Shown here piece after piece: positions 1 to 64,000 of a stretch of DNA of 64,000 bases. The notes below the pieces were generated by a model. The model ran no database searches. It was given only the letters and a program-made list of their open reading frames with translations, and was not told the DNA's origin. The stretch covers positions 186,001-250,000 of the forward strand of contig NZ_JAERRB010000006.1 in NCBI RefSeq assembly GCF_016735595.1. The letters run 5' to 3'. Numbering within the stretch: the stretch's first letter is position 1; the number at the start of each line of letters is the position of its first letter. This stretch comes from Chryseolinea lacunae (lineage in GTDB: Bacteria; Bacteroidota; Bacteroidia; Cytophagales; Cyclobacteriaceae). The position numbers were made by a program, and so were the translations under genes.

Positions 1-1
1 G

Positions 2-79
2 AAGACATTGATTTTGTTCCGAGATACGACTCAGTATGTCGCCAGCGTGTTTCGTTTTTCGCGACCCGGCCAGGGATAG
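2..79 (+). CDS. 3' end of an unidentified protein (partial)
   Basis: An open frame enters from the left edge and encodes 25 residues ending in SVFRFSRPGQG before two adjacent TAG stops (77-82). The frame is open to the edge and a strong + strand terminator lies downstream at 162-217, so a + strand gene probably ends here. Too little is visible to name a family. A second forward frame is also open across this stretch, so the frame choice is moderately certain. Confidence 0.4.
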   Translation, partial: KTLILFRDTTQYVASVFRFSRPGQG

Positions 80-161
80 TAGTGGAAAGACCGAAGTGCG
101 GTGGGTGTTTGCGGGGAGGCGGACTTGCAACGGATAGCCCGGCCCCGAGGGAACCGAGGGG
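80..161 (+). other. GC-rich 3' UTR segment, possibly structured
   Basis: This lies between the tandem stops of the partial gene and its terminator. GGGG (113-116) and GGC (118-120) can pair with CCCC (143-146) and GCC (137-139) around the loop GGACTTGCAACGGATA, and CCGAGGG occurs twice in a row at 145-160. The loop text resembles intergenic elements I associate with Bacteroidota genomes, but that is from memory. It could be a 3' UTR RNA element or plain spacer. Confidence 0.25.
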
Positions 162-217
162 GGACGCATCCCTGAACTACGTCACGACATTCGTAGCTTC
201 AGGATGCGTCCGCCTTT
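162..217 (+). terminator. Rho-independent terminator
   Basis: A long stem pairs 162-181 (GGACGCATCC C TGAA CTACG) with 192-211, interrupted by one-base bulges, and is followed by a T-rich tract (214-217 and further Ts after 220). The T tract is only on the + strand side, so it terminates the gene entering from the left rather than the minus strand mlaD-like gene. Confidence 0.65.
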
Positions 218-225
218 TGTGATTT

Positions 226-1179
226 TTATTTCTTGGCGTTTGCCTTTTCTTTCTCTTTCTGCAGGTCGCGCTCAATTTGTTTCTGGCTTTTGCCGAGGGG
301 CGCCAGGAAATGTTTGGGGTTTTTGTTGAAGTGTTTGGCGAGCGAGTCGACCGAGAGCAGCAGCTTGTTGAGGTTGGTGTAGAGCGTGTCTTCGGTCATG
401 AGTTTGCTGAGTGTGTTGTCGCCCTTGTTGAGGCGCGACAGCGTTTCGTTTAGCTTGGTGAGGCTTTGGTTGGCGCGGTTGAGGGTGCCGTTGATCTGGA
501 TCATCTTTAACGAATCGGACAGCGTTTTGAAGTTGGCCAGTGTGGGCTTGAGCTGGTCGAGGGTGCCGTTGAGGTTGTTGGCCACGCCCTTGACGGTGGA
601 GCCCAGTTCGCCGATGTTGGTGTTGGCGGTGATGAGCGTGCGGTTCAATAGACCGGGCGTTGCCTGCAGGCGAATGAACATGGTGTCGAGCCGGTTGGTG
701 TTGCGGGCCAGGTTGCCCAGCACCACGTTGAGGTTTTGCAAGGTGGTTTGCAGCGTTGTGGCTACGGGACCGGCAAAGTCCATGATGCCTTTGCTCACTT
801 CGGCCAGGATGGTGTCTTTGGGATTGAGCTTGCGTGTGCCGCGGCGCACGTCGAGGTCGATGAAGCGGCCGCCCAGCAATTCGCCGTCGAGCAAGGCACG
901 CGTGGAGTCTGTGAGCACGATGTTTGACTCAATGTCGAGCTGCACAATGACGCGGTTTCTGGACTGCTGTATTTCGATGTCACTCACACGGCCCACGGCC
1001 AGGCCGTTCAGAAAAATCTGGTTCGACTCGGTGAGCTTGTCCACATCCTGGTAGACAACATAATATTTATGCGTAGTTGAAAAAAAGTCGATTCCTTTTA
1101 AAAACTGAAAGCCAACGTAGAGCAGACTGATGGACACGACCATGAAGAGGCCGACCTTAAATTCTTTGGATAGTTTCAT
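226..1179 (-). CDS. MlaD/MCE family lipid-transport protein
   Basis: This 317-residue protein has the layout of a periplasmic lipid-binding MCE subunit of an Mla-type ABC importer. A short cytoplasmic start (KEFKVGLFMVVS) leads into one N-terminal membrane helix at about residues 8-25. An MCE domain at about 37-115 follows, with the family's GLAVGRVSDIEI and GELLGGRFIDLD stretches. The C-terminal half is long, amphipathic and Asn/Leu/Thr-rich and probably forms the helical needle. It lies 48 bases behind the amidase on the same strand, so the two are probably cotranscribed. The permease and ATPase partners are not in this window. MCE proteins move phospholipids between outer and inner membranes; the direction here is unknown. 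Confidence 0.85.
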   Translation of the reverse strand: MKLSKEFKVGLFMVVSISLLYVGFQFLKGIDFFSTTHKYYVVYQDVDKLTESNQIFLNGLAVGRVSDIEIQQSRNRVIVQLDIESNIVLTDSTRALLDGELLGGRFIDLDVRRGTRKLNPKDTILAEVSKGIMDFAGPVATTLQTTLQNLNVVLGNLARNTNRLDTMFIRLQATPGLLNRTLITANTNIGELGSTVKGVANNLNGTLDQLKPTLANFKTLSDSLKMIQINGTLNRANQSLTKLNETLSRLNKGDNTLSKLMTEDTLYTNLNKLLLSVDSLAKHFNKNPKHFLAPLGKSQKQIERDLQKEKEKANAKK

Positions 1180-1227
1180 GTAGTAGCGTTTCTATAAGGA
1201 ATGCAGAACCTAACTGGTTTTAAGGTC

Positions 1228-2145
1228 TCAATTTATGGATTCTACGTCACTTTTATATTCTTTGAAGGCGCGGTAAATGCCGGAGGCAATCAATTCCTGG
1301 CCTTCGTCGCCTGACAAAAACTTTTCTTCGGTGGAATTGGTGAGGAAACCTGTTTCGATGAGCACGCTGGGCATGGTGGTTTGCCACAGCACCACAAATC
1401 CGGCCTGTTTCACACCGCGGCTGGTGCGGCCGGCTTTGATTTTGAATTGAGACTCGATTTTGGAGGCAAATTTAAGACTGTTCTCCTGGTAAGCGCTCTG
1501 GGTGAGGGTGAACAGAATATACGACTCCGGACTGTTGTTGAAGCCTTCGTAGCGTTCTTCATAGTTTTCGTCCATGAGGATCACGGAGTTTTCGCGCTTG
1601 GCGATTTCGAGGTTGCCTTCGTCTTTGTGGAGGCCCATCACAAACGTTTCGGTGCCAAACGCTTTCACGTTGGGGTTGGCGTTGGCATGGATGCAGATGA
1701 AGAGGTCGGCTTTGTTTTTATTGGCGATGGCCGCGCGTTCGTCGAGGGCCAGGTAGCGGTCGTCTTTGCGGGTATAGATGACCTTTACACCGGGCACATT
1801 TTTTTCGATGTACTCGCCTACCTTAAGCGCGATTTTCAGGGCCAGGTCCTTTTCCTTTAGCAATTTGCCATGCGTTCCGTTGTCGTGGCCACCATGGCCG
1901 GCGTCGATCACAACCACATCCACTTTGGATTCGCGCGTTGGTGGCAAGGTGCTCGACGAGTTTAGCAAGGTTATTGCTAAGAGAAGCACTGTTAATCCTA
2001 TATTCCTCACGGGCCGTACGATGTTCAAAGTATTTGCAATAACTTTATGCAAAATTGTGAATTTTTCACTGAAAGGTAAAGAACTGTCCTTCAACTCAGC
2101 GCGTGTGCGGTATTTTATAGCCATCATTTTTACGTTTTTACTCAT
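1228..2145 (-). CDS. N-acetylmuramoyl-L-alanine amidase (Amidase_3)
   Basis: It cleaves the amide bond between N-acetylmuramic acid and the stem peptide of peptidoglycan, in the periplasm. The catalytic domain starts at about residue 74 with VVVIDAGHGGHDNGT (first zinc His). SIC-like FICIHANANP supplies the second zinc His, the domain closes with MPSVLIETGFLTN (catalytic Glu), and the length suits a bare Amidase_3 enzyme. The hydrophobic stretch NIGLTVLLLAITLL (about 49-62) looks like the core of a signal peptide. That puts the true start downstream of the longest frame, perhaps at a TTG near 2052. The long form would overlap the divergent lptD-like gene by 125 bases. The mlaD-like gene follows it. 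Confidence 0.9.
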   Translation of the reverse strand: MSKNVKMMAIKYRTRAELKDSSLPFSEKFTILHKVIANTLNIVRPVRNIGLTVLLLAITLLNSSSTLPPTRESKVDVVVIDAGHGGHDNGTHGKLLKEKDLALKIALKVGEYIEKNVPGVKVIYTRKDDRYLALDERAAIANKNKADLFICIHANANPNVKAFGTETFVMGLHKDEGNLEIAKRENSVILMDENYEERYEGFNNSPESYILFTLTQSAYQENSLKFASKIESQFKIKAGRTSRGVKQAGFVVLWQTTMPSVLIETGFLTNSTEEKFLSGDEGQELIASGIYRAFKEYKSDVESIN

Positions 2146-4819
2146 TCAAACTGCCGTGGCGCAGGTGGAACCCCGGGTGAATTCGCCGCGCGGGGTGCTC
2201 CCTTACAAAAAAGATTCGCTGGCCACACCCCCACCCGACTCGCTGTCGCTGCCTGCCGATTCGCTTCGCGCCCGCCAGGACACCGTGAAAGTGCCTCCGG
2301 CCAAAGGCGAGATCGAAACCACTATCAACTATTCGGCCAGGGATTCTATACGCGCCCAAATAGACGGCAAAATGGTGTGGCTCTATGGCGACGCCAAAAT
2401 TGTGTATGGCGAAGTGGAACTGGAGGCCGAAGAAATCGTGATCGACTATGCCAACAGCACCCTCACCGCCCACGGCACCCGCGACTCGCTGGGCAACCGC
2501 ATAGGCTACCCGATTTTCAAGAACGGGCAGGAACTCTACGAGACAAAAGACATCATATACAACTTCAAGACCAAACGCGCCCGCATCAGCGAAGTGGTGA
2601 CGCAACAAGGCGAAGCCTATATCAGCGGCGACGTAGTTTTTAAAAACGAGAAGGGCGAACTGCTGAGCCGCCGCAACAGCTACACCACCTGCAACCTGGA
2701 GCATCCCCACTTCCGCATCCGGGCCACCAAGACCAAGGCCATCCCTAACGACAAGATTGTGGCCGGCCCGTTCTATATGGAATTCAACGACATTCCACTG
2801 CCCATCGGCTTTTTGTTCGGCATGTTTCCGTCGCCCCGCCGCAGCGCCAGCGGCATCATTGTGCCGGCCTATGGTGAAGAAAAACGTCGCGGCTTCAACC
2901 TTCGAGGAGGTGGCTATTTCTTCGACATCAGCGAATACGTGAAGCTGGCCCTCACGGCCGACATCTATTCGCGGGGCGGCCATGCGCTCTACGCAAACTC
3001 GTCGTATGTGAAACGTTATCGCTACAGCGGCACCGTGAACTTCGCCTATTCGAAAAACCCCGACTCGGACGACAAAATTGAAACGGCAAACTTCAGCAAA
3101 GATTTCAGGCTCACCTGGAGCCACTCGCCCCAGTCGAAGGGCACGGGTCGTTTCTCGGCGTCGGTCAACGCGGCCACCACCACGTTCAATCAAAACAACT
3201 TTTTGTCCTATGGCACGGCGGGCAACTTGTCGAGCTCGAGCATCAACAACATCACAGCCAAACTAAGCTCCAACGTGTCGTACAGCAAACGCCTCTCGGG
3301 CACGCCGTTCTCGTTGGGTATTAACCTGAACCACAACCAGGATCTGCAAACCAAGCAGGTAGACCTGTTGCTGCCCAGCCTGAGCTTGAACATGGTGAAC
3401 ATCTATCCGTTCCAAAGCAAAAGCGGAAAGACCAACGCGCTCGACAATTTCTCGGTGGGCTATGCCATGGTGGCGCAAAATCGTGTCACAAACAACCTGG
3501 GCCGCTTCACGCCCACCGCTGCCAAAGACAGCATCGCGCCCTTCACCAGCGGCAACTTCGGAACGTTTTTCAGCAACGGAAAAAAAGGGATACGCCACTC
3601 CGTTCCCACGTCATTTTCATTCAAGGCCCTGCGCTTCTTCACCATGTCGCCTTCAGTGTCGTTCGAACAAAAGTTTTATGACGAACAACAGACCTGGGCC
3701 TACAACGAAGACAAACAACTGGTGAAGGTGAGCAGCACAAAAGGCTTTAATGCCATCACTAACTATTCGTTTAGCATGGGCACCAACACGCGGATCTATG
3801 GCATGTATTTCGTTAAGAACAAGCTCAAGAAAGTGAAAGCCATCCGTCACGTCGTCAACCCGTCGATCTCCTATAGCTACACGCCCGATTTCCGGATGAA
3901 TCCGAAATACTTCCAGGCATTGCGCGACCCCACCGACACCACGGGAAAACGGATCAATTTTGTGGATCGTTACCAAGGCTCTGTGTATGGCGGGTCCAGC
4001 CAGGGCCACAGCAGCGCCATCGGGTTTGGCATTGGCAACAACCTCGAAATGAAAGTGCAGGGCCCCAAAGACTCCGTGGCCCGCAAGGTGATGTTGCTGA
4101 ACAACTTTTCCATCAGCAGCAGCTACAACATGATTGCCGACTCGTTCAAGCTGGCGCCCTTCTCCATGGCCGCCAACACCAACCTGCTCGACAACCTGTT
4201 GAACATGAACCTGTCGGCCACACTCGACCCCTATCGCATCGACCGCCTGCCAAACGAAGACGGCACAACCTATCGCGAGAAGAAACGCGACGACTATGCC
4301 TGGAAAAGCGGAAGCATCGGCCGCATCACGTCGGCCACGCTGGCGCTGAGCACCAACCTGAACCCGAAGGCACGCGCCAAAGAAAACACCACGAAAGAAA
4401 AGATCGGCAAGTCGGACATGCCCGAGCAGGAGAAACAATTTCTGTTGCAGAACCCCGATGCCTATGTGGACTTCGACATTCCGTGGAGCATGAACCTGAG
4501 CTATAACCTGGGCTATTCCAATCCGGTGAGGACCACCGAAGCCACGCGATCGTCGGTCACACAAACGCTCACCATGTCGGGCGATGTGTCGCTGTCGGAG
4601 AAGTGGAAAGTGACCTACAGCTCGGGCTATCACTTCGAACAGAAAGCGTTCACCCAAACCAACCTCGGCATTGCGCGCGACCTCCACTGCTGGACTATGC
4701 GCCTCAACTGGACGCCCTTCGGACCTTTTCAACAATTCTACTTCGTCATCAACGTGAAGTCTACGGTGCTTCAGGACCTGAAGCTGGAGCGACGCAAACC
4801 GTTCTTCGACAACTTGTGA
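2021..4819 (+). CDS. LptD-like LPS-assembly outer membrane protein
   Basis: This large protein (932 residues from the ATG at 2021) fits the Bacteroidota LptD/OstA-like family, which inserts lipopolysaccharide into the outer leaflet. A signal peptide (FIAIIFTFLLIQTAVAQ) is followed by a Ser/Pro/Asp-rich linker. An OstA-like region at about 100-260 has repeated short beta strands (MVWLYGDAKIVYGEVELEAE), then a long barrel rich in Asn/Ser/Tyr alternation such as SYSYTPDF and NYSFSMGTN. A GTG at 2105 is an attractive alternative start because it puts the signal peptide at the N terminus and shortens the overlap with the amidase. LptE or other Lpt genes are not adjacent. Confidence 0.85.
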   Translation: MFKVFAITLCKIVNFSLKGKELSFNSARVRYFIAIIFTFLLIQTAVAQVEPRVNSPRGVLPYKKDSLATPPPDSLSLPADSLRARQDTVKVPPAKGEIETTINYSARDSIRAQIDGKMVWLYGDAKIVYGEVELEAEEIVIDYANSTLTAHGTRDSLGNRIGYPIFKNGQELYETKDIIYNFKTKRARISEVVTQQGEAYISGDVVFKNEKGELLSRRNSYTTCNLEHPHFRIRATKTKAIPNDKIVAGPFYMEFNDIPLPIGFLFGMFPSPRRSASGIIVPAYGEEKRRGFNLRGGGYFFDISEYVKLALTADIYSRGGHALYANSSYVKRYRYSGTVNFAYSKNPDSDDKIETANFSKDFRLTWSHSPQSKGTGRFSASVNAATTTFNQNNFLSYGTAGNLSSSSINNITAKLSSNVSYSKRLSGTPFSLGINLNHNQDLQTKQVDLLLPSLSLNMVNIYPFQSKSGKTNALDNFSVGYAMVAQNRVTNNLGRFTPTAAKDSIAPFTSGNFGTFFSNGKKGIRHSVPTSFSFKALRFFTMSPSVSFEQKFYDEQQTWAYNEDKQLVKVSSTKGFNAITNYSFSMGTNTRIYGMYFVKNKLKKVKAIRHVVNPSISYSYTPDFRMNPKYFQALRDPTDTTGKRINFVDRYQGSVYGGSSQGHSSAIGFGIGNNLEMKVQGPKDSVARKVMLLNNFSISSSYNMIADSFKLAPFSMAANTNLLDNLLNMNLSATLDPYRIDRLPNEDGTTYREKKRDDYAWKSGSIGRITSATLALSTNLNPKARAKENTTKEKIGKSDMPEQEKQFLLQNPDAYVDFDIPWSMNLSYNLGYSNPVRTTEATRSSVTQTLTMSGDVSLSEKWKVTYSSGYHFEQKAFTQTNLGIARDLHCWTMRLNWTPFGPFQQFYFVINVKSTVLQDLKLERRKPFFDNL

Positions 4820-4845
4820 TCCTGATCTGAAACGCCATAAAAAAA

Positions 4846-4871
4846 GGAGAACGTTTTTGTAAACGTTCTCC
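4846..4871. terminator. Bidirectional terminator between lptD-like gene and lysS
   Basis: A perfect 11-base-pair stem, GGAGAACGTTT pairing with AAACGTTCTCC around a TTGT loop, has seven As on its left and a pyrimidine-rich stretch on its right. The A run becomes a T run for minus strand transcripts, so it best serves lysS, and it can also serve the converging lptD-like gene. Confidence 0.85.
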
Positions 4872-4915
4872 ATTTCTATTTACAGCCTGTCCTTTTTACG
4901 CACAGGTTCACAATC

Positions 4916-6655
4916 TCAATTCACGGCCTTCAGCCAACCTTCCACTTCTTCCATGGTAGGATTCTGCACATTTTCGAGTTTCATTTTCTTGCGCAGGCCA
5001 CACACGTCGTTGAAAAGCTTGGAGGCTTTCATCTCTTTCAATTGTGTGAGCGCGTTGATGCCCAATTTTTGCAGGATGGGCACCAGTTCGGCGCGAACAC
5101 CGAGGGCTGCGAAATCCTTTTCCGTTAACTGTGCCACCGGATTTTCGGGTTTCATCTGCGGGAAGAAAAGCACATCCTGAATGGAAGGTGAGTTGGTCAT
5201 GATCATCGACAAACGGTCGATGCCAATGCCCAGCCCGGCCGTTGGCGGCATGCCATATTCCAGGGCGCGGAGAAAATCTTCGTCCAGCGTCATGGCTTCT
5301 TCGTCGCCACGTTTGCCCAGCTCCAATTGTTCTTCGAAGCGGCTGCGCTGATCGATGGGGTCGTTGAGCTCGCTGAACGAGTTCGCAATTTCTTTGCTGT
5401 TGCAGATGGCTTCGAAACGTTCTACCAGTCCCGGTTTGCTGCGATGCTTTTTTGCCAGCGGCGACATCTCGATGGGATAGTCGGTGATGAACGTGGGCTG
5501 AACCAGGTTGGGCTCGCACTTCTCACCAAAAATCTGGTCGATCAATTTGCCTTTGCCCATAGTCTCGTCCATAGGCACGTGCAGTTGGCGGCAGGTGTCG
5601 CGCAATTCCTGCTCCGACATGGCAGAGATGTCGATGCCCGTGAAATGCTGAATGGCTTCGAACATGGTGTAGCGCTTCCAGGGACGTTTGAAGTCAAGCA
5701 GATTTTTGCCCACCTGCACTTCCGTTTTTCCGTGAAGGTCAATGGCCACTTTCTCGATCATCTCTTCCACCAGGTCCATCATCCAGTAGTAGTCCTTGTA
5801 GGCTACATATAATTCTATTTGCGTGAACTCGGGATTGTGAAAACGCGACATGCCTTCGTTCCGGAAATCTTTCGAGAACTCGTACACGCCATTGAAGCCT
5901 CCTACGATGAGGCGTTTCAAATACAGCTCGTTGGCAATGCGCAGATAGAGCGTCATGTCAAGCGTGTTGTGGTGCGTTTTGAAGGGGCGTGCCGCCGCGC
6001 CACCATAGAGCGGTTGCAGAATGGGGGTCTCCACTTCCAGATATGCCTTCGCGTTCAGGTATTGACGCATGGAGTTGACCAGCTGTGTGCGTTTCACAAA
6101 CGCGTCGCGCACGTCGGGGTTCACAATCAAATCCACATAGCGCATGCGGTAGCGTTGCTCAGGGTCGGTGAAGGCGTCGTGACGCGTCACCACGCCTTGC
6201 TCGTCGGTAGTTTCTTTCACCACAGGCAACGGGCGAAGCGATTTGCTCAGCACCGTGAGGCTGGTCACGTGAATGGAAATCTCACCGGTTTGCGTGGTAA
6301 AGCCATAGCCTTTCACACCGATGATGTCGCCGATGTCGAGAAGCTTTTTGAATACGGTGTTGTATAAAGTCTTGTCTTCCGTCGGGCAGATGTCGTCGCG
6401 ACGGATGTAGAGTTGGATGCGGCCGGTTTCGTCTTGCAGTTCGGCAAACGACGCGTTGCCCATGATGCGGCGGCTCATGATGCGGCCGGCGATAGAGATG
6501 TCGCGGTAGTCGCTCTTCAGGCGCTCGTAGTTCTCCAGGATTTCCCGGGACGACGCGTTCACCTCAAAAAGTTCGGCCGGGTAGGGGTTGATGCCCAGCT
6601 TTTCAAATTCCTCCAGGCTTTTACGCCGGATGATCTCCTGTTCGCTCAATTGCAT
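4916..6655 (-). CDS. lysS: Lysyl-tRNA synthetase, class II
   Basis: This enzyme charges tRNA-Lys with lysine using ATP. The 579-residue protein has an N-terminal OB fold for the anticodon at about 55-165 ([18 protein letters not shown]). The class II core follows, with motif 2 as [20 protein letters not shown] and motif 3 as [13 protein letters not shown] plus the lysine-specific [14 protein letters not shown] tail of about 70 residues beyond motif 3 ([17 protein letters not shown]...) is longer than in the E. coli enzyme and looks like a helical extra domain. The ATG at 6655 fits the usual N terminus ([15 protein letters not shown]). It is a single-gene unit with its own terminator. Confidence 0.97.
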
Positions 6656-6671
6656 GACTGAAAAATTTTGG

Positions 6672-6679
6672 CAAAAATA
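6672..6679 (-). promoter_or_regulatory. Candidate -7 box for lysS
   Basis: On the minus strand this reads TATTTTTG, matching the Bacteroidota -7 consensus TAnnTTTG, 16 bases upstream of the lysS ATG. No convincing TTTG -33 box is seen at the usual spacing, so this is tentative. Confidence 0.35.
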
Positions 6680-6748
6680 CGCGAATTAGGGAGAGGGAAA
6701 AATCTATCGGGAAGATTGACAGCCCCCACACTTTGTTTTGCGGAATCG

Positions 6749-7933
6749 CTAGCGCCCGTTGCGCCGACGTTGCAGCTCTTTGCGGATGAGCACGAGCTCG
6801 CGGCTGCTTTGCCCGGCCACCGACGTGTTTTCGGCCGCGCGGCGCAGCAAATAGGGCATCACCGAGCGCACCGGCCCATAGGGCACATATTTGGCCACGT
6901 TATAGCCCGCCTTGGCCAGGTTAAACGAAATGTTGTCGCTCATGCCATAGAGTTGGGCAAACCACATGTGCACGTCGTTGGGCTGCAACCCCTTCTTCTC
7001 CATGAGCGTGGTGAGGTATTGGTTGCTGATTTCGTTGTGCGATCCGCACATGGTGGTGATGTAGCCGTGGTGGCCAACACAAAACTCAAGCGCTGCGTCG
7101 AAAGCCCGGTCGGTTGCGCCTTTGTCGGGCTGGATTGGGCTGGCGTATCCCTTCGCGGCGGCGCGGGCACGTTCTTTTTCCATATAGGCACCACGCACCA
7201 GTTTGGCGCCAAGAAAATAATGATGCTTCAGTGCTTCTTCGTATGACGCCTTCAGGTTGTCGAGCGATGCCGTGCGATAGAGCTGGTAGGTGTTGAACAC
7301 GATGGCCTTCTCGCGGTTGTATTTCGCCATCATCTCGTAGGCCAGGTCATCGATGGTGTCTTGTATCCAGGTTTCTTCGGCGTCTACCAGCACGGGTACG
7401 CCATAGGCATGGGCTTTCCGGCAAATATTGTCCACCCGATGGCGGACCAGTTCGAACGCCTTGTGTTCTTCGTGGCTGAGTTGAATTTTTTGCTGCACTT
7501 TCTCCAACACTTCGGTCGAAGCAATGCCCGTGACTTTGAACACCGAGAACGGAATGGTCTTGCTGTGGTGAGCCTTCTCGATGGTGCGTATAGTTTCTTC
7601 CATGGTGCGGTCGAAGCCCTCTTCCGATTTCTCGCCCTCTACGGAATAGTCGAGAATGGTTTGCACGCCATAACGAGCCAGCGTGGCCGACGAAGCCGAG
7701 GTTTCCTCAATGTTTTCGCCGCCACAGAAATGATCGAATGCAGTTTTGCGGATGATGCCTTCCACCGGCAAGCGAAGGTTGAGCGCAAGCCGCACCGCGC
7801 CCGTCGCCAGCTTCGACATGAACGGATGGTTCACCATCGAAAAAATGAAATTGGCTTTCCGGATCGCCCCATCAGACTTGTATTGAAAGGCTACGGCGGT
7901 GTCTTCAAATGAAACGGTGGTCTCTGGTTTCAT
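6749..7933 (-). CDS. Proline dehydrogenase family protein
   Basis: It oxidises proline to pyrroline-5-carboxylate with FAD, the first step of proline catabolism. The 394-residue protein (ATG at 7933, chosen because the promoter lies just upstream) is a stand-alone PRODH barrel. It carries PVLVDAEETWIQD, NTYQLYRTASLDNL and the substrate/FAD motif LVRGAYMEKERARA with its conserved Arg residues, and YGPVRSVMPYLLRRAAEN near the end, which matches the conserved Arg-Arg of the substrate site. There is no fused or adjacent P5C dehydrogenase. It is transcribed away from aroB and has its own consensus promoter. Confidence 0.92.
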   Translation of the reverse strand: MKPETTVSFEDTAVAFQYKSDGAIRKANFIFSMVNHPFMSKLATGAVRLALNLRLPVEGIIRKTAFDHFCGGENIEETSASSATLARYGVQTILDYSVEGEKSEEGFDRTMEETIRTIEKAHHSKTIPFSVFKVTGIASTEVLEKVQQKIQLSHEEHKAFELVRHRVDNICRKAHAYGVPVLVDAEETWIQDTIDDLAYEMMAKYNREKAIVFNTYQLYRTASLDNLKASYEEALKHHYFLGAKLVRGAYMEKERARAAAKGYASPIQPDKGATDRAFDAALEFCVGHHGYITTMCGSHNEISNQYLTTLMEKKGLQPNDVHMWFAQLYGMSDNISFNLAKAGYNVAKYVPYGPVRSVMPYLLRRAAENTSVAGQSSRELVLIRKELQRRRNGR

Positions 7934-7949
7934 AGCAAAAAATGTCGGG

Positions 7950-7980
7950 CAAATATAGCCCGCCAATCTCCGGCCACAAA
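7950..7980 (-). promoter_or_regulatory. Consensus Bacteroidota promoter of the proline dehydrogenase gene
   Basis: On the minus strand there is a TTTG -33 box (7977-7980), exactly 19 bases, then a TATATTTG -7 box (7950-7957). This is a full match to the Bacteroidota housekeeping promoter pattern and ends 16 bases before the ATG at 7933. Confidence 0.6.
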
Positions 7981-8000
7981 GCCACCGTTTCGCACGGCAA

Positions 8001-8038
8001 TTGCGATTGCTGATATTTTAATAACTTTCGAACGAAAG
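8001..8038 (+). promoter_or_regulatory. Candidate aroB promoter with adjacent inverted repeat
   Basis: TTG (8001-8003), 18 bases and TAACTTTC (8022-8029) form a weak match to the promoter pattern, 24 bases before the aroB ATG. CTTTCG and CGAAAG (8025-8038) form an inverted repeat overlapping the -7 position, which could be an operator or a short 5' hairpin. Confidence 0.3.
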
Positions 8039-8053
8039 ATTCACAAAAGCCTG

Positions 8054-9097
8054 ATGCTGCCCGATAACATTCTGTTTTCACACGATCCCGCCAACGATTT
8101 GGCGACCTTTCTCCAGAAAAAAAAATACAGCCAGGTCGGTGTCCTGGTCGATGAAAATACCCGTCGCCACAGCTATCCGCTGGTGAAAGACGGACTGCCC
8201 GAGCACTTTGTGATTGAAGTGCCCAGCGGCGAAGAAGCCAAGAACCTGACCACCTGCACCACCATCTGGCAAGCCATGACCGACACGGCCATGGACCGCC
8301 ATGCCTGCCTCATTGTGTTGGGCGGCGGTGTGCTGGGCGACATGGGCGGGTTTTGTGCGGCCACCTATAAACGGGGCATCGACTTCATTTTGATTCCCAC
8401 CACACTCCTCGCCCAGGCCGACGCCAGCATTGGCGGAAAACTGGGAGTGGATTTTAATCACTACAAAAATCACATCGGCGTTTTTCAAAATCCCACCGTC
8501 ACGCTATTGTACAGCGGGTTCCTGAAAACGCTTCCCCTCGCCGAACTCCGCTCGGGGTTTGCCGAAGTGATCAAACACACCCTCATTGCCGACAAGGCCA
8601 TGTGGGAGGTGATCTCACAAAAAGACCTGGCTTCGCAAGACTGGGATGCGCTGATCCACCACTCCGTAGCCTTCAAGGCACGGGTCACACAGGAGGATCC
8701 CAAAGAAAAAGGATTGCGTAAAATTCTAAACGCCGGTCACACCATTGGCCACGCCCTGGAAACATACCTGCTCACAGCGGGCAACCGAATCCTGCACGGC
8801 GAAGCGGTGGCCGTCGGGTTGATTGCTGAGGCGTACATAGGCCGTCAGCGAAGCATGATCAGTGCCGAAGACTTTGCGAGCCTTTGCACATTCATACTGG
8901 GCATTTACGGAAAAGTGAATCTGCGTGAAGAAGACCTGGATGCTGTTGCCAAACTGGCGCTTCAGGATAAGAAGAATAAGGGAAATAGCATCCTGAGCGT
9001 ATTGCCCGATGGAATCGGCAATGCGCGGTGGGACTTTGAGATTAGTCTGGAAGAAGTGAAAGGTGCTTTGTCATTCTACCGAACGCTTCACACGTAG
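8054..9097 (+). CDS. aroB: 3-dehydroquinate synthase
   Basis: It converts DAHP to 3-dehydroquinate, step two of the shikimate pathway, in the cytoplasm, using NAD and a divalent metal. The 347-residue protein shows the NAD-binding GGGVLGDMGGFCA at about 95-107 and the LIPTTLLAQADASIGGKLGV block. The metal ligands are GFAEVIKHTL (Glu), NAGHTIGHALE (His) and HGEAVAVGL (His). Its end overlaps a small antisense gene by 10 bases. aroA lies downstream on the same strand, so two of the seven shikimate steps are encoded together. Confidence 0.96.
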   Translation: MLPDNILFSHDPANDLATFLQKKKYSQVGVLVDENTRRHSYPLVKDGLPEHFVIEVPSGEEAKNLTTCTTIWQAMTDTAMDRHACLIVLGGGVLGDMGGFCAATYKRGIDFILIPTTLLAQADASIGGKLGVDFNHYKNHIGVFQNPTVTLLYSGFLKTLPLAELRSGFAEVIKHTLIADKAMWEVISQKDLASQDWDALIHHSVAFKARVTQEDPKEKGLRKILNAGHTIGHALETYLLTAGNRILHGEAVAVGLIAEAYIGRQRSMISAEDFASLCTFILGIYGKVNLREEDLDAVAKLALQDKKNKGNSILSVLPDGIGNARWDFEISLEEVKGALSFYRTLHT

Positions 9098-9282
9098 TAG
9101 GCAACCTCGTCGACAGTGGCCGTTGTTTTCTTCGCTGTCTTCAGTGATCCTTTCAGAGATTGTGCTCCTTTGGTCACCAATACTTTTGTTTTTTCTTTCC
9201 GGGTTCCGGTCAGCAACCATGCTGCCAGCAACGCGCTTGACGCGATGCCTACACCCAATGCGATTTTTCCTGTAGTAGTCAT
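9088..9282 (-). CDS. Small YtxH-like membrane protein
   Basis: This 64-residue protein begins with one membrane helix (KIALGVGIASSALLAAWLLTG, about residues 6-26). A basic tail follows (KEKTKVLVTKGAQSLKGSLKTAKK) that would lie in the cytoplasm as an amphipathic helix. The layout, a Gly/Ala-rich anchor plus a Lys-rich helical tail, resembles YtxH-type stress-associated envelope proteins, but no catalytic motif exists. It is convergent with aroB and overlaps its last 10 bases. Codon use looks normal and no competing frame explains it, so it is probably real. Confidence 0.65.
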   Translation of the reverse strand: MTTTGKIALGVGIASSALLAAWLLTGTRKEKTKVLVTKGAQSLKGSLKTAKKTTATVDEVAYYV

Positions 9283-9351
9283 ATAAGCCGTAACTCAAAT
9301 TCTTTTGTAAATGTTTCGCACGATGAAAATAAATCTTATTCAAGGTGTAAT

Positions 9352-10602
9352 TTGCCGTACAATTCTTTTCCCTTGAGCACGAGCATCAAACTTAAACGAA
9401 CGTCTGTTATGCGCGGCACTGCCCAGTGGCTGCCCGCATCCAAGAGCATCAGCAACCGCGCCCTCATCATCAACGCACTGGCCGGTGGCACCTCCGACCT
9501 TCACAACCTTTCCGACGCCAACGACACACAGCTGATGCTGCGCCTCGTGAATTCGAACGACCGCGTGATCGATGTGGAAGATGCCGGCACCACCATGCGT
9601 TTTCTCACCGCCTACTTTTCTGTGACCCGCCAGGCCAAAGTGCTCACCGGAACACAACGCATGAAGGAACGCCCTATTGCCCTACTGGTAGACGCCCTGC
9701 GCGCCCTTGGTGTGGAAATAGAATACCTCGAAAAAGATGGCTACCCGCCACACGAAATAAAATCGTTTGCCGGACAAAAGGTGCAGCACATCAGCATCCG
9801 CGGCGATGTGAGCAGTCAATACATTTCGGCGCTCATGATGATCGCGCCTACCCTGCCTCAGGGATTGACGTTGGTGCTAACCGGAAAAATCGGAAGCCGT
9901 CCCTACATCGAAATGACGGTGGCCCTCATGAAACACTTCGGCGCCCAATGCACGTTTGTCGACAATAAAATTGTGGTGCCTCATCAGGCATATCGTCCCG
10001 CTGAGTTTACAGTGGAGTCGGATTGGTCGGCGGCCAGCTATTGGTTTTCGTTCGCCGCCCTCGCGCAGGATGCTGAAATTCTTTTGCCTCGCCTGTCCCT
10101 GGATTCACTGCAGGGCGACAGCAAAATTGTGGAGATCATGAAGACGCTTGGCGTGCAAGCCGTGTTGGAAAACGGTTTGCTGAAACTCACCAAGACAGCC
10201 CATCAAAAAGAACTGCACTGGGATTTTACCCACTGCCCCGACCTTGCCCAAACCGTGGCCGTGATCTGCGCTGTGAAAGGCGTGACCGGTCATTTCACAG
10301 GACTTGAAAGCCTTCGCATCAAAGAAACCGATCGCATCGCCGCGTTGCAAAACGAGCTGCGCAAAATCGGCGCCGACCTCCGCGAAGACGACACCGAACA
10401 CTGGACGTTGATCCCAACCACATCGGCGTTGCCCACATCAGCATTCTTCAACACCTACAAAGACCACCGCATGGCCATGGCTTTCGCGCCACTCGCCATG
10501 CTGATGGATGTAGAACTGGAGAAGCCGGAAGTGACGCGCAAGTCATATCCGAATTTCTGGAAAGACATCATCTCGTTTAATGTGCCTGCCACAGAAGTGT
10601 AG
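9352..10602 (+). CDS. aroA: 3-phosphoshikimate 1-carboxyvinyltransferase (EPSP synthase)
   Basis: It transfers the enolpyruvyl group of PEP to shikimate-3-phosphate, the sixth shikimate step. The family signatures are all present in order. They are LPASKSISNRALI, AGTTMRFL, SSQYISALMM, the catalytic KETDRIAAL region, and YKDHRMAMAFAPLAM near the end. The 416-residue length counts from a TTG codon at 9352. No ATG precedes the conserved core in frame, so the start is TTG at 9352 or TTG at 9373; the second gives an N terminus closer to family members. Gly/Ala residues linked to glyphosate response were not assessed. Confidence 0.94.
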   Translation: MPYNSFPLSTSIKLKRTSVMRGTAQWLPASKSISNRALIINALAGGTSDLHNLSDANDTQLMLRLVNSNDRVIDVEDAGTTMRFLTAYFSVTRQAKVLTGTQRMKERPIALLVDALRALGVEIEYLEKDGYPPHEIKSFAGQKVQHISIRGDVSSQYISALMMIAPTLPQGLTLVLTGKIGSRPYIEMTVALMKHFGAQCTFVDNKIVVPHQAYRPAEFTVESDWSAASYWFSFAALAQDAEILLPRLSLDSLQGDSKIVEIMKTLGVQAVLENGLLKLTKTAHQKELHWDFTHCPDLAQTVAVICAVKGVTGHFTGLESLRIKETDRIAALQNELRKIGADLREDDTEHWTLIPTTSALPTSAFFNTYKDHRMAMAFAPLAMLMDVELEKPEVTRKSYPNFWKDIISFNVPATEV

Positions 10603-10835
10603 GCCACGCTGAATAGAGCTTGCGCGAATGACGATTCATTGCGCACGACCGATGATTATGTTCAAGAATGTTTTTTTGATGTGGATTCTGTGAAGGAACT
10701 CAGCAGACTGGCTTTGTTCGATTCGTCAAAGAAATTGAATGACCTCGTGGTTACTACTATAGGTTCCTCTGCCCTTTCGCTTGCCTGCTCCGTTAGCTCA
10801 ATACCTGAATGTTGATGAAACCTTGTGGAATAATT

Positions 10836-11624
10836 CTATTCTGCCATTCCAAGAAGCTGATTGAAATATGCCGGCGCCTTCAGCAACCGGCTGCCATACC
10901 ACGAAAACATTTCGCCATCCACCAGCAGAATGTTTGATGCCGGACATAGCTGCCGAAGTTCGTCGATGTGTTTTTCCTGAAAGGGATACGGTTCCGACGA
11001 CAGGAAAATGAAGTCGGGTTTCAACTCCCGGATCTCTTCGGACGAAAGCACAGGATATCGCGGCAACAGCTCGGCACTATTGGTGAATCCGAGCGTGGTT
11101 AGCATTTCGTGGATAAACGTGTTGGAACCGGCGGCCATCCACGGCTTTTTCCAGATGAGGTAGAGCACCGAGGCGTTGTCGTATTTTTTTACCTGGGCAA
11201 ACGCTTCGTTCACGCCCTTCACAATCTCCAACGCACGCGAAGGCCGGTCTGTGATTTCGCCAATGGAACGCATCATGACGCGGGCGTCGTCAAGGCTCAC
11301 AATGTCGCTGATCCACACCGGGTATTTTTCTTCCAGCACTTCAATGCCTTCGCGATAGTTTTCTTCCTTGTTACCGATGATGAGATCGGGTTGGAGCCGG
11401 TCGATGACGTCGAAATTGAAATTCTTGGTGCCGCCAATGTGCGTTTTGGAATTGTGCCAGGCGGCGGGGTGAACACAAAATTTGGTGATGCCCACAACTT
11501 CATCGTGAAGGCCCAGATCGGCCAGCAATTCGGTTTGTGATGGAACAAGGGAAATGATTTTCCGGGGCGGAAAAGAAAAGGAAATGATTTTGTGGCGTTG
11601 ATCGAAAAATGTCGGGTCCGGCAT
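10836..11624 (-). CDS. Helical-backbone metal receptor (BtuF/FecB-like substrate-binding fold)
   Basis: The 262-residue protein has the PF01497-type fold of vitamin B12 and siderophore binding proteins. It opens with IISLVPSQTELLADLG and continues with VVGITKFCVHP, IGGTKNFNFDVIDRLQPDLIIGNKEEN and ELKPDFIFLSSEP. No signal peptide or lipobox precedes the first domain, so as encoded it would stay in the cytoplasm. That is unusual for a transport receptor. No permease or ATPase is adjacent; a FecCD/FecE-type pair lies 29 kb away without a receptor. A cobalamin, corrinoid or metal ligand is inferred only from the fold. Confidence 0.8.
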   Translation of the reverse strand: MPDPTFFDQRHKIISFSFPPRKIISLVPSQTELLADLGLHDEVVGITKFCVHPAAWHNSKTHIGGTKNFNFDVIDRLQPDLIIGNKEENYREGIEVLEEKYPVWISDIVSLDDARVMMRSIGEITDRPSRALEIVKGVNEAFAQVKKYDNASVLYLIWKKPWMAAGSNTFIHEMLTTLGFTNSAELLPRYPVLSSEEIRELKPDFIFLSSEPYPFQEKHIDELRQLCPASNILLVDGEMFSWYGSRLLKAPAYFNQLLGMAE

Positions 11625-11665
11625 TCTTCAAAATAAAGGAAAAGGAGTCTGAAAGAATAAAAAAA

Positions 11666-11724
11666 ACGTACAGAGCACACAAAGAAAAGACCCTCTCTTG
11701 TAAAAACTCTGCGGCCCCGTACGT
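11666..11724. repeat. Palindromic intergenic repeat, copy 1
   Basis: This 59-base unit has terminal arms ACGTAC and GTACGT and internal AGAG/CTCT matches around AAAGACCCTCTC. It is an imperfect copy of the unit at 11769-11826 in the same orientation. The outer arms differ from copy 2 by paired changes (ACGTAC/GTACGT here, ACGCAC/GTGCGT there), which keeps the stem. Confidence 0.7.
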
Positions 11725-11768
11725 ATATCTTTCAGTACTTTGGCTAGTACAACATCTTATCTCTAAAA

Positions 11769-11826
11769 ACGCACAGAGCGCATAGAGAAAAGACCCTCTC
11801 TATAAAAACTCTATGACCCCGTGCGT
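11769..11826. repeat. Palindromic intergenic repeat, copy 2
   Basis: This 58-base second copy has outer arms ACGCAC and GTGCGT and an inner perfect pair CATAGAG/CTCTATG. It ends seven bases before the stop codon of the histidine kinase gene. Both copies look like the agag/ctct-type palindromic repeats scattered between genes in many bacterial genomes. They could also act as a transcription end for the two minus strand genes around them, although there is no strong T run. Confidence 0.7.
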
Positions 11827-11832
11827 AAGTCT

Positions 11833-12903
11833 TCATTCCACCTCGAGGGATTGATGCAGTTGGTTGGGTATGCGGATCCGGAACGCTGTTCCTTTTCCTT
11901 TTTCCGATCGCACTTCGATCGTCCCTTTCAACCGTTCTATTGTATCCTTAACAATAAACAATCCCAATCCCGTTCCCTGCGATTGATCTGTTCCTCGAAA
12001 GAACAGGTCAAAGATTTTCTCCTTATACTCAGGATCAATTCCAATACCGTTGTCTTCTATGCAAATGTCGCAAAACTCTTCCGTGACATTTGCCACAATT
12101 TTGATGAATGGATTTTGTTTTTGCAAGTCTTGATACTTAATCGCGTTGGAAAAAATATTCGCGACCACCGTTTTCACGCGAATCAGGTCAGAATACCAGG
12201 CGATGTCTGAATTGCCTTGCAAAGACACTTTAACTCTATCGCCATGGTGGAGATTTTTTAAATTCTCCAGTTCGCTGGCGAGAAGCTCATTCAGGTTTAT
12301 TTTTTCCCGTTGCAACGCCAGTTTGTCGTTGCGGAAAAAATTGTTCATTTCTTCAATGTACGAATCAAGTTTCAGCAGACTTTTCTTAATCATGCTGATG
12401 TACCGGTCTTTTTCTTCGATCGGTGCCGTTTCGGCGATTTTCACCAATCCCAGCGCCGACATCAGGGGGGCCTTCAGATCGTGTGTGGTCTTGTAGATGA
12501 CCTGGTCAAGTTGCTGGTTCGAGCGAAGCAGTTCTTCCTGCTTTTGCTTGGTCTGCGTGATGTCGTGAAGTTTCAGCACCAATCCCTGCACCTTATAGTG
12601 ATCCAGCAGATTGGACACATGCACGTCGAAATATCGCTTTTCGCCATGTTGCACTTTGAACTCCACTTCATCGACCACCGAGTGCGGTGTTTCGTCGAGA
12701 CAGTGTTTCCAACTTTCCTGTTTCTCACGCGCCACGAAATCAAAAATATTTCGTCGCAGCATCGAAACCGGTTCCACGTCAAAGACCTTGTGAACAGACG
12801 AAGAAATGTAGCGTATCCTAAATTCCTTGTCGGTTACAATGATGATATCGTCCGAATTTTCAATTAACTCCCGGAACATCCCCTCGTTCTCCATGCTCAC
12901 CAT
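11833..12903 (-). CDS. Soluble PAS-domain sensor histidine kinase
   Basis: This 356-residue kinase has a PAS domain at about 7-120 (FRELIENSDDIIIVTDKEFRIRYISSS) ending in a PAC-like segment. A HisKA helix carries the phospho-acceptor His in TTHDLKAPLMSALG. An HATPase domain follows with N box NIFSNAIKYQD, G1 DNGIGI, F box FDLFFRG and G2 GTGLGLFI. There is no membrane helix or signal peptide, so it senses a cytoplasmic cue through PAS. No response regulator is nearby. An ATG at 12894 (MENEGMF) is an equally good start. It lies 34 bases behind a YfiR-like gene and is probably cotranscribed with it. Confidence 0.9.
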   Translation of the reverse strand: MVSMENEGMFRELIENSDDIIIVTDKEFRIRYISSSVHKVFDVEPVSMLRRNIFDFVAREKQESWKHCLDETPHSVVDEVEFKVQHGEKRYFDVHVSNLLDHYKVQGLVLKLHDITQTKQKQEELLRSNQQLDQVIYKTTHDLKAPLMSALGLVKIAETAPIEEKDRYISMIKKSLLKLDSYIEEMNNFFRNDKLALQREKINLNELLASELENLKNLHHGDRVKVSLQGNSDIAWYSDLIRVKTVVANIFSNAIKYQDLQKQNPFIKIVANVTEEFCDICIEDNGIGIDPEYKEKIFDLFFRGTDQSQGTGLGLFIVKDTIERLKGTIEVRSEKGKGTAFRIRIPNQLHQSLEVE

Positions 12904-12937
12904 CCTATACCCAGCAGAAAACCTGAAAGCTTTCTTC

Positions 12938-13447
12938 TTAAATCAAAATCGCCATGCTGCTCAACTGCGACGAAACTTTGAGGTTCGACGAGCCAACCGA
13001 TGTTTGATTGAGTTCGAACTTCAGCTTTCCATCAATCACTTTGAAGTTGATGCAGCTTCCTTTTTGTCCCATCCCCGAACCGTCGGTGATGGTCAGTACA
13101 GATTTCCCTGTAACGCTTGTTTTGATGTTGTCAAAATCCCGGTTCTTCGATTTGCCGATGTACACTACCTGGCAGTTGCCAGCTTCATCGGCCGAATGAA
13201 GGTTTTTGATAACATACTTCTTTGTTCCTTTAGGCTTGCCGTCGTACCATTGTTTGAGCGTGTTGAAGACATTTTCGTCTCCGATCACACCTACCACAAA
13301 CTCGCCGGGTTCGCTTTCATTCGGCCACTGCACATACTTGATAAAGTTGTACAACATCGCCGCGTGAATTTCATGGGTGGGCCTTTCCTGGGCCACGACA
13401 GTTCCCATGGCCACGGCCACAAGTGCTGTCAAAAAGAGTCTTTTCAT
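12938..13447 (-). CDS. YfiR-like periplasmic protein (DUF4154), copy 1
   Basis: A signal peptide (FLTALVAVAMGTVVAQ) precedes a compact domain of the YfiR/DUF4154 type. The first helix carries AAMLYNFIKYVQWP, which is diagnostic for the family. GEFVVGVIGDENVFNTL, CQVVYIGKSKN and VLTITDGSGMGQKGSCINF follow, and the protein ends in SSMAILI. In Pseudomonas, YfiR is a periplasmic repressor of a diguanylate cyclase; here the downstream gene is a soluble histidine kinase instead. It is clearly a paralogue of the next gene upstream, sharing KYVQWP, the GKP-(K/R)-G turn and the final SSMAILI, so a tandem duplication is likely. Confidence 0.85.
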   Translation of the reverse strand: MKRLFLTALVAVAMGTVVAQERPTHEIHAAMLYNFIKYVQWPNESEPGEFVVGVIGDENVFNTLKQWYDGKPKGTKKYVIKNLHSADEAGNCQVVYIGKSKNRDFDNIKTSVTGKSVLTITDGSGMGQKGSCINFKVIDGKLKFELNQTSVGSSNLKVSSQLSSMAILI

Positions 13448-13494
13448 AGATTAAAAAATTATTTGGGCTTTTGCTAATCTACTACTTAATCTTG

Positions 13495-13522
13495 AAAAAA
13501 CCCCAGGGTGTAACCCCCGAGG
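13495..13522 (-). terminator. Terminator or attenuator between the two YfiR-like genes
   Basis: On the minus strand CCTCGGGG (13522-13515) pairs with CCCTGGGG (13508-13501) with wobble pairs, followed by six Ts (13500-13495). It lies just after the stop of the upstream YfiR-like gene, so it would reduce or end transcription before copy 1 and the kinase. Confidence 0.6.
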
Positions 13523-13537
13523 CTTCCAAACAACCCA

Positions 13538-14050
13538 TTAAATCAAGATCGCCATCGATGAAAGAGCACCCGAAACCTTAAGGTTCGAAGCTTCAATCGC
13601 CTTCTGGTTCAATTCAAATTTCAGTTTATTATCAACCATTTTGAAGTTGATGCCGCTGCCTTTCTCACCAAGACCGTTTTTGTCGGTGATCACCAGGGTG
13701 CCTTTGCCTTTCACTTTGTTGTTCGCAGCTTCAAATTCGCCGCTTTTCGACTTGTCGATAAACAACACGTGGCAGTCCGTTACTTCGGCGGCAGAGTTAA
13801 ATTTCTTAATCACGTAGGTTTTTGAACCGCGGGGTTTGCCACCATACCATCCGTTGAGGGTGTTATAGATGTCTGCATTTCCCACTACACCAATCACAAA
13901 TTCGCCTGAGCCGGCGTGATCGGGCCATTGTACATACTTCGTGAAGTTAAACACCATCATGGAGTAAACTTCCTGCACTGATCTTTCTTGCGCATAGGTG
14001 CTACCGCTTACTAAGAGGGCGGCCACCACGAGAGTTCTGAACATTTTCAT
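13538..14050 (-). CDS. YfiR-like periplasmic protein (DUF4154), copy 2
   Basis: This is a 170-residue secreted protein counted from the ATG at 14050, the best signal peptide start (MFRTLVVAALLVSGSTYAQ). An upstream start is possible but would add a polar lead. The mature part shows the DUF4154 pattern SMMVFNFTKYVQWP, GEFVIGVVGNADIYNTL, CHVLFIDKSKS and GTLVITDKNGLGEKGSGINF, ending SSMAILI. It lacks the Cys that copy 1 has in the GSCINF position. The gene is flanked by terminators on both sides (14085-14118 and 13495-13522), so it may be its own transcription unit. Its ligand and partner are unknown. Confidence 0.85.
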   Translation of the reverse strand: MKMFRTLVVAALLVSGSTYAQERSVQEVYSMMVFNFTKYVQWPDHAGSGEFVIGVVGNADIYNTLNGWYGGKPRGSKTYVIKKFNSAAEVTDCHVLFIDKSKSGEFEAANNKVKGKGTLVITDKNGLGEKGSGINFKMVDNKLKFELNQKAIEASNLKVSGALSSMAILI

Positions 14051-14084
14051 ACTATTACTTCTTTGGTTTGTTTGATGATACAAA

Positions 14085-14118
14085 AATAGGCTCCCCCACC
14101 TGCGTGGAAGAGCCTATT
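14085..14118 (-). terminator. Terminator after the M42 peptidase gene
   Basis: AATAGGCTC and GAGCCTATT form a perfect 9-base-pair stem. On the minus strand it is followed by TTTTG. It lies 40 bases past the M42 stop codon. The following TATTTTTG (14088-14081) also resembles a -7 box for the YfiR-like gene, so the terminator and a promoter may abut. Confidence 0.7.
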
Positions 14119-14157
14119 CAGATACTAACCTTATAGATGTAAGGTTTTTATCAAGGA

Positions 14158-15228
14158 TTACTTAATGTAGCGGAAATCATGACCCGGTTTGAGCTGCAAA
14201 AGGAATTCGTAGATCAGTTGAATAACGCTTTCCACGTCGTCTTTATGTACCATTTCCACCGTGGTGTGCATGTATTTTAGCGGCAACGATATCAGTGCCG
14301 ACGCCACCCCTTCGGCCGAATAGGCAAATGAATCCGTGTCGGTGCCTGTGGACCGCGACACCGCCTGACGCTGGAAGGGAATCTTGCGTTTTTGAGCCGT
14401 TTCGATCACCATTTTAAGCACATTGTTCTGCACGGCAGGTCCATAGCACACCACCGGGCCCGCGCCCGCCTTCAGGTTGCCACTTTCTTTCTTGTTATAC
14501 ATGGGCGACTGCGTGTCGTGCGTCACGTCGGTAACAATGGCCAGGTCGGGCTTGATTCTACGCGAAATCATTTCCGCGCCCCGCAGGCCGATTTCTTCCT
14601 GAACGGCGTTGACAACGTATAACCCGAAAGGTAATTTTTTCTTGTTTTCGTGCAGTCTGCGGGCTACTTCTGCAATCATAAAGCCCCCCATTCGGTTGTC
14701 CAGCGCGCGACCGACCAGCCAATGTTTGTTCATTTCCATCAGTTCGTCTTCGAACGTGATCACACAACCCACGTGCACGCCTAACGATTCCACTTCCTTC
14801 TTCGACTCGGCTCCGATGTCGATGAAGATATTTTTCAATGTGGGTGTTTCTTCCTTGCCGGCGTCTCGAACGTGAATGGCCGGCCAGCCAAACACACCTT
14901 TCACCACACCGTTTGCCGTGTGGATGTTTACCCGCTTCGACGGGGCAATCTGATGATCGGATCCGCCATTGCGCCGCACATAGATGTAGCCGTCTTCGGT
15001 TATGTAGTTCACAAACCACGAGATCTCATCGGCATGTGCTTCAATCACCACCTTGTAGGTAGCCTTGGGATTGACCACGCCCACCACGGTGCCATACACG
15101 TCCACAATGTGGTCGCTGATGTAGGGCTTCAGGTAGTCCAGCCAGATTTGCTGACCCGACGATTCGAAGCCTGTGGGGGAAGCGTTGTTGAGATACTCGT
15201 AGAGGAATTGTTTGCTTTTCTTATCCAT
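14158..15228 (-). CDS. M42 family metallopeptidase (aminopeptidase)
   Basis: A cytoplasmic di-zinc aminopeptidase of the M42 family, which forms large tetrahedral particles that trim peptides. The 356-residue protein has VIEAHADEISWFV (zinc His and Asp), RALDNRMGGF (bridging Asp) and NAVQEEIGLRGAE (catalytic and metal Glu). IVTDVTHDTQSP (metal Asp) and LKYMHTTVEMVHKDDV (final zinc His) complete the site. The insertion KRVNIHTANGVVKGVFGW is the regulatory beta domain typical of M42. It lies 24 bases behind the carboxyltransferase gene on the same strand. Substrate specificity (glutamyl, leucyl) cannot be read from the sequence. Confidence 0.93.
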   Translation of the reverse strand: MDKKSKQFLYEYLNNASPTGFESSGQQIWLDYLKPYISDHIVDVYGTVVGVVNPKATYKVVIEAHADEISWFVNYITEDGYIYVRRNGGSDHQIAPSKRVNIHTANGVVKGVFGWPAIHVRDAGKEETPTLKNIFIDIGAESKKEVESLGVHVGCVITFEDELMEMNKHWLVGRALDNRMGGFMIAEVARRLHENKKKLPFGLYVVNAVQEEIGLRGAEMISRRIKPDLAIVTDVTHDTQSPMYNKKESGNLKAGAGPVVCYGPAVQNNVLKMVIETAQKRKIPFQRQAVSRSTGTDTDSFAYSAEGVASALISLPLKYMHTTVEMVHKDDVESVIQLIYEFLLQLKPGHDFRYIK

Positions 15229-15252
15229 ATTCTTTCAAATTGATAAACGAAC

Positions 15253-16824
15253 CTAGAGGGGAATGTTCCCGTGTTTTTTCTTTGGCAATTTAGCCACTTT
15301 ATTTTCCAGCATGCCAAAGGCACGAATCAGTTTCTCGCGGGTTTCGTCGGGATAGATCACCTCGTCGATGTAGCCACGGTGGGCAGCGCGATAGGGGTTG
15401 GCGAACTTCCGGGTATACTCGTCGACTTTCTCGTTGAGCTTTGCTTCCGGGTTTTCGGCCTCGGCAATTTCTTTCTTGAAGATGATTTCGGATGCGCCTT
15501 TGGCGCCCATCACGGCGATCTCGGCCGAGGGCCACGCATAGTTCAGGTCGGCGCCAATGTGTTTGGAGTTCATCACATCATAGGCCCCGCCATACGCTTT
15601 GCGTGTGATGACGGTGACGCGGGGCACTGTGGCTTCCGAAAAAGCATATAGCAACTTCGCACCGTTGGTGATGATGGCGTTCCACTCCTGGTCGGTGCCG
15701 GGCAAAAATCCGGGCACGTCTTCAAACACCAGCAAGGGAATGTTGAAGCAATCGCAGAACCGAACAAAACGCGCGCCCTTCACACTCGAGTCGATGTCGA
15801 GCACGCCGGCCAGCGAGGCCGGCTGGTTGCCCACCACGCCAATGCTGCGGCCGGCCAGGCGCGCAAAGCCCACCACAATGTTCTCGGCAAAATTCTTATG
15901 CACTTCAAAAAAACTGTCGCCGTCCACCACACCGTTGATGACCTCGCGCATGTCGTAGGGCTGGTTTGGGTTGGCCGGAATGATGTTGTTGAGGGCCGGG
16001 CGGCTTTCGTTGGCGGGCGTATAGTTCAACCGGGGCGCATCGTCTTCGCAGTTCTGCGGTATGTAGCCCAGCATTTTTTTGATCTGATTGAGGCACTCCA
16101 CCTCGTTGGCACAGGCGAAATGCGTTACGCCGCTGCGGGTGCTGTGGGTGGTGGCACCGCCCAGTTCTTCGGCCGTCACGTTCTCGTGCGTCACCGTCTT
16201 CACCACGTTGGGACCGGTCACAAACATGAACGATGTGTTCTCTACCATGAAGATGAAATCCGTGATGGCGGGCGAATACACCGCGCCTCCCGCGCAAGGG
16301 CCCATGATGGCCGAGATCTGCGGGATGACGCCCGACGCCAGGGTGTTGCGATAGAAGATGTCGGCATAGCCTCCCAGCGACACCACACCTTCCTGGATGC
16401 GTGCGCCGCCAGAGTCGTTCAGCCCGATGAGGGGTGCGCCGTTCTGCATGGCCAGGTCCATGATCTTCACGATTTTTTCGGCGTGGGTCTCGGAAAGTGA
16501 ACCGCCGAACACGGTGAAATCCTGGGAGAAAATATACACAAGGCGGCCGTTCACGGTGCCATAGCCGGTGATGACGCCATCGCCCAGGTAATATTCCTTG
16601 TCCAGCCCAAAGTCTTTGCTGCGGTGCATCACAAACTTGCCCAGTTCTTCAAACGATCCTTCGTCCATCAACAACATCACCCGCTCGCGCGCCGTGAGTT
16701 TTCCTTTGGCGTGTTGCTGTTCGATGCGCTTGGCGCCGCCGCCCAAAAGTGACTCCTGATTTTTGCGTTCCAGTTCATCGAACTTTTGCTGCAGTGCCTG
16801 ATCCTTAACCGTTCGCTTGGCCAT
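15253..16824 (-). CDS. Acyl-CoA carboxylase beta subunit (carboxyltransferase)
   Basis: This 523-residue protein transfers a carboxyl group between biotin and an acyl-CoA, most likely propionyl-CoA or methylmalonyl-CoA. The N half has [34 protein letters not shown] and the oxyanion loop [18 protein letters not shown]. The C half has [18 protein letters not shown] and the [16 protein letters not shown] signature. No biotin carboxylase, biotin carrier or methylmalonyl-CoA epimerase gene is adjacent, so the partner subunit is elsewhere. A decarboxylase (mmdA-type) role cannot be excluded. It heads a probable operon with the M42 peptidase. Confidence 0.93.
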
Positions 16825-16914
16825 AGTTATACGCTGATTTTTGAAAGGCTAAAGATAATCTGAATTCGCATTCATCCGCGTGCCGGGAGGCTTTTCGGGG
16901 GTCGGCTGCCGCAC

Positions 16915-16944
16915 TTGACTGCGTTTTGAAAATTCGTATCTTCA
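16915..16944 (+). promoter_or_regulatory. Candidate promoter of the Ppx/GppA gene
   Basis: TTG (16915-16917), 19 bases and TATCTTCA (16937-16944) resemble the Bacteroidota promoter with two mismatches in the -7 box. It ends 18 bases before the ATG at 16963. Confidence 0.4.
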
Positions 16945-16962
16945 CGCGCCCTCCTGCCACCT

Positions 16963-17925
16963 ATGGAAAACAAGATCGCCATTATTGATATGGGAACGAA
17001 CACCTTTCACCTCCTCATTGCCGAGGCGGACGAGCGGGGCTACCATATCACCTATCGCGAACGGCTGGCGGTGAAGATCGGAAAGGGCGGTATCAACCAG
17101 GGCGTTATCACCGAAGAAGGCATCCAACGGGCGCTACTGGCCATGCAGAGTTTCAAAAACACTATCGACCAGCAACACATCGGCAAGGTCTACGCCTTCG
17201 GCACCAGCGCCATGCGCAACGCCACAAACGGCGACGACGTGGTGGCCCGCATCAAGGCCGTGACGGGCATCGAGTCGACCATCATTTCCGGCGACCTGGA
17301 AGCACAATACATTTACATGGGTGTGAAGTCGGCCATGGACATCGACCACGACAAATCGCTCATCATGGACATTGGTGGCGGCAGCGTGGAGTTTATACTG
17401 GCCAACAATGAGCGGGTGTTCTGGAAACAAAGTTTTGAGATCGGGGCACAGCGGTTGCTGGAGAAATTCCAGAAACACGATCCCATCACAAAAGAAGAAA
17501 TGGAAGTGCTCGACGACTATTTTGCAAAAGCACTTCAGCCGTTGTTCGAAGCCATCAAAATTCATCAACCTCACATTCTCGTCGGCTCTTCCGGCACCTT
17601 CGATACGCTAAGCGACATCTTCTGCATTCAACACGACATCCACAAAAGCCCCGAAGAAATCGAAACACCGTTGACACTCGCCGGTTTCTATGAAATTTTT
17701 GATTTGTTGCTGCACAAGAATCGCGAACAGCGGATGCAAATTCCCGGCATGATCGAAATGCGCGTCGACATGATTGTGGTGGCGTGTTGCCTCATACGAT
17801 ACTTGCTGGCCAAACATCCCTTCAACCGTATCCGCGTGTCGACCTATGCCTTGAAAGAGGGCGTGCTGGCCACGCTCATTCATGAAGTGCAGAATGCCGC
17901 TGCACAAAAAACACTCACGGTCTAG
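16963..17925 (+). CDS. Ppx/GppA family phosphatase
   Basis: Members hydrolyse inorganic polyphosphate or pppGpp, linking phosphate storage and the stringent response. The 320-residue protein is the short two-lobed form of the actin-like fold. It contains AIIDMGTNTFHLLI (phosphate 1), AFGTSAMRNATN, IMDIGGGSVEFIL (phosphate 2) and VGSSGTFDTLSD, without the extra C-terminal HD-like domains of long exopolyphosphatases. Which substrate it prefers cannot be told. Its TAG stop is shared in a CTAG palindrome with the stop of the converging YfiR-like gene, leaving no room for a terminator between them. Confidence 0.92.
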   Translation: MENKIAIIDMGTNTFHLLIAEADERGYHITYRERLAVKIGKGGINQGVITEEGIQRALLAMQSFKNTIDQQHIGKVYAFGTSAMRNATNGDDVVARIKAVTGIESTIISGDLEAQYIYMGVKSAMDIDHDKSLIMDIGGGSVEFILANNERVFWKQSFEIGAQRLLEKFQKHDPITKEEMEVLDDYFAKALQPLFEAIKIHQPHILVGSSGTFDTLSDIFCIQHDIHKSPEEIETPLTLAGFYEIFDLLLHKNREQRMQIPGMIEMRVDMIVVACCLIRYLLAKHPFNRIRVSTYALKEGVLATLIHEVQNAAAQKTLTV

Positions 17926-18431
17926 ATCATTGAGTTTGCCAACGCTGTGAGGCTCTTCGAAACTTTTATCAGTCTTTTCTCCAGTTCTGTATTGTTAATG
18001 TCGTAGCGAAGTGTGCTGTTGTCGGTCACCACAAAGCTGAAGCCTGCACCTTTTTTATAGAGGCCTTCGCGTTCGCAGATGATCATGACAGACTTTCCCT
18101 GCGTGGCTTTGATGATGTCGTCGAGCGAACTGCTTTTGCCATCGGCGAGGTAGATGATGTTGGCTTCGGCAATGTCGGTGAGCTCGTTGGCCTGCGTCAC
18201 TTTCAGGTTGTGACCGTTCACGTTCTTGCCGGCTTGTTTCTGAAGTTCTTCAAACACTTTTGATTTCCCGTAGACGGTCACCTGCAAATCGCCATTCAGG
18301 CTGGGCCATGCCGAATACTTCGCGATGTTCACCACAAACAAAGCGTACACCTGATAGTTGGTGGTTTGGCTATATGCCGTGGACGCCCATCCTAAAGCAA
18401 CCAGAAAAATATAGAGTCGTGCAGATTTCAT
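17922..18431 (-). CDS. YfiR-like periplasmic protein (DUF4154), copy 3
   Basis: A signal peptide (LYIFLVALGWASTAYSQ) leads a DUF4154-type domain with YALFVVNIAKYSAWP, LQVTVYGKSKVFEEL, ANIIYLADGKSSSLDDI and SVMIICEREGLYKKGAGFSFV. It is more divergent from the other two copies than they are from each other. The ATG at 18431 sits two bases after the stop of the TonB-dependent receptor; a GTG at 18437 would overlap that stop as GTGA. Tight spacing suggests translational coupling, so the protein and receptor probably work together at the outer membrane. Ligand unknown. Confidence 0.85.
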   Translation of the reverse strand: MKSARLYIFLVALGWASTAYSQTTNYQVYALFVVNIAKYSAWPSLNGDLQVTVYGKSKVFEELQKQAGKNVNGHNLKVTQANELTDIAEANIIYLADGKSSSLDDIIKATQGKSVMIICEREGLYKKGAGFSFVVTDNSTLRYDINNTELEKRLIKVSKSLTALANSMI

Positions 18432-18433
18432 GT

Positions 18434-20413
18434 TCACTTTTTAAAATTGATCTGGTAAGAGATTTTCACTACATATTCACGGCTGCGGCCGGGAATGGGA
18501 GCATAGCCACCGTTATAGGCTTCGGGAATGGCCGGCCGCGTATTGGTGATGTCGTAGGCGCCAGCGCCCAGCGTGAATCCCGGAAAAATATTCTTGTAGT
18601 TCAAAAATGCGTTCACCAGCACATAAGGATCTAACGTGGTCAATGCCGGATTGCCCTCGTCGTCAAGCGTGGTGTAGGCAAACCGTTTGGACGCGTAGAT
18701 AAAAGTCGGGTTGAAGCTGAGTTTTGGAGTGAGGTAGACGTTCGTATTGAGCGTTACTTTATTTTTGGCAAAGCCCACATACTGCGATTGGCCAGGCACG
18801 GCATAGGTCAGCGCTGTGTTGTCGTTGATGGCGGCACTAAACGAATATGTCAGGTTTGCATACCATGTCTTTTTCCGAATGCTATACACCATCTCTACGC
18901 CGCGGCTTCCACTCTTTGCCGAATTCTCATACCATTCGTTGAACGTTTCCCCTTCACCTTCCGAACTATAGACCAGGATGTTTTTGGTGCTGATGCTGAA
19001 AGCATTTACGGCCAACAACATTTCGGGAGTGAACTGATAGCCCAATTCTACCTCGAACACATTCGACTTCTCGGGTTTGATTTGCCCGTTGAGTGCAATA
19101 TTTATGTTTTGAATGGACGGTGCCCGGAATGCCTGGCTGTATAAAATTTTGAAGTGGAGGTTTTCGATCTTTTTGGTGAGGGCAATGCGGGGAACAAAGG
19201 CGGCACCATAGCGATTGTTTTTCTCGTAGCGAAAACCCAGCGTGGCATTGGCCAACCTATGTTTGAAAAGACCTTGCGCAAAAAAAGCAAAGTTGTTTAG
19301 CGTAAGACTTTTGTTTCCCTGAAACAGTCCGCCATCGAGAAGATCGATGCCTTCGTCCTGAAAATATAAACCACCAAACGTAACGCTGGCCTTGCGCGAA
19401 AAATCATACTGCGCATCCACTTGCGCGAGCGAACGTTTTGCGCGGACGTGAAATTGTTTTTCATCAGTGCCCATCGGGCCGTAAGTCCACGGCACCTGGT
19501 TATAATATTTCAGCTGTGGTGTGATCTGCAGTTTGCTGTTCACTTTCCATGCATAGCGAAGATCGGCATAAAAGTTTTTGTTCGACACATACGTGACCGG
19601 GTCTGACGTTTCAAACTGATCGTACATGGTGCGGAAAGCAAGATTTTTATACTTCAGTCCAAGGTTCAGGTTCATCGGATCGGCGCGGGTCACCTTCTTC
19701 AGGTCCTGCACGTCGTTGCTTTGAAACAGATCCTGATATTGCCCGTCGCTCACAATGCCGTTGCCTTTAAACGCAGACAGATCCCACGAAAAAATTTCGC
19801 TCTTCCGGGCGGCCATCACACCGGCGTTGGTTCGTCCAATAGCGTTTGCATGAAATCCACCCACACCATACACCGCCACACCATCAAGACTCTCGGCTGC
19901 TTTTGTAATGATGTTGATCACACCATATTCTGCCGAACCCCCATAGATGGCAGACCCCGGACCACGAATAATCTCAATGCGTTCCACAGCATCCACCGGG
20001 AAGCGATTGCCGATGGCCACGGTCTGATACAATAATTCGTTGAAGGGTTGCCCGTCTAACATCACCAGCACTTTGCCTTCGTTGGCCCAGCTTCCCCGCA
20101 AGCCAATGCCCATCACAAACTGAAGGTCCTGTTGCACATCAAACCCCGGCACCAGGCGCAACACGTCAATCATGTCGCGGGCGCCGCTGTTCTGAATTTC
20201 TTCGGAGGTGATGACGGTGATGATGCCCGGCGTTTCGCGGGTGGTCAGACCGTTCTTTGACGACACGGCCACGTTTTTATTGAGAATTTTTTGAAGATCA
20301 CTCTCCTCGGTGAAGGCGTTGAGGTTGAGCAGTGAATCGAGGTCTTGCGAAAACGAGGGGATGGACAACAAAAGCATACCGGCAAGCCAGGCATAGCGGT
20401 AATTTTTTAGCAT
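18434..20413 (-). CDS. TonB-dependent outer membrane receptor
   Basis: This 659-residue receptor has a signal peptide (WLAGMLLLSIPSFSQ) and a short N region before the plug. The plug (about 50-165) shows RETPGIITVITSEEIQNSGA, MIDVLRLVPGFDV, GLRGSWANEGKVLVMLDGQP and AVERIEIIRGPGSAIYGGSA. A 22-strand-type barrel ends in VKISYQINFKK. It lacks the carboxypeptidase-like N-terminal domain common in Bacteroidota SusC-type receptors and has no SusD partner, so it resembles siderophore, vitamin or metal receptors. The downstream YfiR-like gene is directly coupled. No iron-box or riboswitch was recognised upstream. Confidence 0.92.
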   Translation of the reverse strand: MLKNYRYAWLAGMLLLSIPSFSQDLDSLLNLNAFTEESDLQKILNKNVAVSSKNGLTTRETPGIITVITSEEIQNSGARDMIDVLRLVPGFDVQQDLQFVMGIGLRGSWANEGKVLVMLDGQPFNELLYQTVAIGNRFPVDAVERIEIIRGPGSAIYGGSAEYGVINIITKAAESLDGVAVYGVGGFHANAIGRTNAGVMAARKSEIFSWDLSAFKGNGIVSDGQYQDLFQSNDVQDLKKVTRADPMNLNLGLKYKNLAFRTMYDQFETSDPVTYVSNKNFYADLRYAWKVNSKLQITPQLKYYNQVPWTYGPMGTDEKQFHVRAKRSLAQVDAQYDFSRKASVTFGGLYFQDEGIDLLDGGLFQGNKSLTLNNFAFFAQGLFKHRLANATLGFRYEKNNRYGAAFVPRIALTKKIENLHFKILYSQAFRAPSIQNINIALNGQIKPEKSNVFEVELGYQFTPEMLLAVNAFSISTKNILVYSSEGEGETFNEWYENSAKSGSRGVEMVYSIRKKTWYANLTYSFSAAINDNTALTYAVPGQSQYVGFAKNKVTLNTNVYLTPKLSFNPTFIYASKRFAYTTLDDEGNPALTTLDPYVLVNAFLNYKNIFPGFTLGAGAYDITNTRPAIPEAYNGGYAPIPGRSREYVVKISYQINFKK

Positions 20414-20640
20414 AGGCTAAGGACATTAAAAGGATGAAGTACGTTCATGCGTCAGCCTTGTCAGGCATTAGGTCGAAAGGGTGAAGAAAGAATTATACCA
20501 AAAAATGAAATCGAAAATGCGGTGAAAAAATCATGCGTCACCTACCAAAAGATATCCCAAATTAGGATATTTTTTTTGAAGTTGAAACAGGTCCGCCTGC
20601 CACGCTGCCACACTCAACCTTTCATCCTTATCTTTACCCC

Positions 20641-21720
20641 ATGACAGATCCCATCTATTCCTACGATACCCTGAAGGACTTCGCCCTGACCTTGTTTAAA
20701 AAAATTGGTTGCCCCGATCACGATGCGGCACTGGCCACCGAGGTGTTGCTGCGCGCCGACTTGCGCGGCATCGACTCGCACGGCATTGCCCGTCTGTCGG
20801 GCTATGTGAGGCTCTGGGAGAAGAAGCGTGTGAACGCCACGCCCAACGTGCGCGTGGTGCACGAGTCGCCTAGCACGGCCGTGGTGGATGGGGATGGTGG
20901 TTTGGGACTGGTGGTGGCACCAAAGGCCATGGAGATCGCCATAAAGAAGGCCAACGTAGCCGGCACCGGCTGGGTAGCCGTGAAGAATTCAAATCACTTT
21001 GGCATCGCAGGCTACCACGCCATGATGGCCCTGGAGCACGACATGATCGGCATGGCCATGACCAACGCCAGTCCGCTGGTGGCACCCACGTTTTCGGTGG
21101 AGAGGCTGCTGGGCACAAACCCCATTGCCGTTGCCATACCCGCCGACAAACAACCGGCCTTCGTAGCTGACTTTGCCACCACCACGGCAGCCAATGGCAA
21201 ACTGGAAATTCTTCAACGCAAAAATCAGCAAGCACCCGTGGGATGGGTGCAGACAAAAACCGGTACCGTGTCTACCGACCCCAATGAAGCTAAACATGGT
21301 GGTGCGTTGATTCCGTTAGGCAGCGACAGAGAGCATGGAAGTCATAAAGGTTTTTGCCTGGGCGCGTGGGTGGACATTTTTTCTGCTGTGTTGTCGGGGG
21401 CCAACTATGGTCCGTGGGTTCCGCCCTTTGTGGCGTTTCTCGATCCTCCCTCCGATCCCGTGGGCGAAGGCATCGGTCATTTCTTTGGAGCAATGCGTGT
21501 TGACGCCTTTCGTCCGGCGCAAGAGTTTAAGGGGCACATGGACAACTGGATCAATCGCTTCCGCTCAGCCAAAACCATCGAAGGACAGGAACGCGTCATC
21601 ATCCCCGGCGACCCGGAGCGCGAGATGCATGCCTACCGCATGGCACATGGCATACCTCTCAATCCTAAAGTGGCAGAGGATTTAAAAGAACTTGGTAAAA
21701 AGTTTTCGGTGAATTTTTAG
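20641..21720 (+). CDS. Ldh family oxidoreductase (malate/L-lactate/ureidoglycolate type)
   Basis: This NAD(P)-dependent dehydrogenase belongs to the Ldh_2 fold, distinct from classical malate dehydrogenases. The 359-residue protein shows the conserved ADLRGIDSHGIARL near residue 40. It also has AVKNSNHFGIAGYHAMMA (catalytic His region), LLGTNPIAVAIP and GSHKGFCLGAWVDI. Members reduce 2-oxo acids such as pyruvate, oxaloacetate or sugar keto acids, and the substrate here is not determinable. A TATCTTTA four bases before the ATG resembles a -7 box, so a leader would be almost absent. Its TAG stop overlaps the stop of the converging barrel gene by four bases. Confidence 0.88.
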   Translation: MTDPIYSYDTLKDFALTLFKKIGCPDHDAALATEVLLRADLRGIDSHGIARLSGYVRLWEKKRVNATPNVRVVHESPSTAVVDGDGGLGLVVAPKAMEIAIKKANVAGTGWVAVKNSNHFGIAGYHAMMALEHDMIGMAMTNASPLVAPTFSVERLLGTNPIAVAIPADKQPAFVADFATTTAANGKLEILQRKNQQAPVGWVQTKTGTVSTDPNEAKHGGALIPLGSDREHGSHKGFCLGAWVDIFSAVLSGANYGPWVPPFVAFLDPPSDPVGEGIGHFFGAMRVDAFRPAQEFKGHMDNWINRFRSAKTIEGQERVIIPGDPEREMHAYRMAHGIPLNPKVAEDLKELGKKFSVNF

Positions 21721-22289
21721 AAACCTGCCGTGATGCCCGCGCGCAAAACCAGCGGACTGGTGTAGGGTGAAAAATCGTAGACAGAGGTTGGATCCTTGTA
21801 GCTGAAATTATAAAGCGCCAGGATGTAGAAGCCTGCGTGACGGCCTATCGGTTGAAAGAGCCCGCCACCCGCCATGAAGCTACTGAAGCCACGACGGATC
21901 GTTTCGTTTGGCGACTGGGCTGTGCCCGCAGGATATTCGTAGTTGAGGTATTCGTATTCGGCGTGTGCGAAAAATGGCCCATAAACCTGGTAGCGAACAA
22001 AGGGACTTGCACCGTAGTTGTTGGTGGAAACGCTATAGCCTGTGCCTTTGTATTTTGCCCAGCGGTATTGAATCTGAACACCGGCCGCAAGCTTTGGTGT
22101 GATGCTGTAGCCCACGAGCGGTGAAATGGAAAAGTAGCTATAGTAGGTGCTGAAGCTCAGGCCCACACCACCGCCGGTGAAAATGCGATCGCGAACCGAG
22201 GGTTTTTCGTCCATTTCTTCTTCGCCCCATTGAGCGAAGGCCATTGTTCCGACAAGAACAAAGGATGCGGCCAGGATAAACTTTTTCAT
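21717..22289 (-). CDS. Small outer membrane beta-barrel protein
   Basis: A signal peptide (FILAASFVLVGTMAFAQ) is followed by an acidic linker and alternating aromatic/hydrophobic strands. Examples are LSFSTYYSYFSISPLVGY, AAGVQIQYRWAKY, FFAHAEYEYLNYEY and FYILALYNFSYKD. The last strand ends in Phe (LRAGITAGF), as expected for Bam-assembled barrels. The 190-residue length fits an eight-stranded barrel of the OmpX/OmpW-like class. It lies seven bases behind the ftsB-like gene on the same strand. Function is unknown; a structural or small pore role is a guess. Confidence 0.75.
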   Translation of the reverse strand: MKKFILAASFVLVGTMAFAQWGEEEMDEKPSVRDRIFTGGGVGLSFSTYYSYFSISPLVGYSITPKLAAGVQIQYRWAKYKGTGYSVSTNNYGASPFVRYQVYGPFFAHAEYEYLNYEYPAGTAQSPNETIRRGFSSFMAGGGLFQPIGRHAGFYILALYNFSYKDPTSVYDFSPYTSPLVLRAGITAGF

Positions 22290-22296
22290 AATGGAT

Positions 22297-22590
22297 TTAA
22301 TCTTTTTCAGCTACGATGAAGATGTCTTCAGTCTCTTTTTTCATGAGATATTTCTCGCGGGCGAATTTTTCTAACGACTCGCGGTCGCCAAAAAGTTCGT
22401 CGCGATCCTTCTCCACTTCCTTTATTTTTTCTTCGTAATACTCTTTTTCATTTTCCAGGGAGTTCCGTTTTGAACTCAGTTGAAAACGCGAAATCATGTT
22501 GTTCGAATCCAGGGCAATCATCCAGATCACAAAACAGACAATCGATAAGACGTAAAAATTCCGGAACGGCTTCGGTAACTTATTGATCAT
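22297..22590 (-). CDS. Septum formation initiator family protein (FtsB/DivIC-like)
   Basis: This 97-residue bitopic protein has a short cytoplasmic start, one membrane helix (FYVLSIVCFVIWMIAL) and a periplasmic coiled coil (SLENEKEYYEEKIKEVEKDRDEL). It ends in the family motif LEKFAREKYLMKKETEDIFIV. FtsB/DivIC links FtsL and FtsQ in the division complex and activates septal wall synthesis. The position just downstream of enolase matches the eno-ftsB neighbourhood seen in many bacteria. A terminator lies between eno and this gene, so expression may depend on readthrough or an unseen promoter in 22591-22681. Confidence 0.88.
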   Translation of the reverse strand: MINKLPKPFRNFYVLSIVCFVIWMIALDSNNMISRFQLSSKRNSLENEKEYYEEKIKEVEKDRDELFGDRESLEKFAREKYLMKKETEDIFIVAEKD

Positions 22591-22681
22591 AATAGCTTAA
22601 AAAGTGATACTAAGATAGAGAAATAATCAACGTCAAAAAAACCTCGGCTTTCGCCTCATCCGGTAAGGGTAGAAAACGGAA

Positions 22682-22707
22682 AAAGCCAGGACATGTTGCC
22701 TGGCTTT
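22682..22707 (-). terminator. Terminator after enolase
   Basis: AAAGCCAGG and CCTGGCTTT form a perfect 9-base-pair stem with loop ACATGTTG. On the minus strand it continues into TTTTT. It sits 27 bases past the eno stop codon. Confidence 0.8.
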
Positions 22708-22733
22708 CTCTGTTTTGTCTACACAAATGCGGA

Positions 22734-25167
<2,434 letters not shown>

Positions 25168-25175
25168 AGCGTTCA

Positions 25176-25183
25176 CAAAAATA
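25176..25183 (-). promoter_or_regulatory. Candidate -7 box for carA
   Basis: The minus strand reads TATTTTTG, a full match to TAnnTTTG, eight bases before the carA ATG at 25167. No TTTG box is seen 19 bases further upstream. Confidence 0.35.
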
Positions 25184-25244
25184 CATTAGTAATTCGGGGA
25201 ATAGCACGTTGCGGGCAGGTTTTTAGGGTCGGCCCGGGCATAAA

Positions 25245-25276
25245 AAAAGGGATCGAACGATTGTTCAATCCCTTTT
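25245..25276 (-). terminator. Terminator of the ribosomal protein/rpoA operon
   Basis: A 14-base-pair stem (AAAAGGGATYGAAC with its complement, loop GATT or AATC) lies 22 bases beyond the rplQ stop. One position pairs as a G-U wobble only in the minus strand transcript and is a mismatch on the + strand, which shows it is tuned for minus strand RNA. A T run follows on that strand. Confidence 0.88.
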
Positions 25277-25297
25277 GGTATGAAATGTTTTTCAACA

Positions 25298-25834
25298 CTA
25301 TTCTTTTTCCTTTTTAGGAGCTGCCTTTCTAGGCTTCTTTTCTGCTTTGGCTTCTGCGGCAGGTGCTGCTTCGGTTGCGCCTTCGGCAGTTGCTTCTGCG
25401 CCTTCAGCTTTCTTGCTGGTGCGGCTTCTGCGTGTTTTGGCTTTCTTCGTTGCGCCGTCTTTGGTGTAGAGCGTGTTGAAGTCAACCAATTCGATAAGGC
25501 ACATCTCAGCGTTGTCACCAACACGAACATCACCAAACTTGATGATGCGGGTGTATCCACCCGGACGGTCGGAGATCTTCGATGCTACTTCGCCGAACAA
25601 CGTCTGTACAGACTCTTTGTTTTGCAAGTAGGAGAACACTGTTCTTCTGGAGTGCGTGGTGTCGTTCTTTGCTTTGGTCAGCAAGGGCTCAACATATTTT
25701 CTCAACGCTTTTGCCTTCGCTACCGTAGTGGTAATTCTTTTGTTAAGAATCAGCGAAGAAGCCATGTTAGAAAGCAACGCGTGTCTGTGCGCCGATTTTC
25801 TACCTAAGTGATTTATCTTCTTACCGTGTCTCAT
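25298..25834 (-). CDS. rplQ: 50S ribosomal protein L17
   Basis: L17 lies near the exit of the peptide tunnel of the large subunit. The core (about residues 1-125) is standard: [69 protein letters not shown] tail of about 55 residues rich in Ala, Lys and Glu ([21 protein letters not shown]) follows, giving 178 residues against roughly 120-130 in most bacteria. The tail is low complexity and probably disordered. This is the last gene of the cluster, before its terminator. Confidence 0.97.
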
Positions 25835-25840
25835 GATTTC

Positions 25841-26830
25841 CTAGTCTTCATCAAGTTTATACTTGGAGAGATCCATGCCAAAGGTCAGGTTCTTCTCCGC
25901 TACCAATTGTTCCAATTCTGCGAGTGACTTCTTACCGAAGTTTCTGAATTTCATCATGTCAGAAATTTCGAGTTGCACGAGGTCGCCAAGCGATTTCACG
26001 TCTGCGGCTTTCAAGCAGTTGTAGGCGCGCACCGACAGATCGAGATCGTGCAGTGGTGTCTTCAACAGTTTGCGCATGTGGAGCATCTCTTCGTCTACTT
26101 GCTCTACTTCAGCATCTTTGCCGGTTTCGAGTTCCATAGACTTGTCGGAGAACAACGCGAAGTGTTTGATGAGGATGTGAGCCGCTCCTTCCAACGCCTT
26201 CTCAGGGTGGATTGATCCGTCGGTCTCGATATCAACAACCAGCTTTTCGTAGTCAGTCTTTTGTTCTACACGCGTGTTTTCTACGCTGTACTTCACATTC
26301 TTGATCGGTGTGAAGATGGCATCGATGGGAATGAATCCGAAAACTTGCTCAGTAGGTTTATTTTCTTCTGCAGGAAGATAGCCTCTGCCTTTCTCGATCG
26401 TCAATTCGATTTCGAAGTGTGCAGATTCATCCAGGTTGCAGATGACGTGCTCGGGGTTAAGAATTTCAAAAGCCGATGTGAACTTGGCGATGTCGCCAGC
26501 TTTGAACTGCTTTTGCTTCTTGATGTTTACAGTGATCTTATTGTCGAAGTTGTCAGATACTTTTCTGAAACGAACCATCTTCAGGTTGAGGATGATTTCT
26601 GCAACATCCTCCACAACACCTTCAATGGTCGAAAACTCATGAAGTACGCCAGGAACTTTAATGCCGGTGATTGCATAACCTTCCAGGGAGGACAACAGAA
26701 TTCTTCTCAGCGCATTGCCGATGGTCACTCCGTATCCTTTTTCCAGAGGCTTGAATGTGAAGAGACCGTGAAAATCATCGGACTTTTCCATCGCAACCTT
26801 CTCTGGCATTTGAAATGCTAATATTGACAT
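25841..26830 (-). CDS. rpoA: DNA-directed RNA polymerase alpha subunit
   Basis: The alpha dimer is the assembly platform of RNA polymerase and contacts upstream promoter DNA and activators. The 329-residue protein has the N-terminal domain ([28 protein letters not shown], then TSIKV-like [19 protein letters not shown]). A linker and the C-terminal DNA-binding domain follow ([40 protein letters not shown]). It is six bases ahead of rplQ and 23 behind rpsD. Confidence 0.98.
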
Positions 26831-26853
26831 AGTGATGTTGTTAACAGTTAAAA

Positions 26854-27459
26854 TTACTTCGAGTACAATTCAACGATCAGCTGCTCGTTGATGTTTTCGG
26901 GGATGTCAACACGCGGTGGCAGGTTGATAAGTTTACCTGTCATTTCGCTATCGCTCCACTCTAACCAGTTGTACTTCTTGGCTCCTTGCAAGGAAAGACT
27001 GTTGGTGATGACTTCCAATGACTTGGAACGTTCGCGTACTTCCACCAAGTCACCAGGCTTGAGTGTGAAAGAGCAGATATTCACTACATCGCCGTTCACG
27101 AGGATGTGTTTGTGCAATACCAACTGACGGGCCGCTCTGCGCGTAGGGGCGATGCCCAAACGGTAAACGGTGTTGTCGAGTCTTGATTCGAGCAATTGGA
27201 GCAACACTTCACCAGTTACGCCCTTCTTACGCGATGCTGTGTCGAACAATTTTGCGAATTGTCTTTCCAGCAAGCCATAGATGTACTTTGCTTTTTGCTT
27301 TTCAGCAAGCTGCGTAGCGTATTCTGACTGCTTGCGCTTCTTGCCACGGCCGTGCTGACCTGGGGCGTAGTTCTTCTTTTGAAGCGCCTTGTTATCACCC
27401 AATATAGGCTCGTTGAAACGTCTTGAGATTCGGACTTTAGGGCCTGTATATCTTGCCAT
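26854..27459 (-). CDS. rpsD: 30S ribosomal protein S4
   Basis: S4 is a primary 16S rRNA binder at the body of the small subunit and in other bacteria a translational regulator of its own operon. The 201-residue protein has the N region [20 protein letters not shown] and the S4 RNA-binding domain ([30 protein letters not shown]). The N-terminal zinc-binding Cys cluster of some S4 proteins is absent, so this is the zinc-free form. It lies between rpsK and rpoA. Confidence 0.98.
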
Positions 27460-27484
27460 GGTAAAACCTGAATATTGTCTTTAA

Positions 27485-27883
27485 TTAAACTCTTCTTTTC
27501 TTAGGAGGGCGGCAGCCGTTGTGCGGCAGCGGCGTTACGTCACGGATGGCCGTTACTTCGATGCCCGATCCCTGGATGGTACGGATAGCCGATTCACGTC
27601 CGGCGCCAGGGCCCTTCACGAACACTTCTACCTTTCTCAGTCCTTGCTCAAATGCTTTGGAAGCGCAATCCTGTGCTGCAACCTGCGCTGCATACGGAGT
27701 GTTTTTCTTCGAGCCTTTGAAGCCCATCTTTCCAGCCGATGCCCAGGAAATTACTTGTCCTGTGGAGTTGGTCATGGAAATGATGATGTTGTTGAAGGTG
27801 GCACGAATGTGCGCATGCCCTACGGCTTCCACATTCACTACGCGTTTCTTCGCTTTATCTTTTCTCTTTTCAGCTGTCGCCAT
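27485..27883 (-). CDS. rpsK: 30S ribosomal protein S11
   Basis: S11 shapes the platform of the small subunit near the Shine-Dalgarno helix cleft. The 132 residues include [40 protein letters not shown] and the conserved end [19 protein letters not shown]. In Bacteroidota, S11 has been linked to the lack of Shine-Dalgarno use through sequestration of the rRNA tail; this copy is compatible but residues were not checked. Confidence 0.98.
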
Positions 27884-27901
27884 TATTGAAAAGTTTATCT
27901 A

Positions 27902-28282
27902 TTAACCTTTAGTTGCCTTCTTCTTGTTCGCTACAGTCTTACGCTTACCCTTGCGAGTGCGGGCGTTGTTCTTTGTAGTTTGGCCACGAACGGGAAGTCC
28001 CTTTCTGTGACGCAGACCTCTGTAGCATCCGATGTCCATCAGGCGTTTAATGCTCAATTGGATTTCGGACTTCAGCGCACCTTCAATTCTGAATTTCTCA
28101 GCGATGATTGCGCGGATCGAATTTGACTCTTCGTCATTCCATTCCTTTACCTTCTTTTCGGTGTTGACACCGGCTTCAGAAAGAATCTTTTGGGCTGACC
28201 TGCGGCCAATACCAAAGATATACGTGAGACTGATCTCGCCTCGCTTGTTATCGGGAATATCTACACCAGCTATACGTGCCAT
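27902..28282 (-). CDS. rpsM: 30S ribosomal protein S13
   Basis: S13 sits on the head of the small subunit and forms bridges to the large subunit and P-site tRNA. The 126 residues begin [20 protein letters not shown] and contain [38 protein letters not shown] and the basic tail [19 protein letters not shown]. It lies 10 bases behind rpmJ. Confidence 0.98.
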
Positions 28283-28292
28283 AGTATGTATG

Positions 28293-28409
28293 TTAACCTT
28301 GTCTTTGTTTAAACCTAGGATTCTTTTTGTTAATCACATACAATTTGCCTTTGCGTCTGATGATCTTGCAATCAGCGCTGCGTTTCTTTATGGATGCTTT
28401 AACTTTCAT
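28293..28409 (-). CDS. rpmJ: 50S ribosomal protein L36
   Basis: This 38-residue gene starts at the ATG at 28409 ([19 protein letters not shown]) and ends RFKQRQG before TAA. The typical zinc ligand set of L36 (three Cys and one His) is reduced to a single Cys here, so it is the zinc-independent type. Its position between infA (8 bases away) and rpsM is canonical. Confidence 0.95.
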
Positions 28410-28417
28410 GTTCGTTG

Positions 28418-28636
28418 TTACTTGTATCTGAATACAATTCTACCTTTTGTTAAATCGTAAGGCGACATTTCGAGTCTTACTCTGTCGCCAGGCAAAATGC
28501 GGATGTAGTGCATTCTCATCTTGCCTGAAATATGTGCCAGCACTTCATGACCGTTTTCCAATTGCACGCGAAACATCGCGTTGGATAAGGCTTCTGAAAT
28601 CGTTCCGTCTTGTTCTATTGACTTTTGCTTCGCCAC
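28418..28636 (-). CDS. infA: Translation initiation factor IF-1
   Basis: IF-1 occupies the A site during initiation. The 72-residue OB-fold protein shows [40 protein letters not shown] and [18 protein letters not shown]. Its start lies inside map: the two genes overlap by 22 bases in different frames, which implies coupled translation. Confidence 0.98.
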
Positions 28637-29409
28637 TTATATGGATAATTTTCTTCTATATACTCGTGCGTCGTCAATATCACTGTCTCTTTCTCCGTCA
28701 CGGCCACCGTATGTTCAAAGTGTGCTGAGGGCATGTGGTCGGCGGTTCGCACCGTCCATCCGTCGTTGTCCTGAACTACATTCTTTGTTCCCCGGTTAAT
28801 CATTGGTTCAATGGCAAACACCATTCCGGGGATAATCTTCACGCCTTTTCCTCTTTTTCCATAATTCGGAACTTCCGGATCTTCGTGAAGCTTCTTTCCA
28901 ACACCGTGCCCTACCAATTCGCGAACCACTCCGTATCCAAAGTTCTCAACATAACTCTGAATGGCATAGCTCACGTCGCCAATCCGGTTGCCGGCTTTCG
29001 CCGCCGCGATTCCTTTATACAAAGAATCGTATGTCCGGTTCAGCAGAAGCAGTGTTTCCGGGCCTACACCTTCCAGCGGATACGTATACGCTGAATCACT
29101 GTGAAAGCCTTTGTAGAACACACCACAATCTATTGATATGATGTCTGAATCCTTCACTTCGTATTTCCCAGGAAACCCGTGTACTACCACGTCGTTTACC
29201 GAGATGCAGAGCGATGCTGGAAAACCGTTGTAGTGTTTAAACGACGGTGTGCCTCCATTGTCTCTGATATACTCTTCGGCCAGTTTGTCCAGATCTTTGG
29301 TCTTCACACCAGGCTTCACAGCCTTGGCGATCTCTCCGTGAGCCTTTCCCAGAATCTGGGCGCTCTCTTTCATGATCTGAATCTCTTCTGCCGTTTTTAA
29401 GTGAACCAT
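28615..29409 (-). CDS. map: Type I methionine aminopeptidase
   Basis: It removes the initiator Met from nascent proteins with a two-metal site. The 264-residue protein has all five ligands: Asp in [10 protein letters not shown] and in HSDSAYTYP, His in [15 protein letters not shown], Glu in [10 protein letters not shown] and Glu in [26 protein letters not shown] holds the substrate His. It lies seven bases behind secY and overlaps infA, the usual Bacteroidota order. Confidence 0.97.
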
Positions 29410-29416
29410 TCAGCCT

Positions 29417-30733
29417 TTAAGCCGCAGCAAATTGAGAACGTCCTTTCACTCTACCCGATTTCATCATGCCTTCGTAGTGTCTCATGAGCAAGTAGCTTTC
29501 AATTTGCTGAAGGGTATCCAATACCACCCCAACCAAGATGAGAAGCGACGTGCCGCCAAAGAACTGTGCGAAGTTCTGACCTACTCCTGCTTTCACTGCA
29601 AATGCGGGAAGCACTGCAATAGCCGCCAGGAAAAGTGCACCGGGCAATGTGATTCTTGATAAAACAGTGTCTATAAACTCAGCGGTTTGTTTGCCAGGTT
29701 TAACCCCGGGCACAAAGCCACCGTTGCGTTTCAAGTTATCAGCGATGTCGTTCGAGTTGATCGTGATCGCCGTATAGAAGAACGTGAAGATCAAAATCAT
29801 TGACGCGAACAGCAAGCTGTATTGCCATGAATAGGGATCCGAAAATGTAGATCCTATGTAGGCACCGATGTCGCTCTCTCTCCACATGCCTGCAATGAGG
29901 GCGGGGAAGAACATCAACGCTTGCGCGAAGATGATGGGCATTACACCGGCAGAGTTCAACTTCAACGGGATGAAGTCACGTTTGCCTCCGTAGAGCTTGT
30001 TGCCGATCACCTGCTTTGCATACTGGATGGGTATCCGGCGCGTGGCCTGTGTGAGGGCGATTACCGCTACTACTATTCCGAAAAGGACAAACAATTCTAT
30101 GATGAAGAAGATCGCTTTTCCAGGGAACTTGTCGCCGATCTCGGAGATCAACGCTACAGGCAATCTGGATACGATACCGATCATGATAAGCATCGAGATA
30201 CCGTTGCCTATGCCTTTGTCTGTGATTCTTTCGCCAAGCCACATGCAGAACATGGTGCCGGCTATAAGGATCGCTACAGACGTTACATAAAAGAACGGTC
30301 CGGGTTGCAGGATCACCGAAGGATCGATAGCACCTTTGAGGTAGCTATAGCCCTGGAAGATCGTGATGAAGATCGTGAGCACGCGAGTGTATTGATTCAA
30401 ACGCTTACGACCTGAATCGCCTTCTTTCTGCAGCTTCTGGAAATAGGGCACAGCAAATGAAAGGAGCTGTACGATAATCGAAGCCGAGATGTAGGGCATG
30501 ATACCCAATGCGAAAATTGACGCATTGTTAAAGGCCCCACCGGAGAAGGTGTTTATAAAGCCGAGAATACCACTGTTATTTCTGGTCGGATCGAGCCTGT
30601 TCGGATCGATGCCGGGCAGTACAATATAAGAACCCAGTCTGAAGATGATCAGGAATCCCATGGTGTTGAGGATCCTGACTCTCAGGTCTTCTATTGAAAA
30701 GATATTCTTTATGGTCTGAAAGAAACGCTTCAT
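29417..30733 (-). CDS. secY: Protein translocase subunit SecY
   Basis: SecY forms the channel for protein export and membrane insertion, with SecE and SecG. The 438-residue protein shows ten membrane helices. Signature stretches are IFRLGSYIVLPGIDP, GIMPYISASIIVQLL (plug and helix 2 region), YTRVLTIFITIFQGYSYL, GERITDKGIGNGISMLIMIGI and GGTSLLILVGVVLDTLQQIE. Its ATG overlaps the rplO stop as TAATG. Confidence 0.98.
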   Translation of the reverse strand: MKRFFQTIKNIFSIEDLRVRILNTMGFLIIFRLGSYIVLPGIDPNRLDPTRNNSGILGFINTFSGGAFNNASIFALGIMPYISASIIVQLLSFAVPYFQKLQKEGDSGRKRLNQYTRVLTIFITIFQGYSYLKGAIDPSVILQPGPFFYVTSVAILIAGTMFCMWLGERITDKGIGNGISMLIMIGIVSRLPVALISEIGDKFPGKAIFFIIELFVLFGIVVAVIALTQATRRIPIQYAKQVIGNKLYGGKRDFIPLKLNSAGVMPIIFAQALMFFPALIAGMWRESDIGAYIGSTFSDPYSWQYSLLFASMILIFTFFYTAITINSNDIADNLKRNGGFVPGVKPGKQTAEFIDTVLSRITLPGALFLAAIAVLPAFAVKAGVGQNFAQFFGGTSLLILVGVVLDTLQQIESYLLMRHYEGMMKSGRVKGRSQFAAA

Positions 30734-31179
30734 TACTTCACGGTTGTGGCGGTTCCACCTACTTTTTCAATCGCTTGTGTTGCATTAGTCGAGAAGGCAT
30801 GTGCCTCAACGCTAACCTTTGCTTTCAATTCACCTCTTCCCAAAACTTTCACCTTGTCGTTCTTGCCAACAACGCCGTTGTCGATGAGCACTTGAAGGCT
30901 CAGGGCACCCGACTTTGTTTTTTCGGCAAGGGTTTCGAGCACGTCGAGGTTAACTGCTTTGAAATATTCCTTGTTGTTGTTTTTGAAACCGAACTTCGGT
31001 ACGCGACGCTGCAATGGCATCTGTCCGCCTTCGAAGCCTGACTTCTTGGCGTAGCCCGAACGTGACTGAGCACCTTTGTGACCACGACCTGCCGTGCTTC
31101 CACCCGAGCCCTGACCACGGCCAAGTCTCTTGTTAGTTTTTGTTGAACCTTCAGCAGGTTTTAATGTATGCAGCTTCAT
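30733..31179 (-). CDS. rplO: 50S ribosomal protein L15
   Basis: L15 helps late assembly of the large subunit. The 148 residues begin with the Gly/Arg-rich extension KRLGRGQGSGGSTAGRGHKG and include GFEGGQMPLQRRVPKFGF and VKVLGRGELKAKVSVEAHAF. It overlaps secY by one base and starts one base after the rpmD stop. Confidence 0.98.
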   Translation of the reverse strand: MKLHTLKPAEGSTKTNKRLGRGQGSGGSTAGRGHKGAQSRSGYAKKSGFEGGQMPLQRRVPKFGFKNNNKEYFKAVNLDVLETLAEKTKSGALSLQVLIDNGVVGKNDKVKVLGRGELKAKVSVEAHAFSTNATQAIEKVGGTATTVK

Positions 31180-31180
31180 C

Positions 31181-31360
31181 TTAAAGTTCTTTTACAGTAA
31201 TGAGATGATTCACTTTTGAAATCATACCGGCGATCTGGGGCGTGAGCTCCACTTCAACCGTTCTGTTTATCTTACCTAAGCCCAACGCCTGGATCGTGCG
31301 GATCTGAGTTTCGGGTCTTTTGATGGTACTTCTTTTTTGAGTGATCTGTACTTTCGCCAT
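31181..31360 (-). CDS. rpmD: 50S ribosomal protein L30
   Basis: This 59-residue gene starts at the ATG at 31360 ([20 protein letters not shown]) and contains the conserved [17 protein letters not shown]. It lies five bases behind rpsE and one base before rplO. The length and the single alpha/beta domain fit the bacterial L30. Confidence 0.95.
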
Positions 31361-31365
31361 GTCGC

Positions 31366-31884
31366 TTAGCCGTTAAATACTTTGGACAATGATACTCCTC
31401 TGTTCTTTGCTACGGTGAAGGCGTCGCGCATGCTGGTCAACGCTTTGAAAGTAGCTTTCACCACGTTGTGCGGGTTCGAAGAACCTTTCGATTTCGCCAA
31501 CACGTTGTGAACGCCTGCGCTTTCCAATACGGCACGCATAGCACCACCGGCGATAACACCCGTACCGGGCGATGCAGGCTTCAGCAACACGTGTCCGCCG
31601 CCGAATTTACCAATAGACTCATGGGGCACAGTGCCTTTAATGATGGGCACTTTCACCAGGTGCTTTTTCGCATCGTCGATGCCTTTGGTGATGGCATCGG
31701 TCACTTCGTTGGCTTTACCCAAACCGTAACCTACCACGCCGTTACCATCGCCTACTACGACAATTGCCGCGAAGCTGAAACGACGGCCACCTTTCACCAC
31801 TTTCGCTACGCGCTCGATGGCTACTACTCTTTCCTTAAGATCGATTTCGCTGGCTTTTACTGTGCTTATGTTGCTTACTGACAT
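31366..31884 (-). CDS. rpsE: 30S ribosomal protein S5
   Basis: S5 lies at the mRNA entry channel and contributes to decoding fidelity. The 172-residue protein has the double-stranded RNA-binding part ([40 protein letters not shown]) and the C-terminal domain ([39 protein letters not shown]). Confidence 0.98.
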
Positions 31885-31895
31885 ATTTCAGTTTC

Positions 31896-32246
31896 TTAGA
31901 ATTTTAAACCACCTTCTCTGGCACCTTCTGCCAAGGCCTTGATATTTCCGTGATATAAGTATCCGTTGCGGTCGAACACGATGGTTTCAATTCCTGAAGC
32001 CAATGCTTTCTCGGCAATCTTCTTTCCTACATTCTTGGAGAACTCAACGTTCAATTTCGCTTTCTCTCCAAGTTCTGAAGTAGAGGCAGAAACCAGGGTC
32101 ACACCTTTCAAGTCGTCGATTACCTGAACGAACAATCCTTTGTTGCTTCTGAATACTGACAAACGAGGTCTTTCGGTTGTGCCGTTCACTTTCTTGCGAA
32201 CGCCTAACTTGATCCTCTCTCTTCTTTCTTTATTCTTGCCTGCCAT
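31896..32246 (-). CDS. rplR: 50S ribosomal protein L18
   Basis: L18 brings 5S rRNA into the large subunit. The 116 residues start with a basic tail ([20 protein letters not shown]) and contain [20 protein letters not shown] and the conserved end [20 protein letters not shown] 62-base spacer with a perfect hairpin separates it from rplF upstream. Confidence 0.98.
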
Positions 32247-32287
32247 AGTTCTGTTTTCTATGATGCTTTCTAGTTCCTATTTAAGTT

Positions 32288-32307
32288 AAGTGCAAACCGT
32301 TGCACTT
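32288..32307 (-). other. Intercistronic hairpin between rplF and rplR
   Basis: AAGTGCAA and TTGCACTT form a perfect eight-base-pair stem with loop ACCG, beginning two bases after the rplF stop. No T run follows on the minus strand, so it is not a standard terminator. It could be an RNA processing or stabilising structure or a regulator binding site. Confidence 0.5.
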
Positions 32308-32308
32308 A

Positions 32309-32866
32309 TTATTTAGCAGCAGCCTTACCAGCTTTTCTGCGTACATACTCACCTGTGAAGCGAATACCTTTGCCTTTGTAGGGCTCGATTTTACGGAGCG
32401 ACTTCAATTTGGCGGCGACCTGACCGATCAATTGTTTGTCGATGCCTTCCAGGATGATCGTAGGGTTCTGACCTTTCTCTTGAACCGCCTGAACTTTGAT
32501 TTCAGAAGGAACGGCGAGGAACACGTTGTGTGAATATCCTAAGCTCAGTTCGAGCACGTTGGATTGCGCGTTGGCTTTGTAACCTACACCCACCAGCTCA
32601 AGCTGATGTCTGTAGCCTTTGGAAACGCCTTCTACCATGTTGGCGATCAGTGCGCGGTAGAGACCGTGCATAGATTTGTGACGTTTCTGTTCGGTGGGGC
32701 GTTCAATCACCACGGTGCTGTCTTCATACTTGATGGTGAAGTCAGGATCAATGGCTTGGTACAGTTCGCCTTTGGGACCTTTCACGGTAACCTTGTTGTT
32801 CTCTTTCGAGAAGTTGAAAGTTACACCTGAGGGAATTGTTATCGGTTGCTTACCTATTCGTGACAT
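32309..32866 (-). CDS. rplF: 50S ribosomal protein L6
   Basis: L6 lies near the factor-binding site of the large subunit. The 185-residue two-domain protein has SRIGKQPITIPSGVTFNF, VTVKGPKGEL and the C-terminal signature YKGKGIRFTGEYVRRKAGKA. It follows rpsH by 12 bases. Confidence 0.98.
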   Translation of the reverse strand: MSRIGKQPITIPSGVTFNFSKENNKVTVKGPKGELYQAIDPDFTIKYEDSTVVIERPTEQKRHKSMHGLYRALIANMVEGVSKGYRHQLELVGVGYKANAQSNVLELSLGYSHNVFLAVPSEIKVQAVQEKGQNPTIILEGIDKQLIGQVAAKLKSLRKIEPYKGKGIRFTGEYVRRKAGKAAAK

Positions 32867-32878
32867 GTCTCTTCTTTA

Positions 32879-33274
32879 TTAATACACGTAGCACAATACT
32901 TCTCCACCTATGTTCAGGTTGCGAGCTTCCTTGTCGGTGATCACACCTTTGGAAGTCGACAAAATCGCCACGCCGAGGCCGTTCATTACGCGGGGTAATG
33001 AGCCGGTGTTCACGTACTGGCGCAGACCTGGAGTGCTTATTCTTTCCAGTGTCGTTATCGCTGACTCTTTGGTTTCAGGGTTGTACTTGAGGGCTATTTT
33101 GATGGAGCCCTGGACGTCACCATCCTGGAACTTGTAGTTCAGTATAAACCCCTTGTCAAAAAGAACCTTTGTTATTTCCTTTTTGAGGTTGGAAGCGGGT
33201 ATTTCAACCACTTTATGGTTGGCCTTTATGGCGTTCCGCAACCGGGTTAAGTAATCTGCTATCGGATCAGTCAT
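32879..33274 (-). CDS. rpsH: 30S ribosomal protein S8
   Basis: S8 binds the central domain of 16S rRNA early in assembly and in E. coli represses the spc operon by binding its mRNA. The 131 residues show [39 protein letters not shown] and [21 protein letters not shown] 157-base gap with a terminator hairpin and a consensus promoter separates it from rpsN, so it probably heads a second transcript. That makes an S8-linked control point plausible, as an inference. Confidence 0.98.
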
Positions 33275-33301
33275 CTTATTTATCCTTTTCCTGTATTCTA
33301 T

Positions 33302-33336
33302 TAAAAAAGCAAGCCCGTGTTAAAAAACCGGGCTGC
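33302..33336 (-). terminator. Terminator-like hairpin inside the ribosomal protein cluster
   Basis: On the minus strand GCAGCCCG pairs with CGGGCTTGC (one bulged base), followed by TTTTTTA (33308-33302). It lies 96 bases after the rpsN stop and 28 before the rpsH start codon, immediately downstream of a consensus promoter. It would stop transcripts arriving from rplC-rpsN, or attenuate them. Confidence 0.65.
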
Positions 33337-33366
33337 AAAGATATTGAACAATTTCAATATTCCAAA
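33336..33366 (-). promoter_or_regulatory. Consensus promoter upstream of rpsH with embedded palindrome
   Basis: The minus strand has TTTG (33363-33366), exactly 19 bases, then TATCTTTG (33336-33343), a perfect match to the Bacteroidota pattern and identical in both boxes and spacing to the rplC promoter. Within the spacer, ATATTGAA (33341-33348) and TTCAATAT (33353-33360) form a perfect inverted repeat around CAAT that overlaps the -7 box by three bases. The placement is that of an operator. Confidence 0.7.
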
Positions 33367-33431
33367 CTGTTATCGGGTTTCTCCTTTCGGGGACCTGTAT
33401 ACTCAGCAACCAATATGTATGTGTATGAAAA

Positions 33432-33701
33432 CTACCAGCTCGCCTTTGTGACGCCGGGTATTTTTCCTGCAGAAGCCATTTCACGGAACACGTTACGGCA
33501 AACGCCGAACTTGCCCATATAACCTTTGGGACGACCGGTCAGCTTGCAACGGTTCTTCAAACGAACCGGGGAAGCGTTGCGGGGAAGTTTATCCAGCCCA
33601 GCGTAGTCGCCGGCTTCTTTTAAGGCCTTGCGTTTTGCCGAGTAGGTCGCTACCAGCTTCTCGCGTTTTGTCTGCCTTGCTATTACTGATGTCTTAGCCA
33701 T
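33432..33701 (-). CDS. rpsN: 30S ribosomal protein S14
   Basis: S14 assembles late into the head of the small subunit. The 89-residue long form lacks the zinc-binding Cys pairs of the short form and shows [19 protein letters not shown] and [20 protein letters not shown]. It starts two bases after rplE. Its end is followed by a 157-base intergenic region that breaks the cluster. Confidence 0.98.
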
Positions 33702-33703
33702 GC

Positions 33704-34261
33704 TTATTCTTTGTTTTTATTCGCAAATGGCATCCCGAATGCTTTCAGGAGCTCGTAGCTTTCTTCGTCTGTTCCTGCTGACGTCACGAACGTGATGTCC
33801 ATACCGCTGATTTTGTTCACCTTGTCGATGGAAATTTCAGGGAAGATGATCTGTTCTTTCACGCCCAGGGTATAGTTTCCATGACCGTCGAATCCTTTGG
33901 CCGAAACGCCGCGGAAGTCACGTACACGGGGGAGTGCGATGCTCATCAAACGATCCAGGAATTCGTACATTTTATCGCCGCGCAAGGTTACACGCACGCC
34001 GATGGGCATGTTTTCTCTCAACTTGAAGTTAGAGATCGCTTTCTTGGATTTGGTTGATACCGCTTTCTGACCGCTGATGCTGGTGATTTCTTCCAGTGCC
34101 ACGTCGATCAATTTCTTGTCGGAAACCGCTACACCCATACCTTTGTTGATGCAGATCTTTTCAATCTTGGGAACTTGCATCACTGAACTGTAGGTAAATT
34201 TCTGCTTCAACGCAGGGACAATCTCAGTCAAGTATTTGTCCTTCAATCTAGGAGTTGCCAT
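33704..34261 (-). CDS. rplE: 50S ribosomal protein L5
   Basis: L5 binds 5S rRNA and contacts P-site tRNA. The 185 residues include [58 protein letters not shown] and [18 protein letters not shown]. Its ATG overlaps the rplX stop as TAATG. Confidence 0.98.
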
Positions 34262-34602
34262 TATTTAATAATTTCTCCGGTTTTCTTGGAATATCTTTGA
34301 AGCTTTCCGTTGCTGTCGGCTTTGCGGCCAACACGGGTAGGCTTTCCGCTGGCAGGATCTACCAACATCAGGTTGCTGATGTGCACACCTGCTTCGGTTT
34401 TCTTGATGCCGCCTTCGGGCTTGCCTGCAGAAGGTTTCGTGTGTTTAGTCACGATGTTGATGCCTTCTACGATGGCTCTGCTTTTCTCGCGTACTACTTC
34501 GAGTACTTTACCCGTCTTGCCACGATCGTCGCCAGCCAACACCTTCACGGTGTCGCCCTTGCGGATGTGCAATTTGGTGTTAACTGCTTTTTTCTTCTCC
34601 AT
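34261..34602 (-). CDS. rplX: 50S ribosomal protein L24
   Basis: L24 starts large subunit assembly at the 5' domain of 23S rRNA. The 113 residues carry a KOW motif ([20 protein letters not shown]) and the [20 protein letters not shown] stretch. It lies three bases behind rplN and overlaps rplE by one base. Confidence 0.98.
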
Positions 34603-34605
34603 GGC

Positions 34606-34974
34606 TTAGATTACTTCAGGGGCCAGTGAAACAATTTTCATGAACTGCTTTTCTCTCAGTTCGCGGGCAACGGGACCGAAAATACGGGTTCCACGGGGCT
34701 CGTCCTGAGCGTTCAAAAGAACGGCAGCATTATCTTCGAAACGGATGTACGATCCGTCTTTTCTTCTAACTTCTTTCGTAGTTCTCACCACGACAGCTTT
34801 CGACACAGTGCCTTTTTTAACCTGGCTGCTGGGCATGGCCGACTTCACAGTCACCACGATTTTGTCGCCCACGGAAGCGTAGCGTCTTCTGGTTCCGCCA
34901 AGTACGTGCATACACAGTACTTCTTTTGCTCCACTGTTATCTGCGACGGTAAGTCTTGATTCGGTGCTTATCAT
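34606..34974 (-). CDS. rplN: 50S ribosomal protein L14
   Basis: L14 forms an intersubunit bridge and is the site where silencing factor RsfS binds. The 122 residues include [34 protein letters not shown] and [20 protein letters not shown]. Two bases separate it from rpsQ. Confidence 0.98.
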
Positions 34975-34976
34975 AA

Positions 34977-35231
34977 TTACTTAGCTTTTTCAACTATTTC
35001 CACTAATCTCCAACGCTTGTCCTTGCTCAGGGGGCGTGTTTCCGTGATGCGAACGGTGTCGCCGATACCCGCTGTGTTGGCTTCGTCGTGTGCTTTGAAC
35101 TTTGTGGTTCTGTTCACAAACTTACCGTAGATCGGGTGCTTTACTTTTCTGTCGACGGCCACGGTGATGGTCTTCTGCATTTTATTGCTAACCACTTTTC
35201 CGACGCGTTCTTTTCTTTCGTTCCTTTCCAT
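34977..35231 (-). CDS. rpsQ: 30S ribosomal protein S17
   Basis: S17 is a primary 16S rRNA binder with an OB fold. The 84 residues contain [35 protein letters not shown] and the family signature [20 protein letters not shown]. Confidence 0.98.
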
Positions 35232-35238
35232 ACAGGAA

Positions 35239-35433
35239 TTATTTTTGAATTTCTTTAGCTCTCAATTCAGTGTTCAGTCTGGCTACCAGCTTGCGGCTTT
35301 CCCGAAGTTTCATCGGGTTTTCGATCGCTGTTACCTGATGCGCAAACTGCATCTTACGGAGGGCTTCTTTCTCTACGCCGATCTTTTCTTTCAACTCGGC
35401 GATGTTCAATGCTTTGATGTCTGAATTTTTCAT
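35239..35433 (-). CDS. rpmC: 50S ribosomal protein L29
   Basis: L29 is a helical hairpin at the tunnel exit, part of the docking site for trigger factor and SRP. The 64 residues contain [20 protein letters not shown] and the conserved [21 protein letters not shown]. It overlaps the rplP stop by four bases (ATGA), so translation is probably coupled. Confidence 0.96.
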
Positions 35434-35861
35434 GCCTTAGTTGCTTCTACGTAGTCGTGTTTCACCGTAAACTTCGTTTTCATAGGCAGTTTTCCTTCTG
35501 CCAAACGCAATGCTTCTTTTGCTGTAGCGATATCCACGCCACCTGCTTCGAAGAGAATGGTGCCGGGCTTAATCACGGCTACCCAGTATTCAGGAGCTCC
35601 TTTACCCTTACCCATACGAACCTCTGCAGGTTTGCGGGTAACTGGTTTGTCGGGGAAAATGCGGATCCAAACCTGGCCTTCACGCTTCATGGCGCGGGTC
35701 ACTGCGATACGCGCAGCTTCCAATTGACGGGCAGTGATCCATCCCCCTTCGAGGGCTTTCAATCCAAATGAACCGAATGCAATGGAGTGACCTCTCGTGG
35801 CCATACCTTTCACACGGCCCTTTTGCATCTTTCTGAATTTCGTTCGTTTCGGCTGTAACAT
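35430..35861 (-). CDS. rplP: 50S ribosomal protein L16
   Basis: L16 contacts A-site tRNA and shapes the peptidyl transferase region. The 143 residues include [60 protein letters not shown] and [19 protein letters not shown]. The [10 protein letters not shown] loop holds the Arg that is hydroxylated in E. coli. Confidence 0.98.
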
Positions 35862-35895
35862 TGTTACCTATTCTTTATAGTGCTTCGAAATATTA

Positions 35896-36732
35896 TTATC
35901 CGTTTCTTCTAGGTCCGCCGCCACGGTTACTACCGCCGTCGCGTCGTTGGCCTCCGCCTTCACCACCGCGACGATCGCCGCCTGGTCTTCCACCACCGCG
36001 TCTGTCGCGTCCACCTCTGTCGTTACCGCCTCGCTCGTTGCCACCTTTTTGTCCAGGGCCTTGTTGTGCGTTGCTTACTGCGCCTACGTTAGGGGAAAGA
36101 TCACGTTTGCCGTAAACTTCGCCTTTGAAGATCCATACTTTGATACCGATCTTACCGTACACAGTTTGTGACTCAGAAAGTGCATAGTCGATGTCCGCAC
36201 GCAACGTGTGCAAGGGAATTCTGCCTTCCTTATATTGCTCTGTTCTTGCCATTTCGGCACCGGCCAAACGGCCCGAGCATTTAATCTTGATGCCTTCTGC
36301 ACCCACACGCATGGCCGAGGCAATCGCTTGCTTCATGGCACGTTTGTAAGAAATACGGGCTTCAATTTGTTGTGCGATCGATTCGCCTACCAATTTAGAA
36401 TCCAGTTCAGGACGCTTAATTTCGAAGATGTTGATTTGAACATCTTTGTTGGTAAGCTTCTTCAATTCTTCTTTGATCTTGTCGACCTCGTTTCCGCCTT
36501 TACCAATCACAACGCCGGGACGGGCAGTGTGGATGGTCAACGTGATGCGCTTCAGGGTTCTTTCGATTACCACTTTGGCGATACCACCTTTGGGGATACG
36601 TGCTTCTACATATTTTCTGATTTTTTGGTCTTCAACCAGTTTATCAGAGAAGGTTTTGCCACCATACCAGTTGGAATCCCAGCCGCGTACGATGCCCAAT
36701 CTAAAACCTACAGGATTAATTTTTTGTCCCAT
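35896..36732 (-). CDS. rpsC: 30S ribosomal protein S3 with Arg/Gly-rich tail
   Basis: S3 lines the mRNA entry channel and has helicase activity with S4 and S5. The KH domain ([20 protein letters not shown]) and the C-terminal S3 domain ([38 protein letters not shown]) are standard. From about residue 217 to 278 comes a low-complexity tail full of RGG and GGxR units ([20 protein letters not shown]). Most S3 proteins are about 210-240 residues, so this is a clear extension, probably disordered, with RNA-binding character. Confidence 0.97.
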
Positions 36733-36734
36733 TA

Positions 36735-37205
36735 TTATTCCTTCGTTTCTTTTTCAGTCGATGATACTTCAGTGCCTGTCTTTTTCAAGCTGGCTACTAC
36801 CAGTGTTACGTGGTTTGAACGCTTGCGCACCCGGTGAGCTCGTCCTTGGGGAGCGGGTCTCAGTCTTTTCAGAATGCGGCCACCATCCACAAAGATGTCT
36901 TTCACATAGAGGTCTGCGTCTTCCAGTTTCACATCCTGGTGTTTTGCTTCCCAGCTAGAGATCGCGGAGAGGAGCAATTTTTCCAGTTTAGGAGCGCCAA
37001 CTTTGGGCTCGTATTTCAGGATGTTCAGTGCCTTGTTAACACGCTCGCCACGGATCAGGTCAGCCACAAGACGCATCTTGCGGGGTGATGTAGGCACGTT
37101 TTTCAACTTGGCTACCGAAGGGCCGGTCTTGGCCGCCTCTTTTCTGGCGTCGCGCTTCTCGCGCTTCAGCACAGATTTTTTAGTTTTTTTCGCTACAGCT
37201 TCCAT
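36735..37205 (-). CDS. rplV: 50S ribosomal protein L22 with N-terminal extension
   Basis: L22 reaches into the peptide exit tunnel with a long hairpin. The usual domain begins at about residue 32 ([20 protein letters not shown]) and includes [20 protein letters not shown], the hairpin tip. The first 30 residues are Lys/Ala-rich ([20 protein letters not shown]) and are absent from most L22 proteins. It lies two bases before rpsC. Confidence 0.98.
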
Positions 37206-37208
37206 GGT

Positions 37209-37487
37209 TTACTTAGCGTTATCTTTCTTGTTGCCAGAGTGTCCGCGGAAGGTACGTGTAGGGGCGAATTCGCCTAACTTGTGGCCTACCATGTTTTCCG
37301 TAACATATACCGGAATGAATTTATTTCCATTGTGAACAGCAAACGTATGTCCGATCATCTCGGGAATTACGGTTGATCTTCTTGACCAGGTTTTGATAAC
37401 TGATTTCTTACCTGATTTTTCAGTGGCTTCTACTTTCTTCAAGAGACGGAAGTCACTATATGGTCCCTTTTTTATCGAGCGTCCCAT
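37209..37487 (-). CDS. rpsS: 30S ribosomal protein S19
   Basis: S19 pairs with S13 at the head of the small subunit. The 92 residues contain [40 protein letters not shown] and [16 protein letters not shown]. Its ATG overlaps the rplB stop by one base. Confidence 0.98.
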
Positions 37488-38311
37488 TATTTTTTCCTCT
37501 TAGCTATGATTAGACGATCAGAATACTTCTTCGGATGGCGTGTTTTCTTGCCTTTCGAGTACAAGCCCTTACGTGATCTAGGGTGACCACCTGAAGCACG
37601 ACCTTCACCACCACCCATCGGGTGATCTACAGGGTTCATGGCTACGGCACGGGTGCGGGGGCGAATACCTCTCCAGCGTGAACGACCGGCTTTACCAACG
37701 CTTTCGTTCATGTGGTCAGGATTGGAGGTTGCTCCGATCGTGGCGATACAAACATCCAATACGTTGCGCATTTCGCCAGAAGGCATCTTCAGGGTTGCCA
37801 TGCCGTTTTCACGAGCCAGCAACTGAACAAAGCATCCAGCGCTGCGGGCGATGGCGCCACCTTTTCCGGGCTTCATTTCCACGTTGTGTACGATTGTACC
37901 CAGGGGAATTTTAGCCAGGGGAAGTGCATTGCCTACTTCAGGAGCTACGTCGGCACCGGAAATGATTTCCTGGCCAGCTTTCAATCCATCGGGAGCAATG
38001 ATGTATGTCTTCGATCCGTCAGCGTAGTACAGCAGGGCAACGCGAGCTGAACGAGTGGGATCGTATTCAATCGATTTTACGGTTGCAGGGATACCGGTTT
38101 TGTCACGTTTGAAGTCGATGATTCTCAACTTCTGTTTGTGACCACCGCCGATATAGCGCATGGTAGTGCGTCCGTTGTTGTTCCGTCCACCGGTTTTCTT
38201 GATGGTGGTAACTAAGGACTTCTCCGGAATGTTTGTCGTGATATCATCGAACGAGGGCGCGAGTCTGTGTCGCGTTCCTGCGGTTATCGGTTTTAATTTC
38301 TTCAGCGCCAT
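37487..38311 (-). CDS. rplB: 50S ribosomal protein L2
   Basis: L2 is required for subunit joining and peptidyl transfer. The 274-residue protein shows [59 protein letters not shown] and the highly conserved end [20 protein letters not shown], with the functionally important His. It follows rplW by 12 bases. Confidence 0.98.
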
Positions 38312-38323
38312 TGCTCTAAAAAA

Positions 38324-38611
38324 TTAGACGTTGCTATAAAAATCAATTACTTCGCCTGCAGCCAGGGTAACGATAGCTTTTTTGTAGCTGGGCTTGCGAC
38401 CTGCCAATACACCGGCTTTCGTGTAACGGGTCTTTTTCTTGCCCATCACTACCATGGTGTTTACACGCTCTACGTTAACGGCATACTGCTTTTCTACGGC
38501 CTTCTTGATCTCGACTTTGTTGGCATCGAAAGCAACGATGAACCCGTACTTTCCTTTTTCATTCAGTGCAGAGACTTTCTCTGTCACCAGGGGTTTCTTC
38601 AGGGTACTCAT
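38324..38611 (-). CDS. rplW: 50S ribosomal protein L23
   Basis: L23 is the main docking site of trigger factor and SRP at the tunnel exit. The 95 residues include KPLVTEKVSALNEKGKYGFI, ANKVEIKKAVEKQYAVNVER and the TMVVMGKKKTRYTKAGVLAG stretch. Its start overlaps the rplD stop by one base. Confidence 0.97.
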   Translation of the reverse strand: MSTLKKPLVTEKVSALNEKGKYGFIVAFDANKVEIKKAVEKQYAVNVERVNTMVVMGKKKTRYTKAGVLAGRKPSYKKAIVTLAAGEVIDFYSNV

Positions 38612-39243
38612 TAGTCTTTATTTAATAAGTTTTCAACCTTGCTGATTGAGCTTTCCAAGAAGATCACGTTGTCAGCATTCATCAGATCATATGTGTTGAT
38701 CTGATCGGCTGTCGTGATTTTTGCGTTCTGGATGTTTCTTCCGGAGAGAACCACGTTCTTGTTGGACTCGGCCAATACAAGAAGAGTTTTCTTTTCGCCC
38801 AACGAAAGGGCTTTGAGAAGGGCTGTGTATTGCTTGGTCTTGGGAGAATCGAATGTGAAGTCTTCCAAAATAGCAATCGAGTTATCTTTTGCTTTGTAAG
38901 TCAGAGCCGACTTACGTGCGAGGTCTTTCACTTTCTTATTCAGCTTGAACGAGTAGTCGCGGGGTTGGGGGCCGAATACACGTCCACCACCTTTGAACTG
39001 AGGGTTCTTGATGTTACCCGCACGGGCACCACCAGTTCCTTTTTGTTTTTTCAGCTTCTTCGAAGAACCTGAAATTTCGTTACGCTGCTTTGCCTTGTGC
39101 GTGCCTTGACGTTGGTTGGCCAAATAGCTCTTCACGTCGAGGTAGATAGCGTGGTCGTTAGGCTCGATGCCGAACACCAGGTCTGACAGGTTTACTGTCT
39201 TGCCGGATTTTTCACCACTGGATTTTAATACTGTTACTTCCAT
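38611..39243 (-). CDS. rplD: 50S ribosomal protein L4
   Basis: L4 lines the tunnel constriction; in E. coli it also represses the S10 operon. The 210 residues have YLANQRQGTHKAKQRNEISG, KKLKKQKGTGGARAGNIKNP (the tunnel loop) and the C-terminal Rossmann-like part (TADQINTYDLMNADNVIFLE). It overlaps rplC and rplW by one base each (TAATG). Confidence 0.98.
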   Translation of the reverse strand: MEVTVLKSSGEKSGKTVNLSDLVFGIEPNDHAIYLDVKSYLANQRQGTHKAKQRNEISGSSKKLKKQKGTGGARAGNIKNPQFKGGGRVFGPQPRDYSFKLNKKVKDLARKSALTYKAKDNSIAILEDFTFDSPKTKQYTALLKALSLGEKKTLLVLAESNKNVVLSGRNIQNAKITTADQINTYDLMNADNVIFLESSISKVENLLNKD

Positions 39244-39875
39244 TATTTCTGAAGGATTACAGTTGAGTTTTTAGCTCCGGGAAGGGAACCGCTGATGATG
39301 ATGAGGTTTTGCTCAGGCATGATTTTCACAACCTTGAGGTTGGTGAGTTTCACACGATCCTGACCCATGCGACCTGCAAGGCGTTTGCCTTTTGGTACAC
39401 GTGACGCGAACGATGCGTTACCCATTGAACCGGGAGCACGAAGTCTGTTGTGCTGACCGTGAGTTTGACCACCCACACCGGCGAAGTTGTGACGTTTCAC
39501 AACACCTTGAAAACCTTTACCCTTGGATGTACCAACGGCATCGATAAAATCGCCTTCAACAAAAACGTCTTGGATGTTGATCTCTTTTCCGAGCTCTACC
39601 AACCCATCATATTCCGAACGAAAGTCGCGGAATTCTACGATGTCTCTCTTGGGAGTGGTGTTGGCTTTTTTGAAGTGTCCAATAGCCGCTTTCGTGGTAT
39701 TTTTCTCCTTCTTCTCGCCAAAGGCAAGTTGCACAGCACGATATCCGTCTGTCTCCTCGTTTTTCACTTGCGTCACAACGCAAGGACCGGCTTGGATAAC
39801 CGTGCAAGCGATGTTAACGCCATCGGCGCCAAACACACTCGTCATTCCTATTTTCTTTCCTATAATTCCAGGCAT
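39243..39875 (-). CDS. rplC: 50S ribosomal protein L3
   Basis: L3 organises the 3' end of 23S rRNA near the peptidyl transferase centre. The 210 residues show [37 protein letters not shown], the loop [19 protein letters not shown] and [20 protein letters not shown]. It is the first gene of the cluster behind a consensus promoter. rpsJ, which heads the S10 operon in many phyla, is not upstream. Confidence 0.98.
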
Positions 39876-39935
39876 GGCTGAACCTATTTATGCTGTTTTT
39901 CAGGACTTCTTACACTCTTTCTGTAAAAAGGACTG

Positions 39936-39966
39936 CAAAGATAGGAACTAAAGTATAGTTACCAAA
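39936..39966 (-). promoter_or_regulatory. Consensus promoter of the S10-type ribosomal operon
   Basis: The minus strand has TTTG (39963-39966), exactly 19 bases, then TATCTTTG (39936-39943). Both boxes and spacing match the Bacteroidota consensus fully. Transcription would start about 57 bases ahead of the rplC ATG. Confidence 0.78.
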
Positions 39967-39986
39967 TGTGGGTTTCAAAATTTTTA

Positions 39987-40017
39987 GGGAAATGGCGCTG
40001 TTTACCAGGCATTTCCC
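39987..40017. other. Inverted repeat between rplC and the ABC permease gene
   Basis: GGGAAATG (39987-39994) and CATTTCCC (40010-40017) form a perfect eight-base inverted repeat with a 15-base spacer, in the divergent intergenic region. No clean T run follows on either strand. It could be an operator for either gene or a chance stem. Confidence 0.4.
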
Positions 40018-40067
40018 CATAATCACTTAAAATCGCGTATCATTGCGCCCGTCCCGAACCGGAAAAT

Positions 40068-41087
40068 ATGCGCTTGAATGGCAAAAAAAGCTGGATTCTC
40101 CTTCCTTTCCTCCTGGGTTTGCTCTTCGTGGTGAACCTTGGTTTGGGCAGTGTTAACATTCCTCCCGGCGCTATTTTATCCATCCTCACCGGCCACGAAT
40201 CGGCCAATCCTGTGTGGCACGACATCGTTTGGGACTTCCGGATGACCAAAGCCCTCACCTGTCTTTTGGCCGGAAGCGCCCTTTCCATTGCCGGTCTTCA
40301 AATGCAAACCCTTTTCCGCAACGCCCTGGCCGGACCGGATGTGCTGGGGCTTAGCTCGGGGGCAAGCCTGGCCGTGTCGCTGGTGTTTATGAGTCAGGCC
40401 GCCGGCCTCCACCTCTTCTCCACCCCTGGCCCGTGGACCGTTGCCGGCACAGCCAGCCTGGGATGCTTCGGGGTGTTTTTTATTGTGATCTTGATTGCGC
40501 AACGACTGCGCGACAATACTTCTCTATTAATAATAGGACTGATGCTGGGCGCGGCCACCTCGTCGCTGGTGAGCGTGCTCCAGTTTCTCAGCAAACCCGA
40601 AGAACAACAGTCGTATATGCTCTGGACGTTTGGCAGCCTGGGCCGGCTGAACTGGACGGAAATTAAGGTGCTAACGATTATCCTGGTGAGCGCCGGGTTG
40701 ATGACCCTGTTTTCTACAAAGGCGCTGAACGGCTGGCTTTTGGGCGATCATTATGCGCAAAGCATCGGCATCAACCTGAACCGTTCGCGTTTCATCATCC
40801 TGTTCTCTACCAGCGTGCTCACCGGCGGTGTGACGGCTTTTTGCGGACCGATCGCCTTTGTGGGACTGGCCGTGCCGCACCTCACCAAACTGATTGTGAA
40901 GACGCATAATCACAAAATTCTTATCCCGGCCGTGGCCGTGGCGGGCGCTGCGCTGATGTTGTTTTGCGACATCATGACCCAGTTACCCGGTCAGGCCTAT
41001 GTGTTGCCCATCAACGCCATCACCGCCATGATTGGTGCGCCCGTGGTGATCTGGATTATCATAAAAGCAAAGCGGCTGGCGGTATGA
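40068..41087 (+). CDS. FecCD-type ABC transporter permease (siderophore, heme or B12)
   Basis: This 339-residue inner membrane protein forms the channel of a type II ABC importer. It has nine to ten hydrophobic helices. Family stretches are NIPPGAILSILTG, WDFRMTKALTCLLAGSALSIAGLQMQTLFRNALAGPDVLGLSSGAS in two adjoining blocks, and CGPIAFVGLAVPHLTKLIV. The ATPase gene follows with an ATGA overlap. No periplasmic receptor gene is attached. The substrate could be an iron chelate, heme or cobalamin; the sequence does not decide. Confidence 0.92.
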   Translation: MRLNGKKSWILLPFLLGLLFVVNLGLGSVNIPPGAILSILTGHESANPVWHDIVWDFRMTKALTCLLAGSALSIAGLQMQTLFRNALAGPDVLGLSSGASLAVSLVFMSQAAGLHLFSTPGPWTVAGTASLGCFGVFFIVILIAQRLRDNTSLLIIGLMLGAATSSLVSVLQFLSKPEEQQSYMLWTFGSLGRLNWTEIKVLTIILVSAGLMTLFSTKALNGWLLGDHYAQSIGINLNRSRFIILFSTSVLTGGVTAFCGPIAFVGLAVPHLTKLIVKTHNHKILIPAVAVAGAALMLFCDIMTQLPGQAYVLPINAITAMIGAPVVIWIIIKAKRLAV

Positions 41088-42082
41088 AGCAAACAATTAC
41101 TCCCCTCCTCTCCCTCCAGGCGCTGACAGTTGGCTATGTGACTTCGGTGGGAAGCAATATTCTTTTTGAAAATCTTGACCTGGGGTTGAACGCCGGCGAA
41201 CTGACCTGTTTCATGGGCCCCAACGGCATCGGAAAGTCCACGTTGATCCGCACACTCGCCGGATTGCAAACGCCGCTGGCGGGCACTGTGCGCCACGCAG
41301 GGGCTTTGCTACCATCGGGACAAAAATCCAACGGCCCCCTTCCACAACTCACCTCCGTGGTGCTGACAGACAAAGTGACCAGCGTGCAGATGAATGTGCG
41401 CGAGCTGGTTTCGTTCGGGCGGTATCCATACCTGGGATGGAACATCACCCTGAGCCGCGACGACAAAGACAAAGTGGAAGCGGCCCTGGCCGAGGTGCAC
41501 ATTCAACACCTCGCCTCCCACCGGCTGTTTGAGCTGAGCGATGGCCAATTGCAAATGGTGATGATTGCCCGCGCACTGGCTCAAGAGACTCCCGTTATTT
41601 TATTGGACGAACCCACAGCCCACCTGGATTTGAACAACCGCGTGGAAGTGATGAACCTGCTGCGCCGCCTCGCCCGCAAACTCGACAAGGCCATTCTCAT
41701 TGCCACACACGAACTTGATCTTGCCTTGCAAACTGCCGACCTGATCTGGCTGGCTGGGCGCGAAAAAACACTCATCACCGGCATGCCCGAGGACCTGGTG
41801 TTGTCGGGGGTGTTTGATGAGGTGTTTCAGTTTAAGGGCTACAACCTGAAGACCGGCCGTGTGCAGCACGAAGCCTATCGTGGCAAAGCGGTGTCGGTGA
41901 GCGGCCACGGACATGCCTTGCTTTGGACAAAAAACGCATTGGAACGAAATGGATTTGAGGTGATTTCCGCGCCCTCGGGCCTGTACATTGAGGTGGTCGG
42001 GGTTGATGACGCTACGACGTGGGTTCTCCAGGACGGCAACACCTTCCATTCGCTTCGGGCACTTCTCGCCCACCTGCCGTAA
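41084..42082 (+). CDS. FecE/BtuD-type ABC transporter ATP-binding protein with C-terminal extension
   Basis: The ATPase partner of the permease, starting at the ATG at 41084 that overlaps the permease stop. It has Walker A GPNGIGKSTLIRTL, a Q-loop region, signature LSDGQLQMVMIARALAQ and Walker B VILLDEPTAHLD with the switch His in ATHELDLAL. The signature reads LSDGQ rather than the usual LSGGQ. Standard members are about 255 residues; this one has 332, with about 75 extra residues (GHGHALLWTKNALERNGFEV and onward) forming a small alpha/beta domain of unknown role. Confidence 0.92.
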   Translation: MKQTITPLLSLQALTVGYVTSVGSNILFENLDLGLNAGELTCFMGPNGIGKSTLIRTLAGLQTPLAGTVRHAGALLPSGQKSNGPLPQLTSVVLTDKVTSVQMNVRELVSFGRYPYLGWNITLSRDDKDKVEAALAEVHIQHLASHRLFELSDGQLQMVMIARALAQETPVILLDEPTAHLDLNNRVEVMNLLRRLARKLDKAILIATHELDLALQTADLIWLAGREKTLITGMPEDLVLSGVFDEVFQFKGYNLKTGRVQHEAYRGKAVSVSGHGHALLWTKNALERNGFEVISAPSGLYIEVVGVDDATTWVLQDGNTFHSLRALLAHLP

Positions 42083-42182
42083 TTCGTCGGCAATGCAACG
42101 CATGTAAGGATTTCGTTGTGATCCGCATGGACCTCAAACGTTTGCAGTCTGGTTCTGTAAGAAATCGGGCCTATTCTCCACA

Positions 42183-42211
42183 TTGCCAATTCATTCTTTT
42201 CACTACGTTTG
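42183..42211 (+). promoter_or_regulatory. Candidate promoter of the alpha-glucan phosphorylase gene
   Basis: TTG (42183-42185), 18 bases and TACGTTTG (42204-42211) match the Bacteroidota pattern with a full -7 box. It ends 29 bases before the ATG at 42241. Confidence 0.5.
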
Positions 42212-42240
42212 AGTTTCTACATTCTTTATATCACCATACC

Positions 42241-43896
42241 ATGATTAAACCTAGCGAACTTTTCCCCTACACGTTCGACGAAAAATACAGCAAGCCCGTG
42301 GCGTATTTTTCCATGGAGTTTGCCATCGACCAACCTCTCAAAATCTATAGCGGCGGCCTCGGCTTTTTGGCCGGCTCGCATTTGCGCAGCGCCTATGAAC
42401 TGAAACAAAATCTTATCGGCATCGGCATCTTGTGGAAGAAAGGCTACTACGACCAGGAGCGCAACCAGGATCAGACGCTGAAGGTGAGCTTCCGCGACAA
42501 GGACTATTCTTTTCTGACCGACACCAACATTGTTTTCCCCATCACCATTCACGGTGCCAAAGTATATGTGAAGGCCTACCTGCTGAAGCCGGGCGTGTTT
42601 CAGTCTGCGCCGCTGTTTCTATTGAGCACTGATATTCCGGAGAACGACTATCTCGCGCAAACCATCAGTCACCGGCTCTACGATCCCAATGAAACGACGC
42701 GCATCGCACAGTCTATTTTGCTGGGCATTGGTGGTGCCACGTTGCTGGATGTGTTGGGACGTCAAACCGACATCTATCACATGAACGAAGGGCATGCGTT
42801 GCCCATGTGTTTCTACCTGCTGCATAAATACAAGAGTGTTGAAGAGGTGAAGAAGCGCGTGGCCTTTACCACGCACACGCCCGAGAAAGCCGGTAACGAA
42901 GAACACAGCATGCCGCTGCTGCACAGCATGAGTTTCTTTAACGGCCTCACGCAGGAAGAAGTGGACACCTATGTATATCCTGAAAACGGTGTATTGAACT
43001 ACACCCTCACTGCACTCCGCCTGGCCAAACGCGCTAACGGTGTGTCGCAGTTGCACGGCGAGGTGTCGCGCAAGATGTGGGGCGACTACAAAGGCATTTG
43101 CGAGATAACCGCCATCACCAACGCGCAGAACAAAACCTATTGGAGCGATCCCGACATGGACAAAGCCCTGGCCAACAACGACGACGAATCGTTGGTGGCC
43201 CGCAAGAAGGAACTGAAGAAAAAACTGTTCCGTGTAGTGGCCAACCAAACCGGAAAACTCTTCGACGAAAATGTGCTCACCATTGTGTGGGCTCGTCGCT
43301 TTGCGGCCTACAAACGCGCCAACCTTTTGCTGGCCGACTACAACCGCTTTTTGAAGATCGCCACCAACACAGAATATCCTGTGCAGATCATTTGGGCGGG
43401 CAAGCCGTATCCGGAAGACTATGCGGCCATCAACATCTTTAACGAGATCTACTGGAAAACAAAAGATTTGCCTAACTGTACCGTGGTGACCGGGTATGAG
43501 CTTTGGCTTTCGGGCCACTTGAAAAAGGGCTCCGACATCTGGCTGAACAACCCGCGTCTCTATCATGAAGCGTCAGGCACATCGGGCATGACGGCCGCGA
43601 TGAACGGTTCGGTGAACCTCTCCATTCCCGACGGATGGGTGCCTGAGTTTTCGAAGCACGGCAAGAACGCCTTCACCATCGACACGGCAAACGATTTGCT
43701 CACACCGGAGTCGAAAGATAAAATTGAAGGTCAAAATCTGATGAATGTTTTGGAGAACGAAATTATTCCCCTCTACTATAAAAATCCGGAAGGCTGGCAG
43801 AACATCGTGAAGGCAAGCATGACCGACGTGCTGCCCTTCTTCGATTCGGGCCGCATGGCCGATGAGTATTACGAAGTACTTTACAAAAAGCCCTAG
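42241..43896 (+). CDS. glgP: Alpha-glucan family phosphorylase (GT35, short form)
   Basis: Members release glucose-1-phosphate from glycogen or maltodextrin. The ATG at 42241 gives 551 residues, the short form that lacks the long N-terminal part of muscle-type enzymes. It shows VAYFSMEFAIDQPLKIYSGG, LAGSHLRSAYELKQNLIGIG, YHMNEGHALPMC, FTTHTPEKAGNEEH, VWARRFAAYKRANLLL and HEASGTSGMTAAMNGSVN. In canonical GT35 enzymes the last block reads GTSNMK or GTSGMK, and that Lys holds pyridoxal phosphate; here it is Thr. Activity as a classical phosphorylase is therefore uncertain. A strong terminator follows. Confidence 0.85.
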   Translation: MIKPSELFPYTFDEKYSKPVAYFSMEFAIDQPLKIYSGGLGFLAGSHLRSAYELKQNLIGIGILWKKGYYDQERNQDQTLKVSFRDKDYSFLTDTNIVFPITIHGAKVYVKAYLLKPGVFQSAPLFLLSTDIPENDYLAQTISHRLYDPNETTRIAQSILLGIGGATLLDVLGRQTDIYHMNEGHALPMCFYLLHKYKSVEEVKKRVAFTTHTPEKAGNEEHSMPLLHSMSFFNGLTQEEVDTYVYPENGVLNYTLTALRLAKRANGVSQLHGEVSRKMWGDYKGICEITAITNAQNKTYWSDPDMDKALANNDDESLVARKKELKKKLFRVVANQTGKLFDENVLTIVWARRFAAYKRANLLLADYNRFLKIATNTEYPVQIIWAGKPYPEDYAAINIFNEIYWKTKDLPNCTVVTGYELWLSGHLKKGSDIWLNNPRLYHEASGTSGMTAAMNGSVNLSIPDGWVPEFSKHGKNAFTIDTANDLLTPESKDKIEGQNLMNVLENEIIPLYYKNPEGWQNIVKASMTDVLPFFDSGRMADEYYEVLYKKP

Positions 43897-43915
43897 TCGT
43901 ATTTCATCAAAAAAG

Positions 43916-43949
43916 AAAGGCCTTGCGCGTGATTCACGGCAAGGCCTTT
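43916..43949. terminator. Bidirectional terminator between glgP and the inositol oxygenase gene
   Basis: AAAGGCCTTGC and GCAAGGCCTTT form a perfect 11-base-pair stem, with TTTTTGTTTTTG on the right and AAAAA on the left. It ends both converging genes. Confidence 0.88.
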
Positions 43950-43970
43950 TTGTTTTTGTGAAGCTTGTGC

Positions 43971-44852
43971 TTACAGCTTTACCGTTGACGGCAAATATTT
44001 TGCAATCAGGTCTTCGTAATAGGGTTTCAACTCCTTGGCATTGGGAGGCACAGGGTTCTTGGAGTACAGATCGTAGGGGTTGAACTTGTTCACCCATTCA
44101 AACATGGCGCGATCGTGGTCGTCCATCAAATGCTCGTAGGCATGTTCGCGGTGTTGCGAGTAGAACGAGTGGTAGCGGATCATGTAGAGTGCTGGCTCAG
44201 GCAGGTAGTCTTTTGTGATCTGATACAGATATTCATCGTGACCCCACGACATGGTTACGTTGCGCATGCCGCAGCCGTGCTCGTATACACCATACTTCGT
44301 GTTGTATTTCTCGTTGTTGATGTCGGGGTTTGCCGCAAAATATTCGGGGTAGACAATTTTGTCGGAGAATTTACAGCCTACCGGGAATGTATCGCCCACT
44401 ACAGCCCACTGGGGTTCACCGAAGAGGCAAAGCACTTTGCCCATGTCATGAATGAAGCCGGTGAGCACAAACCAATCGGGGTGACCATCGCGACGGATCG
44501 ACTCGGCCGTTTGAAGTAAGTGTTGCAGTTGATCCAGTTCAATATCGGGATCGGAATCGTCTACCAGTGTGTTCAGGAATTCCATGGCTTGCCACACAGG
44601 CATTTCTTTGCGATTGAATCGCAAAAAGTCCGCACGTTTTTCTTGTACGAAATCGTAGGACTGATACTGGTGATTAAGCCTGTAGAACTCGCGCACGGTG
44701 TCGCGTACGGGATCATTATAGTTCCGGTATTCTTCTTTGGCTTTGGCTGGTTGGTTGGGTTCGGGGTAACGTTGCAAAACGTCGTCCTCCCATTGCTCGA
44801 TGCTTTGAAGGGGGTTGATTTCTTTCTGCGAAAATGAAGCTGCGTCTCTCAT
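43971..44852 (-). CDS. Myo-inositol oxygenase (MIOX)
   Basis: MIOX cleaves myo-inositol with O2 to D-glucuronate, using a di-iron site in an HD-domain-like fold. The 293-residue protein, close to the animal enzyme in length, has [23 protein letters not shown], the iron ligands in [16 protein letters not shown] (HD pair), [19 protein letters not shown] and [19 protein letters not shown], and substrate residues in [12 protein letters not shown]. The family is best known from animals, plants and fungi. The upstream same-strand gene is a sodium/solute symporter 67 bases away, which suggests inositol uptake and oxidation. Confidence 0.92.
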
Positions 44853-44875
44853 ATCCCTGATGTTTGATGATTAAC

Positions 44876-44883
44876 CAAATCTA
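44876..44883 (-). promoter_or_regulatory. Candidate -7 box for the inositol oxygenase gene
   Basis: The minus strand reads TAGATTTG, matching TAnnTTTG, 23 bases before the MIOX ATG. No -33 box is seen at the expected spacing. It would allow separate expression from the symporter gene. Confidence 0.35.
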
Positions 44884-44919
44884 CAAAATTCGTTTTAGAA
44901 AACCTCCATCGATTGCAGG

Positions 44920-46557
44920 TTACCAGAAAACTGTATAGAGCGCCGTCAGAATTCCGCCAATGAGAACAGAGCCCACCAAAAATCCCGACGACACTTTAAA
45001 CATCGCGGGATCGATCTCGATGATGCGTGGCTGCGTTTTGCTGCGCCGGTCGAGCAAACTTAGGATGACCATTATGGCCACCAGCGCAACAAAAACTATT
45101 GTCATGCGATCGAGGAATGGATAGTCGGGAAAAGCGCCATTTGTCCAAACCGGGAGAAATTTGAGTAGCGCAGACAGCGGAATGGTGAGCAACGCAGCGG
45201 CCAGAGCAGCACCTGCCGTGGCCCGTTTCCAGAAAAATCCAAGCAAGAAAATAGCCAGCACGCCGGGCGAAATAAAACCAACATACTCCTGAATAAACTG
45301 GTAGGCCTGATCGAGCGAGCGCAACATGGGCGCTACCAAACCACCCAACACCATTGCCACAACCACCGTGACGCGACCGGAGATAACCATTCCTTTTTCG
45401 CTGGCATTCTTGTTGAAAAACTTTTTATAGATGTCCATCGAAAAAATGGTCGCAATGCTGTTGGCTTTGCCGGCCAGCGACGCCACAACGGCTGCCGTGA
45501 GCGCCGCGAAGGCTAATCCTTTGAGACCGTCGGGCAATAAATTTAATAGTGTGGGGTAGGCATGATCGGGTTTCACCACACCGGTGGCATCGACCATCTC
45601 GGTTTGAAACATTCCCTGCTGATACAAAACATAGGCCGCAATGCCCGGAAGAACGGCGATGACGGGAATGAGCAATTTCAAAAATGCGGCGAATAAGATT
45701 CCACTGCGGGCCGTCTTCAGGTCGGCGCCCAGGGCACGTTGTATGATGTATTGATTGCAGCCCCAGTAATTCAGGTTGTTGATCCACATGCCGCCGATGA
45801 GCACGGTGAGGCCCGGAAGATCTTTGTAGTAGGGATGTGTGCTGTCGAAGATCATGTGAAAGTGGGTCGGTGCTTTTTCGCGCAACAGTTGAAAACCCCG
45901 CCACACATTTTCGCCGTCGCCGTGATGTGCCGACACCATGGTGAGCGCCAGGTAGGTGGTGACAAGGCCGCCCAGGATTAAGACGCCAACCTGAATCACG
46001 TCGGTGTAGCCAATCACTTTCATGCCGCCCAACGTGACCAATACTGAAAAGAAGGCCAGCCCGGCAATGCACCAGCCGAAATCAATGCCCGAGATGGATG
46101 TGATGGCCAACGCGCCCAGATAGAGTATGGACGTGAGGTTCACAAACACATAGACCAGCAACCAGAACACGGCCATGATGGTGCTCACCGTGCTGTTGTA
46201 GCGTTCGGAGAGGAACTGGGGCATGGTGTAGATTTTATTCTTGAGATAGACCGGAATAAAAAATACAGCCACAATCACCAGCGTGGCGGCGGCCATCCAC
46301 TCGTAGGTGGAGATGGCCAGGCCCAGGGCAAAGCCCGATCCCGACATGCCAATGAAGTGCTCTGCCGAAATGTTGGAGGCGATGAGCGACGCGCCAATAG
46401 CCCACCAGGTGAGCGACCCTTCGGCCAGAAAAAAATCTTTCGCGTTGGTGGTTTTGGATTTCTTGCGATAATAAATCCAGGTGCCATAGCTGGCCACGGT
46501 GATGAAGTAGACGAGAAAAACGAGGTAGTCTACCGAGTGAAGTTGGTTCATGTTCAA
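44920..46557 (-). CDS. Sodium/solute symporter (SSS family)
   Basis: This 545-residue inner membrane protein has about 13-14 helices of the SSS/SGLT type (LeuT fold). Features include the start YLVFLVYFITVASYGTWIYY, the Na site region WWAIGASLIASNISAEHFIG, MPQFLSERYN and a large central loop (HHGDGENVWRGFQLLREK). MWINNLNYWGCNQYIIQRALGA and ALTAAVVASLAGKANSIATI are typical of the sugar/inositol branch. Its position directly before the inositol oxygenase gene makes myo-inositol the leading substrate guess, with glucose or galactose as alternatives. The residues that fix the substrate were not resolved. Confidence 0.9.
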   Translation of the reverse strand: MNMNQLHSVDYLVFLVYFITVASYGTWIYYRKKSKTTNAKDFFLAEGSLTWWAIGASLIASNISAEHFIGMSGSGFALGLAISTYEWMAAATLVIVAVFFIPVYLKNKIYTMPQFLSERYNSTVSTIMAVFWLLVYVFVNLTSILYLGALAITSISGIDFGWCIAGLAFFSVLVTLGGMKVIGYTDVIQVGVLILGGLVTTYLALTMVSAHHGDGENVWRGFQLLREKAPTHFHMIFDSTHPYYKDLPGLTVLIGGMWINNLNYWGCNQYIIQRALGADLKTARSGILFAAFLKLLIPVIAVLPGIAAYVLYQQGMFQTEMVDATGVVKPDHAYPTLLNLLPDGLKGLAFAALTAAVVASLAGKANSIATIFSMDIYKKFFNKNASEKGMVISGRVTVVVAMVLGGLVAPMLRSLDQAYQFIQEYVGFISPGVLAIFLLGFFWKRATAGAALAAALLTIPLSALLKFLPVWTNGAFPDYPFLDRMTIVFVALVAIMVILSLLDRRSKTQPRIIEIDPAMFKVSSGFLVGSVLIGGILTALYTVFW

Positions 46558-46678
46558 AAGTGCGCAGGTGTAGGGCTACTAATGTACAGAGATATTATGG
46601 AAGAATGTAAACGCCACTGCAACTCCCTTAAACAGAACCGGCTACGGGAGCATTTTTGGAATCGCGATGAAATCGACC

Positions 46679-47092
46679 TTATTTCAATTCGGCCCGCGCA
46701 AACACTACGGTATACTTTTCGCACCACACGTGCACGAATTTATATTGCGACAGGTCGGTGCCCTTGGGTATGGCATAGGATTGTTTTCCCGACGTTGACT
46801 TGAGGTTGCCCAGGCGAATGTAGTCGCCCGCGTCAACATCTTTGCTGAGGTATATTTTGAGGTCGGGTCCGTTTTGCGAGGTGTATGGATCGAGCACAAC
46901 GGTGGCGCTGCCCTGCGTTTCGTAGATGGAGGCAACACCACTGGCCGTGTGCTGTATGCCTTCCAAAACACCCTGCTTCAGCAACGTGGAGGCTGCCGTA
47001 TCAAAATCATCGTCAATGGGAAGCGATGGCGACGCATCTTCCGGTTGGCAACTGGCCAACACCATCAGAAATATCAACACTATGTTTTTCAT
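46679..47092 (-). CDS. DM13-domain lipoprotein
   Basis: The ATG at 47092 gives a 137-residue lipoprotein with signal peptide NIVLIFLMVLASC; the lipobox Cys is residue 15. The mature part (about 45-135) is a DM13-type domain: LEGIQHTASGVASIYETQGS, LKIYLSKDVDAGDYIRLG and FVHVWCEKYTVVFARAEL, with the conserved Cys in VWCEKY. DM13 domains are proposed to support redox or cell-surface roles; no experiment is known to me for this one. It begins two bases after the stop of the barrel gene and is probably cotranscribed. Confidence 0.8.
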   Translation of the reverse strand: MKNIVLIFLMVLASCQPEDASPSLPIDDDFDTAASTLLKQGVLEGIQHTASGVASIYETQGSATVVLDPYTSQNGPDLKIYLSKDVDAGDYIRLGNLKSTSGKQSYAIPKGTDLSQYKFVHVWCEKYTVVFARAELK

Positions 47093-47094
47093 GT

Positions 47095-47811
47095 CTAGAA
47101 GGAATAGGTGGCTCCGATAGCAATCAGCAACGATTTGTTCCGGAAGCGATCGTTGGGCTCGGGATATTGCTGCACCTTCGTGTCTGTGGTGAACTCCGTG
47201 AACAGGAATTGGGCGCCAAGTTTCGCTGCCCATTTTTCGCGCACATTGTATTTAACATAGAATTCAGAATTGAGGCTACCCCGGTCGTTGTCGCTTATGA
47301 GCAGGATGTTGAATGGTGTGGGAGTGGCCGACGTATTCTTTCCTGCAACGCCATTGATGTAGTTTCCTGCGCGACGACCACCAAACGAAAAACCAAGCAT
47401 GTCGATATTAAATCCGAGGGTTATTTTCTTGGCGATGCGATAGTCAAGATTCAACATCACATTCACCATGGTCACCTGCGCGGTTTGTATCACCAGGCTG
47501 TCGATGTTGGCTTCTACATTTTCTTTGAAGAAAATGAGTGGGCTTGTGCTTTCGGATGTGAGCTTTGCGGGGGCGGTGATGTAATACAGGTTCTTGCCCA
47601 GAAACGTGGTGGCTCTTCCACCAATGCCCACACCCAGCCGTTTTCGGGCGCCAAACCTCCAATTTCTGAATGCGGACACCGACAAACTTCCGCGCGAGCC
47701 CCCGGCGGCAACGGTCACTTCACCCAGGGTCTGCCCCTTATGCACGGTCTCTTGCGCATTGCCTGCTATGGCAACGGCAAATAGAAAAACAGAGAGGATT
47801 GTTTTTTTCAT
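47095..47811 (-). CDS. Predicted outer membrane beta-barrel protein
   Basis: A signal peptide (ILSVFLFAVAIAGNAQ) leads a 238-residue protein of alternating strands ending in aromatic residues (LLIAIGATYSF at the C terminus). Strand-like stretches include SVSAFRNWRFGARKRLGVGI, VNVMLNLDYRIAKKITLGFN and EFYVKYNVREKWAAKLGAQF. I do not recognise a named family. The closely spaced downstream DM13 lipoprotein suggests the two form an outer membrane pair. Confidence 0.7.
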   Translation of the reverse strand: MKKTILSVFLFAVAIAGNAQETVHKGQTLGEVTVAAGGSRGSLSVSAFRNWRFGARKRLGVGIGGRATTFLGKNLYYITAPAKLTSESTSPLIFFKENVEANIDSLVIQTAQVTMVNVMLNLDYRIAKKITLGFNIDMLGFSFGGRRAGNYINGVAGKNTSATPTPFNILLISDNDRGSLNSEFYVKYNVREKWAAKLGAQFLFTEFTTDTKVQQYPEPNDRFRNKSLLIAIGATYSF

Positions 47812-47898
47812 GGCCTTGATTTCCTGTAAAGATGGAACGTGGCGCTGAAAAAAAATGTCAGCCTCGCGACGGTGTGTATAAATTGTGGAAGGGTCCGC

Positions 47899-48555
47899 TC
47901 AGGCGGTTATCGCCTGGGGTTGCGGTTGGAAAAATTTAACATCGAAGGGCGCGTTGTTCAATGTCAGCACGTCGCTGGTGTCGCCCAGCACCTCGTCGAT
48001 GAGGCCAAAGGCTTTGGCTTCGGGGGCGCTTAAAAATTTGTCGCGCACAAAATAGTCTTCCACTTCCTTCCAGGTGTGTCCTGAATGTTTACCAATCAGG
48101 TGAAAAAGTTGTGTCTGCACGCGCTCCTGCTCGTGTGTGGCAATCCGCACATCTTCGGTGTAGCCCTGCGATCCACTGCTGGTGGGGTGCATGTGCACGG
48201 TGGCGTGTGGAAGCGCATAGCGTTTTCCTTTGTAACCAAAACTTAACAACGCCGTTGCCATGCTGCCCGACATGCCCACGGCCACGGTAGACACCGGTGC
48301 CTGAATCATTTGCATGGCGTCATAGATGGCAAGTCCCGCATAGACGCTCCCTCCCGGACTATTGATGTATAAGCTGATCGGACTTTTCTGATCCATGCTG
48401 TTCAGGTAAAGCAATTGTGCCACGATCACGTTGGCCACTGCGTCGTTGATGGGCGTGCCGAGAAACACGATGCGTTCCTTTAATAACAAACTGTAGATAT
48501 CATACACGCGCTCGCCTCTTCCGCTGTTGTCGATCACCATCGGTATCATACTCAT
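47899..48555 (-). CDS. ClpP-like serine peptidase, paralogue
   Basis: The 218-residue protein has the ClpP fold and a complete triad by alignment: Ser98 in [11 protein letters not shown], His123 in [12 protein letters not shown] and Asp172 in [20 protein letters not shown]. The substrate-binding strand [18 protein letters not shown] is conserved. It differs from housekeeping ClpP around both catalytic blocks, which usually read GQAASMGA and HQPLGG. No clpX or tig gene is adjacent. Instead it is the third gene of an operon after a sigma factor and a 92-residue protein, with an ATGA overlap to the latter. A regulatory protease acting on a partner in this operon is plausible. Confidence 0.88.
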
Positions 48556-48830
48556 AATTTTTCGGGGTTAAAAAATGAAAAGATCTGTTCCTGAAACGCT
48601 GCTTTTGTGGGGTCGGCGAAAAGCTGTTCGTGCATATCCTCTACCGCTGCTTTCACATGGCGGCGTTGGCGTATGCGCAACAGCGTGTATACTTTTCGCT
48701 GAAGGTTCACTTTGCAGCGCAGTGTTGGGTTGGTTAACAGGCGGGCCTGAAACACCAAAGCTTCGTCGAGCGGCATCGTGCCGAGAATGTATTGCTCGGC
48801 GGCGCGCAGGTCATTCAAAGAAGTCCTCAT
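48552..48830 (-). CDS. Small soluble protein, resembling an anti-sigma N-terminal segment
   Basis: This 92-residue protein is helical and has no membrane helix or signal peptide. Its first half ([20 protein letters not shown], then [20 protein letters not shown]) matches the pattern of cytoplasmic N-terminal parts of many Bacteroidota anti-sigma factors, roughly EEYLxGxLxxxExxxFExxLxxDPxL. A highly basic stretch ([11 protein letters not shown]) follows. It starts inside the sigma factor gene (20-base overlap) and its TGA overlaps the ATG of the clpP-like gene. Strong coupling suggests the three products are made together. The function is inferred, not known. Confidence 0.75.
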
Positions 48831-49362
48831 AAGAAATGGATTTTTCTTTCACGGTGTCACGCACTTTTTCAAGACACTTATATTTCTGCACGGTGGCCGA
48901 ATGCACCGACGAAAAGCCCAGAGCCTGCGCAAGATTTTTCAGCGACATCTTTTCGTAGTAGAAGGCCTGAAGAATGTCCAGGCATTTTTTTCCCGTGCGC
49001 TCCAACACCGCCAGCAGTGTTAAGTCATTGACAGAAGGAAAATAATCTTCCGGAATGGCGATGTTGGCTTCCATGGAATCCAAAGGAATGTGGCGCGATG
49101 TCTTTTTGAATTTCTTTAACCAAAGATGTTTGGCGATGCCCAGCACATAAGCTTCGGCGGGAACGTTGATCGTGAAATTTTCACTTTGCTCTTTTTCGTG
49201 AAAGATCACCAGCGCATCGTGAAAGATGTCTTTGGCATCGTCGAAGGTGCCGTTCATTTTGCTGACGAAGGCTGCCACGCCGGGGAAGGCCATCTCATAC
49301 AGGGTTTCGAAGTCGCGCGCCGTGGGGAGCGTTTCCTGAATCGACATTTCCAGTGTTTCCAT
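48811..49362 (-). CDS. ECF-like sigma-70 family RNA polymerase sigma factor
   Basis: The ATG at 49362 gives a 183-residue protein; a longer frame adds 20 unlikely residues. Region 2 lies at about 15-80 (RDFETLYEMAFPGVAAFVSK, DDAKDIFHDALVIFHEK), with the DAxDIxxDxLxxF pattern of sigma region 2.2-2.4. Region 4 lies at about 120-175 and contains KMSLKNLAQALGFSSVHSATVQKYKCLEKV, which reads as a helix-turn-helix. The linker is short, as in ECF factors. It is cotranscribed with the small anti-sigma-like protein and the ClpP-like peptidase. Its regulon is unknown. Confidence 0.85.
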   Translation of the reverse strand: METLEMSIQETLPTARDFETLYEMAFPGVAAFVSKMNGTFDDAKDIFHDALVIFHEKEQSENFTINVPAEAYVLGIAKHLWLKKFKKTSRHIPLDSMEANIAIPEDYFPSVNDLTLLAVLERTGKKCLDILQAFYYEKMSLKNLAQALGFSSVHSATVQKYKCLEKVRDTVKEKSISYEDFFE

Positions 49363-49438
49363 AGAACCGCGTTTATGTATATGTGCCCCAAGTTTAAAAA
49401 ATATCACCGCTTGCGCCGACATTTTTTTTCAGGGCCAT

Positions 49439-50530
49439 TCATACCGTCGCGGTCTGCCAATGAGGATTTTGCTGATTGGCCTTGCAAACCCGATGGATGA
49501 AGCTCATTTTCTCAATCACCGGCGGCGCGATCACAAACGGATAAAGATCCGGCTGGCCCATGCTCCGGTTCAGGCTGTTCACGGCCATGGTGAGGGGAAG
49601 CCACATGTCCATCAAATCCTTGAAGTCGTCGATGAGCAAAGGGTCGGTGGCGTATTCAGCTGATAGCTTGTCGCGGTTGGCCGCGGCGGCCGGATCGATG
49701 CGCATACCAAACGCATGGGCTGTTTCCACCGTGTCCATAATGTGCATGTAGTGCGCCCAGGTTTCGGCCCAGTCTTCCCACGGATGTGCCGAGGCATAGG
49801 CGCTCACAAAATTGTCGGACCAGTTTGACGGGGCCCCGTTTTGATAATATATATTCAACGCTTCACCGTAGTCCATGCTTTCGTCGCCAAACCATTGGCG
49901 AAAGGCCGTGAGCTTTTGTGCGTCGTCGCGAATCAGTCGGTCCCAATAATAATGTCCCACTTCGTGCCTGAAGTGACCGAGCAGGGTGCGATAGGCTTCG
50001 CCCAGCTTCTCGCGTGTTCGTATACGTTTTGCTTCGTCGGCTTCGGAAATGTTGATGGTGATCAGTCCTTCTTCGTGGCCCATCATCACTTTTTGCTCCG
50101 GGTGCAGGTCGGCCAGAAAATCAAAGGCCAGGCCTGCCTGCTCATCCTCTGTTTTTGACGTGATGGCCAATCCCATTTGCAACAGCGTGTAGACCAACCG
50201 GTGTTTTGCGATCTCCACTTTTCGCCAGCGTTGCGCGTGGTCGGGAATGTTGAGGTTTGGGATGGTTCGGTTCAGCTTGCACGCCGCACAAAACGTGTTG
50301 CCGTCGGCTACGGGAAGCAGCCAGTTGCAGGCTTCGTGCTGGGCATTGCCACAATAGCGATAGTGATCGTGCGGACGGGCGACGTCGGTGAATATTCCGT
50401 CGCCTTGTGTTTCCAGTGTCAGCAGATTTAGCGTGGAGGCGTCAAAGCCCAGGGCATGACCACACCGCTCGCATAACGTGTTTTCGAAATAGAGCAGTTG
50501 TCCGCAGTGTTGACATTTAAAGAGTTTCAT
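49439..50530 (-). CDS. Zinc-ribbon zinc-dependent metallopeptidase (Peptidase_Mx-like)
   Basis: The 363-residue cytoplasmic protein starts with zinc ribbons: CQHCGQLLYFENTLCERCG, then CGNAQHEACNW and CAACKLN. A helical peptidase domain follows, whose zincin motif reads RHEVGHYYWDRLI (His-Glu-x-x-His). Further acidic and His residues lie in SYASAHPWEDWAETWAHY. The pairing of N-terminal ribbons with this domain fits the family I know as putative zinc-binding metallopeptidases (Peptidase_Mx). No secretion signal is present. It lies 76 bases upstream of the sigma factor gene on the same strand, so readthrough into that operon is possible. Substrate unknown. Confidence 0.85.
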   Translation of the reverse strand: MKLFKCQHCGQLLYFENTLCERCGHALGFDASTLNLLTLETQGDGIFTDVARPHDHYRYCGNAQHEACNWLLPVADGNTFCAACKLNRTIPNLNIPDHAQRWRKVEIAKHRLVYTLLQMGLAITSKTEDEQAGLAFDFLADLHPEQKVMMGHEEGLITINISEADEAKRIRTREKLGEAYRTLLGHFRHEVGHYYWDRLIRDDAQKLTAFRQWFGDESMDYGEALNIYYQNGAPSNWSDNFVSAYASAHPWEDWAETWAHYMHIMDTVETAHAFGMRIDPAAAANRDKLSAEYATDPLLIDDFKDLMDMWLPLTMAVNSLNRSMGQPDLYPFVIAPPVIEKMSFIHRVCKANQQNPHWQTATV

Positions 50531-50764
50531 GGGCTTTGTGCGTTTGTGATGGCCGTCGCTGCCTGTTCATTTTTCACGGCAATGAAATCCAATAAACATG
50601 ATCCCGGGCACGGCCAGCTCCCTCGGTGCAAAAGCAATGCTGTTTCTCAGTATGCTAAATTTTAGAATAGGACCGATCGCGGCCACACGCGGTGTAGCTT
50701 CGGTTCCTCAGGTTGTAAACATTAGACCCCAGCAGGCGAATGCCTTTTGAGCGGTGTGAATCTT

Positions 50765-51244
50765 TTATTGGGCTTCTGCTTTCTCCACCCGAAGGCCCAC
50801 GGCCGAAATACCCTGCAAAGTATCCATGCGCATGAACTGCTCGAAGGTGACGGCATATTTACCGGGATTTTTAAACTGAAAATCCTTCAGCATGATGAAG
50901 CGGTGGTCATACAAATCGCCAAGGCCACTTTTGCCAAAGGGCTTTCCTGATTTGGAGTCGAACAGAAATTCGCTCATCAGATTTTTCTCAATCTCTTTTC
51001 CGGTAGAGTCCTGTAGCGAGTAGGTATAGAACAGGCGTGCGTAGGGATACGACACCGTGTTCCGGATGTTGCCGTAGAGATTATATTTCTGTTGAACGTT
51101 CACGATCTCGAACTCGAAGCGCGGTTTCTCGCCCACGACCCATTGCCGTTCGTTGAAGTCTGTATACTGTTCGTACTCGCGCGTGTTGTCTCCGCATGCC
51201 GTAATGACAAGCGCAACGATGCTTGCTAAAAGCCAAATTCTCAT
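50765..51244 (-). CDS. gldH: Gliding motility lipoprotein GldH
   Basis: GldH is one of the lipoproteins required for Bacteroidota gliding and surface adhesin movement. The 159-residue protein has a lipobox (IVALVITAC, Cys17) and the family pattern YTDFNERQWVVGEKPRFEFE, KYNLYGNIRNTVSYPYARLF and GKYAVTFEQFMRMDTLQGIS. It overlaps the end of the ricT-like gene by four bases, the conserved arrangement in this phylum. The rest of the gliding apparatus is not in this window, so motility itself is not shown. Confidence 0.85.
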   Translation of the reverse strand: MRIWLLASIVALVITACGDNTREYEQYTDFNERQWVVGEKPRFEFEIVNVQQKYNLYGNIRNTVSYPYARLFYTYSLQDSTGKEIEKNLMSEFLFDSKSGKPFGKSGLGDLYDHRFIMLKDFQFKNPGKYAVTFEQFMRMDTLQGISAVGLRVEKAEAQ

Positions 51245-52902
51245 GTTGGATTTCCGGGGTTGCCGGCGTCATTGCCGGGTTTAGGATTACGGTTACCACC
51301 GTCGGGGCGTGGTGCGCCGCCCGCGTTGTCGCCACCGCGCCGCCGGTCGCGTCCACGGCGATTGCCTCCGCCACGATTGCCGCCACCGCGGTTTCCGCCT
51401 TCGCCTCCCCCGCCTTCATTGCGGGGTGCTCCGTCGCCGCCGGGGTTTCCTCCACCGCGTGGTGGATTGTTTCCTCTGCGTTGCTCGCCACCGCGGTTTC
51501 CACCTTCGCCGCCACCGCCTTCGTTGCGGGGTGCTCCGTCGCCGCCAGGATTTCCTCCACCGCGTGGTGGATTGTTTCCTCTGCGTTGCTCACCGCCGGG
51601 GTTGCCTTCCCCGCGCGGCGCCCCGCCGGGATTGTTTCCTCTGCGAGGTTGGTCGCCACTGCCTTCAGGGCGTGGTGCTCCGGGGTTGTTGCTGCGTCGT
51701 GGCTGATCGCCTGCGCCTTCCGGCCGCGGGGTGCGTGGTCCGCCCTGGTTAGCACGGGGCGCGTTTTGATTGGGGGTGCCGCCTTCGCTGCTGCCTCCGC
51801 CACTTCTTTTTTTCTTGCGTTTTTTGGTCTTGCCTTTAAACTTCTGGTCCATGCGGGCCAGGTCGCTGTTGAGCGTAGCCACCGGTATTTTTTCGGCCAC
51901 CACATCCAGGTCAAGACTCGCAGGCTTGCGCCCCTCGCGGTTCATGCTAAGGATTTGATTAACACGGTCAATGTTCAGGGGATACCAGGTGTTTTCTTCG
52001 GTGAAACCAAACCACATAATCTTGCGGAAGATGTCGGTTTTCTGAAGTGTAGCTTCTCCTTTTTCGGTCAGCAGGGGGCCTTCAATTTTTGGGATGTCTT
52101 CCAACGCATCCATGTAAGTCTCCAACTCGTAGTTGAGACAGCATTTCAGGCGTCCGCATTGGCCCGACAGCTTGCTGGGGTTGAGGGAAAGATTCTGATA
52201 GCGTGCGGCGCTAGTGGCCACGTTCTTGAAATCGCTGAGCCAGGTGGCGCAGCAAAGTTCACGTCCACACACACCAATACCGCCCAGGCGTCCGGCTTCC
52301 TGACGCAGGCTGATCTGACGCATCTCTACGCGGATCTTAAATTCGCCTGCCAACAGTTTTATGAGTTCACGGAAATCGACGCGATCGTCGGCCGAATAGA
52401 AAAATGTGGCCTTGATGTTGTCGGCCTGATATTCAATGTCCGACAGCTTCATCTCCAGCTTCAGGTCGCGGATGATTTCGCGTGTCCGGTAGAGCGTGGG
52501 AAGCTCGCGTTTTTTTACGTCTTCAAATTTCTCGAGGTCTTTCTGGTGGGCGAGGCGATAGATTTTTTTTATCTCGCCGTCGTTGGCCACTTTCTTTTTC
52601 TGCATCTGGAGGCGCACCAATTCACCTTGCATAGACACGTGGCCAATATGGTGACCGTTGGGCACTTCCACCACCACGGCATCGCCGGTGGTGAGCTGAA
52701 GTTTTTCCGTGTTCCGGTGAAACTCCTTGCGGCCGTTTTTGAAACGTACTTCTACAACGTTGAATTTATCTTCACCCGGCATCTCCATGTTGGCGAGCCA
52801 GTCGAACACGTTCATTTTATTACATCCACCTGTGCCGCACGCACCGTTATTTTTGCATCCGGAGACAGCTCCACCTTTTGTTGATCCACATGAGCATCCC
52901 AT
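51241..52902 (-). CDS. PSP1/RicT (YaaT)-like protein with Gly/Arg/Pro-rich tail
   Basis: The PSP1 core (about 45-300) includes DAVVVEVPNGHHIGHVSMQG, FYSADDRVDFRELIKLLAGE, the Cys blocks GVCGRELCCATWL and GQCGRLKCCLNYE, and RVEMRQISLRQEAGRLGGI. In Bacillus, RicT with partners carries Fe-S clusters and guides RNA cleavage. The N terminus here adds a Cys-rich lead (CSCGSTKGGAVSGCK). From about residue 360 onward comes a basic then Gly/Arg/Asn/Pro-rich tail of about 190 residues with a perfect-length 35-residue tandem duplication. purD is 7 bases upstream and gldH overlaps at the end. Confidence 0.88.
   Translation of the reverse strand: MGCSCGSTKGGAVSGCKNNGACGTGGCNKMNVFDWLANMEMPGEDKFNVVEVRFKNGRKEFHRNTEKLQLTTGDAVVVEVPNGHHIGHVSMQGELVRLQMQKKKVANDGEIKKIYRLAHQKDLEKFEDVKKRELPTLYRTREIIRDLKLEMKLSDIEYQADNIKATFFYSADDRVDFRELIKLLAGEFKIRVEMRQISLRQEAGRLGGIGVCGRELCCATWLSDFKNVATSAARYQNLSLNPSKLSGQCGRLKCCLNYELETYMDALEDIPKIEGPLLTEKGEATLQKTDIFRKIMWFGFTEENTWYPLNIDRVNQILSMNREGRKPASLDLDVVAEKIPVATLNSDLARMDQKFKGKTKKRKKKRSGGGSSEGGTPNQNAPRANQGGPRTPRPEGAGDQPRRSNNPGAPRPEGSGDQPRRGNNPGGAPRGEGNPGGEQRRGNNPPRGGGNPGGDGAPRNEGGGGEGGNRGGEQRRGNNPPRGGGNPGGDGAPRNEGGGGEGGNRGGGNRGGGNRRGRDRRRGGDNAGGAPRPDGGNRNPKPGNDAGNPGNPT
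51382..51591. repeat. Two 105-base tandem repeats inside the ricT-like gene
   Basis: Units 51382-51486 and 51487-51591 begin GCCACCGCGGTTTCC and end TTGCTC. They are nearly identical, with a few third-position changes, and keep the frame (35 codons). They encode the repeated segment around EQRRGNNPPRGGGNPGGDGA. Shorter related units continue on both sides, so the tail grew by slippage or unequal exchange. Confidence 0.85.
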
Positions 52903-52909
52903 CGTTGCG

Positions 52910-54196
52910 TTATCCTTTATAGTTCATTAGGTCCTGTCCAATATCTTTCCGGTAATACAAACCGTCCCATTGGATCTGGGCAGCGGTCTGGTAGGCTTGT
53001 TCGCGCGCTTCGTTGAGCGAGTTGCCTTTTCCGGAAACGGCCAGCACACGGCCGCCGTCTGTTAATACTCCTTCGCCATGTTTTTTTGTTCCGGCGTGGA
53101 ACACAAGCGCCTTCCCTCCTTTCTCCAGCCCTTGAATCACCTTGCCTTTTTCATAGTCGCCGGGATATCCTCCCGACACCAACGCTATGGTCACGGCATA
53201 ATGTTCGTCGATCTCGATCTTTTTGTCTTTCATTTCGCCTTTGGCCGAGGCCACCAGCAGCTCCACAAAATCGCTCTTGATGCGGGGCATCACCGCCTGG
53301 GTTTCGGGGTCGCCCATGCGCGCGTTGTATTCAATCACAAACGGGTTGCCGCCCACGTTCATGATGCCTACAAATATAAATCCTTTATAGTCTATGCCTT
53401 CGCGATTCAGTCCGGCAATGGTGGGTTTCACCACTTCTTCTTCGATGCGTTTCATGAAGGCTGCATCGGCAAACACCACAGGCGAAACTGCACCCATGCC
53501 GCCCGTGTTGGGGCCGAGGTCGCCATCGCCGATGCGTTTATAGTCTTTCGCTTCGGGCAAGATCACATAGTCTTTGCCGTCGGTCAGCACAAACACCGAG
53601 AGTTCGATGCCGTTCAAAAATTCTTCGATAAGCACTTTGGCGCTGGCCTGGCCAAACCGTTTGTTGATGAGCATTTCTTTCACCACGGCTTTAGCTTCGC
53701 CCTGGCTGAGGCTGATGATCACGCCCTTGCCGGCAGCAAGACCGTCGGCTTTGAGCACAATGGGAGGTTTGCAGCTGGAGATGTAGTCGAATGCCTGGTT
53801 CAGGTCGGACGCAATGAAGGTGCGCGCCTTGGCTGTGGGGATTGAATGACGGAGCATGAACTGCTTGGAGAAGTCCTTGCTGCCTTCGAGTTGGGCGCCG
53901 AGCTTGCCCGGCCCCACCATCAATATAGACGCGAGCGCCTTTTCGCTCTCAAAATAGTCGCGGATGCCTTTCACGAGTGGTCCTTCGGGGCCCACCACCA
54001 CCAAACCGATGGCGTTGTCCTGGCAAAACTTGCCCAAGCCTTCAAAGTCGTCGACGTCGATCTCTACGTTTTCAGCAACGGAAGCCGTGCCGGCGTTTCC
54101 CGGGGCGACGAAAATCTTTTCGCAAAGGGGGCTTTGGCGGATTTTCCAGGCGAGCGCGTGTTCTCGTCCTCCATTACCAATCACCAGTATATTCAT
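52910..54196 (-). CDS. purD: Phosphoribosylamine-glycine ligase (GAR synthetase)
   Basis: It makes glycinamide ribonucleotide, the second step of purine synthesis, with ATP. The 428-residue ATP-grasp protein begins MNILVIGNGGREHALAWKI and contains APGNAGTASVAENVEI, VGPEGPLVKGIRDYF, KADGLAAGKGVIIS (ATP binding), LGPNTGGMGAVSPV, FVIEYNARMGDPETQAVM (Mg and ATP) and GKALVFHAGTK. It heads a probable purD-ricT-gldH operon. Confidence 0.97.
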   Translation of the reverse strand: MNILVIGNGGREHALAWKIRQSPLCEKIFVAPGNAGTASVAENVEIDVDDFEGLGKFCQDNAIGLVVVGPEGPLVKGIRDYFESEKALASILMVGPGKLGAQLEGSKDFSKQFMLRHSIPTAKARTFIASDLNQAFDYISSCKPPIVLKADGLAAGKGVIISLSQGEAKAVVKEMLINKRFGQASAKVLIEEFLNGIELSVFVLTDGKDYVILPEAKDYKRIGDGDLGPNTGGMGAVSPVVFADAAFMKRIEEEVVKPTIAGLNREGIDYKGFIFVGIMNVGGNPFVIEYNARMGDPETQAVMPRIKSDFVELLVASAKGEMKDKKIEIDEHYAVTIALVSGGYPGDYEKGKVIQGLEKGGKALVFHAGTKKHGEGVLTDGGRVLAVSGKGNSLNEAREQAYQTAAQIQWDGLYYRKDIGQDLMNYKG

Positions 54197-54218
54197 GAAT
54201 TCGATTTCGGTTGAATGC

Positions 54219-54226
54219 CAAAGATA
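54219..54226 (-). promoter_or_regulatory. Candidate -7 box for purD
   Basis: The minus strand reads TATCTTTG, identical to the -7 boxes of the rplC and rpsH promoters, 22 bases before the purD ATG. The -33 region lacks a clear TTTG at 19 bases. No PurR-type operator was recognised. Confidence 0.42.
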
Positions 54227-54261
54227 ACCGCGAATTCTTTGAAATAAAAAGGGAATAAAAA

Positions 54262-54288
54262 ACCTTCCGGAGGTTAACTCCGGAAGGT
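54262..54288 (-). terminator. Terminator after recQ
   Basis: ACCTTCCGGAG and CTCCGGAAGGT form a perfect 11-base-pair stem with loop GTTAA. On the minus strand TTTTTTATT follows. It lies 19 bases past the recQ stop. Confidence 0.88.
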
Positions 54289-54307
54289 CAGTCTATATGG
54301 GAAGGCA

Positions 54308-56542
54308 TTAATTGGCGTATTCCGACATGAATTTGATGCGCATCATCCGCACTTCCTCTTCCGAATAGTCGGACATGGAGTCGTCGTTGAGGGCCTGATC
54401 GAGGTCGTCGGTTTCGGCATTCATGAAATAGTCGTGGATGTCGTCCTGCTTGTGTGCGTCGATCACCTGGTCGATATAGTAGTTCAGGTTGAGCTTCGTT
54501 CCCGAATAACAGATGTTCTCAATTTCCGTCAGCAGGTCTTCGAACGAGAGGCGAGCCTTCTCGGCAATCTCTTCGAGATCAACCTTGCGGTCGATCTGTT
54601 GAATGATGAGAATCTTTGTTTTCGATTTGTTGACCGACGATTTGATGACCACTTCGTTGGCGGTTTCAATCTCGTTTTCGTCAACATATTTCTGAATCAC
54701 TTCCAGAAACTCTTCGCCGAACTTATTCACCTTGCCCATGCCCACACCGTTCACCTGCGCGAGGTCGTCTTTGGTGGTTGGATAGGTGGTGGCCATTTCC
54801 TCCAGGGAAGGATCCTGGAAGATGACATAAGGCGGAAGATTTTTGTCTTTCGCGATCTTCTTGCGGAGCGTCTTCAGGATCTCGAACAGCTTCACGTCGT
54901 AGGCCTTCGTGTTCACGGGGCCTTTGTCGGCCGACTCTTCTTCTTCGTCCACTTCGGTGGTGAAGTCGTGGTCGCGGGCCAGTTCGATGGCGTGTGGTTT
55001 CTTCAGGAATTTCTCGCCCCTATCGGAAAGCCTCAGCGCGCCGATGTTGTCGATGTCTTTTTCAAGGTATTGATAAATGAGCGTTTGACGGATCACCGAC
55101 TTCCAATAGTCAGCATCTTCTTCATTGCCCTTGCCATAGACGGCGAGGTCGAAGTGACCATAGCTCTTCACGTATTCGTCTTCCACGCCGCGGATCACGT
55201 TGACCAGGTGATTGAGGCCAAAGCGTTCGTTGGTTTGTTTCACGGCTTGCAGCACGATGCGCACGGCATCGGTTCCGTCGAAGCGTTCGCGGGGATGCAC
55301 GCAGTTGTCGCACATGCCACAGTTTTCTTGTGTATACTCTTCGCCAAAGTAGTGCAGCAGTTGTCTTCTGCGACACACGGGCGACTCGGCATAATATTCC
55401 ATTTCCTGCAATAGGATGCGTGCGTTCTCACGCTCTTGCACAGGTTTGTCTTTGTTGAATTTTTCCAGCTTGTTCAAGTCGTTGTGACTGTAGAACATGA
55501 GGCAGAGGCCTTCAAGACCGTCGCGACCACCGCGACCGGTTTCCTGGTAGTAGCCTTCGAGCGACTTGGGCACATCATAGTGCACCACAAACCGAACATC
55601 GGGTTTGTCGATGCCCATGCCAAAGGCGATGGTGGCCACGATGATGTCTACTTCTTCGTTGAGGAAGTCGTCTTGGTTCTTCATGCGCACGTCGGGATCG
55701 AGACCGGCGTGATAGGGAGCTGCTTTGAAGCCGTTGACGTTGAGCAGTTGTGCGATCTCTTCCACCTTCTTGCGGCTGAGGCAATAGATCACACCGGACT
55801 TGCCTTTGTGATCTTTCAGGAATTTGATGAGTTGCTTCTTGGTCTCTTTCTTGGGACGGACTTCGTAGTATAGGTTCTTGCGATTGAAGGAAGAGATGAA
55901 CACATCGGCTTCTTCCATCTGCAAGTTCTTCTGAATGTCGAGTTGAACTTTGGGCGTGGCGGTGGCCGTGAGTGCGATGACCGGCATGTCGCCGAGGTTT
56001 TGAATCATCGTCTTGATTTTTCTGTATTCGGGGCGGAAGTCGTGACCCCATTCGGAGATACAGTGTGCTTCATCGATGGCGACGAAGGCTACGTTCACTT
56101 TCTTGAGGAACTCGATGGTCTCTTCTTTGTTGAGCGACTCGGGTGCAACGTAGAGCAACTTCACGTTGCCGTTCATGCAGTCCTTCTTCAGTCGTGTGAT
56201 CTCTCCTTTGCTGAGTGTTGAGTTGAGGAAGCGGGCGTTCACGCCGTAGGCGTTCATTTGGTCCACCTGGTTTTTCATGAGCGCGATGAGCGGCGAAATC
56301 ACGATGGCCAATCCTTCTCTCACCATGGCGGGCAGCTGGTAGCACAGTGACTTGCCAGCGCCGGTGGGCATAATTACGAATGTATTCTTTCCCTCCAGCA
56401 AGTTTCGTATGATCGTTTCCTGATTTCCGCGAAACTGGCTGTATCCGAATATTTCTTTTAATCTTTCTTTAAGTGCATCTTTCTCTTCGACCAACATCAT
56501 ATCATCATCTTGATAAGAACCTAAAATTGTATCTTTGTCCAT
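54308..56542 (-). CDS. recQ: ATP-dependent DNA helicase RecQ
   Basis: RecQ unwinds DNA 3' to 5' in recombination and fork repair. The 744-residue protein has the motif 0 FGYSQFRGNQE, Walker A MPTGAGKSLCYQL, DEAH box DEAHCISEWGHDFRPEY, TATATPKVQLDI and motif VI YYQETGRGGRDG. Zinc Cys residues lie in CRRRQLLHYFGEEY and ENCGMCDNCVHP. The RQC winged helix follows, then an HRDC domain at about 545-625 (LFEILKTLRKKIAKDKNLPP). About 110 residues after HRDC, including a helical segment resembling a C-terminal helix-turn-helix and an acidic end, make it longer than E. coli RecQ (about 610). It is divergent from kdsD with 27 bases between starts. Confidence 0.96.
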   Translation of the reverse strand: MDKDTILGSYQDDDMMLVEEKDALKERLKEIFGYSQFRGNQETIIRNLLEGKNTFVIMPTGAGKSLCYQLPAMVREGLAIVISPLIALMKNQVDQMNAYGVNARFLNSTLSKGEITRLKKDCMNGNVKLLYVAPESLNKEETIEFLKKVNVAFVAIDEAHCISEWGHDFRPEYRKIKTMIQNLGDMPVIALTATATPKVQLDIQKNLQMEEADVFISSFNRKNLYYEVRPKKETKKQLIKFLKDHKGKSGVIYCLSRKKVEEIAQLLNVNGFKAAPYHAGLDPDVRMKNQDDFLNEEVDIIVATIAFGMGIDKPDVRFVVHYDVPKSLEGYYQETGRGGRDGLEGLCLMFYSHNDLNKLEKFNKDKPVQERENARILLQEMEYYAESPVCRRRQLLHYFGEEYTQENCGMCDNCVHPRERFDGTDAVRIVLQAVKQTNERFGLNHLVNVIRGVEDEYVKSYGHFDLAVYGKGNEEDADYWKSVIRQTLIYQYLEKDIDNIGALRLSDRGEKFLKKPHAIELARDHDFTTEVDEEEESADKGPVNTKAYDVKLFEILKTLRKKIAKDKNLPPYVIFQDPSLEEMATTYPTTKDDLAQVNGVGMGKVNKFGEEFLEVIQKYVDENEIETANEVVIKSSVNKSKTKILIIQQIDRKVDLEEIAEKARLSFEDLLTEIENICYSGTKLNLNYYIDQVIDAHKQDDIHDYFMNAETDDLDQALNDDSMSDYSEEEVRMMRIKFMSEYAN

Positions 56543-56547
56543 ATAGA

Positions 56548-56561
56548 CAAAGCTAACTTTG
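56548..56561. promoter_or_regulatory. Overlapping divergent -7 boxes of recQ and kdsD
   Basis: CAAAGCTAACTTTG contains TAACTTTG on the + strand (56554-56561) and TAGCTTTG on the minus strand (56555-56548), both matching TAnnTTTG. They share two bases, TA. The recQ ATG lies six bases and the kdsD TTG nine bases beyond their boxes, so both transcripts would have almost no leader. TTTG at 56534-56537 is 16 bases upstream of the + box; no clear -33 box is seen for recQ. Confidence 0.45.
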
Positions 56562-56569
56562 AAAAGGAA

Positions 56570-57538
56570 TTGAATTTAGTAAAAAATATCAAAAAAATTG
56601 CACGAGATGTATTAATAAATGAATCTCTAGCAATCCAACAACTTGCCACTTTTGTTGATGATAACTTCGAAGCTTGCGTCAAAGAAATTTATTCGGCGAA
56701 AGGTCGAGTTGTCATTACAGGCATTGGCAAAAGTGCCATTGTAGCCAATAAAATTGTTGCTACACTGAACTCTACGGGAACACCTGCACTCTTCATGCAC
56801 GCGGCGGATGCGATACATGGTGATCTGGGAATGATTCAACCCGAAGATATTGTGATTGGTATCTCCAAGAGTGGCAACACACCGGAGATCAAAGTGCTGA
56901 TCCCGCTTATCAAACGAAGAGGAGCAAAGCTTGTTGCCTTAGTGAGCAATGTTAATTCGTCGTTGGCACAACAAGCCGATTTCGTTTTGAATGCAACGAT
57001 TGCAGAAGAAGCCTGTCCAAATAATCTCGCGCCCACCACCAGTACCACAGCACACATGGCACTGGGCGACGCGCTTGCCATCTGCCTGCTGGAGCTCCGG
57101 GATTTTACGAGTCGCGACTTTGCCGAATATCATCCGGGCGGTTCGTTGGGCAAGCAGCTCTACTTAAAAGTGTCTGACATTTATGTGCACAACGCCTTGC
57201 CGCTGGTGAGTCCGCAAACGTCATTGAAGGACGTAATCATGGAAATCTCCTCCAAAAGGCTCGGTTGCACCGCCGTGGTGGACCACGACAAAACACTGTT
57301 GGGCATCATCACCGATGGCGATCTGCGGCGCATGCTGGAGAAAAGTGTGTCGCTTGCGGACATTGTGGCGGAAGATATCATGACACGCACGCCCAAGAAA
57401 ATTGAAAAAGATGAATTTGCTACGAAAGCCTTACATCAGATGCAAGAGGGCGGTATTACGCAACTCGCGGTGATGGACGGTAAAAAAATCGCCGGATTTG
57501 TGCACCTTCACGACCTCCTGAAAGAGGGAATTGTTTAA
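56570..57538 (+). CDS. kdsD: Arabinose-5-phosphate isomerase (KpsF/GutQ/KdsD family)
   Basis: It converts ribulose-5-phosphate to arabinose-5-phosphate, the first step towards Kdo of lipopolysaccharide. The 322-residue protein has an N-terminal SIS sugar-isomerase domain (VVITGIGKSAIVANKIVATL, MHAADAIHGDLGMI, GISKSGNTPEIKVLIP, FAEYHPGGSLGKQLYLKVSD). A pair of CBS domains follows (GCTAVVDHDKTLLGIITDGD, MQEGGITQLAVMDGKKIAGF). The start is a TTG at 56570, since no ATG precedes the conserved N-terminal helix. manC follows on the same strand, giving a surface-polysaccharide pair. Confidence 0.93.
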   Translation: MNLVKNIKKIARDVLINESLAIQQLATFVDDNFEACVKEIYSAKGRVVITGIGKSAIVANKIVATLNSTGTPALFMHAADAIHGDLGMIQPEDIVIGISKSGNTPEIKVLIPLIKRRGAKLVALVSNVNSSLAQQADFVLNATIAEEACPNNLAPTTSTTAHMALGDALAICLLELRDFTSRDFAEYHPGGSLGKQLYLKVSDIYVHNALPLVSPQTSLKDVIMEISSKRLGCTAVVDHDKTLLGIITDGDLRRMLEKSVSLADIVAEDIMTRTPKKIEKDEFATKALHQMQEGGITQLAVMDGKKIAGFVHLHDLLKEGIV

Positions 57539-57612
57539 AATTCACAAAAAGACTTTCAAAAGATTCTGCGACTAGCGTCTTTTGCGAAACCTAATACATC
57601 TGTTTTAACTAA

Positions 57613-58689
57613 ATGAACAAAAATCTATTTGTAGTGCTCATGGCTGGCGGCGTGGGTGTACGCTTCTGGCCCTACAGCCGAAATTCCAGACCCAAACAAT
57701 TCTTAGATGTACTGGGAACAGGAAAGACTCTTCTGCAGTCCACTTTCGACCGCTTTGTGTCGCTTTGCCCCGTGGAGAACATCTACGTGGTGACGCACGA
57801 GGAGCACGCGGCGCTGGTGCAGGAACAACTGCCGCAATTGAGCGACGACCAGATCCTGGCAGAGCCCATGCGGAAGAATACTGCCGCTTGCATCGCCTAT
57901 GCCAGCTATAAGATCGCGTTGAAAAATGAGGATGCCATCATCGTGGTCACTCCCTCCGACCACCTGATCATGATGGAAGAAGAGTTTCAGGACGTGATCA
58001 AGAAAGCTGCCGATGCGGCCAAAGGTCAGGACCGCCTCATGACGCTCGGCATCACACCCACGCGCCCCGAGACCGGCTATGGCTACATTCAATATCACAC
58101 AGAAAAGAATTTTGCCAAGAAGGTGAAGACCTTCACTGAGAAACCCGAGTTGTCGCTGGCCAAGAAGTTTTTGGAGAGCGGCGACTTTGTGTGGAACTCG
58201 GGTGTGTTCATCTGGGGAGCGAAAGCCATCACCAGTGCCTTCCACCAATACCTTCCCGAAATGGCCGAAGTGTTTGACGAGATCAAACCCAAGCTGGGCA
58301 CGGCCGAAGAGAAGGAAGCCATCCTGGGAGCTTACTCACAATGCAAGAATGTTTCGATCGACTACGGCATCATGGAGAAGGCCACCAATGTGTTTGTCTG
58401 CCTCGGCAACTTCACATGGTCTGACCTGGGCTCGTGGGCTTCAATACACGAGATCTCACCAAAGGACGAGAACAACAACGTGATCAGCGCCAACGCGCAA
58501 ACCTACGACACGCGCAATTGTATCATCAAAGGCTCGCCCGAGAAACTGATTGTGGTGCAAGGGTTGAATGGATACCTCGTGGGTGAATTCGGGAACGTGA
58601 TCATCGTCTGCGAAAAAGATCGCGAAGAACAATTCCGCAAATTCGTGAACGACCTCAAGACAAAGCCCAACGCACAGGACTATATCTGA
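57613..58689 (+). CDS. manC: Mannose-1-phosphate guanylyltransferase
   Basis: It makes GDP-mannose from mannose-1-phosphate and GTP for polysaccharides and LPS. The 358-residue protein is the nucleotidyltransferase part alone, without the phosphomannose isomerase domain of long ManC proteins. It begins VVLMAGGVGVRFWPYSRNSR (the LMAGG-x-G-R-FWP signature) followed by PKQFLDVLGTGKTLLQSTFD. It also has EPMRKNTAACIAYASY, VTPSDHLI, ETGYGYIQY, FTEKPELSLAKKFL, WNSGVFIW and SIDYGIMEK. It ends at a strong terminator. Confidence 0.95.
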   Translation: MNKNLFVVLMAGGVGVRFWPYSRNSRPKQFLDVLGTGKTLLQSTFDRFVSLCPVENIYVVTHEEHAALVQEQLPQLSDDQILAEPMRKNTAACIAYASYKIALKNEDAIIVVTPSDHLIMMEEEFQDVIKKAADAAKGQDRLMTLGITPTRPETGYGYIQYHTEKNFAKKVKTFTEKPELSLAKKFLESGDFVWNSGVFIWGAKAITSAFHQYLPEMAEVFDEIKPKLGTAEEKEAILGAYSQCKNVSIDYGIMEKATNVFVCLGNFTWSDLGSWASIHEISPKDENNNVISANAQTYDTRNCIIKGSPEKLIVVQGLNGYLVGEFGNVIIVCEKDREEQFRKFVNDLKTKPNAQDYI

Positions 58690-58708
58690 TTTTAAATCAT
58701 CGCATAAA

Positions 58709-58742
58709 AAATGCTCTCCCGGTTTCGACCAGGAGAGCATTT
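58709..58742. terminator. Bidirectional terminator between manC and the M28 peptidase gene
   Basis: AAATGCTCTCC and GGAGAGCATTT form an 11-base-pair stem with loop CGGTTTCGACCA. TTTTTGTTTTG follows on the right and AAAAA lies on the left, so both converging genes can end here. Confidence 0.87.
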
Positions 58743-58770
58743 TTGTTTTGTAAGGATTGCTATCCTCTTC

Positions 58771-60279
58771 TTATTTCTTGTCGGGCCGGATTCTGTTTTC
58801 CCGATTAACAAGTTCCCACGCCGTGAAGAAAATTGTCTGCACGCGTTTGGTCAACAAATCAAATTCAATCTTGTCTACTTCGTCGCTGGGTTGGTGATAG
58901 TCTTCGTGGATGCCGTCGAAGTAGAAGATGACGGGGATGTTGTTCTTGGCGAAGTTCCAGTGATCCGAACGATAGTAGAGTCGGTCGGGGTGATTCACGT
59001 CGTTGTAGGTGTAGTCGAACACAAGGTTGTTGTAGGCCTTGTTGGTTGCTTCACTCACTTCATTCAGTTCGGTGGAGAGTTTGTCGGCGCCGATCACGTA
59101 GAGATAGGGCGGACTGTTTTTATGTTGCGCATCGCGGCGGCCGATCATGTCGATGTTGAGGTCTACCACCGTGTTGGAGAAAGGAATGATGGGATGACGC
59201 GTGTAGTAGTCGGAGCCAAACAAACCTTCTTCTTCGCCTGTCACGGTCATGAAGAGCATGCTGCGTTTGGGGCCGTGGCCTTCTTTTTTCGCTTGTGCAA
59301 AAACTCTGGCCAGCTCCATCACCGCCACGGTGCCGGAGCCGTCGTCGTCGGCGCCGTTGTTCACGCGGTCGTTGCCGGTTTTTGTGAGGCCGATGTGATC
59401 GAAGTGGGCGGTCACAAAAATCACTTCATCTTTCAGTTCGGTTCCTTCCAAGAAGCCCAACACGTTTTCCGACTTCACCACTTCCACATCGGTGGTCACC
59501 TTGAAGGTGATCTCGGCAGGCTTGATTTTCTTTAGTGCATTTTTCTCGGGTGCCGCGGCAGCAGCCTTCTTCAACTTGTCGATGCTGGTGCCAAAGAATT
59601 TTTCCACCACCAAAGGCGACACGATGAACAAGCCCGACTTCCTGCTCTCTTCGGCCGAAGGCTTGCTGAGTGTAAGGCTTCCCTTGCTGAAGTTTTTGAA
59701 TTGATTGGAAAGGCCTTCGAAGTCTTCCTTTGTTTTCGAATTGCTGACCACGATCACTTTGGCGCCCTTAGCACGCGCCAGGCTCACGCCGCGGTTGCCC
59801 GTGAGCCACCCGCTGTCGGTGAACAGGAACACGGCCTTGTCTTTCACATCAACCTGGTTAAAGTCTGCCTCGGTGGCATTTCCCACAAACACGATGGGCA
59901 TCGCCACTTCGCCGCCGCTGTTGCCCAGGCCATAGTGTGCTATCTCCTTGAAGTTATCGAACCGTGTGTTGCCCACTTTCAGATAGGTCTCTCCCGGCTT
60001 GGTGGTGTAGAGCTCCATTTGTTGCAGGTAGCCTCCATTCACTGGCCCTGCCAACCCAATGTTTTCGAAATGTGCCTGGATGAACGCGGCGGCCATCTTC
60101 TGCCCGCGCTTGCCGGTTTCGCGGCCCTCCATAAAATCGGATGCCAAAATGGCGAGGTTCTCTTTGAGATCGGCCGTGCTGATGGCTTTACCAAACCGCT
60201 GAGCAACCGAATCCTGCCCCCACACCGTGAAACTCTGGAACGCCAGCCAAAACAACACCACCCCTGAGATTTTCTTCAT
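58771..60279 (-). CDS. Secreted M28 family zinc peptidase
   Basis: The ATG at 60279 gives a 502-residue protein with signal peptide KISGVVLFWLAFQSFTVWGQ. A protease-associated-like insert (about 115-260: GGEVAMPIVFVGNATEADFN, ARAKGAKVIVVSNSKTKEDF) separates the N segment from the catalytic domain. That domain has zinc ligands in VTAHFDHIGL (His), NNGADDDGSGTVAVMELARV (bridging Asp), EEEGLFGSDYY (catalytic and zinc Glu), NIDMIGRRD (Asp) and HEDYHQPSDEVDKI (His). It probably acts as an aminopeptidase in the periplasm or outside. Longer upstream starts are rejected because they precede the signal peptide. Confidence 0.92.
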   Translation of the reverse strand: MKKISGVVLFWLAFQSFTVWGQDSVAQRFGKAISTADLKENLAILASDFMEGRETGKRGQKMAAAFIQAHFENIGLAGPVNGGYLQQMELYTTKPGETYLKVGNTRFDNFKEIAHYGLGNSGGEVAMPIVFVGNATEADFNQVDVKDKAVFLFTDSGWLTGNRGVSLARAKGAKVIVVSNSKTKEDFEGLSNQFKNFSKGSLTLSKPSAEESRKSGLFIVSPLVVEKFFGTSIDKLKKAAAAAPEKNALKKIKPAEITFKVTTDVEVVKSENVLGFLEGTELKDEVIFVTAHFDHIGLTKTGNDRVNNGADDDGSGTVAVMELARVFAQAKKEGHGPKRSMLFMTVTGEEEGLFGSDYYTRHPIIPFSNTVVDLNIDMIGRRDAQHKNSPPYLYVIGADKLSTELNEVSEATNKAYNNLVFDYTYNDVNHPDRLYYRSDHWNFAKNNIPVIFYFDGIHEDYHQPSDEVDKIEFDLLTKRVQTIFFTAWELVNRENRIRPDKK

Positions 60280-60475
60280 TCTTGTATACATTAAGATTAA
60301 ACGAACCTTCAAGATGCTTCCGTTTCCCGAAATCACCAATGCCCCGATCAACTTTAATTGAGATGACTAAGGAAAGGGCCTCAGAACAAACCGTTGTTGT
60401 TCGTGGTACTTGTTTTTCTTTTATCTCAGGGCCTCTTTCGAGGGGTGCCTACTGTTAATTGTGTGAATACTCAAT

Positions 60476-60483
60476 TACCTTTG
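60476..60483 (+). promoter_or_regulatory. Candidate -7 box for gcvP
   Basis: TACCTTTG is a full match to TAnnTTTG, 117 bases before the gcvP ATG. A TTG lies only 14 bases upstream, so the -33 element is unclear. It would give a leader of about 110 bases containing the hairpin at 60510-60538. Confidence 0.38.
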
Positions 60484-60509
60484 CGAAAGCCAGAAGTCAC
60501 GATCTGCGC

Positions 60510-60538
60510 GCGATGGGATGCGGACGGCCGCACATCGC
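60510..60538 (+). other. Bulged hairpin in the probable gcvP leader
   Basis: GCGATG (60510-60515) pairs with CATCGC (60533-60538) and TGCGG (60519-60523) pairs with CCGCA (60528-60532), with a GGA bulge and an ACGG loop. It is an 11-base-pair GC-rich stem with no T run, so not a terminator. A regulatory RNA role is only a possibility. Confidence 0.4.
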
Positions 60539-60600
60539 GAAAAAGAAGGCCGACCCTGGACTTGAAAACCTCATTAACCTGTTGAAAATCAATTATCAAA

Positions 60601-63492
60601 ATGAAAATAGATTCGCAGTATACAGAAAAGTTTGAAGGGCGGCACATTGGACCGGATGCGCGCCAGGTGGAAGAAATGTTGAAGGTTATCAACGCCGCTT
60701 CTATCGACGCCCTGATCGATCAAACCGTGCCGTCGAACATCCGTTTGAAAAAACCGCTGGCACTGGCGCCGGCCAAATCTGAATACCAATTTTTGCAGGA
60801 GTTCAAGAAGATCGCTGCACAAAATAAAATCTACAAGTCATTCATCGGCATGGGGTACTACAATACCATCACGCCCGGTGTGATTCTGCGCAACATCCTG
60901 GAGAACCCGGGATGGTATACCGCCTACACACCCTATCAGGCCGAAATTGCACAAGGCCGCCTGGAAGCGCTGATCAACTATCAAACCATGATCATCGACC
61001 TCACGGGCATGCAGATCGCCAACGCGTCGCTGCTCGACGAAGGCACCGCCGCCGCCGAAGCCATGCACCTCATGCTGGCCTCGCGCAAAGCGTCGCGCAA
61101 AAACGCCCATCGCTTCTTTGTCGACCAACATACCTTCCCCCAAACCATCGACGTGCTGAAGACACGTGCCACGCCCATTGGTGTTGAGCTGGTTGTGGGT
61201 GACGTAAGTACGCTGGACATCACCGATCCTTCGTTGTTTGCTGTCTATATCCAGAATCCTGGCGATGGTGGTGCAGTGAAAGACTACACGTCGTTTATCC
61301 AGTCGGCACACGAGAAAGACATTTTTGTGGTGGTCGGTTCTGATTTGATGAGCCTGTTGCTGATGAAGTCGCCCGGCGAAATGGGTGCTGATGTAGTGGT
61401 GGGTTCAAGCCAGCGTTTTGGTGTGCCCATGGGCTTTGGTGGTCCGCACGCGGCGTTCTTTGCTACCAAAGATGAATTTAAACGCCAGATGCCCGGTCGT
61501 ATCATCGGAGCGTCTATTGATGCGTCGGGAAATCCCGGCTATCGCATGGCACTGCAAACCCGCGAGCAACACATTCGCCGCGAGAAAGCCACATCCAACA
61601 TCTGCACCGCGCAGGTGTTGTTGTCGGTAATGGCAGGCATGTATGCGGTGTATCATGGTCCCGAAGGCCTGCGCAAAATTGCTGGTCGCATTCACGGGCT
61701 CACCAAGTCGCTCGACTCAGGCTTGAAAGCACTGGGTGTTAAACAAGAGAATGAAAATTTCTTCGATACTTTAAAGATATCGTCTACCAACATCGCTGCC
61801 GTGCGCAAAGAAGCCGAGCAACGCGAGTTCAACTTCCGCTACTTCAGCGACAATCACATCGGCATCTCGTTCGATGAAACGTCGACACCGGAAGATGTTC
61901 ACACCATCCTCGAAATTTTCGCTGCCGCACAAGCCGGCAAAGCCGCCAAGGTTTCCATCAACGGACAAGAGATGAACTGGCCCGCGTCGCTCATCCGCAA
62001 ATCTGCATACCTCAGCCATCCCGTGTTCAACACGCATCACTCCGAACACGAGATGTTGCGCTACATCAAACGTCTGGAGAACAAGGATCTTTCTATGGTT
62101 CACTCCATGATCTCACTGGGTTCGTGCACCATGAAACTGAACGCCACCGCCGAAATGATTCCTGTGACGTGGCCCGAGCTTGGCAACATTCACCCGTTTG
62201 CTCCCGTCGATCAAACGCTGGGATACCAGCACATGATTGGCAGCCTCGAAAATTCACTGAAAGAAATCACAGGTTTCACCGGTGTTTCACTGCAACCCAA
62301 TAGCGGCGCGCAAGGTGAGTATGCCGGCCTCATGGTGATCCGCGCCTACCACATGGATCGCGGCGAAGGACACCGTAACATCTCCCTTATTCCCGCTTCT
62401 GCACACGGCACCAACCCTGCCAGCGCCGTGATGGCGGGTATGGATGTGGTTGTGGTGAAGTCGGACGAGGAAGGAAAGATCGACGTGGCCGATCTGAAAG
62501 CAAAAGCCGAACAATACAAAAACAACCTGTCGTGTCTCATGGTGACCTATCCTTCCACACACGGTGTGTTTGAAGAAGCCATCACCGATATCTGCGAAAC
62601 CATTCACAAAAATGGCGGTCTCGTGTATATGGACGGCGCCAACATGAACGCACAAGTAGGACTGACCTCGCCGGCCAATATTGGCGCCGATGTGTGTCAC
62701 CTTAACCTTCACAAAACATTTTGCATTCCGCACGGCGGCGGCGGCCCTGGCATGGGGCCTATCTGCTGCAACGATAAACTGAAATCTTATTTGCCCGGCC
62801 ATGCCGTGGTGAAGACCGGTGGCGACAAAGCCATTCCCGCAGTGTCGGCCGCTCCCTGGGGAAGTGCCAGCATTCTCACCATCTCCTATGCCTACATCGC
62901 GATGATGGGTGGCGAAGGGTTGACGAATGCTACGAAGTATGCCATCCTCAATGCAAACTATATCAAGGAACGTCTGTCAGGCCAATACAAAATTTTATAT
63001 ACCGGATCGAAAGGCCGTTGCGCCCACGAAATGATTGTGGACTGCCGCGATTTCAAGAAAGCCGGTATCGAAGTGGAAGACATCGCGAAGCGTTTGATGG
63101 ACTATGGTTTCCACGCGCCCACCGTGTCGTTCCCTGTGGCTGGCACGTTGATGATAGAGCCTACGGAAAGCGAGCCGAAGGAAGAACTGGATCGTTTTGT
63201 GGAAGCGCTCATCCAGATCCGTCAGGAAATTCGCGAAGTGGAAGAAGGCAAAGCCGACAAAGACAACAACGTGTTGAAGCATGCGCCACACACCGCCGCC
63301 GTGATCACGGCCGATGCATGGACCAGACCCTATAGCCGCCAGAAAGCAGCTTACCCGCTGCCGTATGTGAAGGAAGCAAAATTCTGGCCCAGCGTGAGCC
63401 GTGTCGACAACGCCTATGGCGATCGCAACCTGGTTTGCAGCTGCTTGCCCATGGAAGAGTATGAAAAGAAAACTGAAGAAGTTGGAGCGTAG
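60601..63492 (+). CDS. gcvP: Glycine dehydrogenase (decarboxylating), P protein
   Basis: The P protein decarboxylates glycine with pyridoxal phosphate and passes the aminomethyl group to the H protein lipoate. The 963-residue protein is the fused alpha/beta form: the N half has [55 protein letters not shown] and [19 protein letters not shown]. The C half has the PLP site [20 protein letters not shown] (Lys) preceded by [17 protein letters not shown]. It ends [17 protein letters not shown]. gcvH, gcvT and lpd are not in the window. Confidence 0.97.
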
Positions 63493-63518
63493 TCTTCAAC
63501 CGCATTCATAAAATTGAA

Positions 63519-63552
63519 AAGAGACCGGTCGTGAAGGCCGGTCTCTTTTTTT
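63519..63552. terminator. Terminator after gcvP
   Basis: AAGAGACCGG and CCGGTCTCTT form a 10-base-pair stem with loop TCGTGAAGG, followed on the + strand by seven Ts and on the minus strand by TTTTCAATTTT. It serves gcvP strongly and the converging gene weakly. Confidence 0.88.
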
Positions 63553-63572
63553 ATGCTCGATATTGTTTCGAA

Positions 63573-64000
63573 TCAATTGTTGGAAAGTTCTCCAACCATG
63601 CGCTTTTGCATTTCGCGTTCCTTGCGCACCAGTTCTTCCTGCGTGGCCTGGAGCTCTTCCATGTTTTGACGCATCTCTTCTTCGCGCTGGCGCATTTGCT
63701 CTTCGGTGATCTTGGCCTGCTCCAGCAGGTGCTTCATCTTGGAGGTGTTCTGCGAGCTGAGAATGGCCGATGCCAAAAACTCGCCGGCCTTTTTCAAAAA
63801 CAGAATGTGGTGTTCTTCGAAATCGCGAAACGACGCAAGTTCCAAAATGGCCACGGTGGTGACATCATACTTCAACGGAACAATGACCAGGTGGCGGGGT
63901 GTGGCGTCGCCTAGCCCGGAAGTGATGGAGGTGTAGCCTTGCGGAATTTCTTTCAGCTGAATGGTGTCGCCTTCCAGGAAAGCCTGCCCCACAAGACCGT
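63573..64000 (-). CDS. GAF-domain and coiled-coil protein (5' end outside the window)
   Basis: The frame continues past the right edge, so the N terminus is missing. The visible 142 residues start in the second half of a GAF domain (GLVGQAFLEGD, LVIVPLKYDVTTVAILELAS, FEEHHILFLKKAGEFLASAI). A charged coiled coil follows (QAKITEEQMRQREEEMRQNM, EELVRKEREMQKRM) that ends the protein. Bacteroidota have long GAF proteins with HAMP or methyl-accepting parts upstream of this coiled coil; whether this is one cannot be seen. Confidence 0.75.
   Translation of the reverse strand, partial: GLVGQAFLEGDTIQLKEIPQGYTSITSGLGDATPRHLVIVPLKYDVTTVAILELASFRDFEEHHILFLKKAGEFLASAILSSQNTSKMKHLLEQAKITEEQMRQREEEMRQNMEELQATQEELVRKEREMQKRMVGELSNN

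Follow-up and report, generated by a model that had tools for sequence, protein, structure and literature searches.

ClpP is one of the central peptidases of protein quality control, and additional copies with no known role are common in bacteria. The peptidase also completes the proteolysis of membrane anti-sigma factors, as seen with RseA of Escherichia coli and RsiW of Bacillus subtilis. The stepwise proteolysis of FpvR20, a membrane anti-sigma factor of Pseudomonas aeruginosa, needs ClpP to finish (PMC5733041). ECF sigma factors that are paired with a soluble anti-sigma factor are reported to follow three mechanisms, namely a conformational change, a partner switch or a mechanosensing complex (PMC8999054). 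According to the same review, RseA of Mycobacterium tuberculosis, the soluble anti-sigma factor of SigE, is inactivated by ClpC1P2, the C-terminal extension of ECF115 is a predicted substrate of Clp proteases whose genes lie close by, and ECF54, with CHAT, subtilase and carboxypeptidase neighbours, is proposed to work without an anti-sigma factor (PMC8999054). The CalpL/CalpT/CalpS trio of type III CRISPR relies on a Lon-SAVED protease activated by cyclic oligoadenylate, and the final release of its sigma factor is thought to need ClpXP (PMC11417357). Class I anti-sigma factors contact sigma4 through helix 1 and sigma2 through helix 4, and one survey found a class I anti-sigma domain for only 6% of Bacteroidetes ECFs (PMC7406223).

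Organization of the operon

The window, which is the whole 64,000-nucleotide stretch of the Chryseolinea lacunae genome that was analysed, carries a three-gene operon on the minus strand with the following features:

49380..49408, minus strand: promoter-like element of two boxes, GGTGATA-N15-GCACATA, which ends 17 nt short of the sigma ATG and is conserved ahead of the operons
48811..49362, minus strand: ECF-type sigma factor of 183 aa (P0001), with profile, PDB-profile and fold matches
48552..48830, minus strand: soluble anti-sigma-domain-like protein of 92 aa (P0002), with four predicted helices and without a membrane anchor
47899..48555, minus strand: second ClpP of 218 aa (P0003), type A (HMHP..GYTEDV), with the triad S98/H123/D172

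The sequence-only reading had described three overlapping minus-strand genes here, and its coordinates, gene lengths and overlaps of 20 bases (sigma factor and small protein) and 4 bases (small protein and ClpP) all hold. In 86 of 114 loci, the sigma and small-protein genes share exactly 20 bases. A start further upstream is also open for the sigma gene (49422, giving 203 aa), though 49362 is the better start because the promoter-like element falls within the longer frame.

Comparison with described systems

The operon resembles the FpvR20 system in having a putative anti-sigma factor, an ECF sigma factor and, as proposed here, a ClpP on which complete removal of the anti-sigma factor would depend. 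The FpvR20 pathway uses the general intracellular ClpP and an anti-sigma factor that lies under an outer-membrane receptor (PMC5733041), whereas here the anti-sigma-like protein is anchorless and the operon has its own clpP. The likeness to M. tuberculosis RseA lies in the removal, here proposed, of a soluble anti-sigma factor by a Clp protease. To our knowledge, no ClpP is encoded alongside that RseA. It also differs in its zinc anti-sigma domain and in a degradation that is triggered by phosphorylation (PMC8999054). ECF115 likewise has Clp protease genes near an ECF sigma gene, but its inhibitory extension of about 70 residues is fused to the sigma factor, while the candidate inhibitor is here a separate gene beside a sigma factor of 183 aa. 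The match of this sigma factor to NCBIfam TIGR02985 ends at residue 169, and it has no extension of about 70 residues, which places it outside ECF115.

ECF54 shares with the operon a peptidase gene beside an ECF sigma gene. Its peptidases are of other kinds and it is described without an anti-sigma factor (PMC8999054), whereas an anti-sigma-like gene and a ClpP are present here, so that the operon is not of the ECF54/CHAT type. The CHAT form that the sequence-only reading mentioned for Bacteroidota may be ECF54; no CHAT version of the operon was met among the loci fetched. The nearest analogue in logic is the Calp system, which is also a trio of protease, anti-sigma factor and ECF sigma factor. 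The operon falls outside that system, since the Calp protease is a CRISPR-linked Lon-SAVED protein (PMC11417357), while here the protease is a ClpP and none of the three proteins, the small protein included, has a PADLOC match at E ≤ 1. A defence system was considered as a candidate and dropped on the same PADLOC result. The anatomy of the operon is shared by none of ECF115, ECF54 and the soluble anti-sigma mechanisms in the parts of the review drawn on here, where a co-encoded ClpP is not among the three mechanisms listed (PMC8999054). No description of the operon was found in the open-licence literature among the matches listed; the primary ECF classification lay outside the scope of that search, so a prior mention is possible.

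Conservation of the gene order

A search with one small-protein sequence against 196 genomes from the same family found matches at E ≤ 0.01 in 48 of them; in 39 genomes the copy is short and of full length, and 30 loci were fetched. Profile searches covered samples of 291 genomes from the order, 395 from the phylum, 244 from a different family and 250 from a different order, and no more than 30 loci were taken from each sample. After duplicates (identical first 60 residues) were removed, 135 unique loci with a profile match were classified, 115 with a short homologue (68–102 residues) and 20 with a long one. A sigma gene lies upstream and a clpP downstream of 113 of the 115 unique short homologues, although the loci are mostly the best-scoring matches of the sampled genomes, with strong matches over-represented and divergent short anti-sigma genes without ClpP possibly missed. 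The two exceptions both lie at a contig end, one without the sigma gene (L014) and one without the clpP (L022). Counted by loci with a visible sigma gene, the third gene encodes ClpP in 113 of 114, and the 114th stops at the contig end. The co-occurrence that the sequence-only reading had proposed to check therefore extends well beyond the strain; synteny confined to the strain is ruled out by three-gene operons in the family, order and phylum samples. Named hosts include Rufibacter ruber, a Roseivirga, a Chitinophaga, a Pseudoflavitalea and a Saprospiraceae bacterium.

All 20 long homologues also follow a sigma gene, and none of them has a visible ClpP, with downstream DNA seen for only 9 (the sequence stops no more than 700 bases past the long frame in 11 loci and continues further in 9). 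The association between the anchorless form and clpP gives a Fisher p of 7.6e-14 for 114 short vs 9 long loci with relatedness ignored. Peak hydropathy separates the two forms cleanly (no higher than 1.31 among short homologues, and from 1.41 up to 2.56 among long ones), by a narrow gap on a crude scale. Anchorless short copies thus pair with clpP and anchored long copies do not where the downstream gene is visible (114 short and 9 long loci), which strengthens and partly supports the sequence-only reading of a dedicated peptidase encoded with a soluble anti-sigma-like protein. Since all sigma factors of the three-gene operons form one clade, this exclusion between anchor and ClpP may reflect one ancestral change.

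The sigma factor

The sigma factor scores 21.1 bits against Pfam Sigma70_r2, under the cut-off of 24, and 40.7 bits (E = 2.7e-10) against TIGR02985, under the cut-off of 126.4. Its profile matches SigL, SigW and RpoE in the PDB, with a best E of 9.6e-5. The fold model is of moderate confidence (pLDDT 76.9, pTM 0.40), and its top PDB fold match is an ECF sigma factor at E = 8.4e-4 with a TM-score of just 0.34. The 183-aa protein has sigma2 and sigma4 domains and lacks sigma1 and sigma3, as is the rule for ECF sigma factors. The earlier assignment as ECF-like is borne out by the profile matches, which lie below curated cut-offs, and by the best fold match.

The small protein

The small protein has no Pfam match at E ≤ 10, and its family is absent from Pfam; its profile has no significant sequence match in the PDB. 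The best NCBIfam match is to an anti-sigma model at E = 0.11, and a weak zf-HC2 match is present in 3 of 41 family members (best E = 0.0022). The AlphaFold model consists of four helices (pLDDT 89.7). A Foldseek search of 350,542 PDB chains with this model gave ten matches, and all ten are chains of entries for ECF sigma/anti-sigma complexes, though with weak E-values of 0.73–9.5. The entries are 3hug (seven of the ten matches), 4nqw, 2q1z and 5wuq, which represent RslA, SigK with its anti-sigma domain, ChrR and RsiW, the presumed anti-sigma chain being assigned by chain letters. The small-protein profile also matches the first 50–80 residues of longer proteins encoded beside sigma genes, and these relatives have a hydrophobic stretch around residue 80–100. 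The earlier description of a soluble anti-sigma-like protein without a membrane anchor agrees with both the fold matches and these anchored relatives. Neither a conserved Cys/His zinc motif nor an added sensor domain past about 90 residues is present. On the fold matches and the anchored relatives, the small protein resembles an anti-sigma domain.

Direct-coupling analysis of the sigma factor and the small protein used 114 paired rows with an effective number of 86. The strongest couplings join sigma2 to the second half of helix 3 (H3b) or to helix 4 (S34-F86, F18-K60, H48-A62 and K44-E64), and couplings of lower rank join sigma4 to helix 1 (S140-Y14 and Y161-E12). Among the top 30 couplings, 6 are sigma4-H1 (2.4 expected), 8 are sigma2-H3b (3.5 expected) and 2 are sigma2-H4 (2.8 expected). 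The sigma2-H3b and sigma4-H1 couplings together make up 14 of 30 vs 5.9 expected (p = 7e-4 treating pairs as independent), where H3b was taken as the sigma2-facing helix, the counterpart of helix 4, only after the couplings had been seen. The mean of the top ten couplings is 1.60 vs 0.83–1.23 in ten pairing shuffles, an excess that common ancestry gives too. The control pair of sigma factor and ClpP reaches z-scores as high as those of the sigma factor and the small protein, mostly through one hub column, and the F182-L5 coupling arises because the reading frames overlap. The pattern resembles the dual interface of class I anti-sigma factors, which is support and not proof (PMC7406223). Taken with the fold matches, it makes the small protein a candidate binder of the sigma factor.

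The weak fold matches and the coupling pattern tentatively relate the small protein to the class I anti-sigma domain proteins RskA, RslA, ChrR and RsiW; it differs from them in lacking a zinc motif, an anchor and a sensor domain and in belonging to a sequence family that is not in Pfam. Such a divergent family may be part of the anti-sigma factors that the survey did not capture (PMC7406223). A different explanation would make the small protein an adaptor or inhibitor of ClpP and not an anti-sigma factor, as could be read from the ClpP that accompanies it at 113 of the 115 short loci and from its lack of a Pfam family. This is very unlikely, given that the profile matches the N-termini of anchored proteins beside sigma genes without a visible ClpP, that the fold matches all come from sigma/anti-sigma complexes and that the couplings lean towards a sigma/anti-sigma interface.

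The ClpP proteins and their origins

The predicted product of the third gene is unmistakably a ClpP, scoring 209.6 bits against PF00574 and up to 203.9 bits against solved ClpPs. Ser98, His123 and Asp172 are invariant in an alignment of 28 operon copies and the housekeeping copy, in keeping with the intact triad and paralogue status claimed earlier. All three catalytic residues are kept in 112 of 114 operon ClpPs, and the exceptions are a cut sequence (L033) and one broken into two frames (L051). The genome encodes two ClpPs and has one further weak PF00574 match. The other ClpP sits between tig and clpX (names from a reading of the frames), which rules out that the operon ClpP is the only one of the genome, the outcome that the sequence-only reading had named as fatal to its proposal. 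A housekeeping-type ClpP is also present in the 41 genomes with the operon that were checked and in 6 of 6 further ones; a 42nd genome (G182), which lacks the short protein, was not counted, and a position next to clpX was confirmed for the genome studied here alone.

Three kinds of ClpP occupy the third position. Type A is nearest to ClpPs of Chloroflexota, type B is close to the housekeeping ClpPs of its host families, and type C comprises L045 and, by profile score, L204 and L214. A reverse search of 291 genomes of the order with the type A profile gave 12 strong matches, in the same 12 genomes that have type A operons among the small-protein loci fetched. In a ClpP search of named genomes, all eight type A Bacteroidota loci among the 80 matches listed have the sigma factor and small protein (L064-L067, L069, L072, L073 and L075), and the nearest Chloroflexota ClpPs among the matches listed are without them. 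Topology tests reject one clade for all operon ClpPs (p = 4.6e-70), and likewise a clade that joins A and B (p = 2.3e-57) or B1 and B2 (p = 0.0057). Single clades are not rejected for B1 alone (p = 0.27) or B2 alone (p = 0.74, where the constrained tree came out better and the quick search was thus not exhaustive). Type A operon ClpPs form one group with a support of just 64, and type C groups with tandem and lone ClpPs with full support. Because the tests reject the joint clades, at least four separate ClpP origins are indicated with type C counted.

All sigma factors of the three-gene operons lie on one side of a branch vs 10 sigma factors of anchored systems (SH-aLRT 96), and those of A, B2 and C cluster together with a support of 98. 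One clade of type A sigma factors is not rejected (p = 0.45), so that ClpPs may have been swapped in place or may have joined separately. ClpPs of at least four separate origins thus appear to have joined one sigma lineage. The capture of such ClpPs by an anchorless anti-sigma system would be a natural experiment in which regulated proteolysis replaces a membrane sensor. Unrelated genes can share bacterial operons as a matter of general knowledge, yet ordinary clustering without functional coupling is highly improbable for a slot filled from at least four origins within one sigma lineage, and no short sigma/small-protein pair was seen without ClpP, contig end excepted.

The promoter-like element

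The consensus upstream of the operons is GGTGATA-N15-GCACWTA. In a scan for this element, 107 of 115 loci score above 8 vs 6.6% of shuffles, a count in which the copy of the window itself is below threshold owing to the too-early sigma start taken there. By ClpP type, the counts are 54 of 60 for A, 14 of 15 for B1, 36 of 37 for other B and 3 of 3 for C. The spacing between the boxes is exactly 15 in 89 loci, and the second box ends 10–29 nt before the chosen start in 96. Three loci of the anchored type also score above 8 (L226, L156 and L220). The GGTGAT core occurs in 110 of 114 upstream regions vs a mean of 5.0 and a maximum of 14 in 200 shuffles; the four regions without it are those of L023, L041, L072 and L238. 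It is found in 1 of 20 upstream regions of the anchored type.

Across the 7.9 Mb of this genome, the strict pattern occurs once, as the copy at the operon (49408-49380), and G136, G163 and G015 each have one strict match, also at the operon. Across 16 genomes the strict pattern gave 34 matches, 11 at operons and 23 elsewhere, against 11 for the reversed-pattern control, and it missed the operon itself in 5 of the 16. Thirty loci were fetched in all for the strict pattern; of the 20 non-operon loci read, 18 fall within open frames of at least 144 aa, and L274 and L286 do not. A relaxed pattern matched 22 times in this genome, 19 times in G136 and 29 times in G163, with 5, 8 and 3 matches for the reversed-pattern controls. 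Thirty of these 70 matches were read, ten per genome, and 28 are in open frames of at least 182 aa, the others being the G136 operon (L304) and L307. No further targets of the element are claimed, and weaker ones are possible.

The B1 sigma clade carries a different second box, GATTA/GATAA, and the Rufibacter locus L065 (Hymenobacteraceae), which has an A-type sigma factor, retains CACATA. If the B1 family f13 is Hymenobacteraceae, as appears to be the case, the second box would track the sigma factor and not the host, which fits the reading of the element by the sigma factor of the operon itself. On the simplest reading, the operon would be autoregulated and its chief output would be the operon itself, ClpP included. 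Since the operon has its own conserved element, unique in strict form within the genome, ClpP is at minimum one of its outputs and not solely a means of sigma release; this adds to the sequence-only reading and partly departs from it.

An output and nothing more is what one alternative makes of ClpP: the sigma and anti-sigma factors would be an inducible switch for extra or altered ClpP, a cytoplasmic signal or the housekeeping Clp would free the sigma factor, and the operon ClpP would spare both regulators. The strict element found solely at the operon in this genome agrees with it, as does the filling of the slot by ClpPs of separate origin, which is expected if peptidase capacity is the product, and soluble anti-sigma factors that release their sigma factor by conformational change are known (PMC8999054). 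However, it gives no reason why the anchorless form occurs with clpP and the anchored form without, and the small protein has no conserved Cys/His zinc motif or extra sensor domain. On balance, we consider it unlikely, if a serious contender.

A further alternative is a capacity control in which the sigma factor is itself the substrate of the operon ClpP and the small protein serves as an inhibitor or delivery adaptor, so that a busy protease lets the sigma factor survive and more ClpP is made. A sigma factor with a ClpP operon as its sole strict target in the genome is the layout expected for such control, and the ECF sigma factor AntA is degraded by ClpXP (PMC8999054). AntA is, however, placed among ECFs without an anti-sigma factor and is reported to end in di-alanine (PMC8999054), whereas the sigma C-termini here mostly finish in or near YEDF. 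The anchored relatives of the small protein also favour a plain anti-sigma factor, and this alternative seems rather improbable.

Proposed circuit

The preferred reading, to which we assign a probability of roughly 0.45, is a self-contained autoregulated ClpP module, with ClpP as an output that probably also acts back on its anti-sigma factor. The sigma factor and the soluble anti-sigma factor would be co-produced by translational coupling and bind each other. Upon removal of the anti-sigma factor, the sigma factor with RNA polymerase would read the GGTGATA/GCACATA promoter of its own operon, and transcription would yield more sigma factor, more anti-sigma factor and the second ClpP. This ClpP, docked to a general unfoldase, would most likely degrade the anchorless anti-sigma factor and close a feedback loop. 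ClpP would thereby stand in for the membrane sensor and the site-specific proteases of the anchored relatives. Feedback on the anti-sigma factor is favoured because the small protein corresponds to the cytoplasmic domain alone and comes with a clpP gene, though feedback could alternatively pass through degradation of the sigma factor itself. Against the preferred reading, the housekeeping ClpP could degrade the anti-sigma factor, in which case a dedicated ClpP would not be required for release, and positive feedback by itself would latch on. The present analysis does not tell apart feedback on the anti-sigma factor, ClpP as output only and control of capacity through the sigma factor.

More broadly, we tentatively suggest a distinct class of sigma circuit, widespread in Bacteroidota, in which a co-encoded ClpP regulates an anchorless anti-sigma factor and the operon is the principal or only target of the sigma factor. 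Such an operon would act as a one-operon proteolytic switch or capacity gauge and would have taken in ClpPs of at least four origins. The three-gene switch suggests a self-contained circuit for making or using a spare ClpP, and with an apparent sigma factor and inhibitor of its own, the regulation and purpose of such a ClpP become directly testable.

Unfoldases and residues of the type A ClpP

No unfoldase gene is present within the operon. A search of the genome for the ClpB-type small domain found it in four places, namely ClpX beside the housekeeping clpP, frames of 849 aa and 881 aa, and a weak match in a frame of 476 aa. The candidate partners of the second ClpP would thus be ClpX and the two large Clp ATPases, none of them encoded by the operon. 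After the catalytic His, the type A operon ClpPs have P124, Y132 and E134 in 59 of 59 copies and R137 in 54 of 59, while the last position is E in 22 of 25 housekeeping copies; these changes may affect the contact between the rings. At positions 24, 49, 63, 115 and 190, the presumed docking pocket for AAA+ unfoldases, the 59 type A copies carry L, L, Y, L and L/M.

Origin and variants of the ClpP genes

The type A ClpPs, which are operon-encoded and carry HMHP..GYTEDV, share the unusual GYT.DV portion of this motif with ClpPs on Chloroflexota-labelled contigs (L068, L070, L071, L074 and L076). No sigma factor or small anti-sigma-like protein is encoded near the ClpP genes at these loci, and this pattern suggests that type A ClpP originated by transfer between phyla. 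The operon ClpP at locus L051 of genome G260 is divided between two frames (1762–2175 and 2157–2537), and this copy is therefore probably broken or mis-sequenced; the sigma factor and small protein frames are both open.

ClpPs resembling type C, the type represented by L045, also occur outside the operon. In G218 (L188, G218:C8:57000-59200) and G695 (L162/L170), the housekeeping-type clpP is adjoined in tandem by a second, type C-like ClpP, and ClpPs similar to these tandem copies are placed elsewhere in the genomes of G363 and G242 (L190 and L192).

Other frames in the window and a promoter match outside the triad

The window also contains the following:

51241–52902, minus strand: 553-residue frame that begins with a cysteine-rich part and ends in a long repetitive tail rich in Gly, Asn, Arg and Pro
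47811–47095, minus strand: small protein with a signal-like start, 87 bases past the operon

A start similar to that of the latter also lies 3' of the operon at locus L009. The strict promoter pattern (GGTGATA-N15-GCACATA) is present at L274 (G074:C6:1530230-1530258), followed 35 bases downstream by a 381-residue open frame that belongs to no triad and may be an extra target of control through this pattern.
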